Below, piece by piece: positions 1 through 64,000 of a stretch of 64,000 bases of DNA. The DNA comes from an uncultured Aequorivita sp. Lineage in GTDB: Bacteria; Bacteroidota; Bacteroidia; Flavobacteriales; Flavobacteriaceae. A model generated the notes under the pieces. It was not told where the DNA came from. It ran no database searches and saw only the letters and a program-made list of their open reading frames with translations. The stretch is from the NCBI GenBank assembly GCA_937125455.1, contig CAKZLK010000016.1, forward strand, positions 62,001 through 126,000, given 5' to 3'. A program made the position numbers and the translations under genes. The first letter of the stretch is position 1; every line of letters begins with the position of its first letter.

Positions 1-2686
1 AATTCCAGGTTTTGAAAATTCAGAGAGAATTTCGTCCATCGTAATTAATCCAAACAATACCGATGAAGTTTATGTAGGCGTTTTGGGCGCACTTTGGAGC
101 GATAGTGAAGATCGTGGTATTTATAAAACCACAGACGGCGGAAAAACATGGAATAAAATTCTGTATGTAGGTCCTTCAACGGGTGTTTCGGATATTTTGA
201 TGGATCCAAAAAACCCAAATGTTTTGCTTGCTTCTATGTGGCAATTCAGAAGAACTGCCTGGGGGTTCAATTCTGGAGGGGAAAATAGCGCAATCTACAA
301 ATCTACAGATGGTGGAAAAACCTGGAACAAATTGACAAAAGATCTTCCAACCGGAAAGCTAGGAAGAATTGGAATCGCAATGGCACCAAGCGATAGCCAA
401 ATAATTTATGCCGTAATTGAAACAGGTGAAAAAAATACGAACGGTCTTTGGAAATCACCCGATGGCGGAAATTCCTGGGAACATTTAAATAGTGATTTTG
501 GCTTGACTGTACGTCCTTTTTATTTTTCGAGAATTACAGTCGATCCCAAAAATCCAGACATTATTGCCAAAGGTGGACTTAATGGTTCCATAAGTCGCGA
601 TGGCGGAAAGACATTTAAAAATCTCGGAAATATGCATAGCGATATTCACGATATTGTTTTTGATATCAATAATAGTGATAGAATGTATGCGGGAACAGAC
701 GGCGGCGTTTACCGCTCTTGGAATGGTGGTTCTACTTTTGAAATTGTAGAGAACCTTCCACTTTCACAATTCTACCAAATTAGTGTAGATGATGCTGAAC
801 CTTATAATGTTTATGGAGGTTTGCAGGATAACGGCTGTTGGTATGGTCCTTCTTCTGCTCCGGGCGGCGTAACTGCACGTGATTGGAATAGTGTTGGCTA
901 CGGTGATGGCTTTAGGGTTTTGAAGCACCCTACAAAAAATATTATCTATTCCGAAATGCAGGGCGCAGCAAATGTTTGGCGCTATGATGTAGATCGAAAT
1001 AGAACAACAACAGTTCAACCACAACCGAAAAAGGGAGATCCTGAATTGCGCTTTAACTGGAATGCTCCAATGGCAGTAAGCAACTTCGTGCCAGATAGAT
1101 TTTATATGGGGAGTCAATTTGTTCATCGATCAGACGATATGGGGGATAGTTGGACTATCATTTCTCCAGACTTAACTACAAACGATAAAACAAAACAAGA
1201 TCAAGCCAACTCAGGCGGTCTTTCAGTAGATAATAGTGGCGCAGAAAAGTATACTACAATTTTTACCATTGCAGAATCGCCTTTAGACCAAAACATTATC
1301 TGGGCCGGAACTGATGACGGAAATGTTCAACTTACAACCGATGGTGGAAAAACTTGGACAAACCTTACCGAAAACCTTGTCGGCATCCCCAAAAATACTT
1401 GGGTTTATCATATTGAAGCGAGTGTTCACGGTAAAGGAACAGCGTATGCAGTTTTTGAAGGACACAGTTCGGGTGATATGAAACCCTATGCATTAAAGAC
1501 AACTGATTACGGCAAAACTTGGAAATCAATTATTTCTGATGACATTGATCCTAAAGCTTTCGTCAGAAATATTCAGGAAGATTATGTGAACGAGGATTTG
1601 CTTTTCCTTGGAACGGAATTCGGACTATATATTACTATTGATGGCGGAAAAAATTGGTCACAATTCACTAATAATATGCCTCCAGTAGCTGTACATTTTA
1701 TCGATCTTCAAAAGCGTACAAATGACTTAGTGATGGGTACCCACGGACGGGGTGTTATTATTATTGATGATATAAGTCCACTTCGGGAATTAACTCCAAA
1801 AATCTTGAATCAAGATGTTCACTTCTTTGAAACAAAACCTTTTACAATGACAGAAGATAGTGGTTTTAGCGGAAGCTTTGGCACAGAAACACAGTTTGTT
1901 GGTGAAAATAAAAACACGGATGCTCGAATTGTTTACTATTTGAAAAAACGCCACACTTTCGGAAAAATGGAAATGGAAATTCAGGATATGGACGGTAATA
2001 AAATAGCAACACTATCCCCTGAAAAATCAAAAGGAATAAACATAGTAACTTGGAGTTTTACTACCTATGCTCCAAAAATGGCACAGGCAAAAACCATTTC
2101 ATATGGTGGTTTTACAGCTCCCAGAGTTCCTGCAGGAAAGTATAACGTGGTAATGACCAAAGGGAAGGAAACCTATACTCACGAAATTGAAGTGAAATAT
2201 GACGAAAAATCCATAACTACTTTGGAACAGCGCAAGGAGCAGGAAGCCTTAACTAGAAAGCTTTACGATATGGTTGAAGATCTGGCCTATATGGTTTATG
2301 AAATAAACGAAACCCAAACAAAAGCCACAGAAATAATTGAAACCAATCCAAAGGGAAAAAAAGATGCACAGAAATTATACGATGCGTTGGAAAACCTTCG
2401 AAAAGATTTGGTAATTACAACAGGCGATAACTATGTAGCATCAGCAGATCCAGAACTCCGCGAAAAAATGGCAGATCTTTACAGTAACGTTGCTTCAAAT
2501 TTCAACAAAGTTTCTGGTGCATCGCTAGCAAATTTTGAATTGATTGCCGATGATTATTCAAAAGAAAAGAAACGCTATGCAGCAATAATGGAAAAGGAAG
2601 GAAAGAAATTTAATTCATTCTTGGAAAAGAACGATATTCCAAAACCTGAAATTCAGAGCAAGGAGGAGTTTTTAAAGAAAGGATGA
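1..2686 (+). CDS. VPS10/sortilin-type beta-propeller protein, 5' truncated
   Basis: The reading frame is open from base 2, so the true start lies outside the window; about 894 residues are visible. Asp-box (BNR) repeats of the form T-x-DGG-K-TW recur through the first 550 residues (TTDGGKTW, STDGGKTW, SPDGGNSW, TTDYGKTW, TIDGGKNW), the signature of sialidase/sortilin-like propellers. After the propeller come a beta-sandwich-like segment and a helical, Lys/Glu-rich C-terminal region. Bacteroidota annotate such proteins as glycosyl hydrolase or VPS10 domain proteins, but the fold alone does not show an enzyme activity. Most are secreted; the signal peptide would be upstream of the window. No C-terminal type IX secretion domain is obvious. 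Confidence 0.85.
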   Translation, partial: IPGFENSERISSIVINPNNTDEVYVGVLGALWSDSEDRGIYKTTDGGKTWNKILYVGPSTGVSDILMDPKNPNVLLASMWQFRRTAWGFNSGGENSAIYKSTDGGKTWNKLTKDLPTGKLGRIGIAMAPSDSQIIYAVIETGEKNTNGLWKSPDGGNSWEHLNSDFGLTVRPFYFSRITVDPKNPDIIAKGGLNGSISRDGGKTFKNLGNMHSDIHDIVFDINNSDRMYAGTDGGVYRSWNGGSTFEIVENLPLSQFYQISVDDAEPYNVYGGLQDNGCWYGPSSAPGGVTARDWNSVGYGDGFRVLKHPTKNIIYSEMQGAANVWRYDVDRNRTTTVQPQPKKGDPELRFNWNAPMAVSNFVPDRFYMGSQFVHRSDDMGDSWTIISPDLTTNDKTKQDQANSGGLSVDNSGAEKYTTIFTIAESPLDQNIIWAGTDDGNVQLTTDGGKTWTNLTENLVGIPKNTWVYHIEASVHGKGTAYAVFEGHSSGDMKPYALKTTDYGKTWKSIISDDIDPKAFVRNIQEDYVNEDLLFLGTEFGLYITIDGGKNWSQFTNNMPPVAVHFIDLQKRTNDLVMGTHGRGVIIIDDISPLRELTPKILNQDVHFFETKPFTMTEDSGFSGSFGTETQFVGENKNTDARIVYYLKKRHTFGKMEMEIQDMDGNKIATLSPEKSKGINIVTWSFTTYAPKMAQAKTISYGGFTAPRVPAGKYNVVMTKGKETYTHEIEVKYDEKSITTLEQRKEQEALTRKLYDMVEDLAYMVYEINETQTKATEIIETNPKGKKDAQKLYDALENLRKDLVITTGDNYVASADPELREKMADLYSNVASNFNKVSGASLANFELIADDYSKEKKRYAAIMEKEGKKFNSFLEKNDIPKPEIQSKEEFLKKG

Positions 2687-2704
2687 TTTAATCGAAAAAT
2701 AGAA

Positions 2705-2740
2705 AAGCCTAACAAGTTTTCAATTTGTTAGGCTTTTTTT
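2705..2740 (+). terminator. Rho-independent terminator after the VPS10-type gene
   Basis: An 11-bp perfect inverted repeat (2705-2715 with 2725-2735) with a short A/T-rich loop is followed by a run of T. It lies between two convergent genes. The T run is on the plus strand, so it mainly serves the upstream gene; the minus-strand gene stops inside the T run. Confidence 0.85.
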
Positions 2741-4100
2741 ATTTATTTATAAAAACAGTTTTCCTATTTACAAATTCTCTAATCCCGTGTTCACTGAGCT
2801 CACGTCCATAACCACTTTCTTTGATTCCGCCAAAAGGAAGCCTTGGATCACTTTTCACCAGTTCGTTTATAAAAACCGCTCCTTCATCAAATTGGAAAGC
2901 AAGCTTTTCTGCTTCTTCAATATTTTTTGTGAAGATGGAAACCCCCAACCCAAATTTTGAACTATTAGAAAGCGCAACAGCCTCTTCGACTGTTTTAAAA
3001 GTCGTTACAGAAAGTACAGGCCCAAAAGTTTCTTCTTTAAAAGCAACCATTTTTTCGGTAACATTCGTAAGTACCGTTGGCTCAAAATAAGCGCCTTGCC
3101 GCTTTCCTCCTATTGCTATTTTTGCTCCATCTTTCACAGAAGACTTTACTTGTTTTTCCAAATCTTTTGCAAGATCTTCCCTCGCTAATGTTCCAACATA
3201 GGTTTCCGCGTCCATAGGATCGCCGCTTTTTAATTCACGCACTTTTACTAGCATTTTTTCAACAAATTCTTCAGAAATGGATTCATCAATAATCAACCGT
3301 TTTCCAGCAATACAACTTTGACCCGTATTCTGAAATCGTGCCTGCACACAGGTTGCTATGGTTTTGTCCATATCGCAATCCTTCATAACTACTAGGGCAT
3401 TATTTCCTCCCAGTTCCAAAACCGTTTTTTTAATATTTTTTCCAGCAATGGAAGCTACGGAAGAGCCTGCTGGTCCACTACCTGTTAACGTTACCGCCTT
3501 TACTTTTTCGTTTTTAATAACTTCTTCTACTTCATCGCTACCGATTAATAAAGTGGTAAAACAGTATTCGGGGAAGCCTGCTCTCTTGAAAACTTTTTCA
3601 ATATTTAAAGCACTTCCGAAAACGTTGGAAGCGTGCTTTAAAATCCCAATATTTCCAACCATCAGCGCAGGTGCTGCAAAACGGAAAACCTGCCAAAATG
3701 GATAGTTCCAAGGCATAACTGCGAACACAACACCAAGTGGCTCGTAACTCACATAACTTTTGTGTGCATCGGTTTTTATCACTTCATTTTGAAGCTGTTT
3801 TTCGGCATTCTCAGCGTAATATTCACAAACCCAGGCACATTTTTCAACTTCTGCGATGGCTTGTGAAATTGGTTTGCCCATTTCAAGCGTCATCGTTTCG
3901 GCGTATTCTTTTTTATTTTTCTTCAATTCTGAAGCTGCTGCAAACATCAACTTTTTTCGCTCAGCAAATGAGGTCTCTCGCCAACTGTAAAAGCGTTTAT
4001 CGGCTTTATCTATAATTTCTGAGACTTCTTTCTTTGTATGATTTTTATAGTTTTTTAATTCCTCTTCAGTATAAGGGTTTATTGAAGTTGTTGTTATCAT
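2739..4100 (-). CDS. gabD: NAD(P)-dependent succinate-semialdehyde dehydrogenase family protein
   Basis: A 453-residue aldehyde dehydrogenase. The general-base Glu is in LELGGNN (about E229) and the nucleophile in FQNTGQSCIAGKR (about C263). The proline-rich MPWNYPFWQ segment near residue 130 and PFGGIKESGYGRE near the C terminus are typical of the superfamily. Length and motifs fit the short SSADH/GabD group, which oxidises succinate semialdehyde to succinate, although substrate cannot be fixed from motifs. It is transcribed alone, divergent from gcvT, with an ATG start. Confidence 0.85.
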   Translation of the reverse strand: MITTTSINPYTEEELKNYKNHTKKEVSEIIDKADKRFYSWRETSFAERKKLMFAAASELKKNKKEYAETMTLEMGKPISQAIAEVEKCAWVCEYYAENAEKQLQNEVIKTDAHKSYVSYEPLGVVFAVMPWNYPFWQVFRFAAPALMVGNIGILKHASNVFGSALNIEKVFKRAGFPEYCFTTLLIGSDEVEEVIKNEKVKAVTLTGSGPAGSSVASIAGKNIKKTVLELGGNNALVVMKDCDMDKTIATCVQARFQNTGQSCIAGKRLIIDESISEEFVEKMLVKVRELKSGDPMDAETYVGTLAREDLAKDLEKQVKSSVKDGAKIAIGGKRQGAYFEPTVLTNVTEKMVAFKEETFGPVLSVTTFKTVEEAVALSNSSKFGLGVSIFTKNIEEAEKLAFQFDEGAVFINELVKSDPRLPFGGIKESGYGRELSEHGIREFVNRKTVFINK

Positions 4101-4219
4101 CGTTTTTCTTTTAAAAGTATTGAAAACATTGAGAACAACGTAGACGATTAAGATGATTTTAACGCGAAGATTGTTGAAAATAATCCCAATAAACAGTCGT
4201 TAACTTTTAAGTATTGTAA

Positions 4220-4227
4220 TACATTTG
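4220..4227 (+). promoter_or_regulatory. Bacteroidota -7 element upstream of gcvT
   Basis: TACATTTG matches the Bacteroidota consensus TAnnTTTG and ends 16 bases before the gcvT ATG, which would give a 5' leader of only about ten bases. The -33 element is not convincing. Confidence 0.5.
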
Positions 4228-4243
4228 CGAAAATCTTTTTAAA

Positions 4244-5326
4244 ATGAAAAATACAGCACTTTCTCATATACACGAACAATTGGGTGCCAAAATGGTACCA
4301 TTTGCAGGTTATAATATGCCCGTTTCATACGAAGGCGTTAACGCAGAACACGAAACCGTCCGCAACGCTGTTGGCGTTTTTGATGTTTCGCATATGGGTG
4401 AATTTTTGATTACTGGCCCAAAAGCATTCGATTTAATTCAAAAAGTATGCAGTAACGATATCTCAAAAATTGTCGACGGACAGGCACAGTACAACTGTCT
4501 CCCCAATGAAACAGGTGGAATTGTTGACGATTTGATTGTTTACCGTTTTGAAGCCGAAAAGTGGTTGCTAGTAGTAAATGCGTCAAATATTGATAAAGAT
4601 TGGGATTGGATTTCAAAACACAACACCGAGGGTGCCGAAATGCGAAATCTTTCCGAAGATTATTCATTGCTCGCTATTCAAGGTCCAAAGGCTATAGAAG
4701 CTATGCAATCGATAACTTCTGAAGATTTAAGCGCTATAAAATTCTATCATTTTAAAGTTGCTGATTTCGGAGGAATTGAGCACGTAATCATAAGCGCAAC
4801 TGGCTATACCGGAAGCGGCGGCTTTGAGATTTATTGCAAAAATAACGAAGTAGAACAAATTTGGAACAAAGTGATGGAGGCTGGAAAAGAGTTCGGCATT
4901 AAACCGATTGGACTGGCTGCACGCGATACGTTGCGATTGGAAATGGGCTTCTGTCTTTATGGAAATGATATAAATGATACTACTTCCCCTTTGGAAGCTG
5001 GTCTGGGCTGGATTACAAAATTTACAAAAGATTTTGTCAATTCAGACAATCTGAAAAAGCAAAAAGAAGAAGGTGTAACAAGAAAACTTATCGGTTTTGA
5101 AATCAACGAACGCGGAATACCTAGACATGATTACGAAATTGCAGATAAAGACGGCAACAATATTGGTGTTGTAACCAGTGGAACAATGGCACCTTCATTA
5201 AACAAAGGAATCGGGATGGGTTATGTTACCTCTGAAAACAGTGCTCCAGGCACTGAAATTTTCATTCAAATAAGAAACAAACCCGTTGCGGCAACGGTTG
5301 TGAAAACTCCATTTTACAAAGGGTAA
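4244..5326 (+). CDS. gcvT: Glycine cleavage system aminomethyltransferase (T protein)
   Basis: At 360 residues this is the normal length for GcvT, which releases ammonia from the aminomethyl group carried on the H protein and passes the one-carbon unit to tetrahydrofolate. The N-terminal folate-binding core ([34 protein letters not shown]) is intact, as are the later [15 protein letters not shown] and C-terminal [17 protein letters not shown] motifs. Its stop codon overlaps the glutaminase start by one base (TAATG), so the two are likely cotranscribed. No gcvH or gcvP is in the window, so the system is split in this genome. Confidence 0.95.
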
Positions 5327-6240
5327 TGTTAGATTACCAAGCCATATTAGAAGAAATTCACAAATCACTTAAAAAAGTTGAGAATACAGGAGAAGTTGCA
5401 GCTTATATTCCAGAATTGGCGAATGTTACCAAGGATAAATTTGGAATACATTTACATCTGATAACGGGCGAAAATTACTCGGTTGGTGATGCTTCCGAAA
5501 AATTATCCATCCAAAGTATTTCAAAAGTATTGTCGCTTGCCAAAGCATTTCAGCTAGTGGGAAATGATTTGTTGGAGCGTGTTGATGTGGAACCCTCGGG
5601 ACACCCTTTTAACCAACTTTCACTTTTGGAGCTTGAAGATGGAATTCCTAGAAACCCGCTGATTAATTCTGGAGCCATTGTAGTTGCTGATATTTTACTT
5701 TCACATCTTAAAAATCCGAAAGAAGATTTTTTGCATTTTGTGAGGGATTTAGCGCACGACGAAACCATTTCATATAGTGAAAAAGTAGCCGAATCAGAAA
5801 GATTGACTGGTTTCAACAATTACGCAGCGGCCAATCTTTTAAAGGCCTATGGAAATCTCCACAATGATGTGGAAGATGTTTTGGACTTCTATTTTCATCA
5901 ATGTTCAATAATGATGGATTGCAGGCAACTTACCAACGCTTTTTTCGTTTTCGCTAACAAAGGAAAGTGTTTAAAAAATGTTCAGCACTTAACTGCCAGT
6001 CAAGTAAAACGAATCAACGCAATTATGCTTACCTGTGGTTTTTACGATGAAGCTGGTGAGTTTGCATTTGAAGTGGGTTTGCCCGGAAAAAGTGGCGTAG
6101 GCGGAGGAATTGTTGCTTTATTGCCTCATTGTTTTACCATAGCAACTTGGGCGCCAGCACTGAATCCCAAAGGAAATTCCTATTTAGGAATGCAGGCATT
6201 GGAACAGTTTACCACCAAAACAAAACTGTCCATATTTTAA
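5326..6240 (+). CDS. glsA: Glutaminase (serine-dependent, GlsA type)
   Basis: A 304-residue cytosolic glutaminase of the beta-lactamase-like fold, which hydrolyses L-glutamine to glutamate and ammonia. The S-x-x-K catalytic pair is in SIQSISKVLS, followed by the family motifs GHPFNQL, NPLINSGAIV, MDCRQLTNAFFVFANKG and GLPGKSGVGGGI. It starts with the ATG overlapping the gcvT stop codon, so translation is probably coupled. An SDR gene follows 23 bases downstream. Confidence 0.95.
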   Translation: MLDYQAILEEIHKSLKKVENTGEVAAYIPELANVTKDKFGIHLHLITGENYSVGDASEKLSIQSISKVLSLAKAFQLVGNDLLERVDVEPSGHPFNQLSLLELEDGIPRNPLINSGAIVVADILLSHLKNPKEDFLHFVRDLAHDETISYSEKVAESERLTGFNNYAAANLLKAYGNLHNDVEDVLDFYFHQCSIMMDCRQLTNAFFVFANKGKCLKNVQHLTASQVKRINAIMLTCGFYDEAGEFAFEVGLPGKSGVGGGIVALLPHCFTIATWAPALNPKGNSYLGMQALEQFTTKTKLSIF

Positions 6241-6263
6241 GAATTTAGGGAAAGGATTTTCGG

Positions 6264-7118
6264 ATGAAAAAAGTAGAAAAGCAACGGATTTTAATTTTGG
6301 GCGGTAGTGGCTTTATTGGCAACGCCATTTACAAAGAGCTTCTCTCCTATTTCGAAGTTCACTGTACTTACTGCCGGCAGTATGGTGCTTTTTCAGAAAA
6401 TCAAGTTTTCCATAATTTTTGCGTGGAAGATAATTCGATGTTATTGTTGCTAAATAAAATTCAACCTACTTTAATAATTTCGGTCATTAATGGGGATTAT
6501 AATAGTCAATTTGAAGCGCATCAACAGATTGTGAATTATGCGCTGATAAATGCAGGTTGTTCCATTCTTTACATTTCTTCTTCGGAAGTATTTGATGGGA
6601 AGTTTAGACATCCTTCGTATGAAAATGATATACCATTGTCGCAAACAGTTTCAGGAAAATTTAAAATTACTGTTGAAAAATTATTATTGGAAACCATTCC
6701 ACTGCAAACAGCAATTTTGAGGCTACCTATGGTTCTTGGCATCAATTCGCCCGAAATTCTGCATTTAAGACAATGCATACGTCACCAAGCTACTTTTGAG
6801 GTATTTCCTAATTTGGTAATTACTACTACGACCATTAACAAAGTATGCCAGCAGATTCATTATATAATCAACCAATCGCTTCGTGGAATTTTTCACTTGG
6901 CGAGCAATGATATGATTCATCACGAAGATCTTTTTCGAGAAATCACTTCAAAAATGGGTGATAAAATGCCTATCTTTAAAAGTGTTTTTACAAGTAATGA
7001 AGATCGGTATCATGCTATTCTTCCAAAAAAAAATAAGTTGCCAATATCAAATCAAATTACTGTCGCACAGGTTATTGAAGAATCTAGCCTAAATGAAGAG
7101 ATTATGTCAATCAAATAA
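6264..7118 (+). CDS. NAD(P)-dependent sugar epimerase/reductase-like SDR (RmlD/NAD-epimerase type)
   Basis: A 284-residue extended short-chain dehydrogenase. The N-terminal Rossmann motif is LILGGSGFIGNAIYKEL; a SSSEVFDG stretch and later ILRLPMVLG fit the RmlD/NAD-dependent epimerase family. The usual Tyr-x-x-x-Lys is not clean: SGKFKITVEKLL occupies the expected position without an obvious Tyr, so catalysis is uncertain. A purine-rich GGAAAGGA lies just upstream of the ATG. Substrate unknown. Confidence 0.7.
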   Translation: MKKVEKQRILILGGSGFIGNAIYKELLSYFEVHCTYCRQYGAFSENQVFHNFCVEDNSMLLLLNKIQPTLIISVINGDYNSQFEAHQQIVNYALINAGCSILYISSSEVFDGKFRHPSYENDIPLSQTVSGKFKITVEKLLLETIPLQTAILRLPMVLGINSPEILHLRQCIRHQATFEVFPNLVITTTTINKVCQQIHYIINQSLRGIFHLASNDMIHHEDLFREITSKMGDKMPIFKSVFTSNEDRYHAILPKKNKLPISNQITVAQVIEESSLNEEIMSIK

Positions 7119-7132
7119 AAAAGTACATATAT

Positions 7133-7414
7133 ATGAAAGCTTTATCAGAAAAACAGATTAATGAAAGATTAAAGGAATTTGAAGGTTGGGACTACACCGA
7201 AGGTGCTTTGCATACAATTTTTGAATTTGAGGATTTTAAGGAAGCATTTTCAGCAATGACTAGAATTGCTTTTGAAGCCGAAAGGATGCAACACCATCCA
7301 GAATGGAGCAACGTTTACAATTCATTGGAAATCTATCTTTCAACCCACGATGCAGATGGCGTAACGGAAAAGGATTTTGAATTGGCAAAGATTATTGATG
7401 ATTTAATAGGTTAA
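7133..7414 (+). CDS. phhB: 4a-hydroxytetrahydrobiopterin dehydratase (PCD/DCoH)
   Basis: A 93-residue protein of typical family length. It dehydrates 4a-hydroxytetrahydropterin, the by-product of aromatic amino acid hydroxylases, for cofactor recycling. The active-site signature is present as AFEAERMQHHPEWSNVYN, then LSTHDADGVTEKDF. It begins 14 bases after the SDR gene. A GTP cyclohydrolase I gene (folE, 50.9 kb) elsewhere in the window makes the pterin precursor, but no aromatic amino acid hydroxylase is in the window. Confidence 0.93.
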   Translation: MKALSEKQINERLKEFEGWDYTEGALHTIFEFEDFKEAFSAMTRIAFEAERMQHHPEWSNVYNSLEIYLSTHDADGVTEKDFELAKIIDDLIG

Positions 7415-7416
7415 AG

Positions 7417-7502
7417 CACAAACCCCAAATTCCAAAGGCTTTGTGATTTGATTTTGGATTTTGTTATTTATTTGGAATTTGGTGCTTGGTTTTTGGAATT
7501 TT
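7417..7502. repeat. Intergenic inverted repeat of CCAAATTCCAAA type
   Basis: CCAAATTCCAAA at 7425-7436 is exactly reverse-complementary to TTTGGAATTTGG at 7471-7482, and degenerate copies (GGTTTTTGGAATT) follow. It fills most of the gap between phhB and the YebC gene. No T run follows the stem directly, so it is more like a dispersed short palindromic element than a terminator. Confidence 0.5.
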
Positions 7503-7551
7503 TTATATTTGAACTTTCTTTTTAAGGAATAAATAATAAAAATAATAATTT

Positions 7552-8274
7552 ATGGGAAGAGCTTTTGAATTCAGAAAAGCAAGAAAAATGAAGCGTTGGT
7601 CCGCGATGTCCAAAGCTTTTACACGTATTGGTAAGGACATTGTAATGGCCGTGAAAGAGGGCGGACCCGATCCGGATGCAAACTCTAGATTGCGTGCTGT
7701 AATCCAAAATGCCAAGGCTGTAAATATGCCTAAGGACAACGTAGAGCGTGCCATAAAACGTGCCAGCGACAAAAGTTTAGGCGATTACAAAGAAGTTCTT
7801 TTTGAAGGCTACGCTCCGCACGGCATTGCTATCTTAATTGAAACCGCTACCGATAACAATACACGGACTGTTGCCAATATTCGAAGTTATTTCAATAAAT
7901 GTGATGGTAGTTTGGGAACGTCTGGCTCAGTTTCATTTATGTTTGACCATACCTGTAACTTCAGAATAAATCCAGAAGGCTTGGATATTGAAGAACTAGA
8001 GCTAGAATTGATAGACCACGGTGTTGAGGAAATTTTTGAGGATGAGGATGGAATAATGATCTACGCTCCTTTTGAGAGTTTTGGCGCAATCCAGTCGTAT
8101 TTGGAAGAAAATAATATCGAAATTCTTTCTTCAGGATTTGAACAGATTCCACAAGTAACAAAAAAATTGACCGCTGAAGAAGCCGCAGATGTGGAAAAAC
8201 TTTTGGAAAAGATTGAAGAAGATGATGATGTGCAAAACGTCTACCACACGATGGAAGAAACTTCGGAAGAATAA
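7552..8274 (+). CDS. YebC/PmpR (TACO1) family protein
   Basis: A 240-residue member of the YebC/PmpR/TACO1 family. The hallmark N terminus is MGRAFEFRKARKMKRW, followed by GGPDPDANSRLR, MPKDNVERAIKRA and EGYAPHGIAILIE. Some members are described as DNA-binding regulators; others act at the ribosome during translation of difficult peptides, so the older name 'probable transcriptional regulator' should be read with caution. The C terminus is acidic. Single gene ending at a strong bidirectional terminator. Confidence 0.95.
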   Translation: MGRAFEFRKARKMKRWSAMSKAFTRIGKDIVMAVKEGGPDPDANSRLRAVIQNAKAVNMPKDNVERAIKRASDKSLGDYKEVLFEGYAPHGIAILIETATDNNTRTVANIRSYFNKCDGSLGTSGSVSFMFDHTCNFRINPEGLDIEELELELIDHGVEEIFEDEDGIMIYAPFESFGAIQSYLEENNIEILSSGFEQIPQVTKKLTAEEAADVEKLLEKIEEDDDVQNVYHTMEETSEE

Positions 8275-8292
8275 AACTCTTTTTAAATCAAT

Positions 8293-8336
8293 AAAAAAAA
8301 TGCCATCTGAAATAAATCAGATGGCATTTTTTTATT
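8293..8336. terminator. Bidirectional Rho-independent terminator
   Basis: A 14-bp perfect stem (8297-8310 with 8317-8330) with a 6-base loop, A run on the left and T run on the right, lies between the convergent YebC and lipoprotein genes and can end transcription both ways. Confidence 0.9.
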
Positions 8337-8348
8337 GATTAGTCTGTG

Positions 8349-9380
8349 CTATTTATTATCAAAATAAAGTGACGAAGCACCTGGAAACACTGAACTTATG
8401 GTAGGTTGTATATTTCCTCCTGCCCCTATTTGATCAAAAAACAAAACCTTTCCACCACCGTTTAAGCGTTCTGCTATAAAAATTGTCTGGCTGGAATTAT
8501 CATATGCTACAGCTACTGGATTACCCATTTCTGTCATTGACCCTGAAACTCTTAATTGGTTTCCTGGAAGTTCCAAAGTACCTCCATCAGCAACGGCATT
8601 AAACCTATTGACAAAATCACTAATAAACTGAAAGCCACCGTCATTGTCACTTTGAGCATCGCCTATATCTGTGAGAATTACAGTCCCACCATCTTGAGTA
8701 ATTCCGTGTGTGCGTGTTATACCTCCTATTGTAATCTGCTTATCTGGTGTGGCTGTAACATCAGTAGTATAAGTTGTTAGAAAGTTTTTTAGAACAGCAA
8801 CATCTGCTGTTTTATCAACCGTAGTATAAAGATCATCACCTATTAGCTCAATGCCCCATACAGCATAATTTACCTTTACAGTATTACGCAGTGTATAGGC
8901 ATTTGTATCTTTCGTGAAAATGAAAAATGTTCCATCATCTGTATTAGGGTCTCCATCTAAATCAGCATTATCTGAAATTATATAAAAATTATCCTTTACA
9001 GCAACATCACGAGGGCTATTGAGTAGGACACCCCCTGATGCCAAAAGGCTCAAATCACTATTGGCGGTTGTATTGTTAATGTTTTTATAGGTATTTATTA
9101 CTTTTTGTTCTCTAGATAGAACCGTTAATTCGTCTGCAACATCATCGTAATAAATTCCTTCATTGTCATTAGAGCTAAGCCCCATGGGACGTAAAAAAAC
9201 ACCATTGGTAGTAATATCGTACGAAATAATTGAACTAGCACTATTACTTGTTGCGTACAAATTTGCTAAAATTGTAGGGGGAATTTGGGATCCACCTCCT
9301 TCAGATCCATCATCTACAGTACAAGAAATGAAAAATGGAACCAGGATCAAAAAGAATATCGAATATTTTATGTTTTTCAT
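8349..9380 (-). CDS. Lipoprotein with a predicted beta-propeller
   Basis: A 343-residue protein with a lipoprotein signal peptide: basic start, hydrophobic core and lipobox FFISC with the lipidated Cys at residue 20. A Gly/Ser spacer (DGSEGGGS) follows. The rest is beta-rich, with repeats such as LYATSNSASSIISYD, DDLYTTVDKT and AVAYDNSSQTIFIAER that read like blades of a YncE/NHL-type propeller. No catalytic motif was found. Transcribed alone; likely exposed at the outer membrane or in the periplasm. Function unknown. Confidence 0.75.
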   Translation of the reverse strand: MKNIKYSIFFLILVPFFISCTVDDGSEGGGSQIPPTILANLYATSNSASSIISYDITTNGVFLRPMGLSSNDNEGIYYDDVADELTVLSREQKVINTYKNINNTTANSDLSLLASGGVLLNSPRDVAVKDNFYIISDNADLDGDPNTDDGTFFIFTKDTNAYTLRNTVKVNYAVWGIELIGDDLYTTVDKTADVAVLKNFLTTYTTDVTATPDKQITIGGITRTHGITQDGGTVILTDIGDAQSDNDGGFQFISDFVNRFNAVADGGTLELPGNQLRVSGSMTEMGNPVAVAYDNSSQTIFIAERLNGGGKVLFFDQIGAGGNIQPTISSVFPGASSLYFDNK

Positions 9381-9485
9381 AGCAACGTAAATTTTTACAT
9401 AGGTTTAAATAATTAACGAACGTTTGATAAGCTATATTGTAATTATAAATTTATAACTGGAATTTTCTTATACTAATTTTGGAGT

Positions 9486-10022
9486 TTATGAATATTCAGC
9501 TTTTTTGCCAACAACACCTTTAAAATAAGTCCAAAGTTTTTCGGTATCTAACTCAATATCACCCGTTGGATAAAATGGTTCGTTTATAGTTATAGTCTTC
9601 TTGCTATAATCGAAAGAAACACAAATAATTGGAACATTGGCTGCCATAGCAATATAATAATAGCCTGTTTTCCAGCTTGTTACTTTTTTTCGAGTTCCTT
9701 CAGGGGCCAATGCCAAACGGAACTCTTTTTTATTTTTAAAAATTTCAGCAATTGCTTCTACCTTGTTTTGACCGGGTGTCCGGTCTAACATTTCGCCTCC
9801 TGTCCATCGGAAATACCAACCAAAAGGCCATCGGAATAATTCTTTTTTAGCTATATAATTAATCTGTGTTTTTGTAAGTCTACGGGTAAATAAACCAAGG
9901 TAGAAATCGTGCCAACTAGTATGTGGGACAACAATTATAATAGCTTTTTTAACTGTTGGATCAAAAGCACCATCAATATGCCAACCCATTATTTTTTCAA
10001 AAATAAATTTTGTTATTCCCAT
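9486..10022 (-). CDS. PlsC-like 1-acylglycerol-3-phosphate acyltransferase family protein
   Basis: A 178-residue acyltransferase. The HX4D catalytic motif is HTSWHD near residue 35, and the phosphate-binding EGTR block is APEGTRKK. It has no long membrane anchor and is shorter than classical PlsC. It follows the KdsB-KdnB fusion by 20 bases and is probably cotranscribed with it, so acylation of an envelope lipid is a reasonable inference. The acceptor is unknown. Confidence 0.8.
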   Translation of the reverse strand: MGITKFIFEKIMGWHIDGAFDPTVKKAIIIVVPHTSWHDFYLGLFTRRLTKTQINYIAKKELFRWPFGWYFRWTGGEMLDRTPGQNKVEAIAEIFKNKKEFRLALAPEGTRKKVTSWKTGYYYIAMAANVPIICVSFDYSKKTITINEPFYPTGDIELDTEKLWTYFKGVVGKKAEYS

Positions 10023-10042
10023 GAACGGATTTTATCCTAAAA

Positions 10043-11872
10043 CTACATTTTCAGATACAATTGTTTCAGTTTTTCTGGTGTGATTATGGTTTCCCATTCA
10101 CTACCAAGTGCATTTTCCCAAAGTGGAATCATCCCCATTGCAACCGTAATCATTGTATCCATTTGGTCTTCTGAAAGATTTTTGCAAATTCCCTGCGGAA
10201 TTTCAACACCATGTTTTTCAGCCATTTTTTTAAAGATTGCAACATCTTTGGGATAAAATTCTTCCAAATATTGAAATACAATACAGTTTCCTACTCCGTG
10301 CTTGGTTCCCAAAACATACCCAAGTCCGTAGCTCATAGCGTGAGCAACCCCCACTTGAGAATAAGCTATGCTCATACCGCCATGCCAGGAGGCCATCATT
10401 AACTTGGCGCGGGATTCTTGTTTAGTAAGAGAATCTCCCAGAAATATTTCCATACAAAGATCATAGGCCTTTTCGCCATAGCTCTGACTAAATGCATTTA
10501 AAAAAGTTCCATTCAAAGATTCTACGCAATGGATGAAACAATCCATTCCAGTATAAAACCATTGATTTTTTGAAACCCCTTTTGTGAGTTCTGGATCAAG
10601 TATAACCTGGTCAAAAGGTGTGAAGTCACTATTGATGCCCAATTTACGAACAGGACCAGTTAAAACCGTTGTTCGTGAAACTTCTGCACCAGTACCAGAA
10701 ATTGTTGGAATACCAACGTGATAGACCGCTTTCTGTTTAACCAAATCCCATCCCTGATATTCTGCAGCACTACCTTTATTCACTAACATTAATGAAACTG
10801 CTTTTGCTAAATCCATAACCGTTCCGCCACCGATACCTATAATTCCTGAAGGCGTATAGGTAAATTCAGTCTTTATATCATTTACCAAATCGTCAACCTG
10901 TGAAGTTTTTGGCTCTTCTTCAGCAGAGATAAAAATTAGTTTATCATTAAATCGAAGATTTAGTCTATCTGTAAATTCTGTATTTCCTTTAAAAACATCG
11001 TCCACCAAGAATATAAAAGGCGCTTTTTCTTTTTTCTGCAACGAAAGAATAGATGAAAGTTGATCAAAACATCCTTCCCCAAAAACCACTTTTGGCACCA
11101 TTGGGAAGTTTCTAAACTTATTATTAACGGTGTCTGGCTTATTCTGCTTTAATATTTTATTAGCTCTAACCAAATCTTCCGGAGTATCTATTTCTACACC
11201 TGTAGTATTTGAAATGGCCATTTTAATATTTTTACCATATTCCAAGTAACGAATACATTCAATTTTTTCTACAGCTTCCAATGAACGCATTGGCAAACGG
11301 TAGAAGTCCATAATGGCTTGCTTTCTAAAAGCATAAATACCCTTGTGTTTATAATATTGCAGTGCCACGTTTTTATCACGTGGATATGGAATTGGCGAAC
11401 GTGAAAAATAGAGTGCAAAATTATCTTTATCAACTATGACTTTTACGCAATTGGGGTCGCTTATTTCTTTCCAATCGTGGATTTCTGTCATTAGAGAGGC
11501 CAAATCAATTTTGTCAGCATCCGGTTCGTTAAATACAGCCAGAACCTTTTCCAGTCCTTCACGACTCGTAAAAGGTTCGTCTCCCTGAACATTCACAACA
11601 ATATCCACATCCATATTTTCAACAGCCTCAGCAATACGGTCGCTGCCACAATCGTGTTCTTTAATACTCATAATGGCTTTTCCGCCATTCATTTCAATTT
11701 CCTGAAAAATCACCTCGCTATCCGTAACTACATAAACTTCATCAAAAAGATTTGTTGCTTTAGCGGCTTCATAAGTTCTGACTATTACGGGTTTTCCACC
11801 TAAATCCTGCATTAATTTTCCAGGAAATCGAGACGCACCATAGCGTGCGGGAATCATTGCTATTATTTTCAA
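10043..11872 (-). CDS. kdsB: Fusion: Kdo cytidylyltransferase (KdsB) + KdnB-like Kdo 8-oxidase
   Basis: One uninterrupted 609-residue frame holds two enzymes. Residues 1-243 are KdsB ([63 protein letters not shown]), which activates Kdo as CMP-Kdo for lipopolysaccharide core synthesis. After a linker of about 10 residues, residues 254-609 are an iron-type alcohol dehydrogenase: [16 protein letters not shown] binds NAD and the metal ligands are D444, H448, H511 and H525, with the 4- and 14-residue spacing of that family. The N terminus of this half ([15 protein letters not shown]) recalls KdnB, which in Shewanella oxidises Kdo C8 before amination to 8-amino-Kdo. No start codon lies at the junction, so separate translation is unlikely. 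The required aminotransferase KdnA is not in the window. Confidence 0.85.
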
Positions 11873-11908
11873 GATATAGTTTTTAAAATGATTTCAAAAA
11901 TAAGAAGT

Positions 11909-12487
11909 TTATGTTCGTGGCAATCTATTTTTATTAAGCTTTTTATAAAATCTAAAAAGTATAATAAAGAGAAGAGCAACAAATATAAATGCCAAAATAG
12001 GAATAAATATTGAAGCAAAAGCCATTACAGCTGCGATAGCGGTTTCTACGGTAGCAATGATAGGATTTCCAACGCCTGCCGTTGTGGTAGTAGAGGTTAG
12101 CCTAGCCACAGAAGCATTTCCCTTTATAACAGCTGCAGTTCCTCCTCCTGCGATAATAGCCAAAGACCAAGTAAACACTGGACTCAAATCTGTTACAGTT
12201 GCAACCATTACCGCTGTTCCTGCCAGCGTTGCTAATGGAAGGGCAATGGTGTCCAATAAATTATCCAACCATGGAATATAGTAACCAAAAATTTCAACCA
12301 AAGTAGCCACTCCTAGTGTCATAACGACTGAAAGGTTTCCAATCCACAGCCAGTTTTCGTTTGGTGAAATAACATCGCAATAACTTGCCAAACTTAAAAT
12401 CAGTAAGGGCAAGAAGACGCGGAAGCCAACGGCCGCAGCGAGGCCAATACCTAGAAAAATACTGATTATGATTTCAAAGCTTTGCAT
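11909..12487 (-). CDS. DUF4126 membrane protein
   Basis: A 192-residue hydrophobic protein with about five predicted membrane segments, including an N-terminal one (SIFLGIGLAAAVGFRVF) and a C-terminal one (FIFVALLFIILF). A glycine-rich central part (GGGTAAVIKGNASVARLTSTTTTAGVGNP, broken here: GGGTAAVIKG then TTTAGVGNP) is characteristic of DUF4126. Function unknown. It lies between the helicase and the KdsB fusion with small gaps, so the four minus-strand genes may share a transcript. Confidence 0.75.
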   Translation of the reverse strand: MQSFEIIISIFLGIGLAAAVGFRVFLPLLILSLASYCDVISPNENWLWIGNLSVVMTLGVATLVEIFGYYIPWLDNLLDTIALPLATLAGTAVMVATVTDLSPVFTWSLAIIAGGGTAAVIKGNASVARLTSTTTTAGVGNPIIATVETAIAAVMAFASIFIPILAFIFVALLFIILFRFYKKLNKNRLPRT

Positions 12488-12493
12488 TTGCTA

Positions 12494-13918
12494 CTAATTT
12501 ACAAAAAAATCATCCTTAAAACCTATTAAATATATTTTCTCTCGGGCACGTGTAACCGCTGTATAGAGCCAGCGAAGATATTCTTTGTCAACGCCATTGG
12601 GAAGATAGGGCTGTTCTACAAAAACTGTATTCCATTGCCCCCCTTGCGATTTATGACAGGTTATGGCATAACTAAATTTAACTTGAAGCGCGTTGAAATA
12701 TTTATTGTTCTTCACAGCCAAAAACTTTTTGTATTTGGATTTTTCGGTTGCGTAATCCTTCATCACTTCTTGATAAAGTTTGTTTGATTCATCGTATGTG
12801 AGTGAAGGACTTTCTGATGTCAATGTATCTAAAAGCAGCACCGTTTCCAGTGGTTTCATATTTGGATAGTCTACCATTCTTACTTTCACTTCAGCAAAAC
12901 GGAAACCATACAATTCCTTAAAAGCGAAAATTTCCAAAACCTCTACAATATCGCCATTTGCAATGAAACCAGCTTCACTAGCATTATCAACCCAAAAATA
13001 ATTGTTCTTTACCACCATCAAATAATCACCAGCTGAAAGCTCCGAATCCTGAAAAAGTATGCGTTCACGAATGCTTTGATTATATAGGTTAGCTCTTTTA
13101 TTAGAGCGGACAATTATAACGGTGTCTTCATTTCCCAAAGCCGAATAACTGTCGTTAATGGCATCCATAATTTCCTGTCCGTCTGTTGGACGAATGATAT
13201 CTGGAAAATCAGTTCCTGAAAATTTAAAAGCCTCATAAAGCTCATTATCCAGACATTCGCGAATTCTTGTGGCATTTTCAAGGATACCACTGTCCTTTTG
13301 CTGACGAACTACTTCATCCAACTCAAGCATTATAACTTCGCGATTGTATTGGTTTTCCAAAACCCTTGCATCTAAAGCAGGGCTTATTGATAGGTGCACA
13401 GGCGGCAACTGTGCCGAATCACCTATTAATAAAAGCTTGCAATTATTTCCGCTGTAGACATACTGCATCAAATCGTCCAACAAGGAACCGTTTTCAAAAA
13501 GTTTTGAATCTTGATTAATGTCGGGGATCATCGAGGCCTCGTCAACTATAAATAAAGTGTCTCGATGTTTATTTTCTTGTAAAGTGAAGGAAATAGAACC
13601 TTTTTCACTTTTCGGGAAATATATTTTTTTATGGATCGTAAAAGCCTGTTTATTAGAATAATTACTGATAACCTTAGCTGCTCTTCCCGTTGGTGCCAAA
13701 AGCACCGAGCGTTTTTTCACTTTTGCTAAGTTTTTCACTAAAGAACCTACAATGGTGGTTTTTCCGGTTCCGGCATATCCTTTAAGTAAAAAAGTTTCAT
13801 TTTTGTTCGTGCTTAGCACAAATTTTGCTAATAAATGGAGTGCAATATCTTGCTTGGTAGTGGTATTATGTGGAAAATCATTTTTTAAAAAACTGTAAAA
13901 TTCTGATACATTCATCAT
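12494..13918 (-). CDS. RecD-like ATP-dependent DNA helicase (superfamily 1)
   Basis: A 474-residue SF1B helicase. Walker A is GYAGTGKT (residues 47-54), motif II is FIVDEASM, motif III is GDSAQLPPV, and the C-terminal motif V/VI region reads YAITCHKSQGGQW then YTAVTRAREKIYLIG. It is shorter than RecD2 and lacks its N-terminal region, matching the 'ATP-dependent RecD-like helicase' type common in Bacteroidota. Probably acts in repair or replication. Two Met codons are adjacent at the start. Confidence 0.9.
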   Translation of the reverse strand: MMNVSEFYSFLKNDFPHNTTTKQDIALHLLAKFVLSTNKNETFLLKGYAGTGKTTIVGSLVKNLAKVKKRSVLLAPTGRAAKVISNYSNKQAFTIHKKIYFPKSEKGSISFTLQENKHRDTLFIVDEASMIPDINQDSKLFENGSLLDDLMQYVYSGNNCKLLLIGDSAQLPPVHLSISPALDARVLENQYNREVIMLELDEVVRQQKDSGILENATRIRECLDNELYEAFKFSGTDFPDIIRPTDGQEIMDAINDSYSALGNEDTVIIVRSNKRANLYNQSIRERILFQDSELSAGDYLMVVKNNYFWVDNASEAGFIANGDIVEVLEIFAFKELYGFRFAEVKVRMVDYPNMKPLETVLLLDTLTSESPSLTYDESNKLYQEVMKDYATEKSKYKKFLAVKNNKYFNALQVKFSYAITCHKSQGGQWNTVFVEQPYLPNGVDKEYLRWLYTAVTRAREKIYLIGFKDDFFVN

Positions 13919-13991
13919 TCGCTTCTGTCAATGAGGGTTTAAAGATAGGTATGATTTTTTCGTAATATACTTTTACGAACAAAAAAAAATT

Positions 13992-13999
13992 GTAGATTT
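13992..13999 (+). promoter_or_regulatory. Bacteroidota -7 element before the 220-residue membrane-anchored protein
   Basis: TAGATTTG matches TAnnTTTG and lies 44 bases upstream of the ATG at 14044, in the divergent gap with the helicase gene. The -33 element is weak. Confidence 0.45.
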
Positions 14000-14043
14000 G
14001 CGATAGACCTTTTAGTAAAATCAACACTTAAATAATATCAATA

Positions 14044-14706
14044 ATGAAATTAGTAATTCAGATTGTTCTTTGGATTGTCATCATCTTCTTAGGCTGGAAA
14101 CTTTATAATTCGGTTATGGGCCCCGTACAATTTAACAAAGTTAAAGAAGCACGGTATGCAAAAGTAATCAAGAACCTAAAAGACATACAAGCCGCAGAGC
14201 TTGCGCATAAAGAAATAACTGGAAGTTTTACTGGTGATTGGGATAGTTTGGTACGTTTTATTGATACTGCAAAATTTGCTATCACACAAAGAAGAGACAC
14301 TAGTTATGCCGATGTAGCAAAAAACAAAGCTTACGGAATTGATCAAGGTTACTTTATTGAAGAATCCTTAATTGACACATTAGGCTTTACCAATGTTAAA
14401 GATTCTCTTTACGGAAGTACTGATAGGTACAAAACAATGATGAATGTACCTGTTGAAGGAAAAAATGCTAAATTTGATCTTAAAGCTGGAAAAATTGAAA
14501 AGAACGATGCCACCTATTCCGTTTTTGAAGCAAAAGTTTCAAAGTCGGTTGTTTTAAGTGATCTTAACAAAGATCTCTTAGCACAGGAAATGCAAGTTCA
14601 ATCTGTAGATGGTGTTAATGGTCCTGATATTAAAGTAGGGTCTTTGGAAGATGTAAACACTTCTGGAAACTGGCCAAAAATTTATGATTCTGCAAAAGAC
14701 AAGTAA
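14044..14706 (+). CDS. Membrane-anchored protein of unknown function
   Basis: A 220-residue protein with one N-terminal membrane helix (about residues 3-20) followed by a soluble, mixed alpha/beta domain. The order 'membrane helix, long helix with KVKEARYAKVIKNLKDIQAAE, globular part' resembles type IV pilin-like proteins, but there is no prepilin peptidase site, so this is only an analogy. The gene heads a probable cluster with DUF3822, rsmD and a 133-residue protein, and its 3' end overlaps the DUF3822 start by 23 bases. Not recognised. Confidence 0.7.
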   Translation: MKLVIQIVLWIVIIFLGWKLYNSVMGPVQFNKVKEARYAKVIKNLKDIQAAELAHKEITGSFTGDWDSLVRFIDTAKFAITQRRDTSYADVAKNKAYGIDQGYFIEESLIDTLGFTNVKDSLYGSTDRYKTMMNVPVEGKNAKFDLKAGKIEKNDATYSVFEAKVSKSVVLSDLNKDLLAQEMQVQSVDGVNGPDIKVGSLEDVNTSGNWPKIYDSAKDK

Positions 14707-15505
14707 CATACAAAATACAACGCAAAACAGACTGTCCGTTCAAGTTTCTTTGAACGGGCTTTCTTTTTTGGTAACAAACCCTGAAGAATCAAAAGTTGTT
14801 TTTTTTATTGAGAAAACCCTAGACCATAGCACTACGCCAGAGGAGTTGTTGATGGATATTGAGTCCATAATGTTTAAGAACGATATTCTTAATACAGACT
14901 TTCCAGAAGTTTCAATTATTTATTCCACACCCGTTTACAGCCTTGTTCCGGCAACGCTTTTTGAGGAAACTAAGGCAAGTGAATATTTAAAGTTCAATTC
15001 AAAAATATTGGCCAATGATTATATGGCCAACGATTTCTTGGAAGACATAGACATTGTGGTAGTATATGTTCCTTTTATGAATATCAATAATTTTTTCTTT
15101 GAAAAATATGGTTCATTCAATTATTACCACGCTACAACGGTACTTTTGAAAACCATTCTTGAAAAGGAAAAATATGCACTTCCAAAAATGTATTTGCACT
15201 TTCAAAAAAATAGTTTTGATTGTATCGTTTTAAAAAATGGTGAGTTGCAACTGTGCAATACCTATACCTATAAAACTCCAGAAGATTTCATTTACTACAC
15301 ACTTTTCTGTATGGAGCAACTAAATCTGAATCCTGAAAACCTGCCTGTAATACTTTGTGGTGATATTGAAAAAGGGGATGATAATTATAAAATTGCATAC
15401 ACGTATATACGGAATATTGAATTTGCAAAGACAAACACTTCCAGAATAAAGATCGATTCCGAAGACAAAGGCCATATTCACTTCATTTTACAAAACACAC
15501 TATAA
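14684..15505 (+). CDS. DUF3822 family protein
   Basis: A 273-residue protein matching DUF3822 (RLSVQVSLNGLSFLV near the start, then YNYYHATTVLLK-like and LPVILCGDIEKGD segments), a Bacteroidota family thought to have an actin/hexokinase-like ATPase fold but with no assigned role. The only possible ATG is inside the upstream gene, overlapping by 23 bases. The family nearly always precedes rsmD, and here its stop is immediately followed by the rsmD ATG. A terminator-like hairpin lies within its first codons. Confidence 0.85.
   Translation: MILQKTSNIQNTTQNRLSVQVSLNGLSFLVTNPEESKVVFFIEKTLDHSTTPEELLMDIESIMFKNDILNTDFPEVSIIYSTPVYSLVPATLFEETKASEYLKFNSKILANDYMANDFLEDIDIVVVYVPFMNINNFFFEKYGSFNYYHATTVLLKTILEKEKYALPKMYLHFQKNSFDCIVLKNGELQLCNTYTYKTPEDFIYYTLFCMEQLNLNPENLPVILCGDIEKGDDNYKIAYTYIRNIEFAKTNTSRIKIDSEDKGHIHFILQNTL
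14734..14769 (+). terminator. Terminator-like hairpin inside the DUF3822 coding start
   Basis: A 10-bp stem (14734-14743 with 14750-14759, one G-T pair), a 6-base loop and a T-rich tract TTTCTTTTTT (14760-14769) form a textbook intrinsic terminator. It lies 27 bases after the upstream stop codon and within the first 30 codons of DUF3822, so it should end part of the transcripts from the upstream gene and reduce expression of DUF3822-rsmD. Confidence 0.7.
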
Positions 15506-16039
15506 ATGCGTATAATTTCAGGCATATATAAAGGAAGACGACTGACGGCACCAAAAAAATTGCCAGTTCGTCCTACCACCGATTTTGCTAAAGAGGCTCT
15601 TTTTAATATTTTACGTGTTCGCTATTATTTTGAAGAAATTACGGTGCTGGATCTTTTCAGTGGCACCGGAAACATTAGTTTCGAGTTTGCTTCGCGCGGT
15701 GTTCCGAACATAACTTCGGTTGATGCACATTACGGTTGCATTCAATATATAAATAAAATTTCTGAAGAATTCTCCTTTCCTATTACCACAATTAAATCTG
15801 ACGTAAAAAAGTATTTAGAGCAAACTCCCGGCAAATATGATGTTATTTTTGCCGATCCTCCCTATGACTTCTCTGCCGAAGTTTTGAAAGATTTGACAGA
15901 AGAAATTTTCAACAATTCTTCGTTGAATACCGAAGGATTGCTTATTATTGAGCATTCAAAACAAAATGACCTTTCCACATTTCCCCATTTTGTTGAAGCC
16001 CGTAAATATGGAAGTTCCGTATTTAGTTTTTTTGCTTAG
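15506..16039 (+). CDS. rsmD: 16S rRNA (guanine-966-N2) methyltransferase family protein
   Basis: A 177-residue class I methyltransferase that would methylate N2 of G966 in 16S rRNA using SAM. Seen are the N-terminal RIISGIYKGRRL and RPTTDFAKEALFNIL signatures, the SAM-binding LDLFSGTGNISFE (about residues 48-60) and the catalytic DPPY (117-120). It starts directly after the DUF3822 stop codon, implying translational coupling. Confidence 0.93.
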   Translation: MRIISGIYKGRRLTAPKKLPVRPTTDFAKEALFNILRVRYYFEEITVLDLFSGTGNISFEFASRGVPNITSVDAHYGCIQYINKISEEFSFPITTIKSDVKKYLEQTPGKYDVIFADPPYDFSAEVLKDLTEEIFNNSSLNTEGLLIIEHSKQNDLSTFPHFVEARKYGSSVFSFFA

Positions 16040-16048
16040 TTTACCCTT

Positions 16049-16450
16049 ATGATTCAACTCCCATTAAAACTCATTGAACTCGAGTTTGTAAAAATTGAGT
16101 TTTATGAGCACTACATGATCTCAACCTTTATTGAAGGAATGATATTAAACAATGAAGATGTATACGAGATTCAACAACTTGCTGCAGGGTTTTACCAAAA
16201 CAAGCCATTCGGTTATATTTCAAATAGGGTAAATGATTATTCAAGAAATCTATCGCCAAACTCTTACAACATTCAATTGCCAACTATGTTTGCATTTGCA
16301 ATAGTTTACAAAACGGAAACTTCGCTCAAGGTTGCTAATTTTGAAAAGTTCTTTATAAAATCGCCTTTTAAAACTTTCAAATCGTTGTCTGAAGCTAAAG
16401 AATGGATGCGCGAACTAGCGGAGGAAATTAATAAAAAAGCAGGCCTGTAA
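16049..16450 (+). CDS. Conserved small protein, possible STAS/SpoIIAA-like fold
   Basis: A 133-residue protein nine bases after rsmD. The pattern of strands and helices (VKIEFYEHYMIST, NNEDVYEIQQLAA, FGYISNRVNDYS, FAIVYKT, SEAKEWMRELA) resembles the SpoIIAA/SEC14-like STAS group found in flavobacteria, but no conserved functional residue was identified. Its last four codons (Ala-Gly-Leu-stop) lie over the 3' end of the RNase P RNA gene on the opposite strand. Function unknown. Confidence 0.7.
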   Translation: MIQLPLKLIELEFVKIEFYEHYMISTFIEGMILNNEDVYEIQQLAAGFYQNKPFGYISNRVNDYSRNLSPNSYNIQLPTMFAFAIVYKTETSLKVANFEKFFIKSPFKTFKSLSEAKEWMRELAEEINKKAGL

Positions 16451-16753
16451 GCCGGGTTCTGTATCCATCAAAAGACGAATCCTTATCATTTATCTAGGCG
16501 TTCCGTTACCGAAACGCTCCATCTGCCTACCCTCCTGCATCGGGCGGGTACCCTCAAGCACAGGTTTACGTGGCATTTCACCGCATAGAGTTTACCTGAT
16601 TTCACTACAGCATTACCTGTACATCCTTTCTGCTGCACTTGTCCTAATCCCGAAACGAATTCGGAACCGACGGCCGTTAGCCGCTATGCTTCCCTATGGT
16701 GTCCGGACTTTCCTCTCCCGAATTTAACTTCGGTAGCGATAAGGCGGCCTGCT
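16433..16753 (-). ncRNA. rnpB: RNase P RNA, bacterial type A
   Basis: On the minus strand the sequence contains the universal GAGGAAAGTCCGGACACCA core near its 5' end and ends with ACAGAACCCGGCTTACAGG before GCCTGC. The outer P1 helix is formed by 16746-16752 with 16439-16445 (7 bp), and the 3' strand runs straight into six T (16438-16433), so P1 doubles as the end of the gene. It is the catalytic RNA that matures tRNA 5' ends. Its 3' end overlaps the last codons of the convergent 133-residue protein gene. Confidence 0.95.
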
Positions 16754-16756
16754 GCG

Positions 16757-16764
16757 CAAAAGTA
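16757..16764 (-). promoter_or_regulatory. Bacteroidota -7 element of rnpB
   Basis: On the minus strand TACTTTTG matches TAnnTTTG exactly and ends four bases before the predicted start of P1, which is where a -7 element should be for initiation near 16752-16753. Confidence 0.65.
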
Positions 16765-16828
16765 CTCCAATGTTAATAAATATGGGAAAATACAAACATC
16801 TATTTTTTAAAAACCCATTGTACATCTT

Positions 16829-16836
16829 TATATTTG
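16829..16836 (+). promoter_or_regulatory. Bacteroidota -7 element of dnaX
   Basis: TATATTTG matches TAnnTTTG and ends only ten bases before the dnaX ATG, predicting a very short, almost leaderless transcript. Confidence 0.5.
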
Positions 16837-16846
16837 TTTCCACGCT

Positions 16847-18649
16847 ATGGAACACTTCATTGTATCTGCCCGAAAGTACCGCCCCGCCGTTTTTAAAGAC
16901 GTTGTAGGGCAACAGGCTATTACCAATACTTTGGAAAACGCCATAGAAAATAACCACCTTGCCCAAGCATTGCTTTTTACCGGTCCACGAGGTGTTGGGA
17001 AAACAACTTGCGCACGCATTCTAGCCAAGAAAATAAACCAGGACGGTACCGAAAGGGAAGGTGAGGATTTCGCTTTCAATATTTTTGAATTGGATGCCGC
17101 TTCAAACAATTCGGTAGACGACATTCGAAACTTAATTGATCAAGTTCGGATTCCGCCACAAGTTGGAAAGTATAAAGTTTATATTATTGATGAGGTACAT
17201 ATGCTCTCCTCTGCGGCTTTCAATGCTTTTTTGAAAACTCTGGAAGAACCGCCCAAGCACGCCATTTTCATCTTGGCAACTACAGAAAAGCATAAAATAA
17301 TTCCAACGATACTTTCACGTTGTCAGATTTTTGATTTCCGAAGAATCGGCGTTCGAGACATTAAAGAACATTTGGCAGAAGTCGCAAAAGCTGAAAACAT
17401 TGAAGCCGAAGACGACGCACTACACATTATCGCCCAAAAAGCAGATGGTGCCTTGCGTGATGCACTTTCAATCTTTGACAGAGTGGTTAGTTTCGCAGGC
17501 AAAAATCTTACACGCGAAGCAGTTACCGAAAATCTTAATGTATTAGACTATACGTGGTATTTCCAAATTACAGATTTGATTCTGGAAAACAATATTCCAC
17601 AAGTTTTGATTACTTATAATGATATCCTTTCAAAAGGCTTTGATGGCCACCATTTTGTAATGGGTCTTGCTTCCCACTTCCGTGATTTGTTAGTATGTAA
17701 AAACCAAGCAACAATTGATCTCTTGGAAGTTGGCGAGCAAGTGAAAACAATGTATTTTGAACAATCACAAAAAACGGGAACTCAGTTTTTGATTGACGGA
17801 ATTGAAATTGCAAACTCTTGCGACCTGAAATATAAGAATAGTCAAAACCAACGGCTACTTGTTGAGCTTTGCCTATTGCAGCTTGCTTCCCTGACTTTTC
17901 AGGGCGAAAAAAAAAACTCCAATAACCTCGGACGTTTCGTAATACCCCCCTCCTATTTCAAATCTGAAAAATTCACTTCCGAAAAAATTACTTCTGCTGG
18001 AAGTGTTGTTCCACAATCTCCAAAAAAGATTGAAGTAGAATCTGTTGCAACTAAAGCCAGTGTCCCTGCTGAAGAAATTTCAAAAGCGGAAAATTCCCAA
18101 CCAAAAACAGACAACCGGGAACAGGGAACTGACAACCAAGAACCTCAAAAAGTAATTGAACGCCCACAAATATTAGCTGAAAGAAACGCCAAAAAAGTTT
18201 CTGCGCTTTCTCTAAAAAGCATTCAAAAGAAACAGGAAATAAAGCAGGAAATGGTTGCAAACCAACCCGATGCTAAAAATCTTCCTGTAAATAATTTTTC
18301 AGAAGAAGCAATGCAAGCAGCGTGGACAGAATATACCACCAATATTGAAACTGACGGAAAATATAATCTACTTTCGCATTTAACGATGGGCATTCCAAAA
18401 CTTGATGGCTCCATTATTCATCTTGAATTTCCCAACCAGACAATAAAAACCGAAGTAGAGCGCGCAAAATATGAGTTACTAGGCTTTCTGCGTGAAAAGC
18501 TTCAGAATTACGATATAGATCTAGACATAACCGTAAATGAAACTTCTGAAAAACGTTATGCCTACACTACTCGTGAAAAATTTGAAAAGATGAAGGAAAT
18601 GAATCCATTGATCGAAAAGCTGCGAAAGGAATTTGATTTGGATATTTAA
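16847..18649 (+). CDS. dnaX: DNA polymerase III subunits gamma/tau
   Basis: A 600-residue clamp-loader ATPase. Walker A is GPRGVGKT (46-53), Walker B/DEVH at 115-118 with IIDEVHML, sensor 1 ATTEKHK near 145, and the SRC finger in LSRCQIFDF. The four-Cys zinc module that usually follows Walker A is missing: a short ERE/GED loop (about residues 64-77) leads directly into the ELDAASNNSV helix. After domain III (about residue 350) come ten A in a row, where a one-base slip would end translation and give a gamma-like form of about 360 residues. A disordered linker and the C-terminal tau region follow. Confidence 0.95.
   Translation: MEHFIVSARKYRPAVFKDVVGQQAITNTLENAIENNHLAQALLFTGPRGVGKTTCARILAKKINQDGTEREGEDFAFNIFELDAASNNSVDDIRNLIDQVRIPPQVGKYKVYIIDEVHMLSSAAFNAFLKTLEEPPKHAIFILATTEKHKIIPTILSRCQIFDFRRIGVRDIKEHLAEVAKAENIEAEDDALHIIAQKADGALRDALSIFDRVVSFAGKNLTREAVTENLNVLDYTWYFQITDLILENNIPQVLITYNDILSKGFDGHHFVMGLASHFRDLLVCKNQATIDLLEVGEQVKTMYFEQSQKTGTQFLIDGIEIANSCDLKYKNSQNQRLLVELCLLQLASLTFQGEKKNSNNLGRFVIPPSYFKSEKFTSEKITSAGSVVPQSPKKIEVESVATKASVPAEEISKAENSQPKTDNREQGTDNQEPQKVIERPQILAERNAKKVSALSLKSIQKKQEIKQEMVANQPDAKNLPVNNFSEEAMQAAWTEYTTNIETDGKYNLLSHLTMGIPKLDGSIIHLEFPNQTIKTEVERAKYELLGFLREKLQNYDIDLDITVNETSEKRYAYTTREKFEKMKEMNPLIEKLRKEFDLDI
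17907..17916 (+). promoter_or_regulatory. A10 slippery run in dnaX, candidate recoding or slippage site
   Basis: Ten consecutive A follow GGGCG. In frame they read Glu-Lys-Lys-Asn. Re-reading one base (-1) gives Lys-Leu-Gln-stop, with the stop at 17923-17925; skipping one base (+1) reaches a stop at 17940-17942. The run lies at the end of the ATPase core, as expected for a gamma/tau switch. Confidence 0.55.
18102..18142. repeat. Low-complexity GAACAGGGAACTGACAACC-type repeat inside the dnaX linker
   Basis: Short near-repeats of GACAACC and GGGAAC(A/T) (ACAGACAACCGGGAACAG, then GGAACTGACAACC) sit in the sequence coding for the disordered linker. They look like the short repetitive elements often found between genes in this phylum, here kept in frame. 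The family is not confirmed. Confidence 0.4.
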
Positions 18650-18693
18650 ATAAGCTATAAGCCGAAAGCTTTTAACCTTAAACTTTAATCAAT

Positions 18694-19275
18694 ATGCTTG
18701 GTTTAAAACTTCCCACAGACCCACGTTGGGTAAACATTGTTGAAAAGAATATAGAAGACATTCTTACCGATCACGCTTGGTGTGAGCAAAAAGCTGCTTC
18801 CACAGCGGTTTCATTGATTGTAAGTTTTCCGGAGTATACCGATCTTATTCAGGAAATGATTGCTTTGGTAAAAGAGGAAATCAGCCATTTTAAAATGGTG
18901 CACGACAAAATCTTGGAAAACGGTTGGGTTTTGGGTCGTGATCGAAAAGATGAATACGTAATGCAGATTATTCAATTCTTTCCAAAAGGCGGAAGTAGAA
19001 CCACACAACTTGTGCATAGATTATTATACGCAGCATTAATTGAAGCTAGAAGTTGCGAACGTTTTCGGTTGCTTAGCGAAGAATTGGAGGACAAAGAATT
19101 GGCAGAATTCTACAGAAAATTGATGGTGAGCGAAGCAAACCATTACACTATGTTCCTTGGATTTGCACGCCAATATGGCGATAGAAAAGAAGTGGATCAA
19201 AAATGGAATGAGCTTCTATCTTTTGAAGCTGAGGTTATGAAAAATTTGGGCAAGCATCAATCCATTCATGGATAA
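18694..19275 (+). CDS. miaE: tRNA-(ms2io6A)-hydroxylase
   Basis: A 193-residue four-helix diiron protein of normal MiaE length. It hydroxylates the isopentenyl side chain of ms2i6A37 in tRNA. Ligand-bearing helices are visible: ILTDHAWCEQKAAS, MIALVKEEISHFKMVHD (E-E-x-x-H), LLYAALIEARSCERFRLL and MVSEANHYTMFLGFA (E-x-x-H). It follows dnaX by 44 bases on the same strand and has an ATG start. Confidence 0.93.
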   Translation: MLGLKLPTDPRWVNIVEKNIEDILTDHAWCEQKAASTAVSLIVSFPEYTDLIQEMIALVKEEISHFKMVHDKILENGWVLGRDRKDEYVMQIIQFFPKGGSRTTQLVHRLLYAALIEARSCERFRLLSEELEDKELAEFYRKLMVSEANHYTMFLGFARQYGDRKEVDQKWNELLSFEAEVMKNLGKHQSIHG

Positions 19276-19313
19276 ATATTTTGAAGTTATTTTTTTATGA
19301 TTCACATAATATC

Positions 19314-19342
19314 TTGATAAAGATGTTTTTACTTTATATTTG
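19314..19342 (+). promoter_or_regulatory. Complete Bacteroidota promoter of the haloperoxidase gene
   Basis: TTG (19314-19316), an 18-base spacer and TATATTTG (19335-19342) match TTG-N17-23-TAnnTTTG. The -7 element contains an in-frame TTG that would otherwise be called as the start, so the promoter supports the ATG at 19367. Confidence 0.7.
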
Positions 19343-19366
19343 AAAAAGCAACCCAACCTTTTAAAT

Positions 19367-20839
19367 ATGAAAAAAATAACTTTCCTTTTATTAACAGTCA
19401 TACTTCTTACTGGTTTTAAAGAGTACCAAAGTTACGCACAACAAAAAAAAAATATAGAAACACCGGAAACATTGGGTGTTGATAATATTGCATATAAGTG
19501 GGGGAAAATGGCACTCACTGCACAGGCAAATGATACAGAAAGATTTAAGCCAAGACCAACTGTCACATCCCGTTACTTAGGATTGATATTCGTTTCGATC
19601 TTTGACGCATGGTCAAGATTTGATGCTAAAGCAATTCCAGTATATCTCAACGGAGTTGAAAGAAGACCAATGGATGAACAGATATTAAAAAACAAAGAAA
19701 TTGCTATTAGTTACGCAGCTTTTGGAGCGATGAATGAATACTATTATTCTGACAAGGAAATGTTCGCTAAATTTATGATAGAACTAGGGTTAAATCCAAA
19801 CAATAAATCTTTAGATCCAAATACTCCTGAAGGCATCGGAAACTTAGCTGCAATGGCGGTAATCGAAGCTAGAAAAGGAGATGGAGCTAATCAATACGGA
19901 GAAGAAAACGGCTCAAATGGAACACCTTATTTCGACTATACAAGATATTCTCCCGTAAATTCACCTGATAAAAATATAGATCCTGATCGTTGGCAACCCA
20001 AGTATTTTTCAGACGGTAAAGGAGGAAAATATGCACCAGGATGTTTAACTCCTTTCTGGGATAAGGTTAAACCTATTGCTTTAAAATCTGCTGATCAATT
20101 CCGTCCAGGGCCACCTCCAAAAATAGGCTCTGAACAAATGGAAAAAGAGGTTCAAGAAGTTATTAATTTACAAATGAATTTAACCGACTACCAAAAAGCT
20201 TTGGTAGAATTTATGCGCGATGGCCCACAATCTGTTCAACAAGCAGGACATTGGTTAAAATTTGCGCAAGATGTTTCCCGAAGAGATAATCACACACTTG
20301 ACCAAGATGTAAAAATGTATTTCTACAATCAGGTAGTAGCAATGGATGCCTTTATAGCTAATTGGGACTCTAAAATGTTCTATGATTCTGCAAGACCCTA
20401 TGCATTGGTCCACCAATATTACGACAAACAAAAAATTAAAGCTTGGGGAGGAGAAGGAAAAGGAATGATAGAAATTGACGGTTCTGAATGGCAACCTTAT
20501 TCACCACCAATATTTTTATGCCCACCATTTCCTAGTTACACATCAGGTCATAGCACCATTAGTGGCGGATGCGCTGAAGCCCTAAAAATGTGGACTGGCA
20601 GCGAAACATTTGGTTCAGAAGCTATAATGATTGCTGGTGCTTTAACGGAGCCAAATAATTTGGGCGACACAATTACTTTAAAGTTTCCAACTTTTACAGA
20701 AACAGCAGAAATGGCTGGAATATCTAGGGTTTTAGGAGGTTACCATATTCAATCAGATAATTTAGCTGGATTAGAGTTAGGAAGAAATGTTGCCAAGGAA
20801 GATTGGAAGTTTTATTTAAAGCATATAGGCGAAGAATAG
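19367..20839 (+). CDS. Vanadium-dependent haloperoxidase / PAP2-superfamily protein
   Basis: A 490-residue secreted protein with a Sec signal peptide (MKKITFLLLTVILLTG, cleavage probably after SYAQ). The vanadate-binding pocket is complete: Lys and Arg in KMFYDSARP, the PSYTSGHST motif with the general-base His, and the second Arg and His in SRVLGGYHIQSDNLAG. Related enzymes oxidise halides with peroxide or act as acid phosphatases; motifs alone do not separate these, but size and layout favour haloperoxidase-like proteins. An in-frame TTG 27 bases upstream lies in the promoter and was rejected. Single gene. Confidence 0.9.
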   Translation: MKKITFLLLTVILLTGFKEYQSYAQQKKNIETPETLGVDNIAYKWGKMALTAQANDTERFKPRPTVTSRYLGLIFVSIFDAWSRFDAKAIPVYLNGVERRPMDEQILKNKEIAISYAAFGAMNEYYYSDKEMFAKFMIELGLNPNNKSLDPNTPEGIGNLAAMAVIEARKGDGANQYGEENGSNGTPYFDYTRYSPVNSPDKNIDPDRWQPKYFSDGKGGKYAPGCLTPFWDKVKPIALKSADQFRPGPPPKIGSEQMEKEVQEVINLQMNLTDYQKALVEFMRDGPQSVQQAGHWLKFAQDVSRRDNHTLDQDVKMYFYNQVVAMDAFIANWDSKMFYDSARPYALVHQYYDKQKIKAWGGEGKGMIEIDGSEWQPYSPPIFLCPPFPSYTSGHSTISGGCAEALKMWTGSETFGSEAIMIAGALTEPNNLGDTITLKFPTFTETAEMAGISRVLGGYHIQSDNLAGLELGRNVAKEDWKFYLKHIGEE

Positions 20840-20871
20840 CAAAATAAGTTAAGGCAAAATAAAAACTATAT

Positions 20872-20914
20872 AAAAAAGTAGATCAGTAAAAGTTCGTCTA
20901 TAACTACTTTTTTT
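20872..20914 (+). terminator. Probable terminator after the haloperoxidase gene
   Basis: A 10-bp inverted repeat (20872-20881 with 20904-20913) with a 22-base loop ends in a T run. The large loop makes it weaker than the other terminators in the window. Confidence 0.5.
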
Positions 20915-21110
20915 ATCCTCTTTTCGTGTGAACTCTTCTCCCAAAATATAAAAGCAGCTATCTATTATAAATAAATTCGGGAAATATTTTTAAGGGTATG
21001 GTCGATTTAAGAAAAAACAATAAAGTACAATTCAAAACAATAAAAAAAGAAAAAGACTAAAAGTAGCTTTAGGACAATGCAATTAAAACTTAATTAAGAA
21101 AAAATTTACA

Positions 21111-21239
21111 ATGAACACCATTACCCTTATCATCATAATTTTAATCGTACTGCACTTGGTTGCAGGTTTTGGCTGGTTAATCTACAAGCTATCACCACGA
21201 AAAGAAGATGAAAACCAAAATGATGAACCACAGGAATAA
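21111..21239 (+). CDS. 42-residue single-pass membrane protein
   Basis: An ATG-started frame that is below most annotation cut-offs. Residues 1-25 form a hydrophobic helix (TLIIIILIVLHLVAGFGWL, with His and Trp inside), followed by IYKLSPRK and an acidic tail ending EDENQNDEPQE, so the topology is N-out or N-in with a charged cytosolic tail. Codon use, the clear helix and the positive-inside KLSPRK support a real gene. It lies alone in about 600 bases between the haloperoxidase terminator and ppx; the flanks 20915-21110 and 21240-21446 hold nothing else convincing. Function unknown. Confidence 0.65.
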   Translation: MNTITLIIIILIVLHLVAGFGWLIYKLSPRKEDENQNDEPQE

Positions 21240-21446
21240 TAAGTATATCTAACATTAACAACTCTAGCTATAATTCCGACACAATAATATCTAAAAAAGT
21301 TCTGAGTTATTTTTAATATTGAATTATTTCAATCAGAAATACCTTGGAATACAGGGTTGCAACCGCTTCATTTATGAGAGTATTGATGACTTTTATCAAA
21401 AAAAGCGAAACAATAGTTACAACCACGTTTTATTAACTAAAGTCAA

Positions 21447-22358
21447 CTAATTCACCTCAAGTTCCGTGGCAATCTTCTCATTATAAAGGCTCTTGATAAT
21501 CCCATCACTAAGCCCGATTTTAGGAACAAACATATTCTTAGCCTTGCTCCATTTCATAGCAGAAAGATAAATGCGTGTTGCGGGAACCACAACGTCTGCA
21601 CGGTCTGGGTTCATATCCAGCTCTGTAATACGCTCCTCAAAAGAAAGCGATTTGATGAGTTCATAATAAGAAGAAAGATAAAAATAGCTAAGTGGCTTCC
21701 CAATCTTCTTACCACTCTTTTTGTAGATGCTATTGATGTTTCCCCCACTTCCAATCATAGAGATTTTCCGGTATCCTTTTGTTTCCAGTTTTATCCATTG
21801 TTCTACATCATCCCACATACGATCATCTACTCGGTCCTCAAGAAGCCGCACCGTTCCTAACTTAAAGCTCCGGGAAGAAACTGCACGTCCGTTTGCAAAA
21901 ACAGTAAACTCCGTACTACCGCCTCCAACATCAACATACAAAAACGCCTTATCGTCTGAAATCAAGCTCTTTAAGTGTGTGGAAGCAATAATGGCGGCCT
22001 CATCGTTACCATCTATAATATTTATTGCAAGACCACTCTCCTTTTCAATCCGTGCTGCAATCTCACGCCCATTAGAAGCCTCTCGCATAGCAGAAGTAGC
22101 ACACGCCCTAAAACGCTTAATATTGTGGGTTTTCATCAACAGTTTAAAAGCCATCATAGCGTCAATCATGCGCTTTGCGTTGCTTTCAGAAATCTTCCCT
22201 TCCAGAAAAACATCAGCTCCCAAACGAATAGGAACACGGACCAAAGAAGTTTTTTTGAAAATGGTATCCTTTCCCTCCTGCTCAACAACAGTGGCAACCA
22301 ACAAACGGATGGCATTGCTGCCAATATCTACCGCACCATATTTTTCAATATTCAACAA
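21447..22358 (-). CDS. ppx: Exopolyphosphatase / Ppx-GppA phosphatase family
   Basis: A 303-residue short Ppx/GppA protein with the actin-like ATPase fold. The phosphate-binding motifs are AVDIGSNAIRLLVA near the N terminus and LYVDVGGGSTEFTVF in the middle; MIGSGGNINSIYK follows. It lacks the C-terminal HD-like domain of E. coli Ppx. It starts one base after the ppk1 stop, so polyphosphate or pppGpp hydrolysis is inferred from both family and operon. Confidence 0.92.
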   Translation of the reverse strand: MLNIEKYGAVDIGSNAIRLLVATVVEQEGKDTIFKKTSLVRVPIRLGADVFLEGKISESNAKRMIDAMMAFKLLMKTHNIKRFRACATSAMREASNGREIAARIEKESGLAINIIDGNDEAAIIASTHLKSLISDDKAFLYVDVGGGSTEFTVFANGRAVSSRSFKLGTVRLLEDRVDDRMWDDVEQWIKLETKGYRKISMIGSGGNINSIYKKSGKKIGKPLSYFYLSSYYELIKSLSFEERITELDMNPDRADVVVPATRIYLSAMKWSKAKNMFVPKIGLSDGIIKSLYNEKIATELEVN

Positions 22359-22359
22359 A

Positions 22360-24456
22360 TCAGTTTACTTCAAGTTTTTTTAAATAATAATCATACATCA
22401 GAAATTGCGAACGCACTGGAGGTTTGTTGTTTTTAAGGTACGCATTATCATTTTTAATACTTATTACACGCGCCTTCACATTATCGCTCCATCCAATCGC
22501 AAAGTTTTCAAGAATTTCTTGTTTGATGTCAGCATCATAAATAGGGCATGTTATCTCTACCCTATTATCTAGATTTCTTCCCATAAAATCAGCAGAGGAA
22601 ATATAGACTTTAGTTTCGCCAGCGTTCTCAAAAATAAACACTCTAGGGTGTTCCAAATACTTACCAACAATACTGATGGCCTCAATATTCTCACTCATTC
22701 CCTTCACTCCGGGAATCAAACAGCAAATTCCCCGAATAATCATTTTTATCTTTACGCCCGCACGACTGGCTTCATAAAGTTTATCAATCATCTTAAAGTC
22801 CGAAAGACTGTTCAGCTTCAGTTTTATGCCACTGGGCAATCCAGCCTTTTTGTTCTTTATTTCATTATCGATTAAATGATATAGTGCGTTTCGCGTATAG
22901 TGTGGCGAAACTATTAAGTGTCGATATTTCTTTACCTGATAATTTACTTCAAAAAAATCAAACACCTTGTTTATTTCTTTGCATATTCTTTGATCAGCGG
23001 TAAAGAGTGTATAATCAGTATATAATCGCGCAGTAGATTCATTGAAATTTCCCGTACTGATAATACCATAACGAACCAGTTTATCGTTCTCTAATCTTTC
23101 AACTACGCATGCTTTGCAGTGTACTTTTAATCCTTTTACGCCAAAAATAAGGCGCACGTCTTCGCTTTGAAGCAACTCGGCATATTCTATGTTCGCTTCT
23201 TCGTCAAAACGCGCCTGAAGCTCTATCTGTACAGTTACATCCTTACCATTCTTTTTGGCATTAATAAGCGAACTAGCAATGTGTGATACTTCCGCCAAGC
23301 GATAAATTGTAATCTTGATAGATTTCACTTTCGGATCTAACGCCGCTTCTCTTAAAAACTTTACCACATACATAAACGTTTGGTAGGGCGCGTGGAGTAA
23401 GTAATCTTTCTCAACAATTTTATCAAATAGGCTCCCCTGAAGGCTTAACCCAGGAATAGGCAAAGGCTCTTTAGGTTCATACTGAAGATCGGGTCTTCCC
23501 AAACGCGGAAAATCCATATAATCACGGCGGTTGTGATAACGCCCACCAGGAATAATACTATCCGTTTTATCAATGCCCATTTTGTTCAAGAGATATTGAA
23601 GTGTCTTTTTATCAATACTCTTGTCATATACAAAACGAACCGGATCACCCGTACTTCTATTCTTAACACTTTTTGAAATCTTATCAATGAAACTCTTGCT
23701 CAGATCACTATCAATATCCAACTCCGCATCGCGTGTAATCTTTATCATATGTGCCGAGATCGTTTCATATTTAAAAATACTAAAAATGTTATGCAAACAA
23801 TGACGAATAAGATCGTCAAGAATAATAACATACTGCTTTTCCCCTTCCTGTGGAAGTACCACAAACCGATCAATGGTTCGGGGAATCTCTATCAGCGCAT
23901 AATTGTGTTTCGCTTCAAAAGTATCATCTTCCTTACTCATCACCATTGTTATGGCAAGATATGCAGCGCTATCGCGCAAACTTGGAAATTCATCCAGCTC
24001 CCCAATCATAATGGTCATCATTGCAGGGCTCACATTCCGCACAAAATATTCTGAAATAAATTTGCTTTGCTTTGGTGTAATTTCCGTTTCATCTATGATA
24101 AAGATGTTTTCCTTCCGAAGTTCCTTCTTTATATCACTAAGGATTTTTAAACTATGTGCTTGTTGTTTAATAACCGTTTGGGTAATCTCCTCTAAAAGAT
24201 CTTTTGCGGAAATTCCACCCAAAAAATTACGTCCCATCTTTCCAGCTTCCACAATTCGTTTGATAGTAGCATAGCGTACTTTGAAAAATTCATCAAGATT
24301 GTTTGAAAAAATACCCAAAAAACGAAGTCTTTCAATTAATGGTATTTTCTTATCATTCGCTTCCTGCAATACCCGAGCATTAAACTGTAACCAGCTTAAT
24401 TCCCTGTTGTTGTATTTATTGCGAACGTGAGGATGTGTTACTACTTTTTCGGTCAT
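22360..24456 (-). CDS. ppk1: Polyphosphate kinase 1
   Basis: A 698-residue PPK1 of normal length. It reversibly transfers the ATP gamma-phosphate to a polyphosphate chain. The N-terminal NRELSWLQFNARVL motif and the phosphohistidine segment GLKVHCKACVVER are intact, as are YGIISTGNFNESTARLYTD, IIRGICCLIPGV and YISSADFMGRNLDNRVE. Its start overlaps the sixA stop by one base, and ppx follows after one base, so sixA-ppk1-ppx is a tight operon. Confidence 0.96.
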   Translation of the reverse strand: MTEKVVTHPHVRNKYNNRELSWLQFNARVLQEANDKKIPLIERLRFLGIFSNNLDEFFKVRYATIKRIVEAGKMGRNFLGGISAKDLLEEITQTVIKQQAHSLKILSDIKKELRKENIFIIDETEITPKQSKFISEYFVRNVSPAMMTIMIGELDEFPSLRDSAAYLAITMVMSKEDDTFEAKHNYALIEIPRTIDRFVVLPQEGEKQYVIILDDLIRHCLHNIFSIFKYETISAHMIKITRDAELDIDSDLSKSFIDKISKSVKNRSTGDPVRFVYDKSIDKKTLQYLLNKMGIDKTDSIIPGGRYHNRRDYMDFPRLGRPDLQYEPKEPLPIPGLSLQGSLFDKIVEKDYLLHAPYQTFMYVVKFLREAALDPKVKSIKITIYRLAEVSHIASSLINAKKNGKDVTVQIELQARFDEEANIEYAELLQSEDVRLIFGVKGLKVHCKACVVERLENDKLVRYGIISTGNFNESTARLYTDYTLFTADQRICKEINKVFDFFEVNYQVKKYRHLIVSPHYTRNALYHLIDNEIKNKKAGLPSGIKLKLNSLSDFKMIDKLYEASRAGVKIKMIIRGICCLIPGVKGMSENIEAISIVGKYLEHPRVFIFENAGETKVYISSADFMGRNLDNRVEITCPIYDADIKQEILENFAIGWSDNVKARVISIKNDNAYLKNNKPPVRSQFLMYDYYLKKLEVN

Positions 24457-24941
24457 TACTTAAGATCCCGTGGGAAGATTGTTTTTACGGTCTTGCCCGT
24501 AGTTATATCGCTCCATTTTTTTTCATCAAACTGCAACATTACAAAACCACAGGTTGGAACGTTGTCAATATAACGGTTTCCAAGCATATTTACAACGGAT
24601 GTAAAGGCATGGTTATGGCCAACTAGCATTACAGTATCCAAATCATCATCAAGCGATTTTATAATACGCATTACATTTTGCCCACTAAAATCATAAAGTT
24701 CATGATTATTTTCAAAGTTGGCATCACTAATTTCCAACGCATTTTTAAAAAATTCTGCAGTAGCCAATGCGCGGGTAGCATCACTACTTATAATTTTTTG
24801 TGGTGGATCAATTTCTGCATTTACTTTTTTTGAAACCAATCTTCCATCACGTTCTCCCCTATTTTTAAGTGGACGTTTATGGTCGTCTACATCGTGTTTC
24901 CACGATGATTTTGCATGTCTTACCAAGTAAAGTGTTTTCAT
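24456..24941 (-). CDS. sixA: SixA-type histidine phosphatase
   Basis: A 161-residue histidine phosphatase of the phosphoglycerate mutase fold. The catalytic RHG-type motif is LVRHAKSSW at the N terminus, and the second His is in MLVGHNHAFTS. E. coli SixA removes phosphate from His in phosphorelay or PTS proteins. Here its position as first gene of the ppk1-ppx operon suggests a role near polyphosphate or phosphohistidine metabolism, which is inference. Confidence 0.88.
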   Translation of the reverse strand: MKTLYLVRHAKSSWKHDVDDHKRPLKNRGERDGRLVSKKVNAEIDPPQKIISSDATRALATAEFFKNALEISDANFENNHELYDFSGQNVMRIIKSLDDDLDTVMLVGHNHAFTSVVNMLGNRYIDNVPTCGFVMLQFDEKKWSDITTGKTVKTIFPRDLK

Positions 24942-24962
24942 AAAAAAATATTTTTTTTATTG

Positions 24963-25607
24963 TTATGGAGCCAGTCTTTCAATTAACCAATCATTATCGT
25001 TTAATGTATAACGTATTCTATCGTGCAACCTGTTAGGTCTGCCCTGCCAAAATTCAATTGAAATTGGTTTTACCAAAAAACCTCCCCAATCATCCGGTTT
25101 TGGAACTTCTTGATTTTCATATTTTTTTTCAAGAGCAACCAAATCTTTTTCAAGCACTTCTCGAGATTCTACAACGCTGCTTTGTTGTGAAACTGCTGCT
25201 CCCAACTGGCTTCCCTTTGGTCGTGAATGAAAATAATTGGTAGAATCTGCTTCGGAAGTTTTTTCAACGGTTCCTTTAATTATTATTTGCCGCTCCATAT
25301 TGGGCCAAAAGAAAGAAAGCGAAACTTTATTATTATTAGCTATGGCCTTGCCTTTCTCACTATTGTAATTGGTATAAAAATAGAAGCCGTTTTCGTCATA
25401 CTTTTTAAGTAAAACCACTCTACCCTTAGGAAATCCATCTGTTCCAATAGTAGAAATTGTCATGGCATTAACTTCATCTATACCTCCGTTTTCCTTTACT
25501 TCAAAAAACCAAGTGCGGAATTGTTGCATCGGGTTTTCATCTACAGCAGGTTCAGAAAGCTCTCCTTTTTCATAAGATTTTCGGTAATCGTGAAGCTTTT
25601 CAGCCAT
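24963..25607 (-). CDS. pdxH: Pyridoxamine 5'-phosphate oxidase
   Basis: A 214-residue FMN enzyme making pyridoxal 5'-phosphate (vitamin B6). Signatures are MAEKLHDYRKSYEKGEL, DGFPKGRVVLLKKYDENGF, FYTNYNSEKGKAI, SFFWPNMERQIIIKG and the C-terminal EFWQGRPNRLHDRIRY with WLIERLAP. It ends 21 bases before sixA on the same strand. Confidence 0.95.
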   Translation of the reverse strand: MAEKLHDYRKSYEKGELSEPAVDENPMQQFRTWFFEVKENGGIDEVNAMTISTIGTDGFPKGRVVLLKKYDENGFYFYTNYNSEKGKAIANNNKVSLSFFWPNMERQIIIKGTVEKTSEADSTNYFHSRPKGSQLGAAVSQQSSVVESREVLEKDLVALEKKYENQEVPKPDDWGGFLVKPISIEFWQGRPNRLHDRIRYTLNDNDWLIERLAP

Positions 25608-25681
25608 AGTTCAAGTTTTAACGCAAGTTAAGAGTTTTAAATAATCTTTAAAACTGAGTCTTATTAAATCTCTATTAAAAT

Positions 25682-26587
25682 TTAAAAAGAAAATTGCTTG
25701 CCGTCTTCGGCCAAATCAACATTTCCAAAAACTTCCTGTGCCTCTTTTCTAAAAAGTTCTAAATTGCCGTAACGCCCAGAATAATGGCCAAGAATTAATG
25801 TTCCTACATTTGCTTTTTTGGCAATAAGCCCAGCTTCTTTTGCCGTACTGTGCTTTGTTTTATCACACAAATGATGATGTTCTTCCAAAAAAGTAGATTC
25901 ATGATATAAAACTGTTGCTCCTTCAATCTGCGGAACCATCTCAGGATTATAAGCCGTATCACTGCAATAAGCATAGGATTTTGTGGGCGGTGGATCAAAA
26001 GTTATTTCGCTGTTTGCAATTAGTTTCCCCGCTTTGTTCTCAACATCAAAGCCCTGTTTTATTTTGTTGTAGTAACTCAAATCAATATTGAGTTCACGAG
26101 CTTTTTCAATATTTAGTTTACGGTCGTCCGGTTTTTCCTTAAAAAGAAATCCGTTTGTATAGACCCTATGGTTTAGTGGAATTGTTTTCACAGAAACTTT
26201 ATCATCTTCAAAAATTATTTGTGTTGTAGATTCTTCTAATTCGTGAAAATAAAGCGGATAATTTGTGTAGGTTTTTCCCAATTTTAAAAGAAGTAAGATA
26301 GCCTCTTTTATTCCTTTTGGACCGTAAACATGAAGCTCTGCTTCTCTTCCTAGGAGCAGGAAAGTAGAAATCAAACCAGGTAATCCGAAAAAGTGATCGC
26401 CATGCAGATGCGAAATAAAAATGTGTTTGATTCTTGAAAACTTAACTTTGTATTTTCGTAACTGGACTTGAGTACCCTCTCCACAATCAATCAAAAACAG
26501 ATGTCCCTTCATCTCTAAAACCTGCGCAGTTGGGTGCGCTGAAGCTGTTGGTGTTGCAGAATGACATCCTAGGATTGTTAGTTTCAT
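25682..26587 (-). CDS. rnz: Ribonuclease Z
   Basis: A 301-residue metallo-beta-lactamase-fold tRNA 3'-endonuclease. The zinc motif is FISHLHGDHFFGLPGL; other ligands are in YCSDTAYN, LYHESTF, and LILGHYSGRY. The N-terminal LGCHSATPT and the IDCGEGTQVQL segment are typical. It removes tRNA 3' trailers. A stretch with a small STAS-like gene (26657-26992) lies upstream on the same strand. Confidence 0.95.
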   Translation of the reverse strand: MKLTILGCHSATPTASAHPTAQVLEMKGHLFLIDCGEGTQVQLRKYKVKFSRIKHIFISHLHGDHFFGLPGLISTFLLLGREAELHVYGPKGIKEAILLLLKLGKTYTNYPLYFHELEESTTQIIFEDDKVSVKTIPLNHRVYTNGFLFKEKPDDRKLNIEKARELNIDLSYYNKIKQGFDVENKAGKLIANSEITFDPPPTKSYAYCSDTAYNPEMVPQIEGATVLYHESTFLEEHHHLCDKTKHSTAKEAGLIAKKANVGTLILGHYSGRYGNLELFRKEAQEVFGNVDLAEDGKQFSF

Positions 26588-26656
26588 TTTAAGTTTTCAG
26601 TAGCAGTTAATTTACAAAATAAAAATTGTGACTGTTTATTTTGACTGCTAGCTTTA

Positions 26657-26992
26657 TTAAAATCCAAGGTCTCTTTCAATTTCTTCCATTTCAACAATAT
26701 CTCCAGCTTCTTGAAGTGTAGGGACCACAATCATTTCAAAAGGAACCTCATCCATATCGATAGCGTCATTCACAATTACAAAAGATTGTTTTGTTTTACG
26801 GTGTAGGTTTGATGTTTTAAGAAATTGCAATAAATGAGGCAGCTCCAATGAATCGTATTTCAAAAGATTCAAAACCACATTCTGACCTTTGTACTTTGAA
26901 GGAATTTGACTCTCCATAAAGGAGGCAAAATCTATAATATCATCCTTTTCATCTTCAAGGACCACAAAATTTGGGTGATTCTCAATCTTCAT
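26657..26992 (-). CDS. Small STAS-like protein encoded between pyrB and rnz
   Basis: A 111-residue acidic protein with the alternating strand/helix pattern of an anti-sigma factor antagonist-like fold (FVVLEDEKDDIIDFASFM, NVVLNLLKYDSLELPHLLQFL, FVIVNDAI, IVVPTLQEAGDIVEMEE). The conserved phospho-Ser of true STAS antagonists is not evident. Its start overlaps the end of pyrB by 11 bases, implying coupled translation. Related proteins sit beside rnz in flavobacteria and sometimes carry its name by proximity; it has no metallo-hydrolase motif. Confidence 0.75.
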   Translation of the reverse strand: MKIENHPNFVVLEDEKDDIIDFASFMESQIPSKYKGQNVVLNLLKYDSLELPHLLQFLKTSNLHRKTKQSFVIVNDAIDMDEVPFEMIVVPTLQEAGDIVEMEEIERDLGF

Positions 26993-27920
26993 GATGTTTA
27001 ATTTTTGAAGCCAATAAATAGATTACAGCCATACGTATGGCTACGCCGTTTTGAACTTGTTCCAGAATAATGGATTGTTTACTGTCCGCTACGTCGCTTG
27101 TTATTTCAACACCTCGATTAATTGGGCCCGGGTGCATTATTACAATTTCTTTACTCAGCGAATCAAGCATTTTTTTATTTAAACCAAATTGCTGTGTATA
27201 TTCTCGGGTTGTGGGGAAATAGCTAATGTCCATTCGTTCGTTTTGAACACGCAGCATATTTGCTACATCACACCATTCCAAAGCTTTACGAAGGTTGGTT
27301 TCAATACCAACATTAATATTTTCTATGTATTTAGGAATAAGTGTTTTAGGACCACACACTTTAACGGTAGCTCCAAGTTTCTGAAGTGCGAAAATATTGG
27401 ATAAAGCAACTCGTGAATGGAGAATATCGCCCACAATCAAAACCTTTTTCCCTGCAACATCACCCAGTTTCTCTCTTATGGAATAACTATCTAGCAAAGC
27501 TTGCGTTGGATGCTCGTGAGCACCATCGCCAGCGTTAATGATACTCGCGTTTACGTGTTTTGAAAGAAATACGCCAGCTCCCGGGTTTGGGTGGCGCATC
27601 ACTACCATATCAACTTTCATAGAAAGAATATTATTAACGGTATCAATGAGTGTCTCGCCTTTGGCCACAGAAGAACTTGACGACGCAAAGTTTATAACAT
27701 CTGCAGAAAGTCGTTTCTCAGCAAGTTCAAAAGATAATTTAGTTCGGGTACTGTTTTCAAAAAAGAGATTGGCAATAGTAATATCACGGAGCGAAGGAAC
27801 TTTTTTGATTGGCCGATTGATAACTTCCTTGAAATGGTCAGCCGTTTCGAAGATGAGTTGGATATCGGCTTCGGTAATGTATTTAATTCCCAATAAGTGG
27901 TTTACACTTAGTTCGCTCAT
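26982..27920 (-). CDS. pyrB: Aspartate carbamoyltransferase, catalytic chain
   Basis: A 312-residue ATCase catalytic subunit of the second step of pyrimidine synthesis. The carbamoyl-phosphate motif is NSTRTKLSFELA; MRHPNPGAG, GDGAHEHPTQALLD and the C-terminal HPGPINRGVEI complete the set. No pyrI regulatory chain is next to it. It starts six bases after pyrR, so pyrR-pyrB forms an operon. An inactive dihydroorotase homologue is encoded at 57.6 kb. Confidence 0.96.
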   Translation of the reverse strand: MSELSVNHLLGIKYITEADIQLIFETADHFKEVINRPIKKVPSLRDITIANLFFENSTRTKLSFELAEKRLSADVINFASSSSSVAKGETLIDTVNNILSMKVDMVVMRHPNPGAGVFLSKHVNASIINAGDGAHEHPTQALLDSYSIREKLGDVAGKKVLIVGDILHSRVALSNIFALQKLGATVKVCGPKTLIPKYIENINVGIETNLRKALEWCDVANMLRVQNERMDISYFPTTREYTQQFGLNKKMLDSLSKEIVIMHPGPINRGVEITSDVADSKQSIILEQVQNGVAIRMAVIYLLASKIKHHED

Positions 27921-27926
27921 AGTTCT

Positions 27927-28466
27927 TTAATTCTTTACTAAATATACAGCGTCTTCTCCATCGTTTTCTTTCCAACAAACTTTTACTTTTTCCCCATTGA
28001 TAGCATCCACTTGTCTTCCGCGATAATCAGGTTGGATTGGTAAATGACGACTAAAACGGCGGTCAATTAAAGTGAGTAGTTCAATTTCCGAAGGTCTTCC
28101 GAACGATTGCATTGCGGTCAATGCGGAGCGTATGCTTCTTCCGGTGAAAAGGACATCGTCTATGAAAACAACATTTTTATCTTCAACAATAAAATCGATT
28201 CGGGTTTTATTGGCTTCCAAAGGTTTTTCGCTTCTTCGAAAGTCATCACGATAGAATGTAATGTCCAAATAACCGAGTTTTATATTCTTGATTTTATATT
28301 CGGTCTCTAGCAATGTTTTCAGTCTTTCAGCTAAAAACACCCCTCTCGGTTGTATTCCGATAAGCACAGTTTTGGAAAAATCGTCGTGTTTTTCAATCAA
28401 TTGGCAAGCCAAACGGTTAAGCGCAATGTTTATCTCGGTTGCGTTCAGTAACACTTTTTGGCTCAT
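27927..28466 (-). CDS. pyrR: PyrR: pyrimidine operon regulator / uracil phosphoribosyltransferase
   Basis: A 179-residue PRTase-type protein. The PRPP loop is VVFIDDVLFTGRSIRSAL, and GIQPRGVFLAERL and DRRFSRHLPIQPDYRG are characteristic. In Firmicutes PyrR binds leader RNA to control pyr genes, and it has uracil phosphoribosyltransferase activity. Start chosen at the ATG at 28466 (MSQKVLLNATEI), where family alignments begin; a longer frame back to 28559 would run towards the rpsA terminator. The 5' leader of about 90 bases holds no clear attenuator. Confidence 0.93.
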   Translation of the reverse strand: MSQKVLLNATEINIALNRLACQLIEKHDDFSKTVLIGIQPRGVFLAERLKTLLETEYKIKNIKLGYLDITFYRDDFRRSEKPLEANKTRIDFIVEDKNVVFIDDVLFTGRSIRSALTAMQSFGRPSEIELLTLIDRRFSRHLPIQPDYRGRQVDAINGEKVKVCWKENDGEDAVYLVKN

Positions 28467-28557
28467 AGGAAGTTCTGAATTATATTCAGAAAGCAAAAAT
28501 ACATTTTTTTTGGCTTTTAAAAGTGATGTATTTAAAATTGATTTAAATCTGGAAAAC

Positions 28558-28589
28558 AAAAAAGCCTCCCGTATCCGGAAGGCTTTTTT
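28558..28589 (-). terminator. Rho-independent terminator of rpsA
   Basis: Stem 28558-28567 with 28580-28589, extended inwards after one mismatch, with T runs on both strands. It lies just after the rpsA stop on the minus strand and separates it from pyrR. Confidence 0.85.
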
Positions 28590-28609
28590 TTATTTATAAA
28601 ATGAAACGA

Positions 28610-30502
28610 TTATTTTTTACCGTCCATTTTGTCTTTAAGTGCTTGAAGCGCAGAGTTGGCATCACCTAAAGTGGTTTTTGCCTCTTCTTGTGAAGCTGCT
28701 TGTTTTTTCACAGCTTCTTTTACAATTTTAGCTTCTTCTTCTTTGTGAAGTATCATATGTGAAGCAACCACTTTCTTGAATTCTTTGTTGAACTCAATAA
28801 TTTGGAATTCTGCTTCATCACCTTTCTTCAACATAGAACCATCTTCTTTTTCAAGGTGACGGCTTGGAACGAACGCAACGATATCATCGTTGAATTTTAT
28901 TGTTGCTCCTTTGTCAACTACTTCATCAATTGAAGCAGTGTGCTTAGTTCCAACAGCAAATTCGTCTTCGTATTTATCCCAAGGGTTTTCTTCAGTTTGT
29001 TTATGACCTAAACTAAGTTTACGGCCTTCAACATCCAATTCTAATACAACCACTTCTAGTTCATCACCAATATTGGTAAATTCACTAGGATGCTTGATTT
29101 TCTTGGTCCAAGAAAGGTCGCTAATGTAGATAAGACCATCGATACCTTCTTCAAGTTCAACAAATACACCGAAATTGGTGAAGTTGCGAACAATACCTTT
29201 ATGGCGTGAACCCACTGGGTATTTTTTAGTGATATCAGTCCATGGGTCTGGAGTCATTTGTTTGATGCCAAGGCTCATTTTGCGCTCTTCCTTATCCATT
29301 GTAAGGATTACCGCTTCAACCTCATCACCAACATTTACGAAATCCTGTGCGCTACGTAAGTGTGTAGACCAAGACATTTCGCTAACGTGGATCAAACCTT
29401 CAACACCTTCAGCAACTTCAATAAATGCACCGTAGTCTGCAATAACAACTACTTTACCTTTTACTTTATCGCCAACTTTCAACTCTTCTCCAAGAGCTTC
29501 CCATGGGTGAGGGTTCAATTGCTTAAGACCTAATTGGATACGTGTTTTATCTTCATCAAAATCAAGGATAACAACGTTCAATTTCTGATCAAGTTCAACA
29601 ATCTCGTTTGGATGGTTAATACGTGACCAAGAAAGATCTGTAATGTGAACAAGTCCATCAACACCACCAAGATCAACAAATACTCCGTATGAAGTGATGT
29701 TTTTAACAACACCTTCAAGTACCTGTCCTTTTTCAAGTTGGCCGATGATTTCTTTTTTCTGCTCTTCGATATCCGCTTCAATAAGCGCTTTGTGGGAAAC
29801 AACAACGTTTTTGAATTCGTGGTTAATCTTAACAACTTTGAATTCCATTGTTTTACCAACATAAACGTCATAATCACGGATTGGTTTAACATCAATTTGC
29901 GAACCTGGCAAGAAAGCTTCGATACCGAAAACATCTACGATCATACCACCTTTTGTGCGGCATTTTACGTAACCGTTTACGATTGTAGCTTCGTCGTGGG
30001 CTGCATTTACGCGATCCCAAGCCTTAATGGTTCTAGCTTTACGGTGGCTTAGAATTAATTGACCAGTGCTGTCCTCACGAACATCGATCAATACTTCTAC
30101 TTTGTCACCAACTTTTAAATCTGGATTGTAACGGAATTCGTTTAGAGAAACAACACCTTCACTTTTCGCGTTAATGTCAATGATTGCATCACGATCGGTG
30201 ATGTAAATCACTTTTCCTTCAACAACCTCATCATCAAGAGTATCAACGAAATTCTCTGCTACTAGTTTTTCAAATTCTTCCAGCTTACCATCGTCGATAG
30301 GATCTATACCTTCTTCGTAGTTGTGCCAGTTGAAATCTGCAAGAAATTTTTCTGGGTTGCTTTCCTTTAAAGAAACTTCCTTTACAGGTTTTTTGGTTTC
30401 CTCTGTTTGAGTTTCTTCAGTTGTCATTTCTGCAACTGCAGTTTCCTCTTGTTTTTTTGCAGCTTTCTCTTCAGCTACTTCTTTGTTTGCTTTATCAGCC
30501 AT
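28610..30502 (-). CDS. rpsA: 30S ribosomal protein S1
   Basis: A 630-residue S1 with six OB-fold S1 repeats (from about residue 85 to 590), the third to fifth being the most canonical: GVVKNITSYGVFVDLGG, GKVVVIADYGAFIEVAEG, GIVRNFTNFGVFVELEEG. The N terminus is a charged, Glu/Lys-rich tail. S1 brings mRNA to the small subunit, and is important where Shine-Dalgarno sites are weak as here. Start set at MADKANKEVAEE; a Met eight codons earlier (30526) is possible. Confidence 0.95.
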   Translation of the reverse strand: MADKANKEVAEEKAAKKQEETAVAEMTTEETQTEETKKPVKEVSLKESNPEKFLADFNWHNYEEGIDPIDDGKLEEFEKLVAENFVDTLDDEVVEGKVIYITDRDAIIDINAKSEGVVSLNEFRYNPDLKVGDKVEVLIDVREDSTGQLILSHRKARTIKAWDRVNAAHDEATIVNGYVKCRTKGGMIVDVFGIEAFLPGSQIDVKPIRDYDVYVGKTMEFKVVKINHEFKNVVVSHKALIEADIEEQKKEIIGQLEKGQVLEGVVKNITSYGVFVDLGGVDGLVHITDLSWSRINHPNEIVELDQKLNVVILDFDEDKTRIQLGLKQLNPHPWEALGEELKVGDKVKGKVVVIADYGAFIEVAEGVEGLIHVSEMSWSTHLRSAQDFVNVGDEVEAVILTMDKEERKMSLGIKQMTPDPWTDITKKYPVGSRHKGIVRNFTNFGVFVELEEGIDGLIYISDLSWTKKIKHPSEFTNIGDELEVVVLELDVEGRKLSLGHKQTEENPWDKYEDEFAVGTKHTASIDEVVDKGATIKFNDDIVAFVPSRHLEKEDGSMLKKGDEAEFQIIEFNKEFKKVVASHMILHKEEEAKIVKEAVKKQAASQEEAKTTLGDANSALQALKDKMDGKK

Positions 30503-30769
30503 TTGTTTGTAGAATTGATTTTTCAAAGCTCCGAAGTTTCGGAAAAACCTTTTAAAATCAATGTTTTGTATTCTGCGCTATTACAAGAAGTTTATGCGAC
30601 TATCCCACAGAAGGGTTTGTTTTTGTTTTGTTTCAATTCCTCTTATTCTTGACTCGTCGCTAAAAGGGGTGCAAAAATAATGTTTTTCTTTTGAAAATCA
30701 AAAGGTTTGGAAACAGAAAGTGAAATTTCTTCTGAAGAAATAAATTAAGACCAGATACATTTAGAATTA

Positions 30770-33466
30770 TTAAAACAACAGGCCTTGTCCGCCTTCGTCT
30801 GTTTTTGAATTGTTTTCATCGCTTGAGTCTTTTGTTGCTGAATCATTTTTGGTTTCGGGTTCTTTTTCATCGGAAGCCATATCCTCTTCATCCACAACGT
30901 CCATCTCTTCTGGCTCAACGGCTGGAGGTGGTTCGTAAGGTAGAGGCTCTAATGCATTTATTTCCAAAACCTTTTCCTTGGTCAGTTGATTGCCCATTGC
31001 GGTAATTCCTTTTACCGCGATGAATTCTTCCAAATTGAGCTCCATATTCTCATCGCGCTCTTGCCCTCTTTTTTTGGCAAAAACCACTTCTGTCATTGGG
31101 CGGTAATCTGTAAAAATCTTTTCGAGATATGAATTGGGGTGATCTGTGATAATCGTTTCATCTTTATCTGGGTGTTCAATCAAAAAGCGCTTCACGTAAA
31201 AAAGCTCTTTTTCTCCTTCCCAATAAATGGCACTCAACGGTTTTTTTGGGTCCCACTTTTCAAGAATGATCATATCATCATCAAAACGCAACTGAAGATC
31301 GGGAACTACCGTTTTAACAATACCTTTTTGATTTACAATAAGCAATCTATCCTCTTTTCTGAATTCACCCAAAAGCTCTCCGCGTTCGTCTACATTCAAG
31401 CGTTGTACGGAATCGTCAAACCATATTTTTCGGGGTTTCAGTGTGGAAAGTCCTTTTTCTTTAAGCTCAATTTTCTTAATGGAATACTTGGTAACAATAT
31501 TTCCTTTGGAATTTCTTCCTTTCACCAACTGATCAGCAAAGTCCAAATCGAACTTTAGTTTTTTAATACTTCCGCTTTGGCGCAGATAAATAGTAACAAC
31601 TTCCGCTTCACCGTTGGGGTTGGCCGTAAAGTAGAGCACTTTCGAGCCTTTATTCCCATTGGTCATGTCATACTCCCTGTCACGAGTAGTAGAAGTTACC
31701 GCAAAGCGTTTCACATAATTTGCGCCACGTGCGCCATCGCGATAAATCATATTGTAAATAGTACGCTTATCTTTTTTCTTGAAAACAGCAACGTGGATAA
31801 TGCCTTTGCCAACAAAAGTTTTTTGATCCACTTTTGTAACCATCATCGTTCCGTCTTCAGTAAAAACAATAATGTCGTCAATATCACTACAATCTGTAAC
31901 GTATTCGTCTCGTTTTAAACTTGTACCCACAAAACCTTCAGCACGGTTTACGTACAATTTTGTGTTTCGAATTACAACCTTCGTTGCTTCTATATCATCA
32001 AAGGTTCTGATTTCGGTCTTACGCTCCTTTCCAGCTCCGTAATCCTTCTTCAATCTTTTGAAATAATCAATCGCATATTCAATCAAATTCGCTAAGTGAT
32101 GCTTTATTTTAGCGATGCTATCTTCTAGTGCATCAATCTTTTGCTGGGCTTTATCAATATCAAATTTCGAAATTCTTTTAATTCGAATTTCTGTCAATCG
32201 CACAATGTCTTCTTCGGTAACGGCTCGTTTTAAGTGCTTAATATGAGGCTGCAAACCTTTATCGATTGCAGCAATTACACCTTCCCAAGTTTCTTCTTCT
32301 TCTATGTCGCGATAGATTCTGTTTTCAATGAAAATACGCTCCAAGGAAGCAAAATGCCATTGCTCCTCCAGCTCATCCAATTGAATCTCCAGTTCACTCT
32401 TGAGAAGTTCAACCGTTCTATCGGTACTTACACGAAGCATTTCTGAAACCCCGACAAACAAAGGCCTGTTATCCTCAATTACACAGCCTAAAGGCGAAAT
32501 GGATGTTTCACAAGCCGTGAATGCATATAGCGCATCAATAGTTTTATCAGGTGAAATACCACTAGGTAAATGAATCTGAATTTCTACCTCGGCCGCGGTA
32601 TTATCCTCTATCTTTTTGATTTTTATCTTTCCCTTGTCGTTCGCTTTTAAAATGGTATCAATAAGCGAAGATGTATTGGTTCCAAAGGGAATTTCAGTAA
32701 TTACAAGTGTATTTTTATCCAGTTGATTGATTCGTGCACGACTTCGGATTTTCCCACCGCGCAAACCGTCGTTGTAATTCGCAATATCCATAATGCCACC
32801 AGTTGGGAAGTCTGGATAAATCTGGAATTTTTTTCCCTGTAGATGCTTAATGGAAGCATCAATCAATTCAATAAAGTTATGTGGAAGAATTTTAGTTGAA
32901 AGTCCCACAGCAATCCCCTCGCCTCCTTGATTTAAAAGAAGCGGAAATTTAACCGGAAGATTAATCGGCTCTTTTCTTCGACCATCATAGGAAGCTTGCC
33001 ATTTGGTGACTTTTGGATTATAAACCACATCTAAGGCAAACTTTGAGAGTCTCGCTTCAATATATCGTGAAGCCGCAGCGCTGTCGCCAGTGAGAATGTT
33101 TCCCCAGTTCCCCTGCGTGTCTATCAATAGATCTTTTTGACCAATCTGTACCATGGCATCCGCAATACTTGCATCACCGTGCGGGTGGTACTGCATTGTG
33201 TGACCAACAATATTAGCCACTTTGTTATAACGCCCATCATCTAGGTCTTTCATGGACTGCATAATGCGGCGCTGCACGGGCTTAAAACCGTCCTCAATAG
33301 CGGGTACAGCACGTTCTAGGATTACATAGCTTGCATAATCCAAAAACCAATCACGGTACATACCAGTTACCTTTTTTATAGATTCACCGGAAGTATCGTC
33401 GTTTACGCCCAAATAATCTGGGCCTGTACTTTCTTGTTCTTCGTTATTGTCGAGTTTGTCACTCAT
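30770..33466 (-). CDS. parC: DNA topoisomerase IV subunit A
   Basis: An 898-residue type IIA topoisomerase A subunit. The DNA-cleaving Tyr is Y135 in AAASRYIEARLS, and the winged-helix motif YHPHGDASIADAMVQIG and the ERAVPAIEDGFKPVQRR entry are intact. The C-terminal half has the degenerate beta-pinwheel blades, and the tail is very acidic (EEDMASDEKEPETK...). Shorter or divergent C-terminal GyrA boxes and the neighbouring parE favour ParC over GyrA. It decatenates chromosomes. Confidence 0.92.
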   Translation of the reverse strand: MSDKLDNNEEQESTGPDYLGVNDDTSGESIKKVTGMYRDWFLDYASYVILERAVPAIEDGFKPVQRRIMQSMKDLDDGRYNKVANIVGHTMQYHPHGDASIADAMVQIGQKDLLIDTQGNWGNILTGDSAAASRYIEARLSKFALDVVYNPKVTKWQASYDGRRKEPINLPVKFPLLLNQGGEGIAVGLSTKILPHNFIELIDASIKHLQGKKFQIYPDFPTGGIMDIANYNDGLRGGKIRSRARINQLDKNTLVITEIPFGTNTSSLIDTILKANDKGKIKIKKIEDNTAAEVEIQIHLPSGISPDKTIDALYAFTACETSISPLGCVIEDNRPLFVGVSEMLRVSTDRTVELLKSELEIQLDELEEQWHFASLERIFIENRIYRDIEEEETWEGVIAAIDKGLQPHIKHLKRAVTEEDIVRLTEIRIKRISKFDIDKAQQKIDALEDSIAKIKHHLANLIEYAIDYFKRLKKDYGAGKERKTEIRTFDDIEATKVVIRNTKLYVNRAEGFVGTSLKRDEYVTDCSDIDDIIVFTEDGTMMVTKVDQKTFVGKGIIHVAVFKKKDKRTIYNMIYRDGARGANYVKRFAVTSTTRDREYDMTNGNKGSKVLYFTANPNGEAEVVTIYLRQSGSIKKLKFDLDFADQLVKGRNSKGNIVTKYSIKKIELKEKGLSTLKPRKIWFDDSVQRLNVDERGELLGEFRKEDRLLIVNQKGIVKTVVPDLQLRFDDDMIILEKWDPKKPLSAIYWEGEKELFYVKRFLIEHPDKDETIITDHPNSYLEKIFTDYRPMTEVVFAKKRGQERDENMELNLEEFIAVKGITAMGNQLTKEKVLEINALEPLPYEPPPAVEPEEMDVVDEEDMASDEKEPETKNDSATKDSSDENNSKTDEGGQGLLF

Positions 33467-33500
33467 TGGGTATTACCTATTCTTTATTTTTATTTTTTAT

Positions 33501-33587
33501 TCTCTGTGTAACTCTGTGATTCTTTGTGTAACTCTGTGTTATAGCTATTACGCCAAGGTGCGCAAAGAATCACAGAGATTCACAAAG
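33501..33587. repeat. Imperfect palindromic repeat of CTCTGTGATTCTTTG units
   Basis: A 15-base perfect inverted repeat (33512-33526 with 33563-33577) lies within tandem variants of CTCTGTGTAA and CTTTGTGTAA, and the right arm is followed by ATTCACAAAGG. The whole block fills the gap between the lipoprotein gene and parC. It can fold into a long stem with no T run, so it looks like a dispersed repetitive element, not a terminator. Confidence 0.6.
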
Positions 33588-33590
33588 GTT

Positions 33591-34028
33591 TTATTTTTGA
33601 ATTACATACGTATTAAGATCAGGTTGTATTGCTTGTCCATTGACCTGAAATTTCTCAATTTCATAAGTATCAAAGCAAAAACCGTCATTTCTTGCTATAT
33701 CTAAATTTAATATATCCATTTCTTCAGAACTCAGCTTCAACATATAATCTTGTCCAGATTCCAATAAATCGAAATAAATTTGAATAACCGTAATTCCTAT
33801 GGATTCATCTTCAAAAAAATCTATAGCAGAAATCTGCTGACCATCTTTTTCCAAAAAAATTTCGGAAGGTTTATAAACGTTATCTTCTCCAATTAAAGAA
33901 ACACCATCTCCATCTATAATAGATATAAATGCAATTGGCTGTGAGGGTTGTATACTTTCACATTCATCATTTTTATTGCAAGACAATACTACAAGGCAAC
34001 TTAAAACTGTTAAAATCTTATTTTTCAT
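33591..34028 (-). CDS. Small lipoprotein of unknown function
   Basis: A 145-residue protein with a lipoprotein signal: MKNKILTVLS then lipobox VVLSC (lipidated Cys about residue 17). The mature part is acidic and beta-rich with SIIDGDGVSLIGEDNVYKPSE and a single later Cys (GFCFDTYEIE), resembling small immunoglobulin-like envelope lipoproteins. It lies between parE and parC on the same strand, an unusual interruption of that gene pair, and its stop abuts the palindromic repeat. Function unknown. Confidence 0.7.
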   Translation of the reverse strand: MKNKILTVLSCLVVLSCNKNDECESIQPSQPIAFISIIDGDGVSLIGEDNVYKPSEIFLEKDGQQISAIDFFEDESIGITVIQIYFDLLESGQDYMLKLSSEEMDILNLDIARNDGFCFDTYEIEKFQVNGQAIQPDLNTYVIQK

Positions 34029-34124
34029 AAAATTTTTATTTCGTTAAATATAAAATAGACTTTCCGAATATAATGCACGCAATAATTCGCAAACCTACTG
34101 CCAACTGCTAATGATTACTATTCA

Positions 34125-35975
34125 CTACTCCTCAACCCTATCAAGTTCCACCTTCAAATTATCAATAATAAACTCCTGCCTATCAGGAGTGTTTTTTCCC
34201 ATATAAAACGAAAGCAATTCCTCAATACTCATAGATTTATCAAGCATCACAGGGTCCAAACGGATGTCATTACCAATAAAATGCACAAACTCATCTGGCG
34301 AAATTTCACCCAAACCTTTAAATCGGGTGATTTCGGGTTTTGGTTTTAATTTTTCTATTGCATTAACTCTTTCTTCTTCGGAATAGCAATAAATGGTTTC
34401 CTTTTTATTTCTGACACGGAACAACGGCGTTTGCAAAATATATAAATGCCCCTCTTTTATCAATTCTGGGAAAAACTGAAGGAAAAATGTAATCAGCAAT
34501 AACCGAATGTGCATTCCATCCACATCGGCATCAGTTGCTATAACAATATTGTTGTAGCGCAAATCCTCCATGGAATCCTCAATATTCAACGCGGCTTGCA
34601 AAAGGTTGAATTCTTCGTTTTCGTAAACGATTTTTTTTGTCATTCCGTAAGTATTCAATGGTTTTCCACGAAGTGAAAAAACAGCTTGCGTATTTACATC
34701 GCGACTTTTGGTAATACTTCCACTCGCGGAATCTCCCTCCGTAATAAAAAGAGTTGACTCCAAGTTTCGATCGTTTTTAACATCTGCTAAATGCACACGG
34801 CAATCGCGCAGTTTTTTATTGTGAAGATTGGCCTTTTTAGCACGATCTTTCGCCAGTTTACGAATGCCACTGAGTTCTTTTCGCTCCCGTTCGGCTTGAA
34901 CTATTTTACGCTGAATAGCATCTGCAGTCTCAGGATTTTTATGTAGGTAATTATCGAGTTGGGTTTTTACGAAATCATTGATGAACGTACGCACCGTAGG
35001 TAAATCTCCTCCCATATCGGTTGAGCCAAGCTTTGTTTTGGTTTGGCTTTCAAAAACCGGCTCCATTACTTTGATGCTAATTGCCGAAACAATTGACTTT
35101 CGAACATCGCTAGCATCATAGTTTTTATTATAATATTCACGCACAGTTTTTACCAAAGCTTCTCGAAAAGCCGCCAAATGCGTTCCTCCTTGCGTCGTGT
35201 TTTGTCCATTTACAAAACTGTGATATTCCTCACTATATTGGGTTTTGCTATGGGTTATCGCAACTTCAATATCATCACCGCGAAGGTGAATTATTGGATA
35301 TGCCATATCCTCATCGCTGATGGTTTCCATCAAAAGATCCTTCAATCCATTTTCGGAATAGAATTTTTCACCATTAAAATCTATGGTCAGTCCCGGATTG
35401 AGATAGACATAGTTTTTTAGCATTTTTTCTACATACTCATTTCGGTACTTGAAGTTTTTGAAAATGGTTTCGTCTGGAATAAAGAAAACTTTCGTTCCCT
35501 TTCGTTTCGTGCTTTCCTCTATTGCGGCATCATTTGTAAGTTCACCTTGCGAAAATTCTGCCGTTTTTAATTGGTTTTCACGAATCGATTCAACCTTGAA
35601 AAAAGATGAAAGTGCGTTAACAGCCTTGGTACCCACTCCATTCAAACCAACGGATTTCTTAAATGCACGGCTGTCGTACTTCCCTCCGGTATTCATTTTA
35701 GAAACCACATCAATCACTTTTCCCAGCGGAATGCCACGACCGTAATCGCGAACTTTTACTTCTTTATCCTTTATTCGAACTTCAATGGTTTTTCCGGCAC
35801 CCATGACAAATTCATCGATACAGTTGTCAATTACCTCTTTCAGAAGAATATAAATGCCGTCATCGGGCGAAGAACCATCACCCAACTTCCCGATATACAT
35901 TCCGGGGCGCATCCGGATATGTTCCTTCCAGTCGAGCGAGCGTATGTTGTCTTCGGTATATTGTGTTTCGGCCAT
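34125..35975 (-). CDS. parE: DNA topoisomerase IV subunit B
   Basis: A 616-residue type IIA B subunit. The GHKL ATPase motifs are [24 protein letters not shown] and [16 protein letters not shown]; the TOPRIM metal site is [11 protein letters not shown] with [14 protein letters not shown]. It is shorter than GyrB and lacks the GyrB insert, supporting ParE. It hydrolyses ATP to drive strand passage with ParC, encoded downstream beyond the small lipoprotein. Confidence 0.94.
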
Positions 35976-36194
35976 AAAGATTTGGTGTAGGGTTGCTAAT
36001 ATAAATATACGGTAGCACTTGTGAAACCAATACTTGGGAAAGTAATTAACAATAAATTGATGGTGATTGTTAGTAAAATTCGCAAGTAGCTTAAAGTATA
36101 AAAAAATGAATTACTAAACTTTTGTGAAGAATGAGCATTATCATTGATTTCTTACAATTCTTTTTATAATTTCATTGCGTAAATAAAAACATCA

Positions 36195-37109
36195 ATGGAA
36201 TTTATAGATTATTACAAAATTCTTGGTCTTGACAAAAGTGCAACTGCAGCAGACATTAAGAAAGCGTACCGAAAACTTGCGCGAAAATTACATCCAGATT
36301 TAAACCCAAATGATAAAGAAGCACAACAAAAATTCCAGCAGCTTAACGAAGCTAACGAAGTATTAAGCGATCCCGAAAAACGAAAAAAATACGACCAATA
36401 CGGAAAAGATTGGCAACATGCCGATGCTTTTGAGCAAGCAAGACAACAACAGGGTTCACAAGGATTTGGTGGCCAAAGAACCTATTCGGGTGGTGGACAA
36501 GGTTTTGACGAAAGTCAGTTTTCAGATTTTTTTGAATCTATGTTTGGTGGAAGTGGCGGCTTTAGTCGCAGTGGCGGAAGTAGAAGGCAAACTGCGCAGT
36601 TTAAAGGTCAGGATTTAAGTGCTACACTTCGATTGAACCTAACCGATGTTCTTAAAAGCCAAAAACAAACCATTAGCATTGGAGAGAAAAAAATTCGACT
36701 TACGATTCCCGCAGGTGTTGAAGACGGACAGACCATTAAAATTAAAGGCTACGGAGGCGAGGGAATGAACGGTGGCCCGAAAGGAGATTTACTAATCACT
36801 TTTGAGGTTTTCAACAATACCAGGTTTAAGAGGTTGGAAAGCGATTTGTATGCCACAGAAGAAATATCACTTTACACTGCACTTTTGGGCGGAGAAATAA
36901 CTATTGAAACCTTAACCGGCAAAGTAAAACTAAATGTAAAGCCCGAAACCCAAAACGAAACCAAAGTAAAGTTGAAAGGCAAAGGCTTGCCCAAATATAA
37001 AAAGGAAGACCAACACGGGGATCTTTTTATTACCTATAAAATTGTGTTGCCGAAAAAGCTTTCAGAAAAAGAAAAAGAACTTTTTACAGAACTTTCAAAA
37101 CTTAGATAA
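36195..37109 (+). CDS. cbpA: DnaJ-type co-chaperone of the CbpA class
   Basis: A 304-residue type II J-protein: J domain at residues 4-70 with the HPD motif in RKLHPDLNP, a Gly-rich linker (about 85-130), then two beta-rich substrate-binding domains ([26 protein letters not shown]). It has no CxxCxGxG zinc repeats, so it is CbpA-like and not DnaJ. It would stimulate DnaK. The stop overlaps the next gene's ATG by one base. No CIRCE element was seen in the 219-base divergent gap with parE. Confidence 0.93.
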
Positions 37110-37399
37110 TGGCACGGGAAAAATATATATTGGTAAGTCACTATTGCAAAAAAGCACAGATAGAGGACTCTTTTGTGCAAAATCTCTTTGAATATGGTTT
37201 GGTAGCTTATGAGGAAAAAGAGAATGACCTTTTTATAGACGAAGAAGATATTACTGAAATTGAACGCATGTTTCGACTTCACAATGATTTGGGAATCAAT
37301 TTTGAAGGTTTGGATGCTATAAAACAAATGCTAAAACGCATGCAGAAGCTTGAAAGTGAAATGAATTCACTTCAAAAAAGATTGCGGTTGTATGAATAA
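37109..37399 (+). CDS. cbpM: Chaperone modulator CbpM-like protein
   Basis: A 96-residue MerR-like helical protein following cbpA with a one-base overlap (TAATG). The HYCKKAQIEDSFVQNLFEYGLV opening and ERMFRLHNDLGINFEGLDAI are typical of CbpM, which binds the J domain of CbpA and inhibits it. Assignment rests on both position and sequence. Confidence 0.88.
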   Translation: MAREKYILVSHYCKKAQIEDSFVQNLFEYGLVAYEEKENDLFIDEEDITEIERMFRLHNDLGINFEGLDAIKQMLKRMQKLESEMNSLQKRLRLYE

Positions 37400-37486
37400 A
37401 CATATCAAAAAGGAACTGTAAATTCTATTTAATGAAATGTTAAATCAAATTTCCGGTATTTAACAATCTCATATCTTTATCCGTCT

Positions 37487-38491
37487 ATGAGAAAAATAAA
37501 TTTACTATTTGCATTTTTGGTTACTCTAAACCTATTTGCACAGCAAACTAATTTCGGTTCAACAACAATAAACCACAACGAAAAAATTGCTTTCCAAAAA
37601 GGGTTATCCGATTTCGATTATAGCCTTATCGATAAGGATAAAAAAGAAGATAATTCCTCAGGAATTAATCTTCAACCCAATTACAAAACTGTTTTTGAAA
37701 CACAAAAAAGTGATTCTCCCTATGAATGGAAATGGGTTCGGGATGGAATCTGGACGGGAGCTGCACTCGGAGCAAGCGCCTATGGACTTCTATTAATAAA
37801 AAATAAAGATGATTTATCTTCATCAGAACAAATAAATTTCACTGATCCACAATTATTACAAAAAAAAATTGATAACCTGCCTTTTTTAGACCGATGGGTA
37901 GCGGGCAACCATTCAAAAAGTGCCAATAGTATAAGCGATATTCCTTTTGCTCTTTCATTTGCTGCGCCATTTGCTTTTCTTTTTGACGATGAAATTAATG
38001 ACCATACGGGGCAATATATTGGTCTATATATTGAAAGTTTGGCTACAACTGCAGCTTTATATACCATTACCGCGGGTTTAGTAGACAGAAGTCGTCCATA
38101 TGTTTATGATAACAGCGGCGATACCTCAAATGATAGACGATTTAAAAACAATGGCCAGCGCGCTTTTTACTCCGGTCATGTTGCAGCTACGGCTACAGCA
38201 ACATTTTTTGCAGCCAAAGCTTATAGTGATTTTAACCCCGATGCAAATGGAAAAATATTTATTTGGGGTGGAGCTGCCGTTCTTCCTGCAGCTGTTGGAG
38301 TTTTTAGAATGGAAGCTGGCCAGCACTTTTTATCAGATGTACTGATAGGATATGTCTTAGGTGCGGGAACTGGAATTTTAGTACCTGAATTACACAAAAG
38401 AAAAATAGATAATTTAGATATTTACCCCAGCTCTGGGACCAGTTTTAATGGCGATAGTTATAACGGAATGGCTTTTAAATATACCTTCTAA
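37487..38491 (+). CDS. PAP2-family membrane phosphatase
   Basis: A 334-residue protein with a signal peptide (MRKINLLFAFLVTLNLFAQ). The acid phosphatase motifs are spread as in the PAP2 family: DRSRPYVYD (K/R-x6-RP region), YSGHVAATATAT (SGH) and GQHFLSDVLIGY (H-x3-D). Residues from about 75 on contain several membrane segments. Related proteins act on undecaprenyl or phosphatidic pyrophosphates; the substrate here is unknown. It ends at a bidirectional terminator. Confidence 0.88.
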   Translation: MRKINLLFAFLVTLNLFAQQTNFGSTTINHNEKIAFQKGLSDFDYSLIDKDKKEDNSSGINLQPNYKTVFETQKSDSPYEWKWVRDGIWTGAALGASAYGLLLIKNKDDLSSSEQINFTDPQLLQKKIDNLPFLDRWVAGNHSKSANSISDIPFALSFAAPFAFLFDDEINDHTGQYIGLYIESLATTAALYTITAGLVDRSRPYVYDNSGDTSNDRRFKNNGQRAFYSGHVAATATATFFAAKAYSDFNPDANGKIFIWGGAAVLPAAVGVFRMEAGQHFLSDVLIGYVLGAGTGILVPELHKRKIDNLDIYPSSGTSFNGDSYNGMAFKYTF

Positions 38492-38509
38492 GAAGAAGTT
38501 ACTTTAAAT

Positions 38510-38537
38510 AAAAAATCCCGCAAGAGCGGGATTTTTT
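38510..38537. terminator. Bidirectional Rho-independent terminator
   Basis: Stem 38510-38521 with 38526-38537, GC-rich TCCCGC core, 4-base loop AAGA and A/T runs on both sides, between the convergent PAP2 and ychF genes. Confidence 0.9.
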
Positions 38538-38541
38538 ATTT

Positions 38542-39636
38542 TTATACATTAAAGCGGAAGTGCATCACATCGCCATCTTTTACAATATATTCTTTTCCTT
38601 CTACTCCCATCTTTCCTGCTTCCTTTACTTTAGCTTCGCTTCCATAAGTTACATAGTCGTCATATTTAATAACTTCTGCACGGATAAAACCTTTTTCAAA
38701 ATCTGTATGTATTACGCCAGCTGCCTGAGGTGCTGTTGCGCCCACGGGAATTGTCCAAGCTCTTACTTCTTTTACACCTGCTGTAAAATAGGTTTGGAGA
38801 TTCAATAATTTATAAGCGCTGCGAATCAATTTTGCGGATCCAGCTTCATCCAATCCTAAATCTTCGAGGAACATTTGGCGTTCTTCAAAAGTTTCCAATT
38901 CGGTTATATCTGCTTCAGTGCCAACTGCCAAAACCAAAACTTCGGCATTCTCGCCAGCAACAGATTCTTTCACTTTTTCAACATAAGCATTTCCAGTTGC
39001 AGCTGAGCCTTCATCTACGTTACAGACATACATTACCGGTTTGTCTGTAATAAACTGGGCGTTCACTATAAATTCCTCGCGCTCTTCATCTGACAAATCA
39101 ATGGCACGAACTGAAACTCCCGCTTCCAAACCACTCTTAACCTTTAATAAAGCCGTCTCTTCTTTTTGAGCTTCTTTATTACCAGTTCGCGCAGCGCGTT
39201 TTACTTTTTCAAGTTTTTTATCAACGGTTTCAAGATCCTTCAATTGAAGTTCAATATCTATTGTTTCTTTATCGCGTATAGGATCTACACTGCCATCAAC
39301 ATGAACAATGTTATCGTTATCAAAGCAGCGCAGCACGTGCAGAATAGCATCAGTTTCTCTAATGTTACTCAAAAATTGGTTTCCTAAACCTTCGCCCTTA
39401 CTTGCGCCCTTTACAAGTCCAGCTATATCTACTATTTCTACCGTTGCGGGAAGCACACGTTCGGGGTTTACCAATTCTTCCAATTTCAACAAACGTTTGT
39501 CTGGCACGTTTACTACGCCTAAATTTGGTTCAATGGTACAAAAGGGAAAGTTTGCGCTTTGGGCCTTAGCGTTCGATAAACAATTGAAAAGAGTGGATTT
39601 TCCCACGTTTGGCAATCCTACAATACCTGCTTTCAT
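38542..39636 (-). CDS. ychF: YchF-type redox-regulated ATPase (Obg family)
   Basis: A 364-residue universally conserved P-loop protein. G1 is [13 protein letters not shown]3 is [21 protein letters not shown], and the altered G4 (CNVDE) explains ATP preference. The C-terminal TGS domain ends with MHFRFNV. The family binds the ribosome and responds to oxidative stress. Single gene. Confidence 0.96.
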
Positions 39637-39802
39637 TAAATATATTTTTAAGGGTGCAAATATACATCTTCAAAGCATACTTTTCATAATTGATTTAAAA
39701 TGCTTTTAATAAAAAGTTTGGGTTTTATTTCACTATTAATTTGCAATAATTTAACGACAATAGTCTTAAGTTTACCCTTTAAACCATAAATAACCAATAA
39801 TT

Positions 39803-40279
39803 ATGAAAAATGTAGTAATGAGCTTTGCCTTGGCTATTTTAACGATAGCAAGTATTCAAGCGCAAGAAAACAAGACCGTTAAAGAAGAATCTACCGTAAA
39901 ACGTGTTGTTACAAAAGAAGGTAATGACGTGAAAATAAAGGAAATCAAAAAAACAGATACCGAAAGCGGTGCTGTAATTGTAGAGGGAAACGACGAAACG
40001 AACCAAGAATTCAGTGAAACCACAAAGAAAAATTCTGACGATAAAGTAATGGTTGACGATGTAGTAATAAATAAAGCGAACGAACAAAAGAGGTTGGCAA
40101 TAAAAGAGAATCAACAGGCAGAACTTGAAAGGGATATTAAAGCACAAAAAGAAAAGGCCGCAGCGGAAGCCGAAAAGGAACGTCAAGCAAAACTAAAGCA
40201 GCAACAGGCCGAACTTGAAGCCAGAAGAGCAGCGCTTATGCAAAGACCTAAAGGAATGTCCAAGCTGAAAAAAGATTAA
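39803..40279 (+). CDS. Secreted, highly charged coiled-coil protein
   Basis: A 158-residue protein with a signal peptide (MKNVVMSFALAILTIASIQA, cut near AQA-QEN; the first 20 residues only). The mature part begins QENKTVKEEST and turns into a Lys/Glu/Gln-rich helix with heptad character (ERDIKAQKEKAAAEAEKERQ...). Its N-terminal part resembles that of the protein encoded at 42156-42683, suggesting a paralogous pair. Function unknown. Confidence 0.65.
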   Translation: MKNVVMSFALAILTIASIQAQENKTVKEESTVKRVVTKEGNDVKIKEIKKTDTESGAVIVEGNDETNQEFSETTKKNSDDKVMVDDVVINKANEQKRLAIKENQQAELERDIKAQKEKAAAEAEKERQAKLKQQQAELEARRAALMQRPKGMSKLKKD

Positions 40280-40298
40280 ATATTTTAAAATTTTCTTG

Positions 40299-40330
40299 AA
40301 ACCGTCGCAATAATATTGGGGCGGTTTTTT
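40299..40330 (+). terminator. Terminator after the coiled-coil protein gene
   Basis: An 8-bp stem with one G-T pair (40299-40306 with 40320-40327) followed by T run, just before the convergent hydrolase gene's stop. Confidence 0.75.
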
Positions 40331-40333
40331 GTT

Positions 40334-41131
40334 TTAAAGGATTGAATCAAGTGTTGCTTTATAAACATCATAAGTATCCAAATCGTGGTGTGTTCCATCT
40401 GGAATTGTTATAAAAGTAAGTTTCCCCGGAGTTTTAATATTTGAAAGTTTCTTGCTGTTTGTATAGCTTACTACAAAATCATCAGTACCGTGAAAAATTA
40501 AAATGGGGCACGAAACTTCCTCTAGATACGTATGGGTTGGAAAATGGTACTTTAAAAACCAACTTACAGGATAGATTGGAAAACGTTCGCCCGCTACTTC
40601 CTCCAAACTATAAAAAGGGGCTTCAAGAATTAGTTGCTTTGGATGGTTTTTAGCAGCAACATAGGTCGCGAAAGTTGTTCCTAATGATCTTCCATAAACT
40701 ACTATTTCATCTTCTGAATAACTTTTTAGAAGATAGTCATAACATAATTGAGCATCACTATATAGCGTCTTTGTACTAAGTTTTCCGATACTTTTCCCAT
40801 AGGTCCTGTAATCCATCACTAAAACATCGTATTGGCGTTCAACAAATTTCTGCACCACAATTCCCCATCGGGAAAGTTCGCCTGCATTGCCGTGGAAATA
40901 AAGAACAACGCCCTTGGGATTTTCAACTTTAAAGTGAAGAGCATTTAGTATAGCGCCATCCTCCGAGTTTAGATTGATTTCATCAAAATTTCCAGGAAAG
41001 GAATAGGAATAATCCTGTGGAAGTGACTCTGGCATAAAAATCATTTTTTCCTGCAGAAAATAAAGTGCGATAAAGACCAACACATACAGTGAAGCTAATA
41101 CAATTAAAAATTTCTTTAATCTGCGATTCAT
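40334..41131 (-). CDS. Membrane-anchored alpha/beta hydrolase (first of a tandem pair)
   Basis: A 265-residue serine hydrolase with an N-terminal membrane anchor (FLIVLASLYVLVFIALYFL). The oxyanion segment is LYFHGNAGELSRWG, the nucleophile elbow is YGRSLGTTFA (G-x-S-x-G) and the acid and His follow in HGTDDFVVSY and PDGTHHDLD. It resembles the ABHD13/BEM46-type esterases. It overlaps the upstream homologue by one base; substrate unknown. Confidence 0.85.
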   Translation of the reverse strand: MNRRLKKFLIVLASLYVLVFIALYFLQEKMIFMPESLPQDYSYSFPGNFDEINLNSEDGAILNALHFKVENPKGVVLYFHGNAGELSRWGIVVQKFVERQYDVLVMDYRTYGKSIGKLSTKTLYSDAQLCYDYLLKSYSEDEIVVYGRSLGTTFATYVAAKNHPKQLILEAPFYSLEEVAGERFPIYPVSWFLKYHFPTHTYLEEVSCPILIFHGTDDFVVSYTNSKKLSNIKTPGKLTFITIPDGTHHDLDTYDVYKATLDSIL

Positions 41132-41988
41132 TATTTTGAAGCATGTTTTACGCCAATGCTGGTGGTTGAAAGATCAATTTTCTTTTCTTTATAATCAATG
41201 ATCTCTGTCAATATTTTGTGGTAGGACTCAAAGTTATTCAAATTTTTATGTCCACCTTCAATAATTGGATGTAGCCGTGTGAGCTTTGAATTTACTTGCG
41301 AAAGTTTTACGCTACTTTTAAATGGTATTAATTTATCTTTTGTTCCGTGAATTATATGAATTGGACACTTCACATATTTCAACCATTTGTAGGTTGGCAT
41401 TGGATATTTCAAAATAATGGAAAGTGGCATAAAGGGCATATACCGCCCGGTAACTTTCGTCAAACTATAATATGGCGCATCCAAAATCAGCATTTTGGGA
41501 TTATTCATTGAAGCTAATTTAGTTGCAAAGCCGGAGCCCAAGGAACGACCGTAAATGATAACGTATTTTTCATTTACCTTTTCGCGGATTTTATTGTAAA
41601 TAAATTGCAAATCGTGTTTTATAGCTTTTTGAGATCGCTTTCCAGTACTCTTACCAAAGCCTCGGTAATCAATCATAATTACATCGTAATTATTTCTGGT
41701 AAAATCCACTGCAAACTTACCCCAGCCTTTTATACTTTTTGAGTTTCCTTTTAAATAAAGCACCACTCCCTGTGGTTTTTCGACACTAAAATGAAGCCCA
41801 TTTATAATGGCTCCATCGCGGGTTTCCAAATTGTATTCTGAAACTTGCTGGTTTTCGTAATAAAAACTGAAATCCTTCGGAAGTTTTTCAGGCTTGAATA
41901 AAAAGTAATCTTGAAGATAATACAATAGCACGCTAATGACGATATACGTAGCTAGAACAAGAACCAAAATGTGCAACCAAACCGGCAT
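41131..41988 (-). CDS. Membrane-anchored alpha/beta hydrolase (second of a tandem pair)
   Basis: A 285-residue paralogue of the downstream gene with the same anchor (HILVLVLATYIVISVLLYYL), elbow YGRSLGSGFA and HGTKDKLIPF, but the first oxyanion motif is changed from LYFHGNAGE to LYLKGNSKS: the His of the HG pair is now Lys. This could affect catalysis. Tandem duplication is evident from length, motif order and one-base overlap. Confidence 0.85.
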   Translation of the reverse strand: MPVWLHILVLVLATYIVISVLLYYLQDYFLFKPEKLPKDFSFYYENQQVSEYNLETRDGAIINGLHFSVEKPQGVVLYLKGNSKSIKGWGKFAVDFTRNNYDVIMIDYRGFGKSTGKRSQKAIKHDLQFIYNKIREKVNEKYVIIYGRSLGSGFATKLASMNNPKMLILDAPYYSLTKVTGRYMPFMPLSIILKYPMPTYKWLKYVKCPIHIIHGTKDKLIPFKSSVKLSQVNSKLTRLHPIIEGGHKNLNNFESYHKILTEIIDYKEKKIDLSTTSIGVKHASK

Positions 41989-42121
41989 AAAAAACGTTTC
42001 AACTAAAGTACAAAAAATTGATTTGTCCCTAAAAGGATTTAATGTTGGATAAACACATTATTTCAAAGAACTTTATGAAATGATTATCAGTGATTTAATG
42101 GTTTTTAACATCAATACTTCC

Positions 42122-42129
42122 TATCTTTG
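42122..42129 (+). promoter_or_regulatory. Bacteroidota -7 element before the 175-residue secreted protein
   Basis: TATCTTTG matches TAnnTTTG and ends 26 bases before the ATG at 42156. Confidence 0.5.
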
Positions 42130-42155
42130 AGTATAACAAAATAAATACAACCATT

Positions 42156-42683
42156 ATGAAAAAAATATTATTAATTTTTGCTTTAGCAGCTTTTACTACT
42201 GCTTTTGCACAGGAAAATAGAACTGAAAAAAAAGAAACCGTAGTAACCAAAACTGCCGTGAAAAGCGATAAAGGAACCGATGTTTCCACAAAAGCTGTAA
42301 CAAAAACTGAAAAACAAGTTATTGGGCTAGCTGACAAAGACGCCAATCAAACAAATCAAACAATGATTATGGAGCCTATGAAAGTTAGCAGTGATGTTAA
42401 CTATGATTACGAAGGCAATCGTTTTAAATTTATTAGCCAAAAAGATGAAGATGGATATAGGTTAATGACGGTTAAAGACAACGCTACTCAAGAGGAATAT
42501 GCTATTATCAAACCAACTTCACAAGAGGGATATTATATTTTAGCTAAAGACGGAACTTCGTCTTTTGGTTATTTTAATGCTGATGGAAACTTTGTAGTTG
42601 AACATTATGATGCTGATAAAGATGCTATTGTTTCTAACATCTATAAACTAGAAATGAATAAAGATTCCATGAAAAAGCAATAA
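42156..42683 (+). CDS. Secreted protein related in its N terminus to the 39803 gene product
   Basis: A 175-residue protein with a signal peptide (MKKILLIFALAAFTTAFA, cut near FAQEN). The mature start QENRTEKKETVV parallels QENKTVKEEST of the 39803 protein. The C-terminal half (YRLMTVKDNATQEEYAIIKPTSQEGYYILAKDGTSSFGYF, quoted here only as YYILAKDGTSSFGYF) is a beta-rich domain with aromatic repeats, like small extracytoplasmic lipid- or surface-binding proteins. Function unknown. Confidence 0.68.
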   Translation: MKKILLIFALAAFTTAFAQENRTEKKETVVTKTAVKSDKGTDVSTKAVTKTEKQVIGLADKDANQTNQTMIMEPMKVSSDVNYDYEGNRFKFISQKDEDGYRLMTVKDNATQEEYAIIKPTSQEGYYILAKDGTSSFGYFNADGNFVVEHYDADKDAIVSNIYKLEMNKDSMKKQ

Positions 42684-42712
42684 ACCAATGCTTTTAAAAT
42701 AAGGTTATTACA

Positions 42713-42756
42713 AAAAAAATCGTCCCTCAGGATAACTCCTGAGGGACGATTTTTTC
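42713..42756. terminator. Bidirectional Rho-independent terminator
   Basis: A perfect 18-bp stem (42715-42732 with 42737-42754), loop TAAC, with A and T tracts on its two sides between convergent genes; the strongest terminator in the window. Confidence 0.93.
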
Positions 42757-42770
42757 GTTCTTAAAGATAC

Positions 42771-43121
42771 TTAGTCTTTGTGCATAAATGACTGTTTTGC
42801 CAGAAGTGTTTCTTCACTTTCCACGTGATCCTCATCTGGAACACAACAATCCACTGGACATACAGCAGCACATTGCGGCTCGTCGTGAAAACCTTTGCAC
42901 TCCGTGCACTTATCAGGTACTATAAAATATATTTCATCACTTACAGGTTCCTGCGCTTCGTTGGCATCAACTTGTTTTCCATTTGGCAATACAACCTTTC
43001 CATTGAGATCAGTACCATCTGCATAGCGCCAGTCATCCGCACCTTCATAAATTGCTGTATTTGGGCACTCAGGTTCACAAGCGCCACAGTTTATACATTC
43101 ATCTGTTATAATAATTGCCAT
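42771..43121 (-). CDS. 4Fe-4S dicluster ferredoxin
   Basis: A 116-residue electron carrier with two cluster motifs: [12 protein letters not shown] (residues about 10-21) and [18 protein letters not shown], an extended second motif, near residue 72. The middle holds a 30-residue insert. Divergent from the acyl-CoA reductase, whose promoter overlaps its start, so a redox partnership is possible but not shown. Confidence 0.92.
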
Positions 43122-43144
43122 GGGGTATTCTTTTTCTAACTTTG
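43115..43144 (+). promoter_or_regulatory. Complete Bacteroidota promoter of the acyl-CoA reductase gene
   Basis: TTG (43115-43117), 19 bases, and TAACTTTG (43137-43144) match TTG-N17-23-TAnnTTTG. It overlaps the ferredoxin start on the other strand and supports the ATG at 43184. Confidence 0.68.
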
Positions 43145-43183
43145 CGCAAATTTAATGCTATCAAGTGCAAATCCAAAATAAGT

Positions 43184-44209
43184 ATGCAATTAAATCAAAG
43201 AATTAACGCTTTTGCAAGTTTAGGGAAATTTCTGAAACAAATTGTTTTCGAAAACGAAAATTCTAAAGCTAAAAAAACAATCAAAAAGGCTGAAACTGAA
43301 AACGGTTGGTTTACTTCCGAAAATATAATTGGCGCCTTGAATAATTGGAGCGACGCCCTGTCAGAAAAAAACCTCCAACAATGGGTTTCAAAATATGAAA
43401 TTGAAGAAACCAAACCGAAAAATATTGCAATCATTATGGCGGGAAACATCCCCCTTGTTGGCTTTCACGATTTTCTTTCTGTTTTGATAACCGGCAACAA
43501 AGTCTTGGCAAAACTTTCCTCTAATGATAAAACACTTCTTCCTCTTTTTGCTGAATATTTAATTTCAGTTGAGCCTGAGTTTAAAAATTACATTGTATTT
43601 ACTGAAGAAAGGTTGAAGAATTTTGATGCTGTTATCGCAACAGGAAGTAACAACACAGCTCGCTATTTCGATTACTATTTTGGGAAATACCCAAACATTA
43701 TCCGAAAAAACAGAAACTCGGTTGCCGTTTTAACCGGAAAAGAATCCGAAGAAGATCTGAAAATGCTCGCTGATGACATTTTCTGTTATTTCGGTCTCGG
43801 CTGTCGCAATGTTTCAAAGTTATATATTCCTGAAAGCTATGATTTCGAGCCATTTTTTAAAGCAATGTTGAGTTGGAAAGAAATTATTCACAACCACAAA
43901 TACATCAATAATTACGATTATAACAAAGCGGTTTATTTAATGGACAGCTTTCCATTATTGGACAACGAGTTTATGCTACTGAAGGAAGACGATGGGTTCT
44001 CCTCTCCTATTTCTGTAGTTTTTTATGAAAAATATACTTCATTGGATAATTTAAAAGAAGAACTAAAAACCAAATCTGAAAATATTCAATGCACAGTTTC
44101 AACTGCAGGTTTACCAAATGAAATTACGTTTGGAAAAGCACAGCATCCAGAATTATGGGATTATGCAGATGGGGTAGATACGATTGATTTCCTGTTGAAA
44201 CTTCCTTGA
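43184..44209 (+). CDS. Acyl-CoA reductase, LuxC-like
   Basis: A 341-residue reductase of the LuxC family, which reduces acyl groups with NADPH. Seen are MAGNIPLVGFHDFL, the NADP-binding FDAVIATGSNNTARYFDYYF, and the catalytic Cys in YFGLGCRNVSKLYIP. The C-terminal part is shorter than in bacterial luciferase LuxC. Start chosen at MQLNQRINAF because the promoter lies upstream of it and a frame from 43115 would contradict the divergent ferredoxin. It stands before serC-serA, a common flavobacterial arrangement. Confidence 0.88.
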   Translation: MQLNQRINAFASLGKFLKQIVFENENSKAKKTIKKAETENGWFTSENIIGALNNWSDALSEKNLQQWVSKYEIEETKPKNIAIIMAGNIPLVGFHDFLSVLITGNKVLAKLSSNDKTLLPLFAEYLISVEPEFKNYIVFTEERLKNFDAVIATGSNNTARYFDYYFGKYPNIIRKNRNSVAVLTGKESEEDLKMLADDIFCYFGLGCRNVSKLYIPESYDFEPFFKAMLSWKEIIHNHKYINNYDYNKAVYLMDSFPLLDNEFMLLKEDDGFSSPISVVFYEKYTSLDNLKEELKTKSENIQCTVSTAGLPNEITFGKAQHPELWDYADGVDTIDFLLKLP

Positions 44210-44278
44210 TAAATTATTCATAATTCCCATATATTTCGTGGCATAATTCACATCTTTGTACTATAAATTTTCATCAAA

Positions 44279-45346
44279 ATGAAAAAACATAATTTTAGTG
44301 CAGGTCCCTGCATTTTGCCGCAATCCGTAATGCAAAAATCTGCTGAAGCAGTTTTAAATTTCAACAATTCAAACCTTTCACTACTTGAAATCTCGCATCG
44401 AAGCAAAGATTTTGTGGAAGTTATGGATAACGCCCGTAGTCTTGCATTAGAGCATTTAGGACTTCAAAATAAAGGATACCAAGCCTTGTTTCTTCAAGGT
44501 GGTGCAAGCCTTGAGTTTTTAATGGTCGCCTACAATCTATTAGAAAAGAAATCAGCCTATCTAAACACAGGAACATGGAGTGACAAAGCCATCAAAGAAG
44601 CCAAATTGTTTGGTGAAGTGGTTGAGGTTGCCACTTCAAAAAGTGAAAATTTCAACTTTATCCCTAAAAATTACAACGTGCCAAAGGATGCAGATTATTT
44701 CCACTGCACAAGCAACAACACAATTTTCGGAACTCAGATGCAAAGTTTTCCGGAAACGGAAATTCCAATGGTTTGCGATATGAGCAGTGATATATTTTCA
44801 CGCCAATTGGATTTTTCAAAATTTAGTTTGATATATGCAGGGGCACAAAAAAATATGGGTCCAGCAGGAACAACCCTGGTTGTTATAAAGGAGGATATCT
44901 TAGGTAAAGTTTCGCGATCCATTCCTTCCATGCTGAATTATAAAGTTCATATTGATAAGGAAAGTATGTTCAACACCCCAGCAGTTTTTCCAGTGTATGT
45001 TTCTATGTTAACACTAGAGTGGTTAAAAGATTTAGGCGGCATTTCTGCAATTGAAAAAATCAATAATCAAAAAGCGGAACTTTTATATAACGAAATAGAC
45101 CGAAATCCTTTGTTTGAAGGCTTCGTATCCAATAAAGAAGATCGATCTAAAATGAATGCCACTTTCAATTTAAGAAATGATGAATTGAAGGCAACCTTTG
45201 ACGATCACCTAAAACAAGCAGGAATAGCGGGTCTGAATGGTCACCGAAGCGTTGGTGGTTACCGTGCTTCTATGTACAATGCGCTGCCACTTGAAAGCGT
45301 GCAAGTTTTGGTAGATGTGATGGAAGCAGTTGAAAAAGGCGCATAA
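44279..45346 (+). CDS. serC: 3-phosphoserine aminotransferase
   Basis: A 355-residue PLP enzyme of the class V aminotransferase fold. The N-terminal NFSAGPCILP and the PLP Lys in YAGAQKNMGPAG are clear, plus NGHRSVGGYRASMYNA at the end. It converts 3-phosphohydroxypyruvate to phosphoserine in serine synthesis. It ends 32 bases before serA on the same strand, forming serCA. Confidence 0.96.
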   Translation: MKKHNFSAGPCILPQSVMQKSAEAVLNFNNSNLSLLEISHRSKDFVEVMDNARSLALEHLGLQNKGYQALFLQGGASLEFLMVAYNLLEKKSAYLNTGTWSDKAIKEAKLFGEVVEVATSKSENFNFIPKNYNVPKDADYFHCTSNNTIFGTQMQSFPETEIPMVCDMSSDIFSRQLDFSKFSLIYAGAQKNMGPAGTTLVVIKEDILGKVSRSIPSMLNYKVHIDKESMFNTPAVFPVYVSMLTLEWLKDLGGISAIEKINNQKAELLYNEIDRNPLFEGFVSNKEDRSKMNATFNLRNDELKATFDDHLKQAGIAGLNGHRSVGGYRASMYNALPLESVQVLVDVMEAVEKGA

Positions 45347-45378
45347 CATAATAAACAATAACTCATTAATTTTTATAA

Positions 45379-46332
45379 ATGAAAATATTAGCAAACGACG
45401 GAATTTCAAAAAGTGGAATTACTGCTTTAGAAAAGGCTGGATTTGAAGTATTAACAGTTCAAGTGGCACAAGAACAACTTCAAAATTATATTAACGAACA
45501 TAAAATTGAAGTGCTCTTAGTACGCAGTGCTACAAAGGTCCGAAAAGATATTATTGACAATTGCCCTTCGCTGAAAATTATAGGTCGCGGCGGTGTTGGC
45601 ATGGACAATATTGATGTAGACTATGCTCGCGAAAAAGGAATTGAAGTTATAAATACACCTGCGGCTTCCTCTGCCTCAGTTGCAGAATTGGTATTTGCAC
45701 ATTTATTTGGTGGGGTTAGATTTTTACACGATTCCAATAGAAATATGCCCTTGGATGGGGATACTAAGTTTAAGGATTTAAAGAAGAATTATGGAGGAGG
45801 ACGCGAACTCCGCGGAAAAACCCTGGGTATTGTTGGCTTTGGAAGAATAGGTCGCGAAGTTGCAAAGATAGCCTTGGGGTGTGGGATGAAAGTGATTGCA
45901 AGTGATAATTACGTAGGTGAAGCGGATATCACACTTGATTTTTACGATGGACAAAAAGTTACTTTAAAAATAAAGACTGAACCGGTAGACCAATTAATCA
46001 AGCACAGTGATTTTATAAGTTTGCATGTACCTTCTCAATCTGGATATTTAATAGACAAAGAAGAGATTTCAAAAATGAAAGATGGTGTGGGAATTGTCAA
46101 TGCAGCTCGTGGTGGAATTCTTAACGAAAAAGCACTATTAGAGGCTATTGAGGACGGTAAAGTTTCCTTTGCCGCACTTGATGTTTTTGAAAACGAACCT
46201 ACTCCTTCTATAAAAGTTCTTATGAACGAAAAAATTTCACTAACGCCACATATTGGTGCCGCAACAGACGAAGCACAGGATAGAATTGGTACAGAACTCG
46301 CAAACCAGATTATTTCAATTTTGCACAAATAA
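45379..46332 (+). CDS. serA: D-3-phosphoglycerate dehydrogenase (short type)
   Basis: A 317-residue D-2-hydroxyacid dehydrogenase. The Rossmann motif is LGIVGFGRIGREVAKIALG, the signature FISLHVPSQ, and the catalytic Arg, Glu and His are in VNAARGGILNEKAL, ENEPTPS and LTPHIGAATDEAQDR. It lacks the C-terminal ACT domain of E. coli SerA, so serine feedback is likely reduced. Operon with serC shows its role in serine synthesis. Confidence 0.93.
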   Translation: MKILANDGISKSGITALEKAGFEVLTVQVAQEQLQNYINEHKIEVLLVRSATKVRKDIIDNCPSLKIIGRGGVGMDNIDVDYAREKGIEVINTPAASSASVAELVFAHLFGGVRFLHDSNRNMPLDGDTKFKDLKKNYGGGRELRGKTLGIVGFGRIGREVAKIALGCGMKVIASDNYVGEADITLDFYDGQKVTLKIKTEPVDQLIKHSDFISLHVPSQSGYLIDKEEISKMKDGVGIVNAARGGILNEKALLEAIEDGKVSFAALDVFENEPTPSIKVLMNEKISLTPHIGAATDEAQDRIGTELANQIISILHK

Positions 46333-46412
46333 TCAAATTGTTTTTCTGATTTTTTAACTGCTTATAATTCATTTTCACTAATTTAGAACCTTAATTTTAA
46401 TCAAGAAAACAA

Positions 46413-47054
46413 ATGTCAGGAATTATAGATCTATTAAACAGCGACCTAGGAAAACAAATTATTGGTGGTATCAGCCAAGAAACGAAACAACCAGCAGATA
46501 AAACTGCTTCGGTTGTAGCAATGGCAATGCCAATTCTTTTAGGCGCCATGAAACGTAATGCAAGTAGTGATGATGGAGCTACCAATTTGATGAATGCGCT
46601 GAACAATAAACACGACGGTAGTATCTTGGATAATTTAAACGGTCTTTTTGGCGGTGGTGTAAATGAAGATGTAAAACAAGACGGTCTTGGAATATTAGGA
46701 CACGTTTTAGGAGGGTCACAAAATAATGCCGTACAGGCTCTTTCCAAAAAATCTGGCTTGGACACTAATAGCGTAATGCAAATTTTACAAGTTGCAGCGC
46801 CTATTTTGTTGGGTTATTTAGGAAAACAAAAACAACAGCAAAACGTAAATTCAGAATCTGGTATTGGAGATTTGCTGGGAGGCCTTATGGGCGGTAATGG
46901 CAAGCAGCCACAACAACAATCACTTATTGAATCTATTTTGGACGGAAACAATGACGGAAGCGTTATTGACGATATTGCAGGAATGGTTTTGGGTGGAAGC
47001 AATCAGAAAAAAAGTGGGCTTGGAGGCCTTTTGGGTGGTCTATTTGGAAAATAA
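46413..47054 (+). CDS. DUF937 domain protein
   Basis: A 213-residue protein of the DUF937 family: Gly/Asn/Asp-rich helical repeats (MSGIIDLLNSDLGKQIIGG, LDNLNGLFGGG, GIGDLLGGLMGGN, VIDDIAGMVLGGS, LGGLLGGLFGK), resembling four-helix repeats of unknown function. It follows serA but with an 80-base gap; a weak terminator-like stem is not clear. Transcript ends at 47079-47114. Confidence 0.85.
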   Translation: MSGIIDLLNSDLGKQIIGGISQETKQPADKTASVVAMAMPILLGAMKRNASSDDGATNLMNALNNKHDGSILDNLNGLFGGGVNEDVKQDGLGILGHVLGGSQNNAVQALSKKSGLDTNSVMQILQVAAPILLGYLGKQKQQQNVNSESGIGDLLGGLMGGNGKQPQQQSLIESILDGNNDGSVIDDIAGMVLGGSNQKKSGLGGLLGGLFGK

Positions 47055-47078
47055 AATCACTACTATAAAATGTAAAAA

Positions 47079-47114
47079 ATACCGTCCCTAATTAATTTAG
47101 AGGCGGTATCTTTT
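47079..47114 (+). terminator. Rho-independent terminator after DUF937
   Basis: An 8-bp stem (47079-47086 with 47102-47109, one G-T pair) with a 15-base loop and a CTTTTT tract. Confidence 0.7.
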
Positions 47115-47155
47115 TAAATGAAAGTTAAAAGTAATGCGCTTCGCACTACATTGCT

Positions 47156-47163
47156 TAACTTTG
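47156..47163 (+). promoter_or_regulatory. Bacteroidota -7 element of the DUF6146 operon
   Basis: TAACTTTG matches TAnnTTTG; it ends 14 bases before the ATG at 47178 and lies inside a longer in-frame extension from 47118, which it therefore argues against. Confidence 0.55.
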
Positions 47164-47177
47164 TGAAAATAATTTCT

Positions 47178-47597
47178 ATGAAAAACTTTTTACTTTTAAT
47201 AGCACTTTCTGCTGCCATTTATAGTTGTGGAACTGGCAATAGCGCAATGAATGGTTCTTCTTCAGAAACAACTAAGAACGATACAATTCGTATTGCTAAT
47301 GATAGTTTGGAATACGAGATTATGATTATTGAGCCTGGTTTTGATTCTTGGCTTGTTAGTCAACCCCCACGCGGATTTTATGGTCAATCCATTTTGGAAA
47401 CTAAAAATCGTCTTTTTGTTTCAGAATACAACAGCCGTGTAATGAACCCCACACGATATTCTCATAATTTATACAGCGAACAAATAAACTATGATCCAAA
47501 TGTGGATTATGGTTACGAAGTTAATTATCTACTTTACAACTACTTTGTGTATTTTCAAGATAAGTACAATCAAAAATTTATAGGCGGAAGAAATTGA
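47178..47597 (+). CDS. DUF6146 family lipoprotein
   Basis: A 139-residue protein with a lipobox (AIYSC, Cys at residue 17) and the conserved core EIMIIEPGFDSWLVSQ, RGFYGQSILETKNRLFVSEYN, RVMNPTRYS, YGYEVNYLLYNYFVYFQ. Known only in Bacteroidota and without assigned function. It is first in an operon with DUF6787, a His/Cys-rich protein and a TonB receptor. The start at 47178 is supported by the promoter position. Confidence 0.8.
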   Translation: MKNFLLLIALSAAIYSCGTGNSAMNGSSSETTKNDTIRIANDSLEYEIMIIEPGFDSWLVSQPPRGFYGQSILETKNRLFVSEYNSRVMNPTRYSHNLYSEQINYDPNVDYGYEVNYLLYNYFVYFQDKYNQKFIGGRN

Positions 47598-47896
47598 AAA
47601 AGCTCAAAAAACGTTGGAATATCAAAACCAACGGACAACTTTTTATAGTCTTTCTTGTCTTTGCCATAACTGGAAGTTCAGCGGCAAAACTCGCTGCGCC
47701 ATTAACTGATTTTTTTGAAATAAAGAAAGAAATGGGTTGGCATATTTACTGGCCTTTTCGAATTTTAATAATTCTCCCTATTTATCAATTATTATTAGTT
47801 TTTTATGGTTGGGTGTTTGGAGAACTTGAATTTTTTTGGAACTTTGAAAAAAAAATGCTTCAAAAAATGGGTTTCGTATTTCTATTCAATAAATGA
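47594..47896 (+). CDS. DUF6787 family membrane protein
   Basis: A 100-residue protein starting with TTG, overlapping the preceding stop by four bases, with a purine-rich GGCGGAAGAAA upstream. Two membrane segments (LFIVFLVFAITGSSAAKL and PFRILIILPIYQLLLVFYGWVF) and ending near FEKKMLQKMGFVFLFNK match DUF6787. Function unknown; it often accompanies DUF6146. Confidence 0.75.
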   Translation: MKKLKKRWNIKTNGQLFIVFLVFAITGSSAAKLAAPLTDFFEIKKEMGWHIYWPFRILIILPIYQLLLVFYGWVFGELEFFWNFEKKMLQKMGFVFLFNK

Positions 47897-48222
47897 AAAT
47901 TTTTAAGAAGGAAATATTAAAGGTTTTTATCGCTGCGATTTTTTCGTTCGCCTTGCTGTTTCCGACTGCCGTTAAATTCGCACACACTTTTGAAGGCCAC
48001 AAACACAAAGCCTGCACAGAATTTTCTACACATATTCACAAAAAGCAACTCGATTGTTCCATTTGTGATTTTCACTTTTCAATTTTTAATTTCACTCCTC
48101 AGGAACTTCCTGAATTTGCAGTACTGAATGGTTTTCAAAAAACGGAAGCTGTTTATTTATTGCCAGAATTCAATCTAAATCCTACCCATTATTTCCTAAG
48201 AGGCCCTCCACTGTTTACTTGA
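47893..48222 (+). CDS. Small His/Cys-rich envelope protein preceding a TonB receptor
   Basis: A 109-residue protein with an N-terminal membrane segment (about residues 8-28) followed by HTFEGHKHKAC, HIHKKQLDCSICDFHF: six His and three Cys within about 30 residues. The layout recalls the small proteins that precede copper or zinc TonB receptors in proteobacteria (DUF2946-like), so a metal-binding role is an inference. Its ATG overlaps the preceding stop by four bases and the TonB receptor follows after about 50 bases. Confidence 0.65.
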   Translation: MKIFKKEILKVFIAAIFSFALLFPTAVKFAHTFEGHKHKACTEFSTHIHKKQLDCSICDFHFSIFNFTPQELPEFAVLNGFQKTEAVYLLPEFNLNPTHYFLRGPPLFT

Positions 48223-48273
48223 TTTTTAGCATTACAAATTCATTTCACAATTAAATTTTTAAATCAAGAAAGC

Positions 48274-50487
48274 ATGAAAAATATTCTATGCTTGCTTGCA
48301 GTATTTTTGTTATATACTGCCGCGAGCGCACAAAACTCCTTAATAGGAAAAATAACGACTAAAGAAAAAAATGAGCCTGTCTCGGCAACTGTATATATTC
48401 CTCAATTGGAAAAAGGCACAGTAGCAGATTTTGACGGAAATTATAAAATCAATAACATTCCCGATGGCAGCTATAATGTTGTTTTTTCATCTTTGGGATA
48501 TGCAACCATTTCTAAAAAAATTAATTTCTCGAACAATCAAAGCGTTACCGAAAATCTTCAGATGGATGAAAGTGCCGTAGAAATGGAGGAAGTGATCGTT
48601 TCTACACCTTTTCATAAATTGCAAAGTGAAAATGTTATGAAAGTGGAACGCGTTTCTACTGAAGATTTAAATTCCTCCGGAGCGGTAACCTTGGCAGATG
48701 GTATCAAAAATATTGCTGGTGTAGACCTCATTACAACTGGAACCGGTATTGGCAAACCTGTTATCAGAGGCTTGAGCTCCAACAGAGTTTTAACGTACAC
48801 GCAAGGTGTTCGCCTTGAAAACCAACAGTTTGGTGATGAACACGGTCTTGGAATAAATGAAGCCGGTGTTGAAAGCGTTGAAGTGATAAAAGGTCCAGCA
48901 TCACTTTTATATGGAAGTGATGCCCTTGGCGGCGTTCTTTATTTAAATCCTGAAAAGTTCGCTATAGCTCACGAAACTCACGGTGATTTGAGCAGTACCT
49001 ATTTCTCAAATAGCCTGGGAACTTCAACTAATTTAGGAATAAAAACTTCTGGTGAAAAGTTGAAGTTTTTGGCACGGGGTTCTTATTCTTCCTTCAGTGA
49101 TTACAAAACTGGAGCGGGTTATCGTCTAACCAATTCTAGATTTAATGAAAAAGATTTAAAAACAGGCATACAGTATTTGGGCACAAAATTTAAATCAACA
49201 CTCCGCTATAACTACAACCGCTCGAACATTGGTATCGCTGAAGAAATAGGCACACAAACTCGATCAAAAGATCTAGAGCTTCCTTTCCAGGAAATTGACA
49301 ATCATATTCTGAGTCTTGACAATACCGTCTTTTTTAATAATTCAAGTTTAGATATTAAAGCCGGCTATCTATTCAATGACCGCCGTGAATTTGAAGATGA
49401 TCCAGCCTTAGCTGCCCTTCGATTAAAATTGAATACGTTTAATTATGATGTAAAATACAACTTACCGGAATTGGGAAAATTTGAAACTATTATCGGGTTA
49501 CAGGGAATGTTTCAAAACAATAAAAACGAAGGCGAAGAAATCCTGATTCCAAATGCAAACACCACTGATGTTGGACTTTTGGCGACTTCGCACTACCATT
49601 TGGAAAAAGTGGATTTGCAAGCAGGAATCCGTTTTGATTCGCGGAAAATTGAAAGTGAAGCAGCTCGCAATCCCTCAGATAATGATTTTATTCCAGCCTT
49701 GAGCAAAACGTTTACTAGTTTCACTGCTGCACTGGGAGGAAAAATGGATTTATTCGAAAACTTTTCTACGCGGTTAAACTTGGCAAGTGGATTTAGAGCA
49801 CCAAACTTGGCTGAGCTCACATCAAATGGCATACACGAAGGAACCAATCGATATGAAAAAGGAAATGCAGACTTGACGAATGAACAGAATTTTCAAGCCG
49901 ATCTTTCTTTTGAATACCGAAACGAGCACATTGAATTTTTCGCAAACGGATTTTACAATGCTGTAAACAATTATATATTCCTTTCGCCCACCAATCAAAC
50001 GATTGATGACACTCAAGTGTATGATTACCTTCAAGACGATGCCGCTTTATACGGTGGTGAATTTGGGTTTCACCTTCACCCCCACCCATTGGATTGGCTG
50101 CATTTAGAAAGTAGTTTTGAAACGGTCACAGGTAAATTGAGCAATGATAACTATTTGCCGTTAATCCCTGCAAATTCATTACGAAATACTTTTCGCGTAG
50201 AGTTGAAAGATGGTAAAACAAGAAAAAAGAGTTTTGCTTTTATAACACTCGAAAATACTTTTGATCAAAAAAACGTGAGTAATTTTGAAACTAGGACTGG
50301 CGGATATTCGCTTTTAAGCGCAGGTATAGAAAGTAGTTTTCAGCTTCAAAAAGTATTGTTGAAACTTGGGTTGAACGGAACGAACCTTACCGATAAAGAA
50401 TACATTTCGCATCTATCGAGATTTAAACCTGATGGAATTTTGAATATTGGTCGAAGTATCAACGTAAATCTGAAAATAGAAATTTAA
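48274..50487 (+). CDS. TonB-dependent receptor
   Basis: A 737-residue outer-membrane receptor. After the signal peptide (MKNILCLLAVFLLYTAASA, cut near AQ) comes a carboxypeptidase-regulatory-like domain (about 22-100; SLGYATISKKINF), then the plug (SGAVTLADGIKNIAGVDL, GKPVIRGLSSNRVLTY, GPASLLYGSDALGGVLY) and a barrel with NLASGFRAPNLAEL. The C terminus ends with RSINVNLKIEI. It is shorter than SusC and belongs to the iron/metal receptor type. The preceding His/Cys-rich protein suggests a metal, but the substrate is unproved. Confidence 0.92.
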   Translation: MKNILCLLAVFLLYTAASAQNSLIGKITTKEKNEPVSATVYIPQLEKGTVADFDGNYKINNIPDGSYNVVFSSLGYATISKKINFSNNQSVTENLQMDESAVEMEEVIVSTPFHKLQSENVMKVERVSTEDLNSSGAVTLADGIKNIAGVDLITTGTGIGKPVIRGLSSNRVLTYTQGVRLENQQFGDEHGLGINEAGVESVEVIKGPASLLYGSDALGGVLYLNPEKFAIAHETHGDLSSTYFSNSLGTSTNLGIKTSGEKLKFLARGSYSSFSDYKTGAGYRLTNSRFNEKDLKTGIQYLGTKFKSTLRYNYNRSNIGIAEEIGTQTRSKDLELPFQEIDNHILSLDNTVFFNNSSLDIKAGYLFNDRREFEDDPALAALRLKLNTFNYDVKYNLPELGKFETIIGLQGMFQNNKNEGEEILIPNANTTDVGLLATSHYHLEKVDLQAGIRFDSRKIESEAARNPSDNDFIPALSKTFTSFTAALGGKMDLFENFSTRLNLASGFRAPNLAELTSNGIHEGTNRYEKGNADLTNEQNFQADLSFEYRNEHIEFFANGFYNAVNNYIFLSPTNQTIDDTQVYDYLQDDAALYGGEFGFHLHPHPLDWLHLESSFETVTGKLSNDNYLPLIPANSLRNTFRVELKDGKTRKKSFAFITLENTFDQKNVSNFETRTGGYSLLSAGIESSFQLQKVLLKLGLNGTNLTDKEYISHLSRFKPDGILNIGRSINVNLKIEI

Positions 50488-50517
50488 AAAAAAAAGCCCC
50501 GATTGGGGCTTTTTTTT
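50488..50517. terminator. Rho-independent terminator after the TonB receptor
   Basis: An 11-bp stem (50490-50500 with 50505-50515), GGGG core, loop GATT and T run; A tract on the other side may serve the convergent small gene. Confidence 0.9.
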
Positions 50518-50818
50518 ATTCGTTTACTCGAACTTCAATAGTTTGTGGTGTTGTTTGCTTTTTCCAAACAAATTTATAAAGCCACATTAAGGTAAATGTT
50601 GGAATAATATCAGAAAACGGCAAAATCTCTTCTAGAAACACAAAAACAGACGCGATTTTACCTTCTGTTCCTTTGTACATATCGTTCATTTTTTTTGCCG
50701 CAAATGGCGCCCAAAGTATATCTAAAAAAGGACCTATGAAAGGAATCGCCATGGAAGCCATCCCAATTAAATCATATAAAATTCCTTTGCGTAATAATTT
50801 ATATTTTTCGTTTTTCAT
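50516..50818 (-). CDS. Small membrane protein of unknown function
   Basis: A 100-residue protein with two hydrophobic segments (GMASMAIPFIGPFLDILWAPFAA and IIPTFTLMWLYKFVW) and a basic start MKNEKYKLLRKGILYD. No known motif. It lies convergent to the TonB receptor and upstream of it on the minus strand is folE. Probably inner-membrane. Confidence 0.65.
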   Translation of the reverse strand: MKNEKYKLLRKGILYDLIGMASMAIPFIGPFLDILWAPFAAKKMNDMYKGTEGKIASVFVFLEEILPFSDIIPTFTLMWLYKFVWKKQTTPQTIEVRVNE

Positions 50819-50872
50819 TTTTGTTGTGTTTAATTCATGATAAATAAATCAAAAAACATTCCAAAAAAAAAA

Positions 50873-51472
50873 TTACGAAAGATCGCTACTTATCAATTTC
50901 AGAAATTCGTTTCTGGTTTCAATGGCTTCAAACTGACCACGAAACCCAGAAGTTGTAGTAACGCTATTCTGTTTTTGAACGCCGCGCATCATCATACACA
51001 TATGGGAAGCTTCAATTACTACAGCAACGCCTTTGGGTTTTAATGTGTTGTTTATACATTCCAAAATGTCGTGCGTAAGGCGTTCCTGTACTTGTAACCT
51101 TCTTGAAAAAACATCAACAATTCGAGGAATTTTACTAAGTCCAACTATATAGCCATCTGGAATATAAGCTATGTGAGCTTTTCCGAAAAAAGGAAGAATA
51201 TGGTGTTCGCATAAAGAGTAAAGCTCAATATCCTTTATAATTACCATATCGTGATAAGCCTCCGCAAACATGGCACTTTTTAAAATTTCTGAAGGATCTA
51301 GATTATTTCCAGAAGTCAAAAATTGCATCGCTTTTGCTGCTCTTTCTGGTGTTTTGACTATTCCTTCGCGAGAAATATCTTCACCAATAGTATTTAAAAT
51401 TTTGCTGTAATTTTCAATTAAATTATCGGTTACGGGTTGGTCGTATTCTTCAAAGTATTTGTATGATGACAT
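50873..51472 (-). CDS. folE: GTP cyclohydrolase I
   Basis: A 199-residue zinc enzyme that makes dihydroneopterin triphosphate from GTP for folate and pterins. Zinc ligands are in [11 protein letters not shown] (Cys, His, His) and [41 protein letters not shown] is typical. The N terminus is short. It is monocistronic and divergent from the LolD-like gene. Confidence 0.96.
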
Positions 51473-51591
51473 TTTTTTTGTTTAAGAATTTAATGCCAAA
51501 TGTAAACACATAACTTTGAATAAAAACAATAAAATCAATTGGATTGCATTATAGCACTATAAATAGTACTTTCACACTTTAAAATTTTGCT

Positions 51592-52251
51592 ATGATCGAG
51601 GCACAAAATATTCACAAATACTACGATAAACTCCACGTTTTGAAGGGTGTGGATCTTCATATAAAAAAAGGTGAAATTGTTTCAATTGTAGGTGCTTCTG
51701 GTGCAGGAAAAACTACTTTGCTTCAAATATTGGGTACACTGGACACCTTAAACGACAGCAAAAGCAAATTGTTGATAAATGGAGTAAATATTGGTTCCCT
51801 TTCAGGAAAAAAAATGGCGAAATTCAGAAATGAAAATTTGGGCTTTATTTTTCAGTTTCACCAATTGTTGCCAGAATTTACGGCCCTGGAAAATGTTTGT
51901 ATTCCAGCTTATATTAAAAATACACCGAAAACCGAAGCTGTAAAAAGAGCAAAAGAACTACTCGCCTTTTTAGGGCTTTCGCACCGGGAAGACCATAAAC
52001 CCAACGAACTTTCGGGCGGTGAGCAACAACGAGTGGCTGTGGCTAGGGCTTTAATAAATAATCCAGCAATAATTCTTGCCGATGAGCCCAGCGGTAATTT
52101 GGATACGGAAAGTGCCGAAAATTTGCACAACCTATTTTTTAAATTACGTGATGAATTTGGCCAAACTTTCGTAATTGTTACACATAATGAAGAGCTTGCG
52201 AATATGGCTGACCGAAAATTGGTCATGCAGGATGGAAAAATTGTAAAGTAA
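51592..52251 (+). CDS. LolD-like ABC transporter ATP-binding protein
   Basis: A 219-residue ATPase of the LolD/MacB class. Walker [13 protein letters not shown] loop [18 protein letters not shown], signature [15 protein letters not shown], Walker [13 protein letters not shown] and H loop VTHNEELA. Family members extract lipoproteins or drive MacB-type export. No membrane subunit is adjacent; the next gene (three bases on) is TIGR02757. Confidence 0.92.
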
Positions 52252-52254
52252 TCA

Positions 52255-53019
52255 ATGAAAAAAAGTGAACTAAAAGATTTCCTTGACGAAAAAGTAACTA
52301 TTTACAACCACCCAAACTTTATCGAATCTGATCCAATTCAAATTCCACATTTATTTACACAGAAAGAAGACATTGAAATTACTGGTTTCTTAGTCGCCAC
52401 AATTGCATGGGGAAACAGAAAAAGTATCATAAATAATGGGCATCGCTTAATAGAAATGATGGGCAATTCACCCTTTGATTTTGTAATGAATTTTTCAGAA
52501 AAAAATTCGGAATCACTTTCGCCTTTTGTACATAGAACTTTTAATAATAAAGACCTTTTCTATTTTCTAAATGCACTTCAAAATATTTATAAAAACCACG
52601 ATGGATTAGAAACCGTTTTTGCTCAGTATTCCGAAAAAGATTCGATGCAACCTGCAATCCATCAATTCAAGAAAACATTTTTTGAGCTCCCGCATCTTTC
52701 CCGAACACAAAAGCATGTTAGCGATCCTTTTAAAAATTCGGCTGCAAAAAGAATAAATATGTTTCTGCGCTGGATGGTTCGAAATGACAATGCAGGTGTC
52801 GATTTTGGCATATGGAATAGTATTTCTCCATCCAAACTCTCCTGTCCCTTAGACGTTCACAGTGGAAATGTAGCAAGAAAACTTAATTTACTTAAACGAA
52901 AACAAAACGATGGAAAAGCTTTGGCTGAGTTAGATGCATCACTCCGAAGGTTAGACCCTAAAGACCCTGTAAAATATGATTTTGCACTCTTCGGGTTAGG
53001 TGTTTTTGAACAGTTCTAA
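52255..53019 (+). CDS. TIGR02757 family protein
   Basis: A 254-residue protein matching TIGR02757/DUF2400, found in Bacteroidota: SDPIQIPHLFTQKEDIEI, FLVATIAWGNRKSIINN, RINMFLRWMVRNDNAGVDFGIW and SKLSCPLDVHSGNVARKLNLL. The last motifs resemble helix-hairpin-helix DNA glycosylases, so a DNA repair role is a fair inference, not shown. It follows the ATPase by three bases. Confidence 0.87.
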   Translation: MKKSELKDFLDEKVTIYNHPNFIESDPIQIPHLFTQKEDIEITGFLVATIAWGNRKSIINNGHRLIEMMGNSPFDFVMNFSEKNSESLSPFVHRTFNNKDLFYFLNALQNIYKNHDGLETVFAQYSEKDSMQPAIHQFKKTFFELPHLSRTQKHVSDPFKNSAAKRINMFLRWMVRNDNAGVDFGIWNSISPSKLSCPLDVHSGNVARKLNLLKRKQNDGKALAELDASLRRLDPKDPVKYDFALFGLGVFEQF

Positions 53020-53144
53020 TTCAAAAAAATCAATTCCTTCCAGATTCTTTTGTGGCATTAATGATTCCTACCAAAATGTTGTATATTTACGGTTAACCCT
53101 TACAAACCGCCAGCTGCGGATTTAAGATAAATTTTAGAGTAAGC

Positions 53145-54347
53145 TTGATACCACCAAAATTTCCTGTAGATGAAGAGCAACGTTTAGCTGCGGTTAGGTC
53201 CTATAACTTGTTGGATACTTTGCCAGAAAAAGATTTTGACAACATCACTGAGTTAACAGCAAATATTTGTGATGTACCAATATCGTTGGTTACATTATTA
53301 GATGCAGACCGCATTTTTTTGAAATCTCACTATGGCATTCCTTTCAACGAATCGCCCCGTAATACTTCTTTTTGTGGACATGCTATTTTAGAGGAATCGA
53401 GTATTTTTATTGTTGAAGATGCAAGAAAAGACCCTCGTTTTAAAGACAATCCTCTTGTTAAGGATTTAAGGGCTATTTTTTATGCAGGTGTGCGTTTAAT
53501 CAATTCAGACGGTTATCCTTTGGGAACGCTTTGCGTTTTTGACAATAAACCCAGAACACTCACAAAATCTCAAAAAAAGGCTCTGATTGCTATGGCATAC
53601 CAGGTTGTAAACCTATTTGAAGCTCGAAAACACAACAGAACTTTATTGAAGGTACAGCGGGAACTGGAAGAAATGAATGAAGAACTTAAAAATTTTGCTG
53701 GAATTGTGTCCCATGACATGAAAATGCCATTGGCAAACATGATCATAACTTCAGATATGCTTCGCAGTAAATATGGACATCTTTTGGACGAGCAAGGCAA
53801 GCAATATTTAGATTACATTAAACAATCTTCTTTTACATTGAGCGAATATATAACAGGGCTTTTACAACATTATGAAAGTGACAAAACCGCTTCCTTAACA
53901 AATGAGGTTTTTGACAGCAATGATCTATTAGAAGAAATAATAGAGTTATTAAACATTAATATAGATTGTGAAATAAATCTTCCGGAAGTTAATATTGAAA
54001 TGCACGCCAACAGATCGGCTTTAGAGCAAATCATTCTCAACCTAGTGGGTAATAGTTTAAAATACAATGATAAGAAAAAGATAAAAATAGATATTGATTG
54101 TACCGAACAAAATGGATTTTATCTTTTTTCAATTTCAGATAACGGTATGGGTATCCCAAATAATAAGCTGAAAAACATTTTCGATCTTTTTGTCACAACT
54201 GGTAAGCTAGACAGAAATGGGAAAAAAGGAAACGGCATTGGCCTATCGACTGTTAAAAAACTTATTACCAAACTGGATGGCGAAATTGAAGTTTTTTCAA
54301 AACTGGGAAAAGGAACAACCTTTAAATTTTACATCAAAAAAAATTAA
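53145..54347 (+). CDS. GAF-domain sensor histidine kinase
   Basis: A 400-residue soluble kinase: GAF domain (about 22-165, with SFCGHAI and GTLCVFD), HisKA with the phospho-His H190 in GIVSHDMKMPLAN, and a complete HATPase (N box NLVGNSLKYND, G1 SDNGMGIPNNK, G2 NGIGLSTV, G3 GKGTTFKF). Start is TTG at 53145; the paralogue's alignment (MIFPKYPDNE against MIPPKFPVDE) supports this. No receptor or regulator domain and no response regulator nearby. The ligand is unknown. Confidence 0.9.
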   Translation: MIPPKFPVDEEQRLAAVRSYNLLDTLPEKDFDNITELTANICDVPISLVTLLDADRIFLKSHYGIPFNESPRNTSFCGHAILEESSIFIVEDARKDPRFKDNPLVKDLRAIFYAGVRLINSDGYPLGTLCVFDNKPRTLTKSQKKALIAMAYQVVNLFEARKHNRTLLKVQRELEEMNEELKNFAGIVSHDMKMPLANMIITSDMLRSKYGHLLDEQGKQYLDYIKQSSFTLSEYITGLLQHYESDKTASLTNEVFDSNDLLEEIIELLNINIDCEINLPEVNIEMHANRSALEQIILNLVGNSLKYNDKKKIKIDIDCTEQNGFYLFSISDNGMGIPNNKLKNIFDLFVTTGKLDRNGKKGNGIGLSTVKKLITKLDGEIEVFSKLGKGTTFKFYIKKN

Positions 54348-54435
54348 CCTTTTTTATCGTAATATCCTTTAATACATTTTTCGGGAACATTATATCCAAC
54401 TATATTTACGGAAAAATAAACGTTGAAATGTTTTT

Positions 54436-55631
54436 ATGATTTTTCCGAAATACCCCGACAATGAAAAAGATAGGATTGCCGAATTAAAAAAATATAATTT
54501 ACTCGATACACTTTCCGAAAACGATTTTGATAACATTACAAGACTGGTCGCAACAATTTGTGAAGTACCAATCGCATTAATAACACTTCTAGATACAGAG
54601 CGGAATTTTTTTAAATCTCACTTTGGCCTTGATTTTAATCAATCACCACGAAATATTTCTTTTTGCGGACATGCTATTTTACATGATGAAGAAATATTCA
54701 TTGTTGAAGATGCCAGAAAAGATAAACGATTTAAAGACAATCCGTTAATAACTGAAAGCAAAGCAATCTTTTATGCAGGTGTGCCACTTACAAATTCAAA
54801 CGGTTTTAAATTGGGAACGTTATGTGTATTTGACCACAAGCCCAGGCAACTGAACGAAGTTCAAATTATCAGTTTGAAAGCTTTGGCGAAACAAGTTGTA
54901 AATCTTTTTGAACTTCGAAAAAAAAACAATCTTTTAGTTGAATTTCAAAAAGAACTACAAAGTAGAAACGAAAGACTTGTAACTTTTGCCCATGTAGTTT
55001 CACATGATTTGAAATCGCCTTTGGCCAATATTACCTCCCTAACGCGAATGCTTCGAGAAGAGAACTTGAAAAAACTTTCCGAAGATTCAGAAATGTACCT
55101 GAATTATATTGAAGAATCTTCCTTTACGCTGAAAAATTATATAAACGGTATTCTAAAATTTTACAAATCTGACGAATTATTAGAGGCTCAAAAGCAGGAT
55201 GTTGAAATAAAAAAACTATTTGAGGAAATAAATGAAATTCTCATTACTGAAAATATCGTTTTTGAATTTCCAAGTGAAGGCTTCCTAGAAAATGTTAATA
55301 AAGCAGCACTCACACAGATTTTCCTAAATTTGATCGACAATAGTTTAAAATACAATTTAAATGAACAAAGAATGGTTGTAGTTACATATTCCGAAGAGCT
55401 CGATTTACATAAGTTTTCAATAAAAGACAACGGAATGGCATAGACCTTGGGGTACATGAAGAAATATTCAACCTTTTTAAAACCACTGGAATAAAAGACC
55501 GCAACGGTAAAGAAGGAACCGGTATAGGTTTAGCAACAGTAAAAAGCCTAGTTTCAAAGCTCGGTGGTTCTATTTCTTTAGATTCAGAACCTGGAAAAGG
55601 AAGCACCTTTACGTTTACCGTTCAGAAATAG
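54436..55631 (+). pseudogene. Paralogous GAF-domain histidine kinase, frameshifted in the G1 box
   Basis: A tandem copy of the preceding kinase with identical domain numbering (SFCGHAI at the same place and phospho-His H190). The frame stops at 55443 after KDNGMA. The next frame continues at once as GIDLGVHEEIFNLFKTTG, then EGTGIGLATVKSLVSKLGG and PGKGSTFTF up to a stop at 55629-55631. One missing G in the GGG run coding for NGMGI would explain it. It is either a single-base mutation that inactivates ATP binding or a sequencing error; the remaining sequence is not degraded. Confidence 0.82.
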
Positions 55632-55652
55632 CTGTAATTACATTCCATTTTT

Positions 55653-55660
55653 TATCTTTG
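55653..55660 (+). promoter_or_regulatory. Bacteroidota -7 element before the BatA-like gene
   Basis: TATCTTTG matches TAnnTTTG and ends 16 bases before the ATG at 55677. Confidence 0.5.
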
Positions 55661-55676
55661 ACCAATATTTATAGGA

Positions 55677-57599
55677 ATGCAGTTTAAACACCCAGAAATT
55701 CTTTACGCCCTTTTCCTGCTGCTCATCCCTATATTCATTCACCTTTTTCAACTTCGTAGATTTCAAAAAGTTGATTTTACTAATGTCGCTTTTCTTAAAA
55801 AAGTGACTATCCAAACCAGAAAAAGTTCACAATTAAAAAAATGGCTCACTTTGCTGATGCGTTTGTTGGCCTTGGCTTTTATCATCATTGCATTTGCCCA
55901 ACCGTTCACTGCCTCAAAAACCGCCTTAAATACCAAAAAAGAAACTGTTGTATATATTGACAATTCGTTCAGTATGCAAGCAAAAGGAAACAAAGGCCCT
56001 ATATTGGAACGCGCTTTACAGGACTTGTTTAATAAAACAAACAGTACAGAAAAAATAAGCTGGTTTACAAATAATTCCGAAAGAAAGAACGCCACGTCCC
56101 AAGATTTTAAAAACGAAGTGCTTTCCGTTCCATATTCACAAAATCAGTTGGCACCGAGTCAAGTATTATTGAAAGCCGCCCAACTTTTTTCAAACGAAAA
56201 AGACGTATCTAAACGCCTGGTCTATCTTTCCGATTTTCAACAGAAAGAAGCTTTTCCAGAAATTCCTGAAGATTTGATTGTTGATGCTGTCCAACTCAAG
56301 CCTGTAAAACCATCAAATATTGCTATTGACAGTGTTTATATTGTTTCCAATAATACCGCCACCCTTCAGTTAAAAGTAAAAGTTTCCAAACAGGGAGATG
56401 TAGTTTCAGAAACTCCAATTTCTCTTTTCAACAATGGAAAATTGATTGCAAAAACAGCTCCAGATTTTTCAGGAAATGCCGATGGTACGGTTACTTTTGA
56501 TATAGATAATTCCGAAGGTTTTATTGGGAAACTGGAACTTAACGAGCCCAACCTGCCATTTGACAATACCTTGTTTTTCAGCATCAACAAATCCCAAAAA
56601 ATAAAGGTCTTAGCGATAAATGAAGCCAATGGGAACTTCCTAATGCGCCTTTTTGAAAAAGACGAATTCCAGTTTACACAACAAACTTTCAAAACGCTTA
56701 ACTACAACGAAATTCCAGATCAAAATTTTATTGTTCTGAACGAGTTAAAAGAAATACCTGCATCATTGGCTACCACTTTAAAAGCTTTTAGTGATGAAGG
56801 CGGAAGTGTACTAGTTATTCCTGCTTCAGAAGCGAATATTAGCAGCTATAATAATTTTCTTTTAACGATGTCTCTTGGAACAATGTCAGACAAGAGAGTA
56901 CAAGAAAAGAAAATAACAAAAATCATTTTTTCGCATCCTCTTTTTAAAGATGTTTTTGAAAAGGAAGTTGCAAATTTTCAATATCCAAAGGTTAATTCTT
57001 TTTACAATATTTCATCAAACGCAACACCTGCAATTGGTTTTGAGGACAACCAACCTTTTTTGCTTCAAAAAAACAAAGCCTATTTGTTTACCGCAGCAAT
57101 CAACAAAGAGAATTCCAACTTTCAGAATTCACCATTAGTGGTTCCCACAATTTATAATATGGCATTGCAGAGTTTGCCTTTGCCAGACTTGTATTATACA
57201 ATTGGAACGCAAAATACTATCGCAGTTCCTGTTAAATTAGGACCAGATGAAATTCTTACAATTAAAGATAGTACCTCTCAATTTATCCCGCTTCAGCAAA
57301 CAAAGGCTAATTTCGTTTTGATGACAACTACAGAGGAACCTAACAAAGCTGGAAATTATCAAATTAGAACGGAAAATGAGTTTTTGGAAAATATTAGTTA
57401 CAACTACACGAGAGCCGAAAGCGAATTAAAATACTTAAACCCCGAAAATTGGAACGATGCAAAAGTCTATAAAACCGTTGATGATCTTTTTGATTCCATC
57501 AATGAGGCCAATTCCATCAACAGTTTTTGGAAATGGTTTGCTATTTTTGCATTGCTCTTTTTACTTTTTGAAATGCTTATCTTAAAATTTTACAAATGA
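55677..57599 (+). CDS. BatA-like membrane protein with von Willebrand A-type domain
   Basis: A 640-residue protein with the BatA N-terminal signature MQFKHPEILYALFLLLIP, then a membrane segment (LTLLMRLLALAFIIIAFAQPF), a von Willebrand A-type domain with DNSFSMQAKGNKG (MIDAS-like DxSxS with an S-to-F-x-S change), long beta-rich region, and a C-terminal membrane helix (FAIFALLFLLFEMLIL). Bat genes help Bacteroidota aerotolerance and metal-dependent protein handling. The downstream gene overlaps by four bases. Confidence 0.83.
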   Translation: MQFKHPEILYALFLLLIPIFIHLFQLRRFQKVDFTNVAFLKKVTIQTRKSSQLKKWLTLLMRLLALAFIIIAFAQPFTASKTALNTKKETVVYIDNSFSMQAKGNKGPILERALQDLFNKTNSTEKISWFTNNSERKNATSQDFKNEVLSVPYSQNQLAPSQVLLKAAQLFSNEKDVSKRLVYLSDFQQKEAFPEIPEDLIVDAVQLKPVKPSNIAIDSVYIVSNNTATLQLKVKVSKQGDVVSETPISLFNNGKLIAKTAPDFSGNADGTVTFDIDNSEGFIGKLELNEPNLPFDNTLFFSINKSQKIKVLAINEANGNFLMRLFEKDEFQFTQQTFKTLNYNEIPDQNFIVLNELKEIPASLATTLKAFSDEGGSVLVIPASEANISSYNNFLLTMSLGTMSDKRVQEKKITKIIFSHPLFKDVFEKEVANFQYPKVNSFYNISSNATPAIGFEDNQPFLLQKNKAYLFTAAINKENSNFQNSPLVVPTIYNMALQSLPLPDLYYTIGTQNTIAVPVKLGPDEILTIKDSTSQFIPLQQTKANFVLMTTTEEPNKAGNYQIRTENEFLENISYNYTRAESELKYLNPENWNDAKVYKTVDDLFDSINEANSINSFWKWFAIFALLFLLFEMLILKFYK

Positions 57600-58855
57600 A
57601 GATATTACTGAAATCTGCCACCATTGTTGATGCTTCCAGTAAGCATCATTTAATAAAACGCGATGTTTTGATAGAAAATGGTAAAATTTCAAAAATTGCT
57701 GCAACGATTCCTTCTTCAGAAAAAACAAAGGAACTTTCTCTGAAAAATCTTCACATTTCGCAAGGTTGGTTTGATAGTAGTGTTTCTTTTGGTGAACCAG
57801 GTTTTGAAGAGCGCGAAACCATCGAAAACGGCTTGAAAACAGCAGCCCTCAGCGGATTTACAAGTGTGGCAGTAAACGCAAATAGTTTTCCTGTAACGGA
57901 TAGTAAAGGCCATATAAAATTTTTGAAATCAAAAGCCGAAGGAAATGCGGTTAACCTCTACCCTATTGGTGCGCTTACTGTTGGTAGTAAAGGGACAGAC
58001 CTGGCAGAATTATATGATATGCAAAATGAAGGTGCCGTTTCGTTTTACGATTATAAAAACCCAATTACAAATGCAAACCTTCTGAAAATAGCACTGCAAT
58101 ACACGCAAAACTTTGATGGATTGGTACAATCCTTTCCTTTTGAGAAATCGGTTGCCCGAAATGGGATGGTGAATGAAGAAGTGAATAGTACCCGCCTGGG
58201 ATTGAAAGGAATTCCAGCACTTTCAGAAGAACTTCAGATAATCCGAGATCTGTATATATTGGAATATACTGGCGGCAAGCTTCACATACCGACTATTTCA
58301 ACCAAAAAATCTGTGGAACTGATTAAGGAAGCAAAGAAAAAAGGATTGAACGTAACCTGTAGCGTTGCCGTTTTCAATTTAATTTTGACGGATGATGTTT
58401 TGGAAGATTTTGACACCATTTACAAATTACTTCCGCCGCTGCGAACCAAAGAGGACACCAAGGCTTTATTAAAAGGTCTAAAAGATGGCACCATAGATGG
58501 AATTACGAGTGACCACAACCCAATTGACGTGGAGCACAAAAAAACAGAATTTGAGCATGCGTACTTCGGAAGTATTGGATTGGAAGGATGCTTTGGTGCT
58601 GCCAATATGCTTTTGGGGGTTGAAGATTCTGTTAAAGCACTCACAGGTTTAAAAAATAGTTTCAATATCCCTTCGGAAAAAATTGATGAAGGAAACTTTG
58701 CAAAACTGACACTTTTCACTCCAGAAGAAAACTGGGAGTTTTCTGAAAAAAATATTATTTCAACTTCAACAAATACCGCATTATTAGGCGTTAAGCTTAA
58801 AGGCAAGGTTTACGGCATATTCTCAAATAACAAATTGGTATTGAACAAAAAATGA
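57596..58855 (+). CDS. Dihydroorotase homologue lacking metal ligands (inactive, PyrC-prime like)
   Basis: A 419-residue amidohydrolase-fold protein. The metal motif DxHVHxREPG is DSSVSFGEPG (residues 60-69), so both His are Ser; the later LHIPTIST, CSVAVFNLILTD and TSDHNPIDVE sites have also lost ligand His residues where active enzymes read HHVST, PHHLLL and TDHAPH. The surrounding sequence (GFEERETIENGL, GSIGLEGCFGA) is conserved, so it is not decaying. Inactive DHOase homologues assist aspartate carbamoyltransferase assembly in some bacteria, and the window carries pyrB. It overlaps the BatA-like gene by four bases. Confidence 0.88.
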   Translation: MKILLKSATIVDASSKHHLIKRDVLIENGKISKIAATIPSSEKTKELSLKNLHISQGWFDSSVSFGEPGFEERETIENGLKTAALSGFTSVAVNANSFPVTDSKGHIKFLKSKAEGNAVNLYPIGALTVGSKGTDLAELYDMQNEGAVSFYDYKNPITNANLLKIALQYTQNFDGLVQSFPFEKSVARNGMVNEEVNSTRLGLKGIPALSEELQIIRDLYILEYTGGKLHIPTISTKKSVELIKEAKKKGLNVTCSVAVFNLILTDDVLEDFDTIYKLLPPLRTKEDTKALLKGLKDGTIDGITSDHNPIDVEHKKTEFEHAYFGSIGLEGCFGAANMLLGVEDSVKALTGLKNSFNIPSEKIDEGNFAKLTLFTPEENWEFSEKNIISTSTNTALLGVKLKGKVYGIFSNNKLVLNKK

Positions 58856-59172
58856 AAAATTCGCCGGCAGGAAAATCAACAGCTTTAATTGCATATGCTC
58901 CTTTCGTAGGATTTTTGATTGCTTTTTACATCAACAAAGACGAAAAAAGTGAATTCGCAACTTGGCATATTAAAAACATGTTTGGATTATCCATTTTGTT
59001 TATTGTTTCGCTCATAGTGCAATCCCAAATCAATTTAAAGACTGGAGATATTTTATGGTTTGCCTGCTGTTTACTATGGCTTTTTTGTTGGGCAATGGCT
59101 TTTTCAAATAAAAAATTAGGTATTCCTTTTCTAAGTGAAAAATTTCAACAATGGTTTACATTTTTAAACTAA
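58852..59172 (+). CDS. Small membrane protein, DUF4870-like (first of two)
   Basis: A 106-residue protein with three hydrophobic segments (LIAYAPFVGFLIAFYI, MFGLSILFIVSLIVQ, WFACCLLWLFCWAMAF) and a C-terminal KFQQWFTFLN. The arrangement and end (GIPFLSEKFQQWF) match the next gene's protein. It starts inside the stop region of the dihydroorotase-like gene with a four-base overlap. Confidence 0.75.
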   Translation: MKNSPAGKSTALIAYAPFVGFLIAFYINKDEKSEFATWHIKNMFGLSILFIVSLIVQSQINLKTGDILWFACCLLWLFCWAMAFSNKKLGIPFLSEKFQQWFTFLN

Positions 59173-59223
59173 AGTATTGATTATCTTTCGCTTAAATTAA
59201 ATCACTAACCAAAATTTTAAAAA

Positions 59224-59547
59224 ATGGAAACAACTACAGATAGCGGTAAAACGGTTGCAATCATTGCATACATTACATTAGTCGGTTGGATTATCGCATT
59301 AATAATGAACAACGGAAGTAAAACGGCACTAGGCTCTTACCACGTGCGCCAATCATTAGGAATTATGTGTGTGGGAGTACTTTTGAGTATTATTGCCGGC
59401 GTAATTGGCATTTGGATTATTTCAATGATTGTAAATCTTGCGCTAATTACTTTTTGGCTCCTCGGGTTTATAAGCGCTATACAGGGCGAAATGAAACCTG
59501 TTCCTGTACTAGGAGAACAATTTCAAGAATGGTTTAAGGGAATTTAA
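59224..59547 (+). CDS. Small membrane protein, DUF4870-like (second of two)
   Basis: A 107-residue paralogue of the preceding protein with the same topology (IIAYITLVGWIIALIM, GIMCVGVLLSIIAGVIGIW, NLALITFWLLGFISAI) and the end VPVLGEQFQEWFKGI. DUF4870 proteins are widespread but uncharacterised. It ends before a large hairpin. Confidence 0.75.
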   Translation: METTTDSGKTVAIIAYITLVGWIIALIMNNGSKTALGSYHVRQSLGIMCVGVLLSIIAGVIGIWIISMIVNLALITFWLLGFISAIQGEMKPVPVLGEQFQEWFKGI

Positions 59548-59564
59548 TTTTTAAATACTATTTT

Positions 59565-59618
59565 AACAAGACCTTTTAGGCTAAAGATCCTTTAGTTTAA
59601 AAGGTCTTGTTTATTTTT
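59565..59618 (+). terminator. Compound hairpin terminator merging into the next promoter
   Basis: Perfect 13-bp outer arms (59565-59577 with 59599-59611) enclose a second 6-bp hairpin (59581-59586 with 59590-59595). The T-rich tract after the stem is also the -7 element of the esterase gene. Confidence 0.7.
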
Positions 59619-59619
59619 G
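59612..59619 (+). promoter_or_regulatory. Bacteroidota -7 element of the esterase gene, leaderless transcript likely
   Basis: TATTTTTG matches TAnnTTTG and ends six bases before the ATG at 59626, so initiation would be at or next to the start codon. A TTG inside the element (59617) gives a longer frame and was rejected. Confidence 0.5.
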
Positions 59620-59625
59620 CAGTCT

Positions 59626-60282
59626 ATGGAAAAACAAACTTTACTTTTAGAACACAATTATAGGCCCGCTAAAAATCCTGCAGGAAATCCACCAGTTATA
59701 ATAATGCTTCATGGTTTTGGAAGTGACGAAAACGATCTATTTTCATTTGCCAGCGAATTACCTGAAAAATATAGTATCATTTCCTTAAAAGCTCCCATTC
59801 GTTTGGAACCTTACGGAAATGCTTGGTACAATATTTATTTTGACAATTCACAGGGAAAATTCAGCGATGATGAACAAGCTATTGCTTCACGAGAAATAGT
59901 TTCAAAATGCATTGATGAAATTGTCGATAAATACAAAGTAGATAGCAAAAATGTTACGCTTCTGGGGTTTAGTCAAGGTACTATTTTAAGTTTTGCAATT
60001 GCGCTTAGCTACCCTGAAAAAGTAAAAAATGTTGTCGGTTTAAGCGGTTATATTAACGAAGCTATTTTGAAAGAGGGATATGAAAAAAATGATTTCACCA
60101 ATCTTAAAATTTATACTTCTCACGGAAATGTCGATCAAGTAATTCCAGTGGAATGGGCGCGTAAAACAGAACCTTTCCTGAAAAAATTGAATATTGATTG
60201 TACCTATTCAGAATTTCCAGTGGGCCACGGCGTAGCACCACAAAATTTCTACGGTCTGAAAGCGTGGCTTGAAAAGTATTAA
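59626..60282 (+). CDS. Phospholipase/carboxylesterase family serine hydrolase
   Basis: A 218-residue esterase of the EstB/YpfH type. LHGFGSDENDLFSFA is the oxyanion loop; GFSQG (in LLGFSQGTILS) carries the nucleophile; HGNVDQVIP holds the Asp; and VGHGVAPQNF the His. No signal peptide. Substrate unknown, probably short acyl esters. Confidence 0.88.
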   Translation: MEKQTLLLEHNYRPAKNPAGNPPVIIMLHGFGSDENDLFSFASELPEKYSIISLKAPIRLEPYGNAWYNIYFDNSQGKFSDDEQAIASREIVSKCIDEIVDKYKVDSKNVTLLGFSQGTILSFAIALSYPEKVKNVVGLSGYINEAILKEGYEKNDFTNLKIYTSHGNVDQVIPVEWARKTEPFLKKLNIDCTYSEFPVGHGVAPQNFYGLKAWLEKY

Positions 60283-60331
60283 AAAAAGCTTTTAATATTT
60301 AGAAGAGTCGATAAAAAGTTAGATAATCAAT

Positions 60332-60826
60332 TTAGTTTGGATAAAGAAATGAAGCAATTGTATTCAATTCAAGCTCTTTCTTATCGTTAAAGGAATATTC
60401 CAAAATCATTTCCCCCCAATAGGTTCCATCGGTAAAATCTGCTTGTATCCATTTGTGGTTAAGAAATTTCAACTTGTTGATTTTCATCGGTCCATTCATT
60501 CCCTCAAAAGGCACCAAAGGATTGCTTCCCTTCGTCAAGTTAAAATCATAGATTTGGTCTGAAACCATAGCTTCAACATCTGCTGCTTCAAAACCCATTT
60601 TTTCCAAATAGGTCATTGCATTCTCATTTCCTTGAAGTGTAAAATAATTCAAATCTCGAATTTCATTCCGCAAGCTTTCAATAGAATCATTTCCTTTTTG
60701 AACTTTTGCCTCAAGATTTTCTATTTTGTTTTCCTGAGATTCAAAAATGCTTTTTTCATTCATATATTGGTAGATGATGAAAAGCAATGCAAAAAGGAAT
60801 AGGTACAAGAAAATTTTGTTCCTCAT
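60332..60826 (-). CDS. Membrane-anchored coiled-coil protein of unknown function
   Basis: A 164-residue protein with an N-terminal anchor (IFLYLFLFALLFIIYQYM), a coiled coil (SIFESQENKIENLEAKVQ...) to about residue 65 and a globular C-terminal domain (NHKWIQADFTDGTYWGEMILEYSF). It lies two bases after the PhnP-like hydrolase gene on the same strand and is probably cotranscribed. Not recognised. Confidence 0.7.
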   Translation of the reverse strand: MRNKIFLYLFLFALLFIIYQYMNEKSIFESQENKIENLEAKVQKGNDSIESLRNEIRDLNYFTLQGNENAMTYLEKMGFEAADVEAMVSDQIYDFNLTKGSNPLVPFEGMNGPMKINKLKFLNHKWIQADFTDGTYWGEMILEYSFNDKKELELNTIASFLYPN

Positions 60827-60828
60827 AA

Positions 60829-61605
60829 TTATATTTTTAACGTGAGTGAGTCATATGCCAAATGTACATTCTTCGGAAGCTTTTTCTCCACTTCCTCGTG
60901 AAAGCCCATTAAATGACTTATGTGGGTAAAGTATGTTTTTTCTGGTTTTACTTTTTTAACAAAATCAAGTGCTTCCGAAATATTGAAGTGTGAATAATGT
61001 GGCTCTTCACGGAGTGCATTGACGACCAAGATCTTTGTTCCCTTTACTTTTTCAATCTCTTCTTCTGAAATAGTTTTTACATCGGTTAAATATGTAAAAT
61101 CAGCTACTCGGAAACCCAAAACAGGTAAGCTGTCATGAAAGGCTTCTATTGGTATTATTTCTTTTCTGCCAATGACAAATGATGTGTTTTTATCTATCTC
61201 TACCGCAGTAATACTGGGTGCTCCGGGATATTTGTTTTCTGTTGCAAAAATATAGGCAAACCGTTCCCGCAATGATTCAAAAACCCGTTTATGTCCAAAA
61301 AATGGCATACTTCCCTGCTTAAAATTGAAAGGTCGAATATCGTCAAGGCCTGCTGTGTGATCACTGTGTTCGTGAGTTAGTAAGATTCCGTCTACTTTTG
61401 AAACATTTTCGCGTAACATCTGTTGCCTAAAATCTGGGCCACAATCTATAACGAAAGTAAATTCGTCCCAACGTAATAAAACGGATACCCGCAAACGTTT
61501 ATCCTTTGGATCATTACTTTTACAAACTGGATGATCACTGCCTATTACTGGGATTCCCTGTGAAGTTCCGGTGCCAAGAAATGTAATTGTCAATGTTGAA
61601 TTCAT
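60829..61605 (-). CDS. PhnP-like metallo-beta-lactamase hydrolase
   Basis: A 258-residue metallo-hydrolase. FLGTGTSQGIPVIGSDHPVC at the start (first part FLGTGTSQGIP), the zinc motif LLTHEHSDHTAGLDDIRP, and HISHLMGFHEE are typical of the PhnP group that cleaves cyclic phosphodiesters. Some Bacteroidota members are annotated as lipoate-related by proximity, without evidence here. It has an ATG start and is divergent from the 61685 gene. Confidence 0.88.
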   Translation of the reverse strand: MNSTLTITFLGTGTSQGIPVIGSDHPVCKSNDPKDKRLRVSVLLRWDEFTFVIDCGPDFRQQMLRENVSKVDGILLTHEHSDHTAGLDDIRPFNFKQGSMPFFGHKRVFESLRERFAYIFATENKYPGAPSITAVEIDKNTSFVIGRKEIIPIEAFHDSLPVLGFRVADFTYLTDVKTISEEEIEKVKGTKILVVNALREEPHYSHFNISEALDFVKKVKPEKTYFTHISHLMGFHEEVEKKLPKNVHLAYDSLTLKI

Positions 61606-61629
61606 TCTCGCAAAAATACTGGTATTTTT

Positions 61630-61659
61630 TTTGTTTACCTATTGTATTTGCTACCTTTG
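61630..61659 (+). promoter_or_regulatory. Complete Bacteroidota promoter of the 484-residue conserved gene
   Basis: TTTG (61630-61633), an 18-base spacer and TACCTTTG (61652-61659) exactly match TTTG-N17-23-TAnnTTTG. The best promoter in the window. Confidence 0.75.
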
Positions 61660-61684
61660 TTACTAAGAAAAATAAAACGTTGCT

Positions 61685-63139
61685 ATGCCGGAAACCATAT
61701 TAGGTGACAAGGAATTTGAAAACATTCCTTCCATAAAAAGTAAGGCTTTACGAATTAACCTAAACGAAAACATCTACGGTACTTTTGCCGAAATTGGTGC
61801 TGGACAGGAAACGGTTCGTAATTTTTTCAGAGCTGGTGGGGCCTCTGGAACTATTGCAAAAACAATGTCTGCCTATGATAAAGATTTTAGCGATGCTATT
61901 TATGGCATTGAAGAAGACGGTAGATATGTTACTGAAGCGCGTCTCATTAAAATGCTTTCACACGAAATCAATTTAATTGAAGAGCGTATTATACGCCAAA
62001 AACATCCTAATAAACTATTTTTTGCATACGCAAATACTGTTGCAACCATAGATTTTGCAAAGCAATATAAAGGTCACGGCTGGGTTGGTATACGCTATCA
62101 AGTAGATCCAAAGGAACCTTACAACGAAATAGCTCTTCACGTTCGCTTTCACGAAAATGACGCACAATTACAGCAAATTACACTTGGAATACTTGGTGTA
62201 AACCTAATTTATGGAGCTTACTATAAATACGACCAACCAAAAAAATTGCTTCGTTATTTGTACGACCATATTGATAAAGACAAGATTGAAATAGATACCA
62301 TTAACTTTTCTGGTCCACGTTTTAAAGATGTGGACAATCGTTTAATGAGCCTCCAGTTAATCAAAAATGGAATGACCGATGCGGTTATGTTTGGCCCTGA
62401 TGGTCATAACATTCTTCCCGCAAGAATTCTTTACAAGAAAAACATACTCGCTCTTCGCGGAAGCTTTAGGCCCGTAACTAAGGTTAACATTGATATGTTT
62501 GAACGCTCCTACAAAATGTTTCTCGATGAAAATAGGGTAGAAAAAGAACGCACCGAGGTTATTTTTGAAATAACACTTTCAAACCTTCGTTCAGAAGGTG
62601 AAATTGATGAGGAAGATTTTATGGACCGTGCAAGGCTGCTATGTTCGCTCGGCCACACTGTAATGATTTCGAATTTTCAGGAATATTACAAATTAGTTGA
62701 ATATTTCTCCCGCTATACCAAAATGCGTATGGGACTTGCTATGGGCGTTAACAATTTAGTGGATATTTTTGACGAGAAGTATTATCGCCATTTGAGTGGA
62801 GGGATTTTGGAAGCCTTTGGAAAACTATTTTTTAAAGACTTGAAAGTATATCTCTACCCAATGAAAGATCCAGAAACTGGAGGGTATACAAACAGTGAAA
62901 ACTTGAAAGTACACCCGCGAATGAAAGAATTGTACAAATTCTTCAAATACAACGGAAAAGTTGTTGATATAACAGATTACAATCCAGAAATTCTTGATAT
63001 ATTCTCTAGAGAGGTACTCGCAAAAATAGAAAATGGCGAAGAAGGCTGGGAAGAAATGTTACCTGCGGGTGTTTCCGAAATAATTAAAGAAAAACACCTA
63101 TTCAATTGCAAAGGAAAAACTGAAAAAATTAGTGATTAA
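61685..63139 (+). CDS. Conserved 484-residue protein of unknown function
   Basis: A soluble protein without signal peptide or membrane segment. Conserved stretches such as IYGTFAEIGAGQETVRNFF, ASGTIAKTMSAYDKDFSD, HGWVGIRYQVDP, FGPDGHNILPARILYKK and MGLAMGVNNLVDIFDEKYY mark a well-preserved family that I know mainly from Bacteroidota and a few other phyla; it is sometimes given names such as nicotinate-nucleotide adenylyltransferase or TonB receptor, for which no motif is present here. The nucleotide-sensing look of the first motif is only suggestive. Confidence 0.8.
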   Translation: MPETILGDKEFENIPSIKSKALRINLNENIYGTFAEIGAGQETVRNFFRAGGASGTIAKTMSAYDKDFSDAIYGIEEDGRYVTEARLIKMLSHEINLIEERIIRQKHPNKLFFAYANTVATIDFAKQYKGHGWVGIRYQVDPKEPYNEIALHVRFHENDAQLQQITLGILGVNLIYGAYYKYDQPKKLLRYLYDHIDKDKIEIDTINFSGPRFKDVDNRLMSLQLIKNGMTDAVMFGPDGHNILPARILYKKNILALRGSFRPVTKVNIDMFERSYKMFLDENRVEKERTEVIFEITLSNLRSEGEIDEEDFMDRARLLCSLGHTVMISNFQEYYKLVEYFSRYTKMRMGLAMGVNNLVDIFDEKYYRHLSGGILEAFGKLFFKDLKVYLYPMKDPETGGYTNSENLKVHPRMKELYKFFKYNGKVVDITDYNPEILDIFSREVLAKIENGEEGWEEMLPAGVSEIIKEKHLFNCKGKTEKISD

Positions 63140-63591
63140 TTCATCAATATTTGAGCTGCGTGGTCTTTTGTTTTAACCTTATCAATCACGCGCTCAATTA
63201 TTCCATCTTTGTCAATAATAAAAGTTTTCCTGTGAATTCCATCATACTCCTTTCCCATAAACTTTTTTGGTCCCCAAACTCCAAAAGCATTGATTACTTC
63301 TCTATTTTCGTCTGCTAATAAAGGGAAAGGGAAGCTATATTTTTCTTTAAAGTTTTTTTGGCGTTTTTCATTGTCAGCACTCACACCCAACAATTCATAA
63401 CCTTCATTTTGAAGTTCTTTATAATTATCGCGAAGATTGCAGGCTTCAGCTGTACAACCTGGTGTATTGGCTTTTGGATAGAAAAAAACAATCCATTTTT
63501 TTCCTTCAAAATCTTTTGAGGAAATACTGTTTCCGTCTTGATCGTTCACTTTAAAATCTGGGGCTTTATCGCCTACCGTTAATGTTTTCAT
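63136..63591 (-). CDS. bcp: Thioredoxin-dependent peroxiredoxin (Bcp/PrxQ)
   Basis: A 151-residue PrxQ. The peroxidatic and resolving Cys are C46 and C51 in TPGCTAEAC; the FFYPKANTPGC segment and LGVSADNEKRQKNF are typical. It reduces peroxides with thioredoxin. Start at ATG 63591 (MKTLTVGDKAP); an in-frame extension to 63633 would run across the nth promoter. Its stop overlaps the convergent 61685 gene's stop by four bases. Confidence 0.94.
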   Translation of the reverse strand: MKTLTVGDKAPDFKVNDQDGNSISSKDFEGKKWIVFFYPKANTPGCTAEACNLRDNYKELQNEGYELLGVSADNEKRQKNFKEKYSFPFPLLADENREVINAFGVWGPKKFMGKEYDGIHRKTFIIDKDGIIERVIDKVKTKDHAAQILMN

Positions 63592-63597
63592 TATCTT

Positions 63598-63605
63598 TAT
63601 TTTTG
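63598..63605 (+). promoter_or_regulatory. Bacteroidota -7 element of nth
   Basis: TATTTTTG matches TAnnTTTG and ends 16 bases before the nth ATG, in the 30-base divergent gap with bcp. Confidence 0.5.
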
Positions 63606-63621
63606 TATAAAAATACTTAAA

Positions 63622-64000
63622 ATGACCAAGCAAGAAAAGGTAAACTTTGTTATTGATACGTTAAATAAGATTTATCCACAAGTCCCAATACCATTAGAAC
63701 ATAAAGACCCATATACACTATTGATTGCCGTTCTGCTTTCTGCCCAAAGTACTGATGTCCGGGTAAACCAGATCACACCACTTCTATTTGAGATAGCAGA
63801 CAACCCTTACGATATGGTAAAACTTACTGTGGAAGAAATAAGGGATATAATAAAACCAGTTGGCCTTTCGCCTATGAAATCTAAAGGAATACACGGCCTT
63901 TCAAAAATTTTAATAGAGAAGTACAACGGTAAGGTGCCCGCAGATTTTAAAGCATTGGAATCGTTTCCAGCCGTCGGTCACAAAACAGCAAGTGTTGTGA
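63622..64000 (+). CDS. nth: Endonuclease III, 3' truncated by the window end
   Basis: The first 126 residues of a base-excision DNA glycosylase/AP lyase for oxidised pyrimidines. The opening PYTLLIAVLLSAQSTDVRVN is diagnostic, and the helix-hairpin-helix reads ALESFPAVGHKTASVV with the catalytic Lys in GHKT. The catalytic Asp and Fe-S Cys lie beyond the window. Confidence 0.93.
   Translation, partial: MTKQEKVNFVIDTLNKIYPQVPIPLEHKDPYTLLIAVLLSAQSTDVRVNQITPLLFEIADNPYDMVKLTVEEIRDIIKPVGLSPMKSKGIHGLSKILIEKYNGKVPADFKALESFPAVGHKTASVV

Follow-up and report, generated by a model that had tools for sequence, protein, structure and literature searches.

Introduction

The founding paper on 8-amino-Kdo (Kdo8N) is said to be Gattis 2013, and Shewanella reportedly has a CMP-Kdo8N synthetase (EC 2.7.7.90). 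Passages of PMC5125639 that deal with the dehydrogenase KdnB place it in a subfamily of its own, FeADH3, and make it the enzyme that begins Kdo8N synthesis. Kdo8N is described as a feature or hallmark of Shewanella in passages of PMC3210612 and PMC6357163, the first of which also cites the core structure of a flavobacterium, Arenibacter certesii. In the literature that we searched, which excluded Gattis 2013, we found neither a fusion of KdsB with KdnB nor Kdo8N in Bacteroidota.

The gene fusion described here is real and recurs across genomes; it belongs to this known pathway and comes from a phylum where the searched literature did not show Kdo8N. The gene lies in a stretch of 64,000 nucleotides from an uncultured Aequorivita sp., hereafter the window. 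We consider, with a probability of roughly 0.75, that the fusion is a bifunctional enzyme of Kdo8N activation that performs steps one and three, with KdnA performing step two. The C-terminal KdnB domain would oxidise the C8 hydroxyl of Kdo to an aldehyde, a separate KdnA aminotransferase would convert the aldehyde to Kdo8N, the N-terminal KdsB domain would couple Kdo8N to CTP, and WaaA would transfer the activated sugar to lipid A. Steps one and three would thus reside on a single chain with a flexible linker, to which KdnA would supply step two.

Results

The minus-strand frame runs uninterrupted for 609 codons from a TTG at 11872 to the stop that ends at 10043, and an in-frame TGA stands eight codons upstream of the TTG start (Table 1). 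The original prediction of KdsB joined in one frame to an iron-type dehydrogenase with four metal ligands was borne out in this protein of 609 aa, in which D444, H448, H511 and H525 are all present. Pfam finds CTP_transf_3 at residues 4-216, Fe-ADH at 261-427 and ADH_Fe_C at 440-552. The proposed extent of KdsB (1-243) was correct, but the dehydrogenase begins at about residue 256, after a linker of about residues 244-255, and not at residue 254. There is no stop within the junction. The claim that it also lacks a start codon did not hold, as codon 258 is an in-frame ATG. However, the equivalent Met is internal (N-F/Y-P-M-V) in separate KdnB proteins (for example at loci L044, L052 and L059), so this ATG is not a native KdnB start, and the accompanying claim that these are not two adjacent genes stands.

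Table 1. Features of the KdsB-KdnB fusion gene, in window positions.
Feature	Position	Strand	Basis
KdsB-KdnB fusion gene	10043..11872	-	single open frame, 609 aa, TTG start
KdsB domain (proposed CMP-Kdo8N synthetase), residues 1-243	11144..11872	-	TIGR00466, Pfam, Foldseek
Linker, residues 244-255	11108..11143	-	pLDDT <50 at 246-255 and linker-length distribution
KdnB domain (proposed Kdo 8-dehydrogenase), residues 256-609 and stop	10043..11107	-	PDB comparison, Pfam, Foldseek
E227 of KdsB domain	11192..11194	-	alignment of kdnB-positive with kdnB-negative KdsBs
ATG codon 258	11099..11101	-	internal Met, present in separate KdnBs too
Metal ligand D444	10541..10543	-	104/104 fused and 82/82 separate rows
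Metal ligand H448	10529..10531	-	104/104 fused and 82/82 separate rows
Metal ligand H511	10340..10342	-	104/104 fused and 82/82 separate rows
Metal ligand H525	10298..10300	-	104/104 fused and 82/82 separate rows

We searched 249 Flavobacteriaceae genomes with the fusion protein, and 242 of them matched some part of it. Whole-protein matches were found in 26 genomes: 25 are single frames, and the remaining one (G146), which has a stop between its kdsB and kdnB, was removed from the count. An additional fused frame, in G202, is interrupted by the end of its contig. A collection of named genomes gave 359 relatives; among the best 80 of these, 78 have fused frames (two of them, L120 and L136, incomplete), while L134 and L137 have adjacent separate genes. 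The nearest to the window protein among these 80 is from Aequorivita (94%), and named carriers also include Ulvibacter, Altibacter, Cochleicola, Gilvibacter, Marixanthomonas, Patiriisocius, Planktosalinus, Luteirhabdus and Aquimarina. In total we examined the fused frame in 105 loci, some of which are one genome taken twice. The existence of relatives with adjacent separate genes and a short gap might suggest that an error of assembly or sequencing deleted a stop between two genes, an idea to which we give practically no weight and which is refuted by the recurrence of the same fusion in many genomes that were sequenced separately. Some family matches with open frames of about 850 aa resembled further KdnB fusions and were rejected, since in the eight that we opened (L044-L051) kdsB and kdnB are distinct genes on either side of a HAD or CAT-like gene; on the basis of these eight genomes no row of this length was counted as a fusion. 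A search of plasmids for KdnB gave no match at 1e-60.

A first structure model, built from 27 fused sequences, was poor (mean pLDDT 69.2) and was set aside. The second, built from 76 sequences, reached a mean pLDDT of 91.4 with a pTM of 0.59, too low to fix the relative placement of the two domains. Linker residues 246-255 have pLDDT below 50 and are predicted to be disordered, and one linker length is common to 90 of the 104 fused rows. A disordered linker of this kind, together with the ATG at codon 258, would fit the idea that the halves act as separate proteins, by internal initiation or by cleavage of the linker, and that the fusion is without consequence. We regard this as quite improbable, given that the equivalent Met lies inside separate KdnBs, that the 105 fused loci are free of a stop between the halves, and that linker length is so constant.

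The dehydrogenase half was compared with all solved structures and gave 435.5 bits to 3rf7 and 428.8 bits to 5k8c, while the next Fe-ADH scored 84.2. Foldseek with the second model likewise ranked 3rf7 and 5k8c on top, at 54% identity, with the other listed Fe-ADHs at 17-23%. The prediction that this half groups with KdnB and not with general alcohol dehydrogenases is therefore confirmed by both comparisons. The half has the GGG loop (residues 348-350), and its four conserved residues are, as we assume from knowledge of the family, the ligands of the metal. Judging from sequence, it is of the KdnB class and distant from general Fe-ADHs, and its substrate is probably Kdo. As Kdo is assigned by homology, and as NCBIfam models of other Fe-ADHs do match this half, albeit below their cut-offs, one could think of a general alcohol dehydrogenase or of another substrate. 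This is very improbable in view of KdnB scores about five times those of any other Fe-ADH, of the co-occurrence with kdnA described below and of the presence of kdsB in the gene neighbourhood.

The genome of the window encodes the KdnA homologue that the original prediction called for (L007), with 494.7 bits to the solved KdnA, 5k8b, and 189.4 to the next entry; it was picked by eye from ten PF01041 matches, five of them strong, and was the only one compared with the PDB. Its gene lies on a different contig from the fusion. The same genome has one WaaA-type transferase and one KdsA above the cut-off, and a search for a second KdsB with the kdsB model matched only the fusion. At G000:C17:253829-255700 (L315, L003) the WaaA gene adjoins, on the opposite strand, the gene of a DegT-type aminotransferase that matches PF01041 strongly (383.8 bits) and is not KdnA.

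Among the 249 family genomes, kdnA is present in 165 and kdnB in 167; 162 have both, 79 have neither, three have kdnA only and five have kdnB only (Fisher p 1.3e-54, uncorrected for relatedness). One of the three with kdnA only, G232, carries kdnB in two pieces, and the other two genomes are 82 and 88% complete. Four of the five with kdnB only are 75-84% complete, and the fifth, G245, 99% complete, gave no kdnA match at 1e-40. All 26 fused genomes (the 25 complete fusions and G202) have kdnA. Across the phylum, KdnB was found at 1e-120 in 21 of 395 genomes, ten of them outside Flavobacteriaceae, and these ten all have kdnA.

Where the two genes are separate, kdsB precedes kdnB in the same orientation in 74 of 74 loci, a set that includes genomes taken twice and the pair of G154. 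Eleven of these loci, from 10 genomes, have a gap of -11 to +18 bases between the two genes; in the other 63 the gap is at least 666 bases. In many relatives this longer gap is occupied by a HAD-family hydrolase, by a CAT-like acetyltransferase or by the two together (for example L053 3908-5238 (-)), names that come from Pfam searches of L053 and L059. A PF01553 acyltransferase of 178 aa lies directly 3' of the fusion (window 9486-10022 (-)), and similar short proteins are found 3' of kdnB in many relatives. The row kdnA-kdsB-kdnB occurs in three genomes outside the family (G555, G435 and G623) and in one inside it (G146).

Trees were built from 93 of 168 rows and from 47 rows, after near-copies had been dropped and the separate genes thinned. 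In the tree of 47 rows the fused proteins fall together with three separate pairs of adjacent genes (support 98/96), beside a group in which most members have a gene between kdsB and kdnB. The best trees require three changes, and a single fused clade is not rejected in the set of 47 rows (p-AU 0.395). The linker has about 20 residues in the Aquimarina group and 10 in the others. The sequences would fit a single fusion that was split again twice, or as many as three fusions; separate fusions are possible because of the three changes and the longer Aquimarina linker. The fusion would have arisen by loss of the stop between directly adjacent kdsB and kdnB in a cluster of the kdnA-kdsB-kdnB type.

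Against the NCBIfam kdsB equivalog TIGR00466 the N-terminal half scores 199.2 bits, above the cut-off of 155.2, and Foldseek matches it to solved CMP-Kdo synthetases (1h6j, 3k8d, 2y6p and others). We aligned 148 distinct family KdsBs from kdnB-positive loci (89 fused, 59 separate) with 29 from kdnB-negative genomes, whose loci were obtained from 30 of 40 genomes, G154 (L192, Gly) being excluded before the count of 29. At residue 227 all 148 of the former have Glu; the latter have Gly in 26 and Glu in three. The runner-up column shows more than double the overlap between the two groups. A second set comprised 57 loci from the phylum; here Glu occupies this position in 11 of 11 kdnB-positive KdsBs, ten of them from outside the family, and in one of 46 kdnB-negative ones, the rest having Gly (30), Ala (10), Ser (3), Asn (1) and Pro (1). 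The kdnB-negative status in this set rests on the 1e-120 cut or on the family search, with G400 alone rechecked at 1e-8.

The four kdnB-negative genomes with E227, in which neither kdnA nor KdnB was found, are G021 (L188), G117 (L187), G196 (L190) and G400 (L279); a recheck for KdnB gave no match in G117, G021, G161, G041 and G077 and only a 26% match in G196. Glu at this position is therefore no proof of Kdo8N, and the four sequences may reflect past loss of the pathway or another 8-modified Kdo. In a tree built without column 227, the E227 and kdnB traits change 15 times each. For a test that controlled for relatedness we removed eight near-copy KdsBs from a single genus and kept every third row of the fused and of the separate genes. 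Three contrasts fell on branches with strong support; an average of 2.8 agreed with the expected direction and none went against it, and the test was not significant (p 0.25).

One genome appears to have caught the pathway in decay. G154 encodes a KdnB-like protein with 45% identity (L301 1498-2577 (-) / L192), flanked by a HAD gene on one side and an acyltransferase on the other, that has lost two of the four ligands although KdnB is still its nearest relative (317 bits). No kdnA was found there at 1e-40. The gene order is kept, and the KdsB beside the KdnB-like gene has Gly at 227. By its sequences this genome is a natural experiment for our reading of E227.

The S. oneidensis enzyme may also have a Glu before D-T-P, a point that we do not use as evidence. 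In the fusion, residue 227 stands two positions N-terminal to the Asp of a D-T-P-E-D motif, which by its position should be the equivalent of D219 of the Aquifex enzyme, described as binding metal in a passage of PMC3149649. An acid at 227 could bind an 8-ammonium group. Residue 177 (window 11342-11344 (-)) was considered as a second mark of the pathway and rejected: it is Lys in 145 of 148 kdnB-positive KdsBs of the family and Ile in all ten kdnB-positive KdsBs from outside it, and is thus a family trait.

These data also bear on whether the KdsB half might activate ordinary Kdo at least as well as Kdo8N, in which case the LPS would contain Kdo or a mixture and E227 would be no switch. The four genomes with E227 but neither gene, the p value of the controlled test and the single copy of KdsB in the genome of the window, for which a broad enzyme would be safe, all agree with this. 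We nevertheless find it unlikely, because Glu accompanies kdnB without exception (148/148 and 11/11) and is rare elsewhere (3/29 and 1/46), and because G154, whose KdnB-like protein lacks two ligands, has Gly. In our main reading the KdsB half would prefer Kdo8N, and E227 may contribute to the preference.

Discussion

Taken together, the two domains with what appear to be intact catalytic residues, the lack of a match to any second KdsB, the presence of KdnA, KdsA and WaaA, the relatives with adjacent genes and the recurrence of the fused frame argue for a bifunctional enzyme of Kdo8N activation. The suggestion that the single chain channels its intermediate has to be abandoned in its direct form: KdnA acts between the two activities and is encoded on another contig, so direct transfer between the fused halves is impossible without it. 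A disordered linker and a pTM of 0.59 would allow a channel that includes KdnA, and do not show one. The benefit of the fusion may be equal dosage, which is the simpler, or the bringing of KdnA between the halves.

We tentatively propose, at somewhat less than even odds, a wider reading in which E227, two positions before a catalytic Asp, reads the C8 amino group, makes the enzyme a CMP-Kdo8N synthetase and marks Kdo8N-type LPS in those Bacteroidota that possess both kdnA and kdnB (some two thirds of the Flavobacteriaceae sampled). In the same reading the fused enzyme of the Aequorivita and Aquimarina lineages could keep KdnA between its two halves, and a reactive aldehyde and its amine product would pass through a three-enzyme complex. 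Kdo8N in Bacteroidota is a prediction from sequence, and it extends to 162 of the 249 sampled Flavobacteriaceae genomes and to some other Bacteroidota. If true, it would change the inner-core charge assumed for many marine bacteria and would explain why kdsB adjoins an Fe-type alcohol dehydrogenase in these genomes. The replacement of OH by NH2 at C8 would shift the mass of the core by about 1 Da, and PMC6357163 reports the C8 signal of Kdo8N near 44-45 ppm.

KdnB of Shewanella oneidensis (5k8c; Q8EEB0, FeADH3/cd08184 in the relevant passages of PMC5125639) is a separate protein, as is the KdnB Sden_2133 (3rf7), whereas here KdnB is the C-terminal domain of a fusion with KdsB. The Shewanella KdnB structures and the fusion half have 54% identity, a TM-score of 0.95 by target length and the same ligands. 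KdnA, the Kdo8N transaminase (5k8b), is a pathway partner with a homologue here that stays outside the fusion, on another contig. Solved CMP-Kdo synthetases (1h6j, 3k8d, 2y6p and others) have their whole fold in common with the N-terminal half at 32-39% identity, but they are unfused and have Gly at 227 (five PDB sequences, with the E. coli enzyme aligned), in contrast to the Glu of a domain joined to KdnB. The CMP-Kdo8N synthetase of Shewanella (EC 2.7.7.90), whose substrate and pathway are those that we propose for the KdsB half, is a separate protein.
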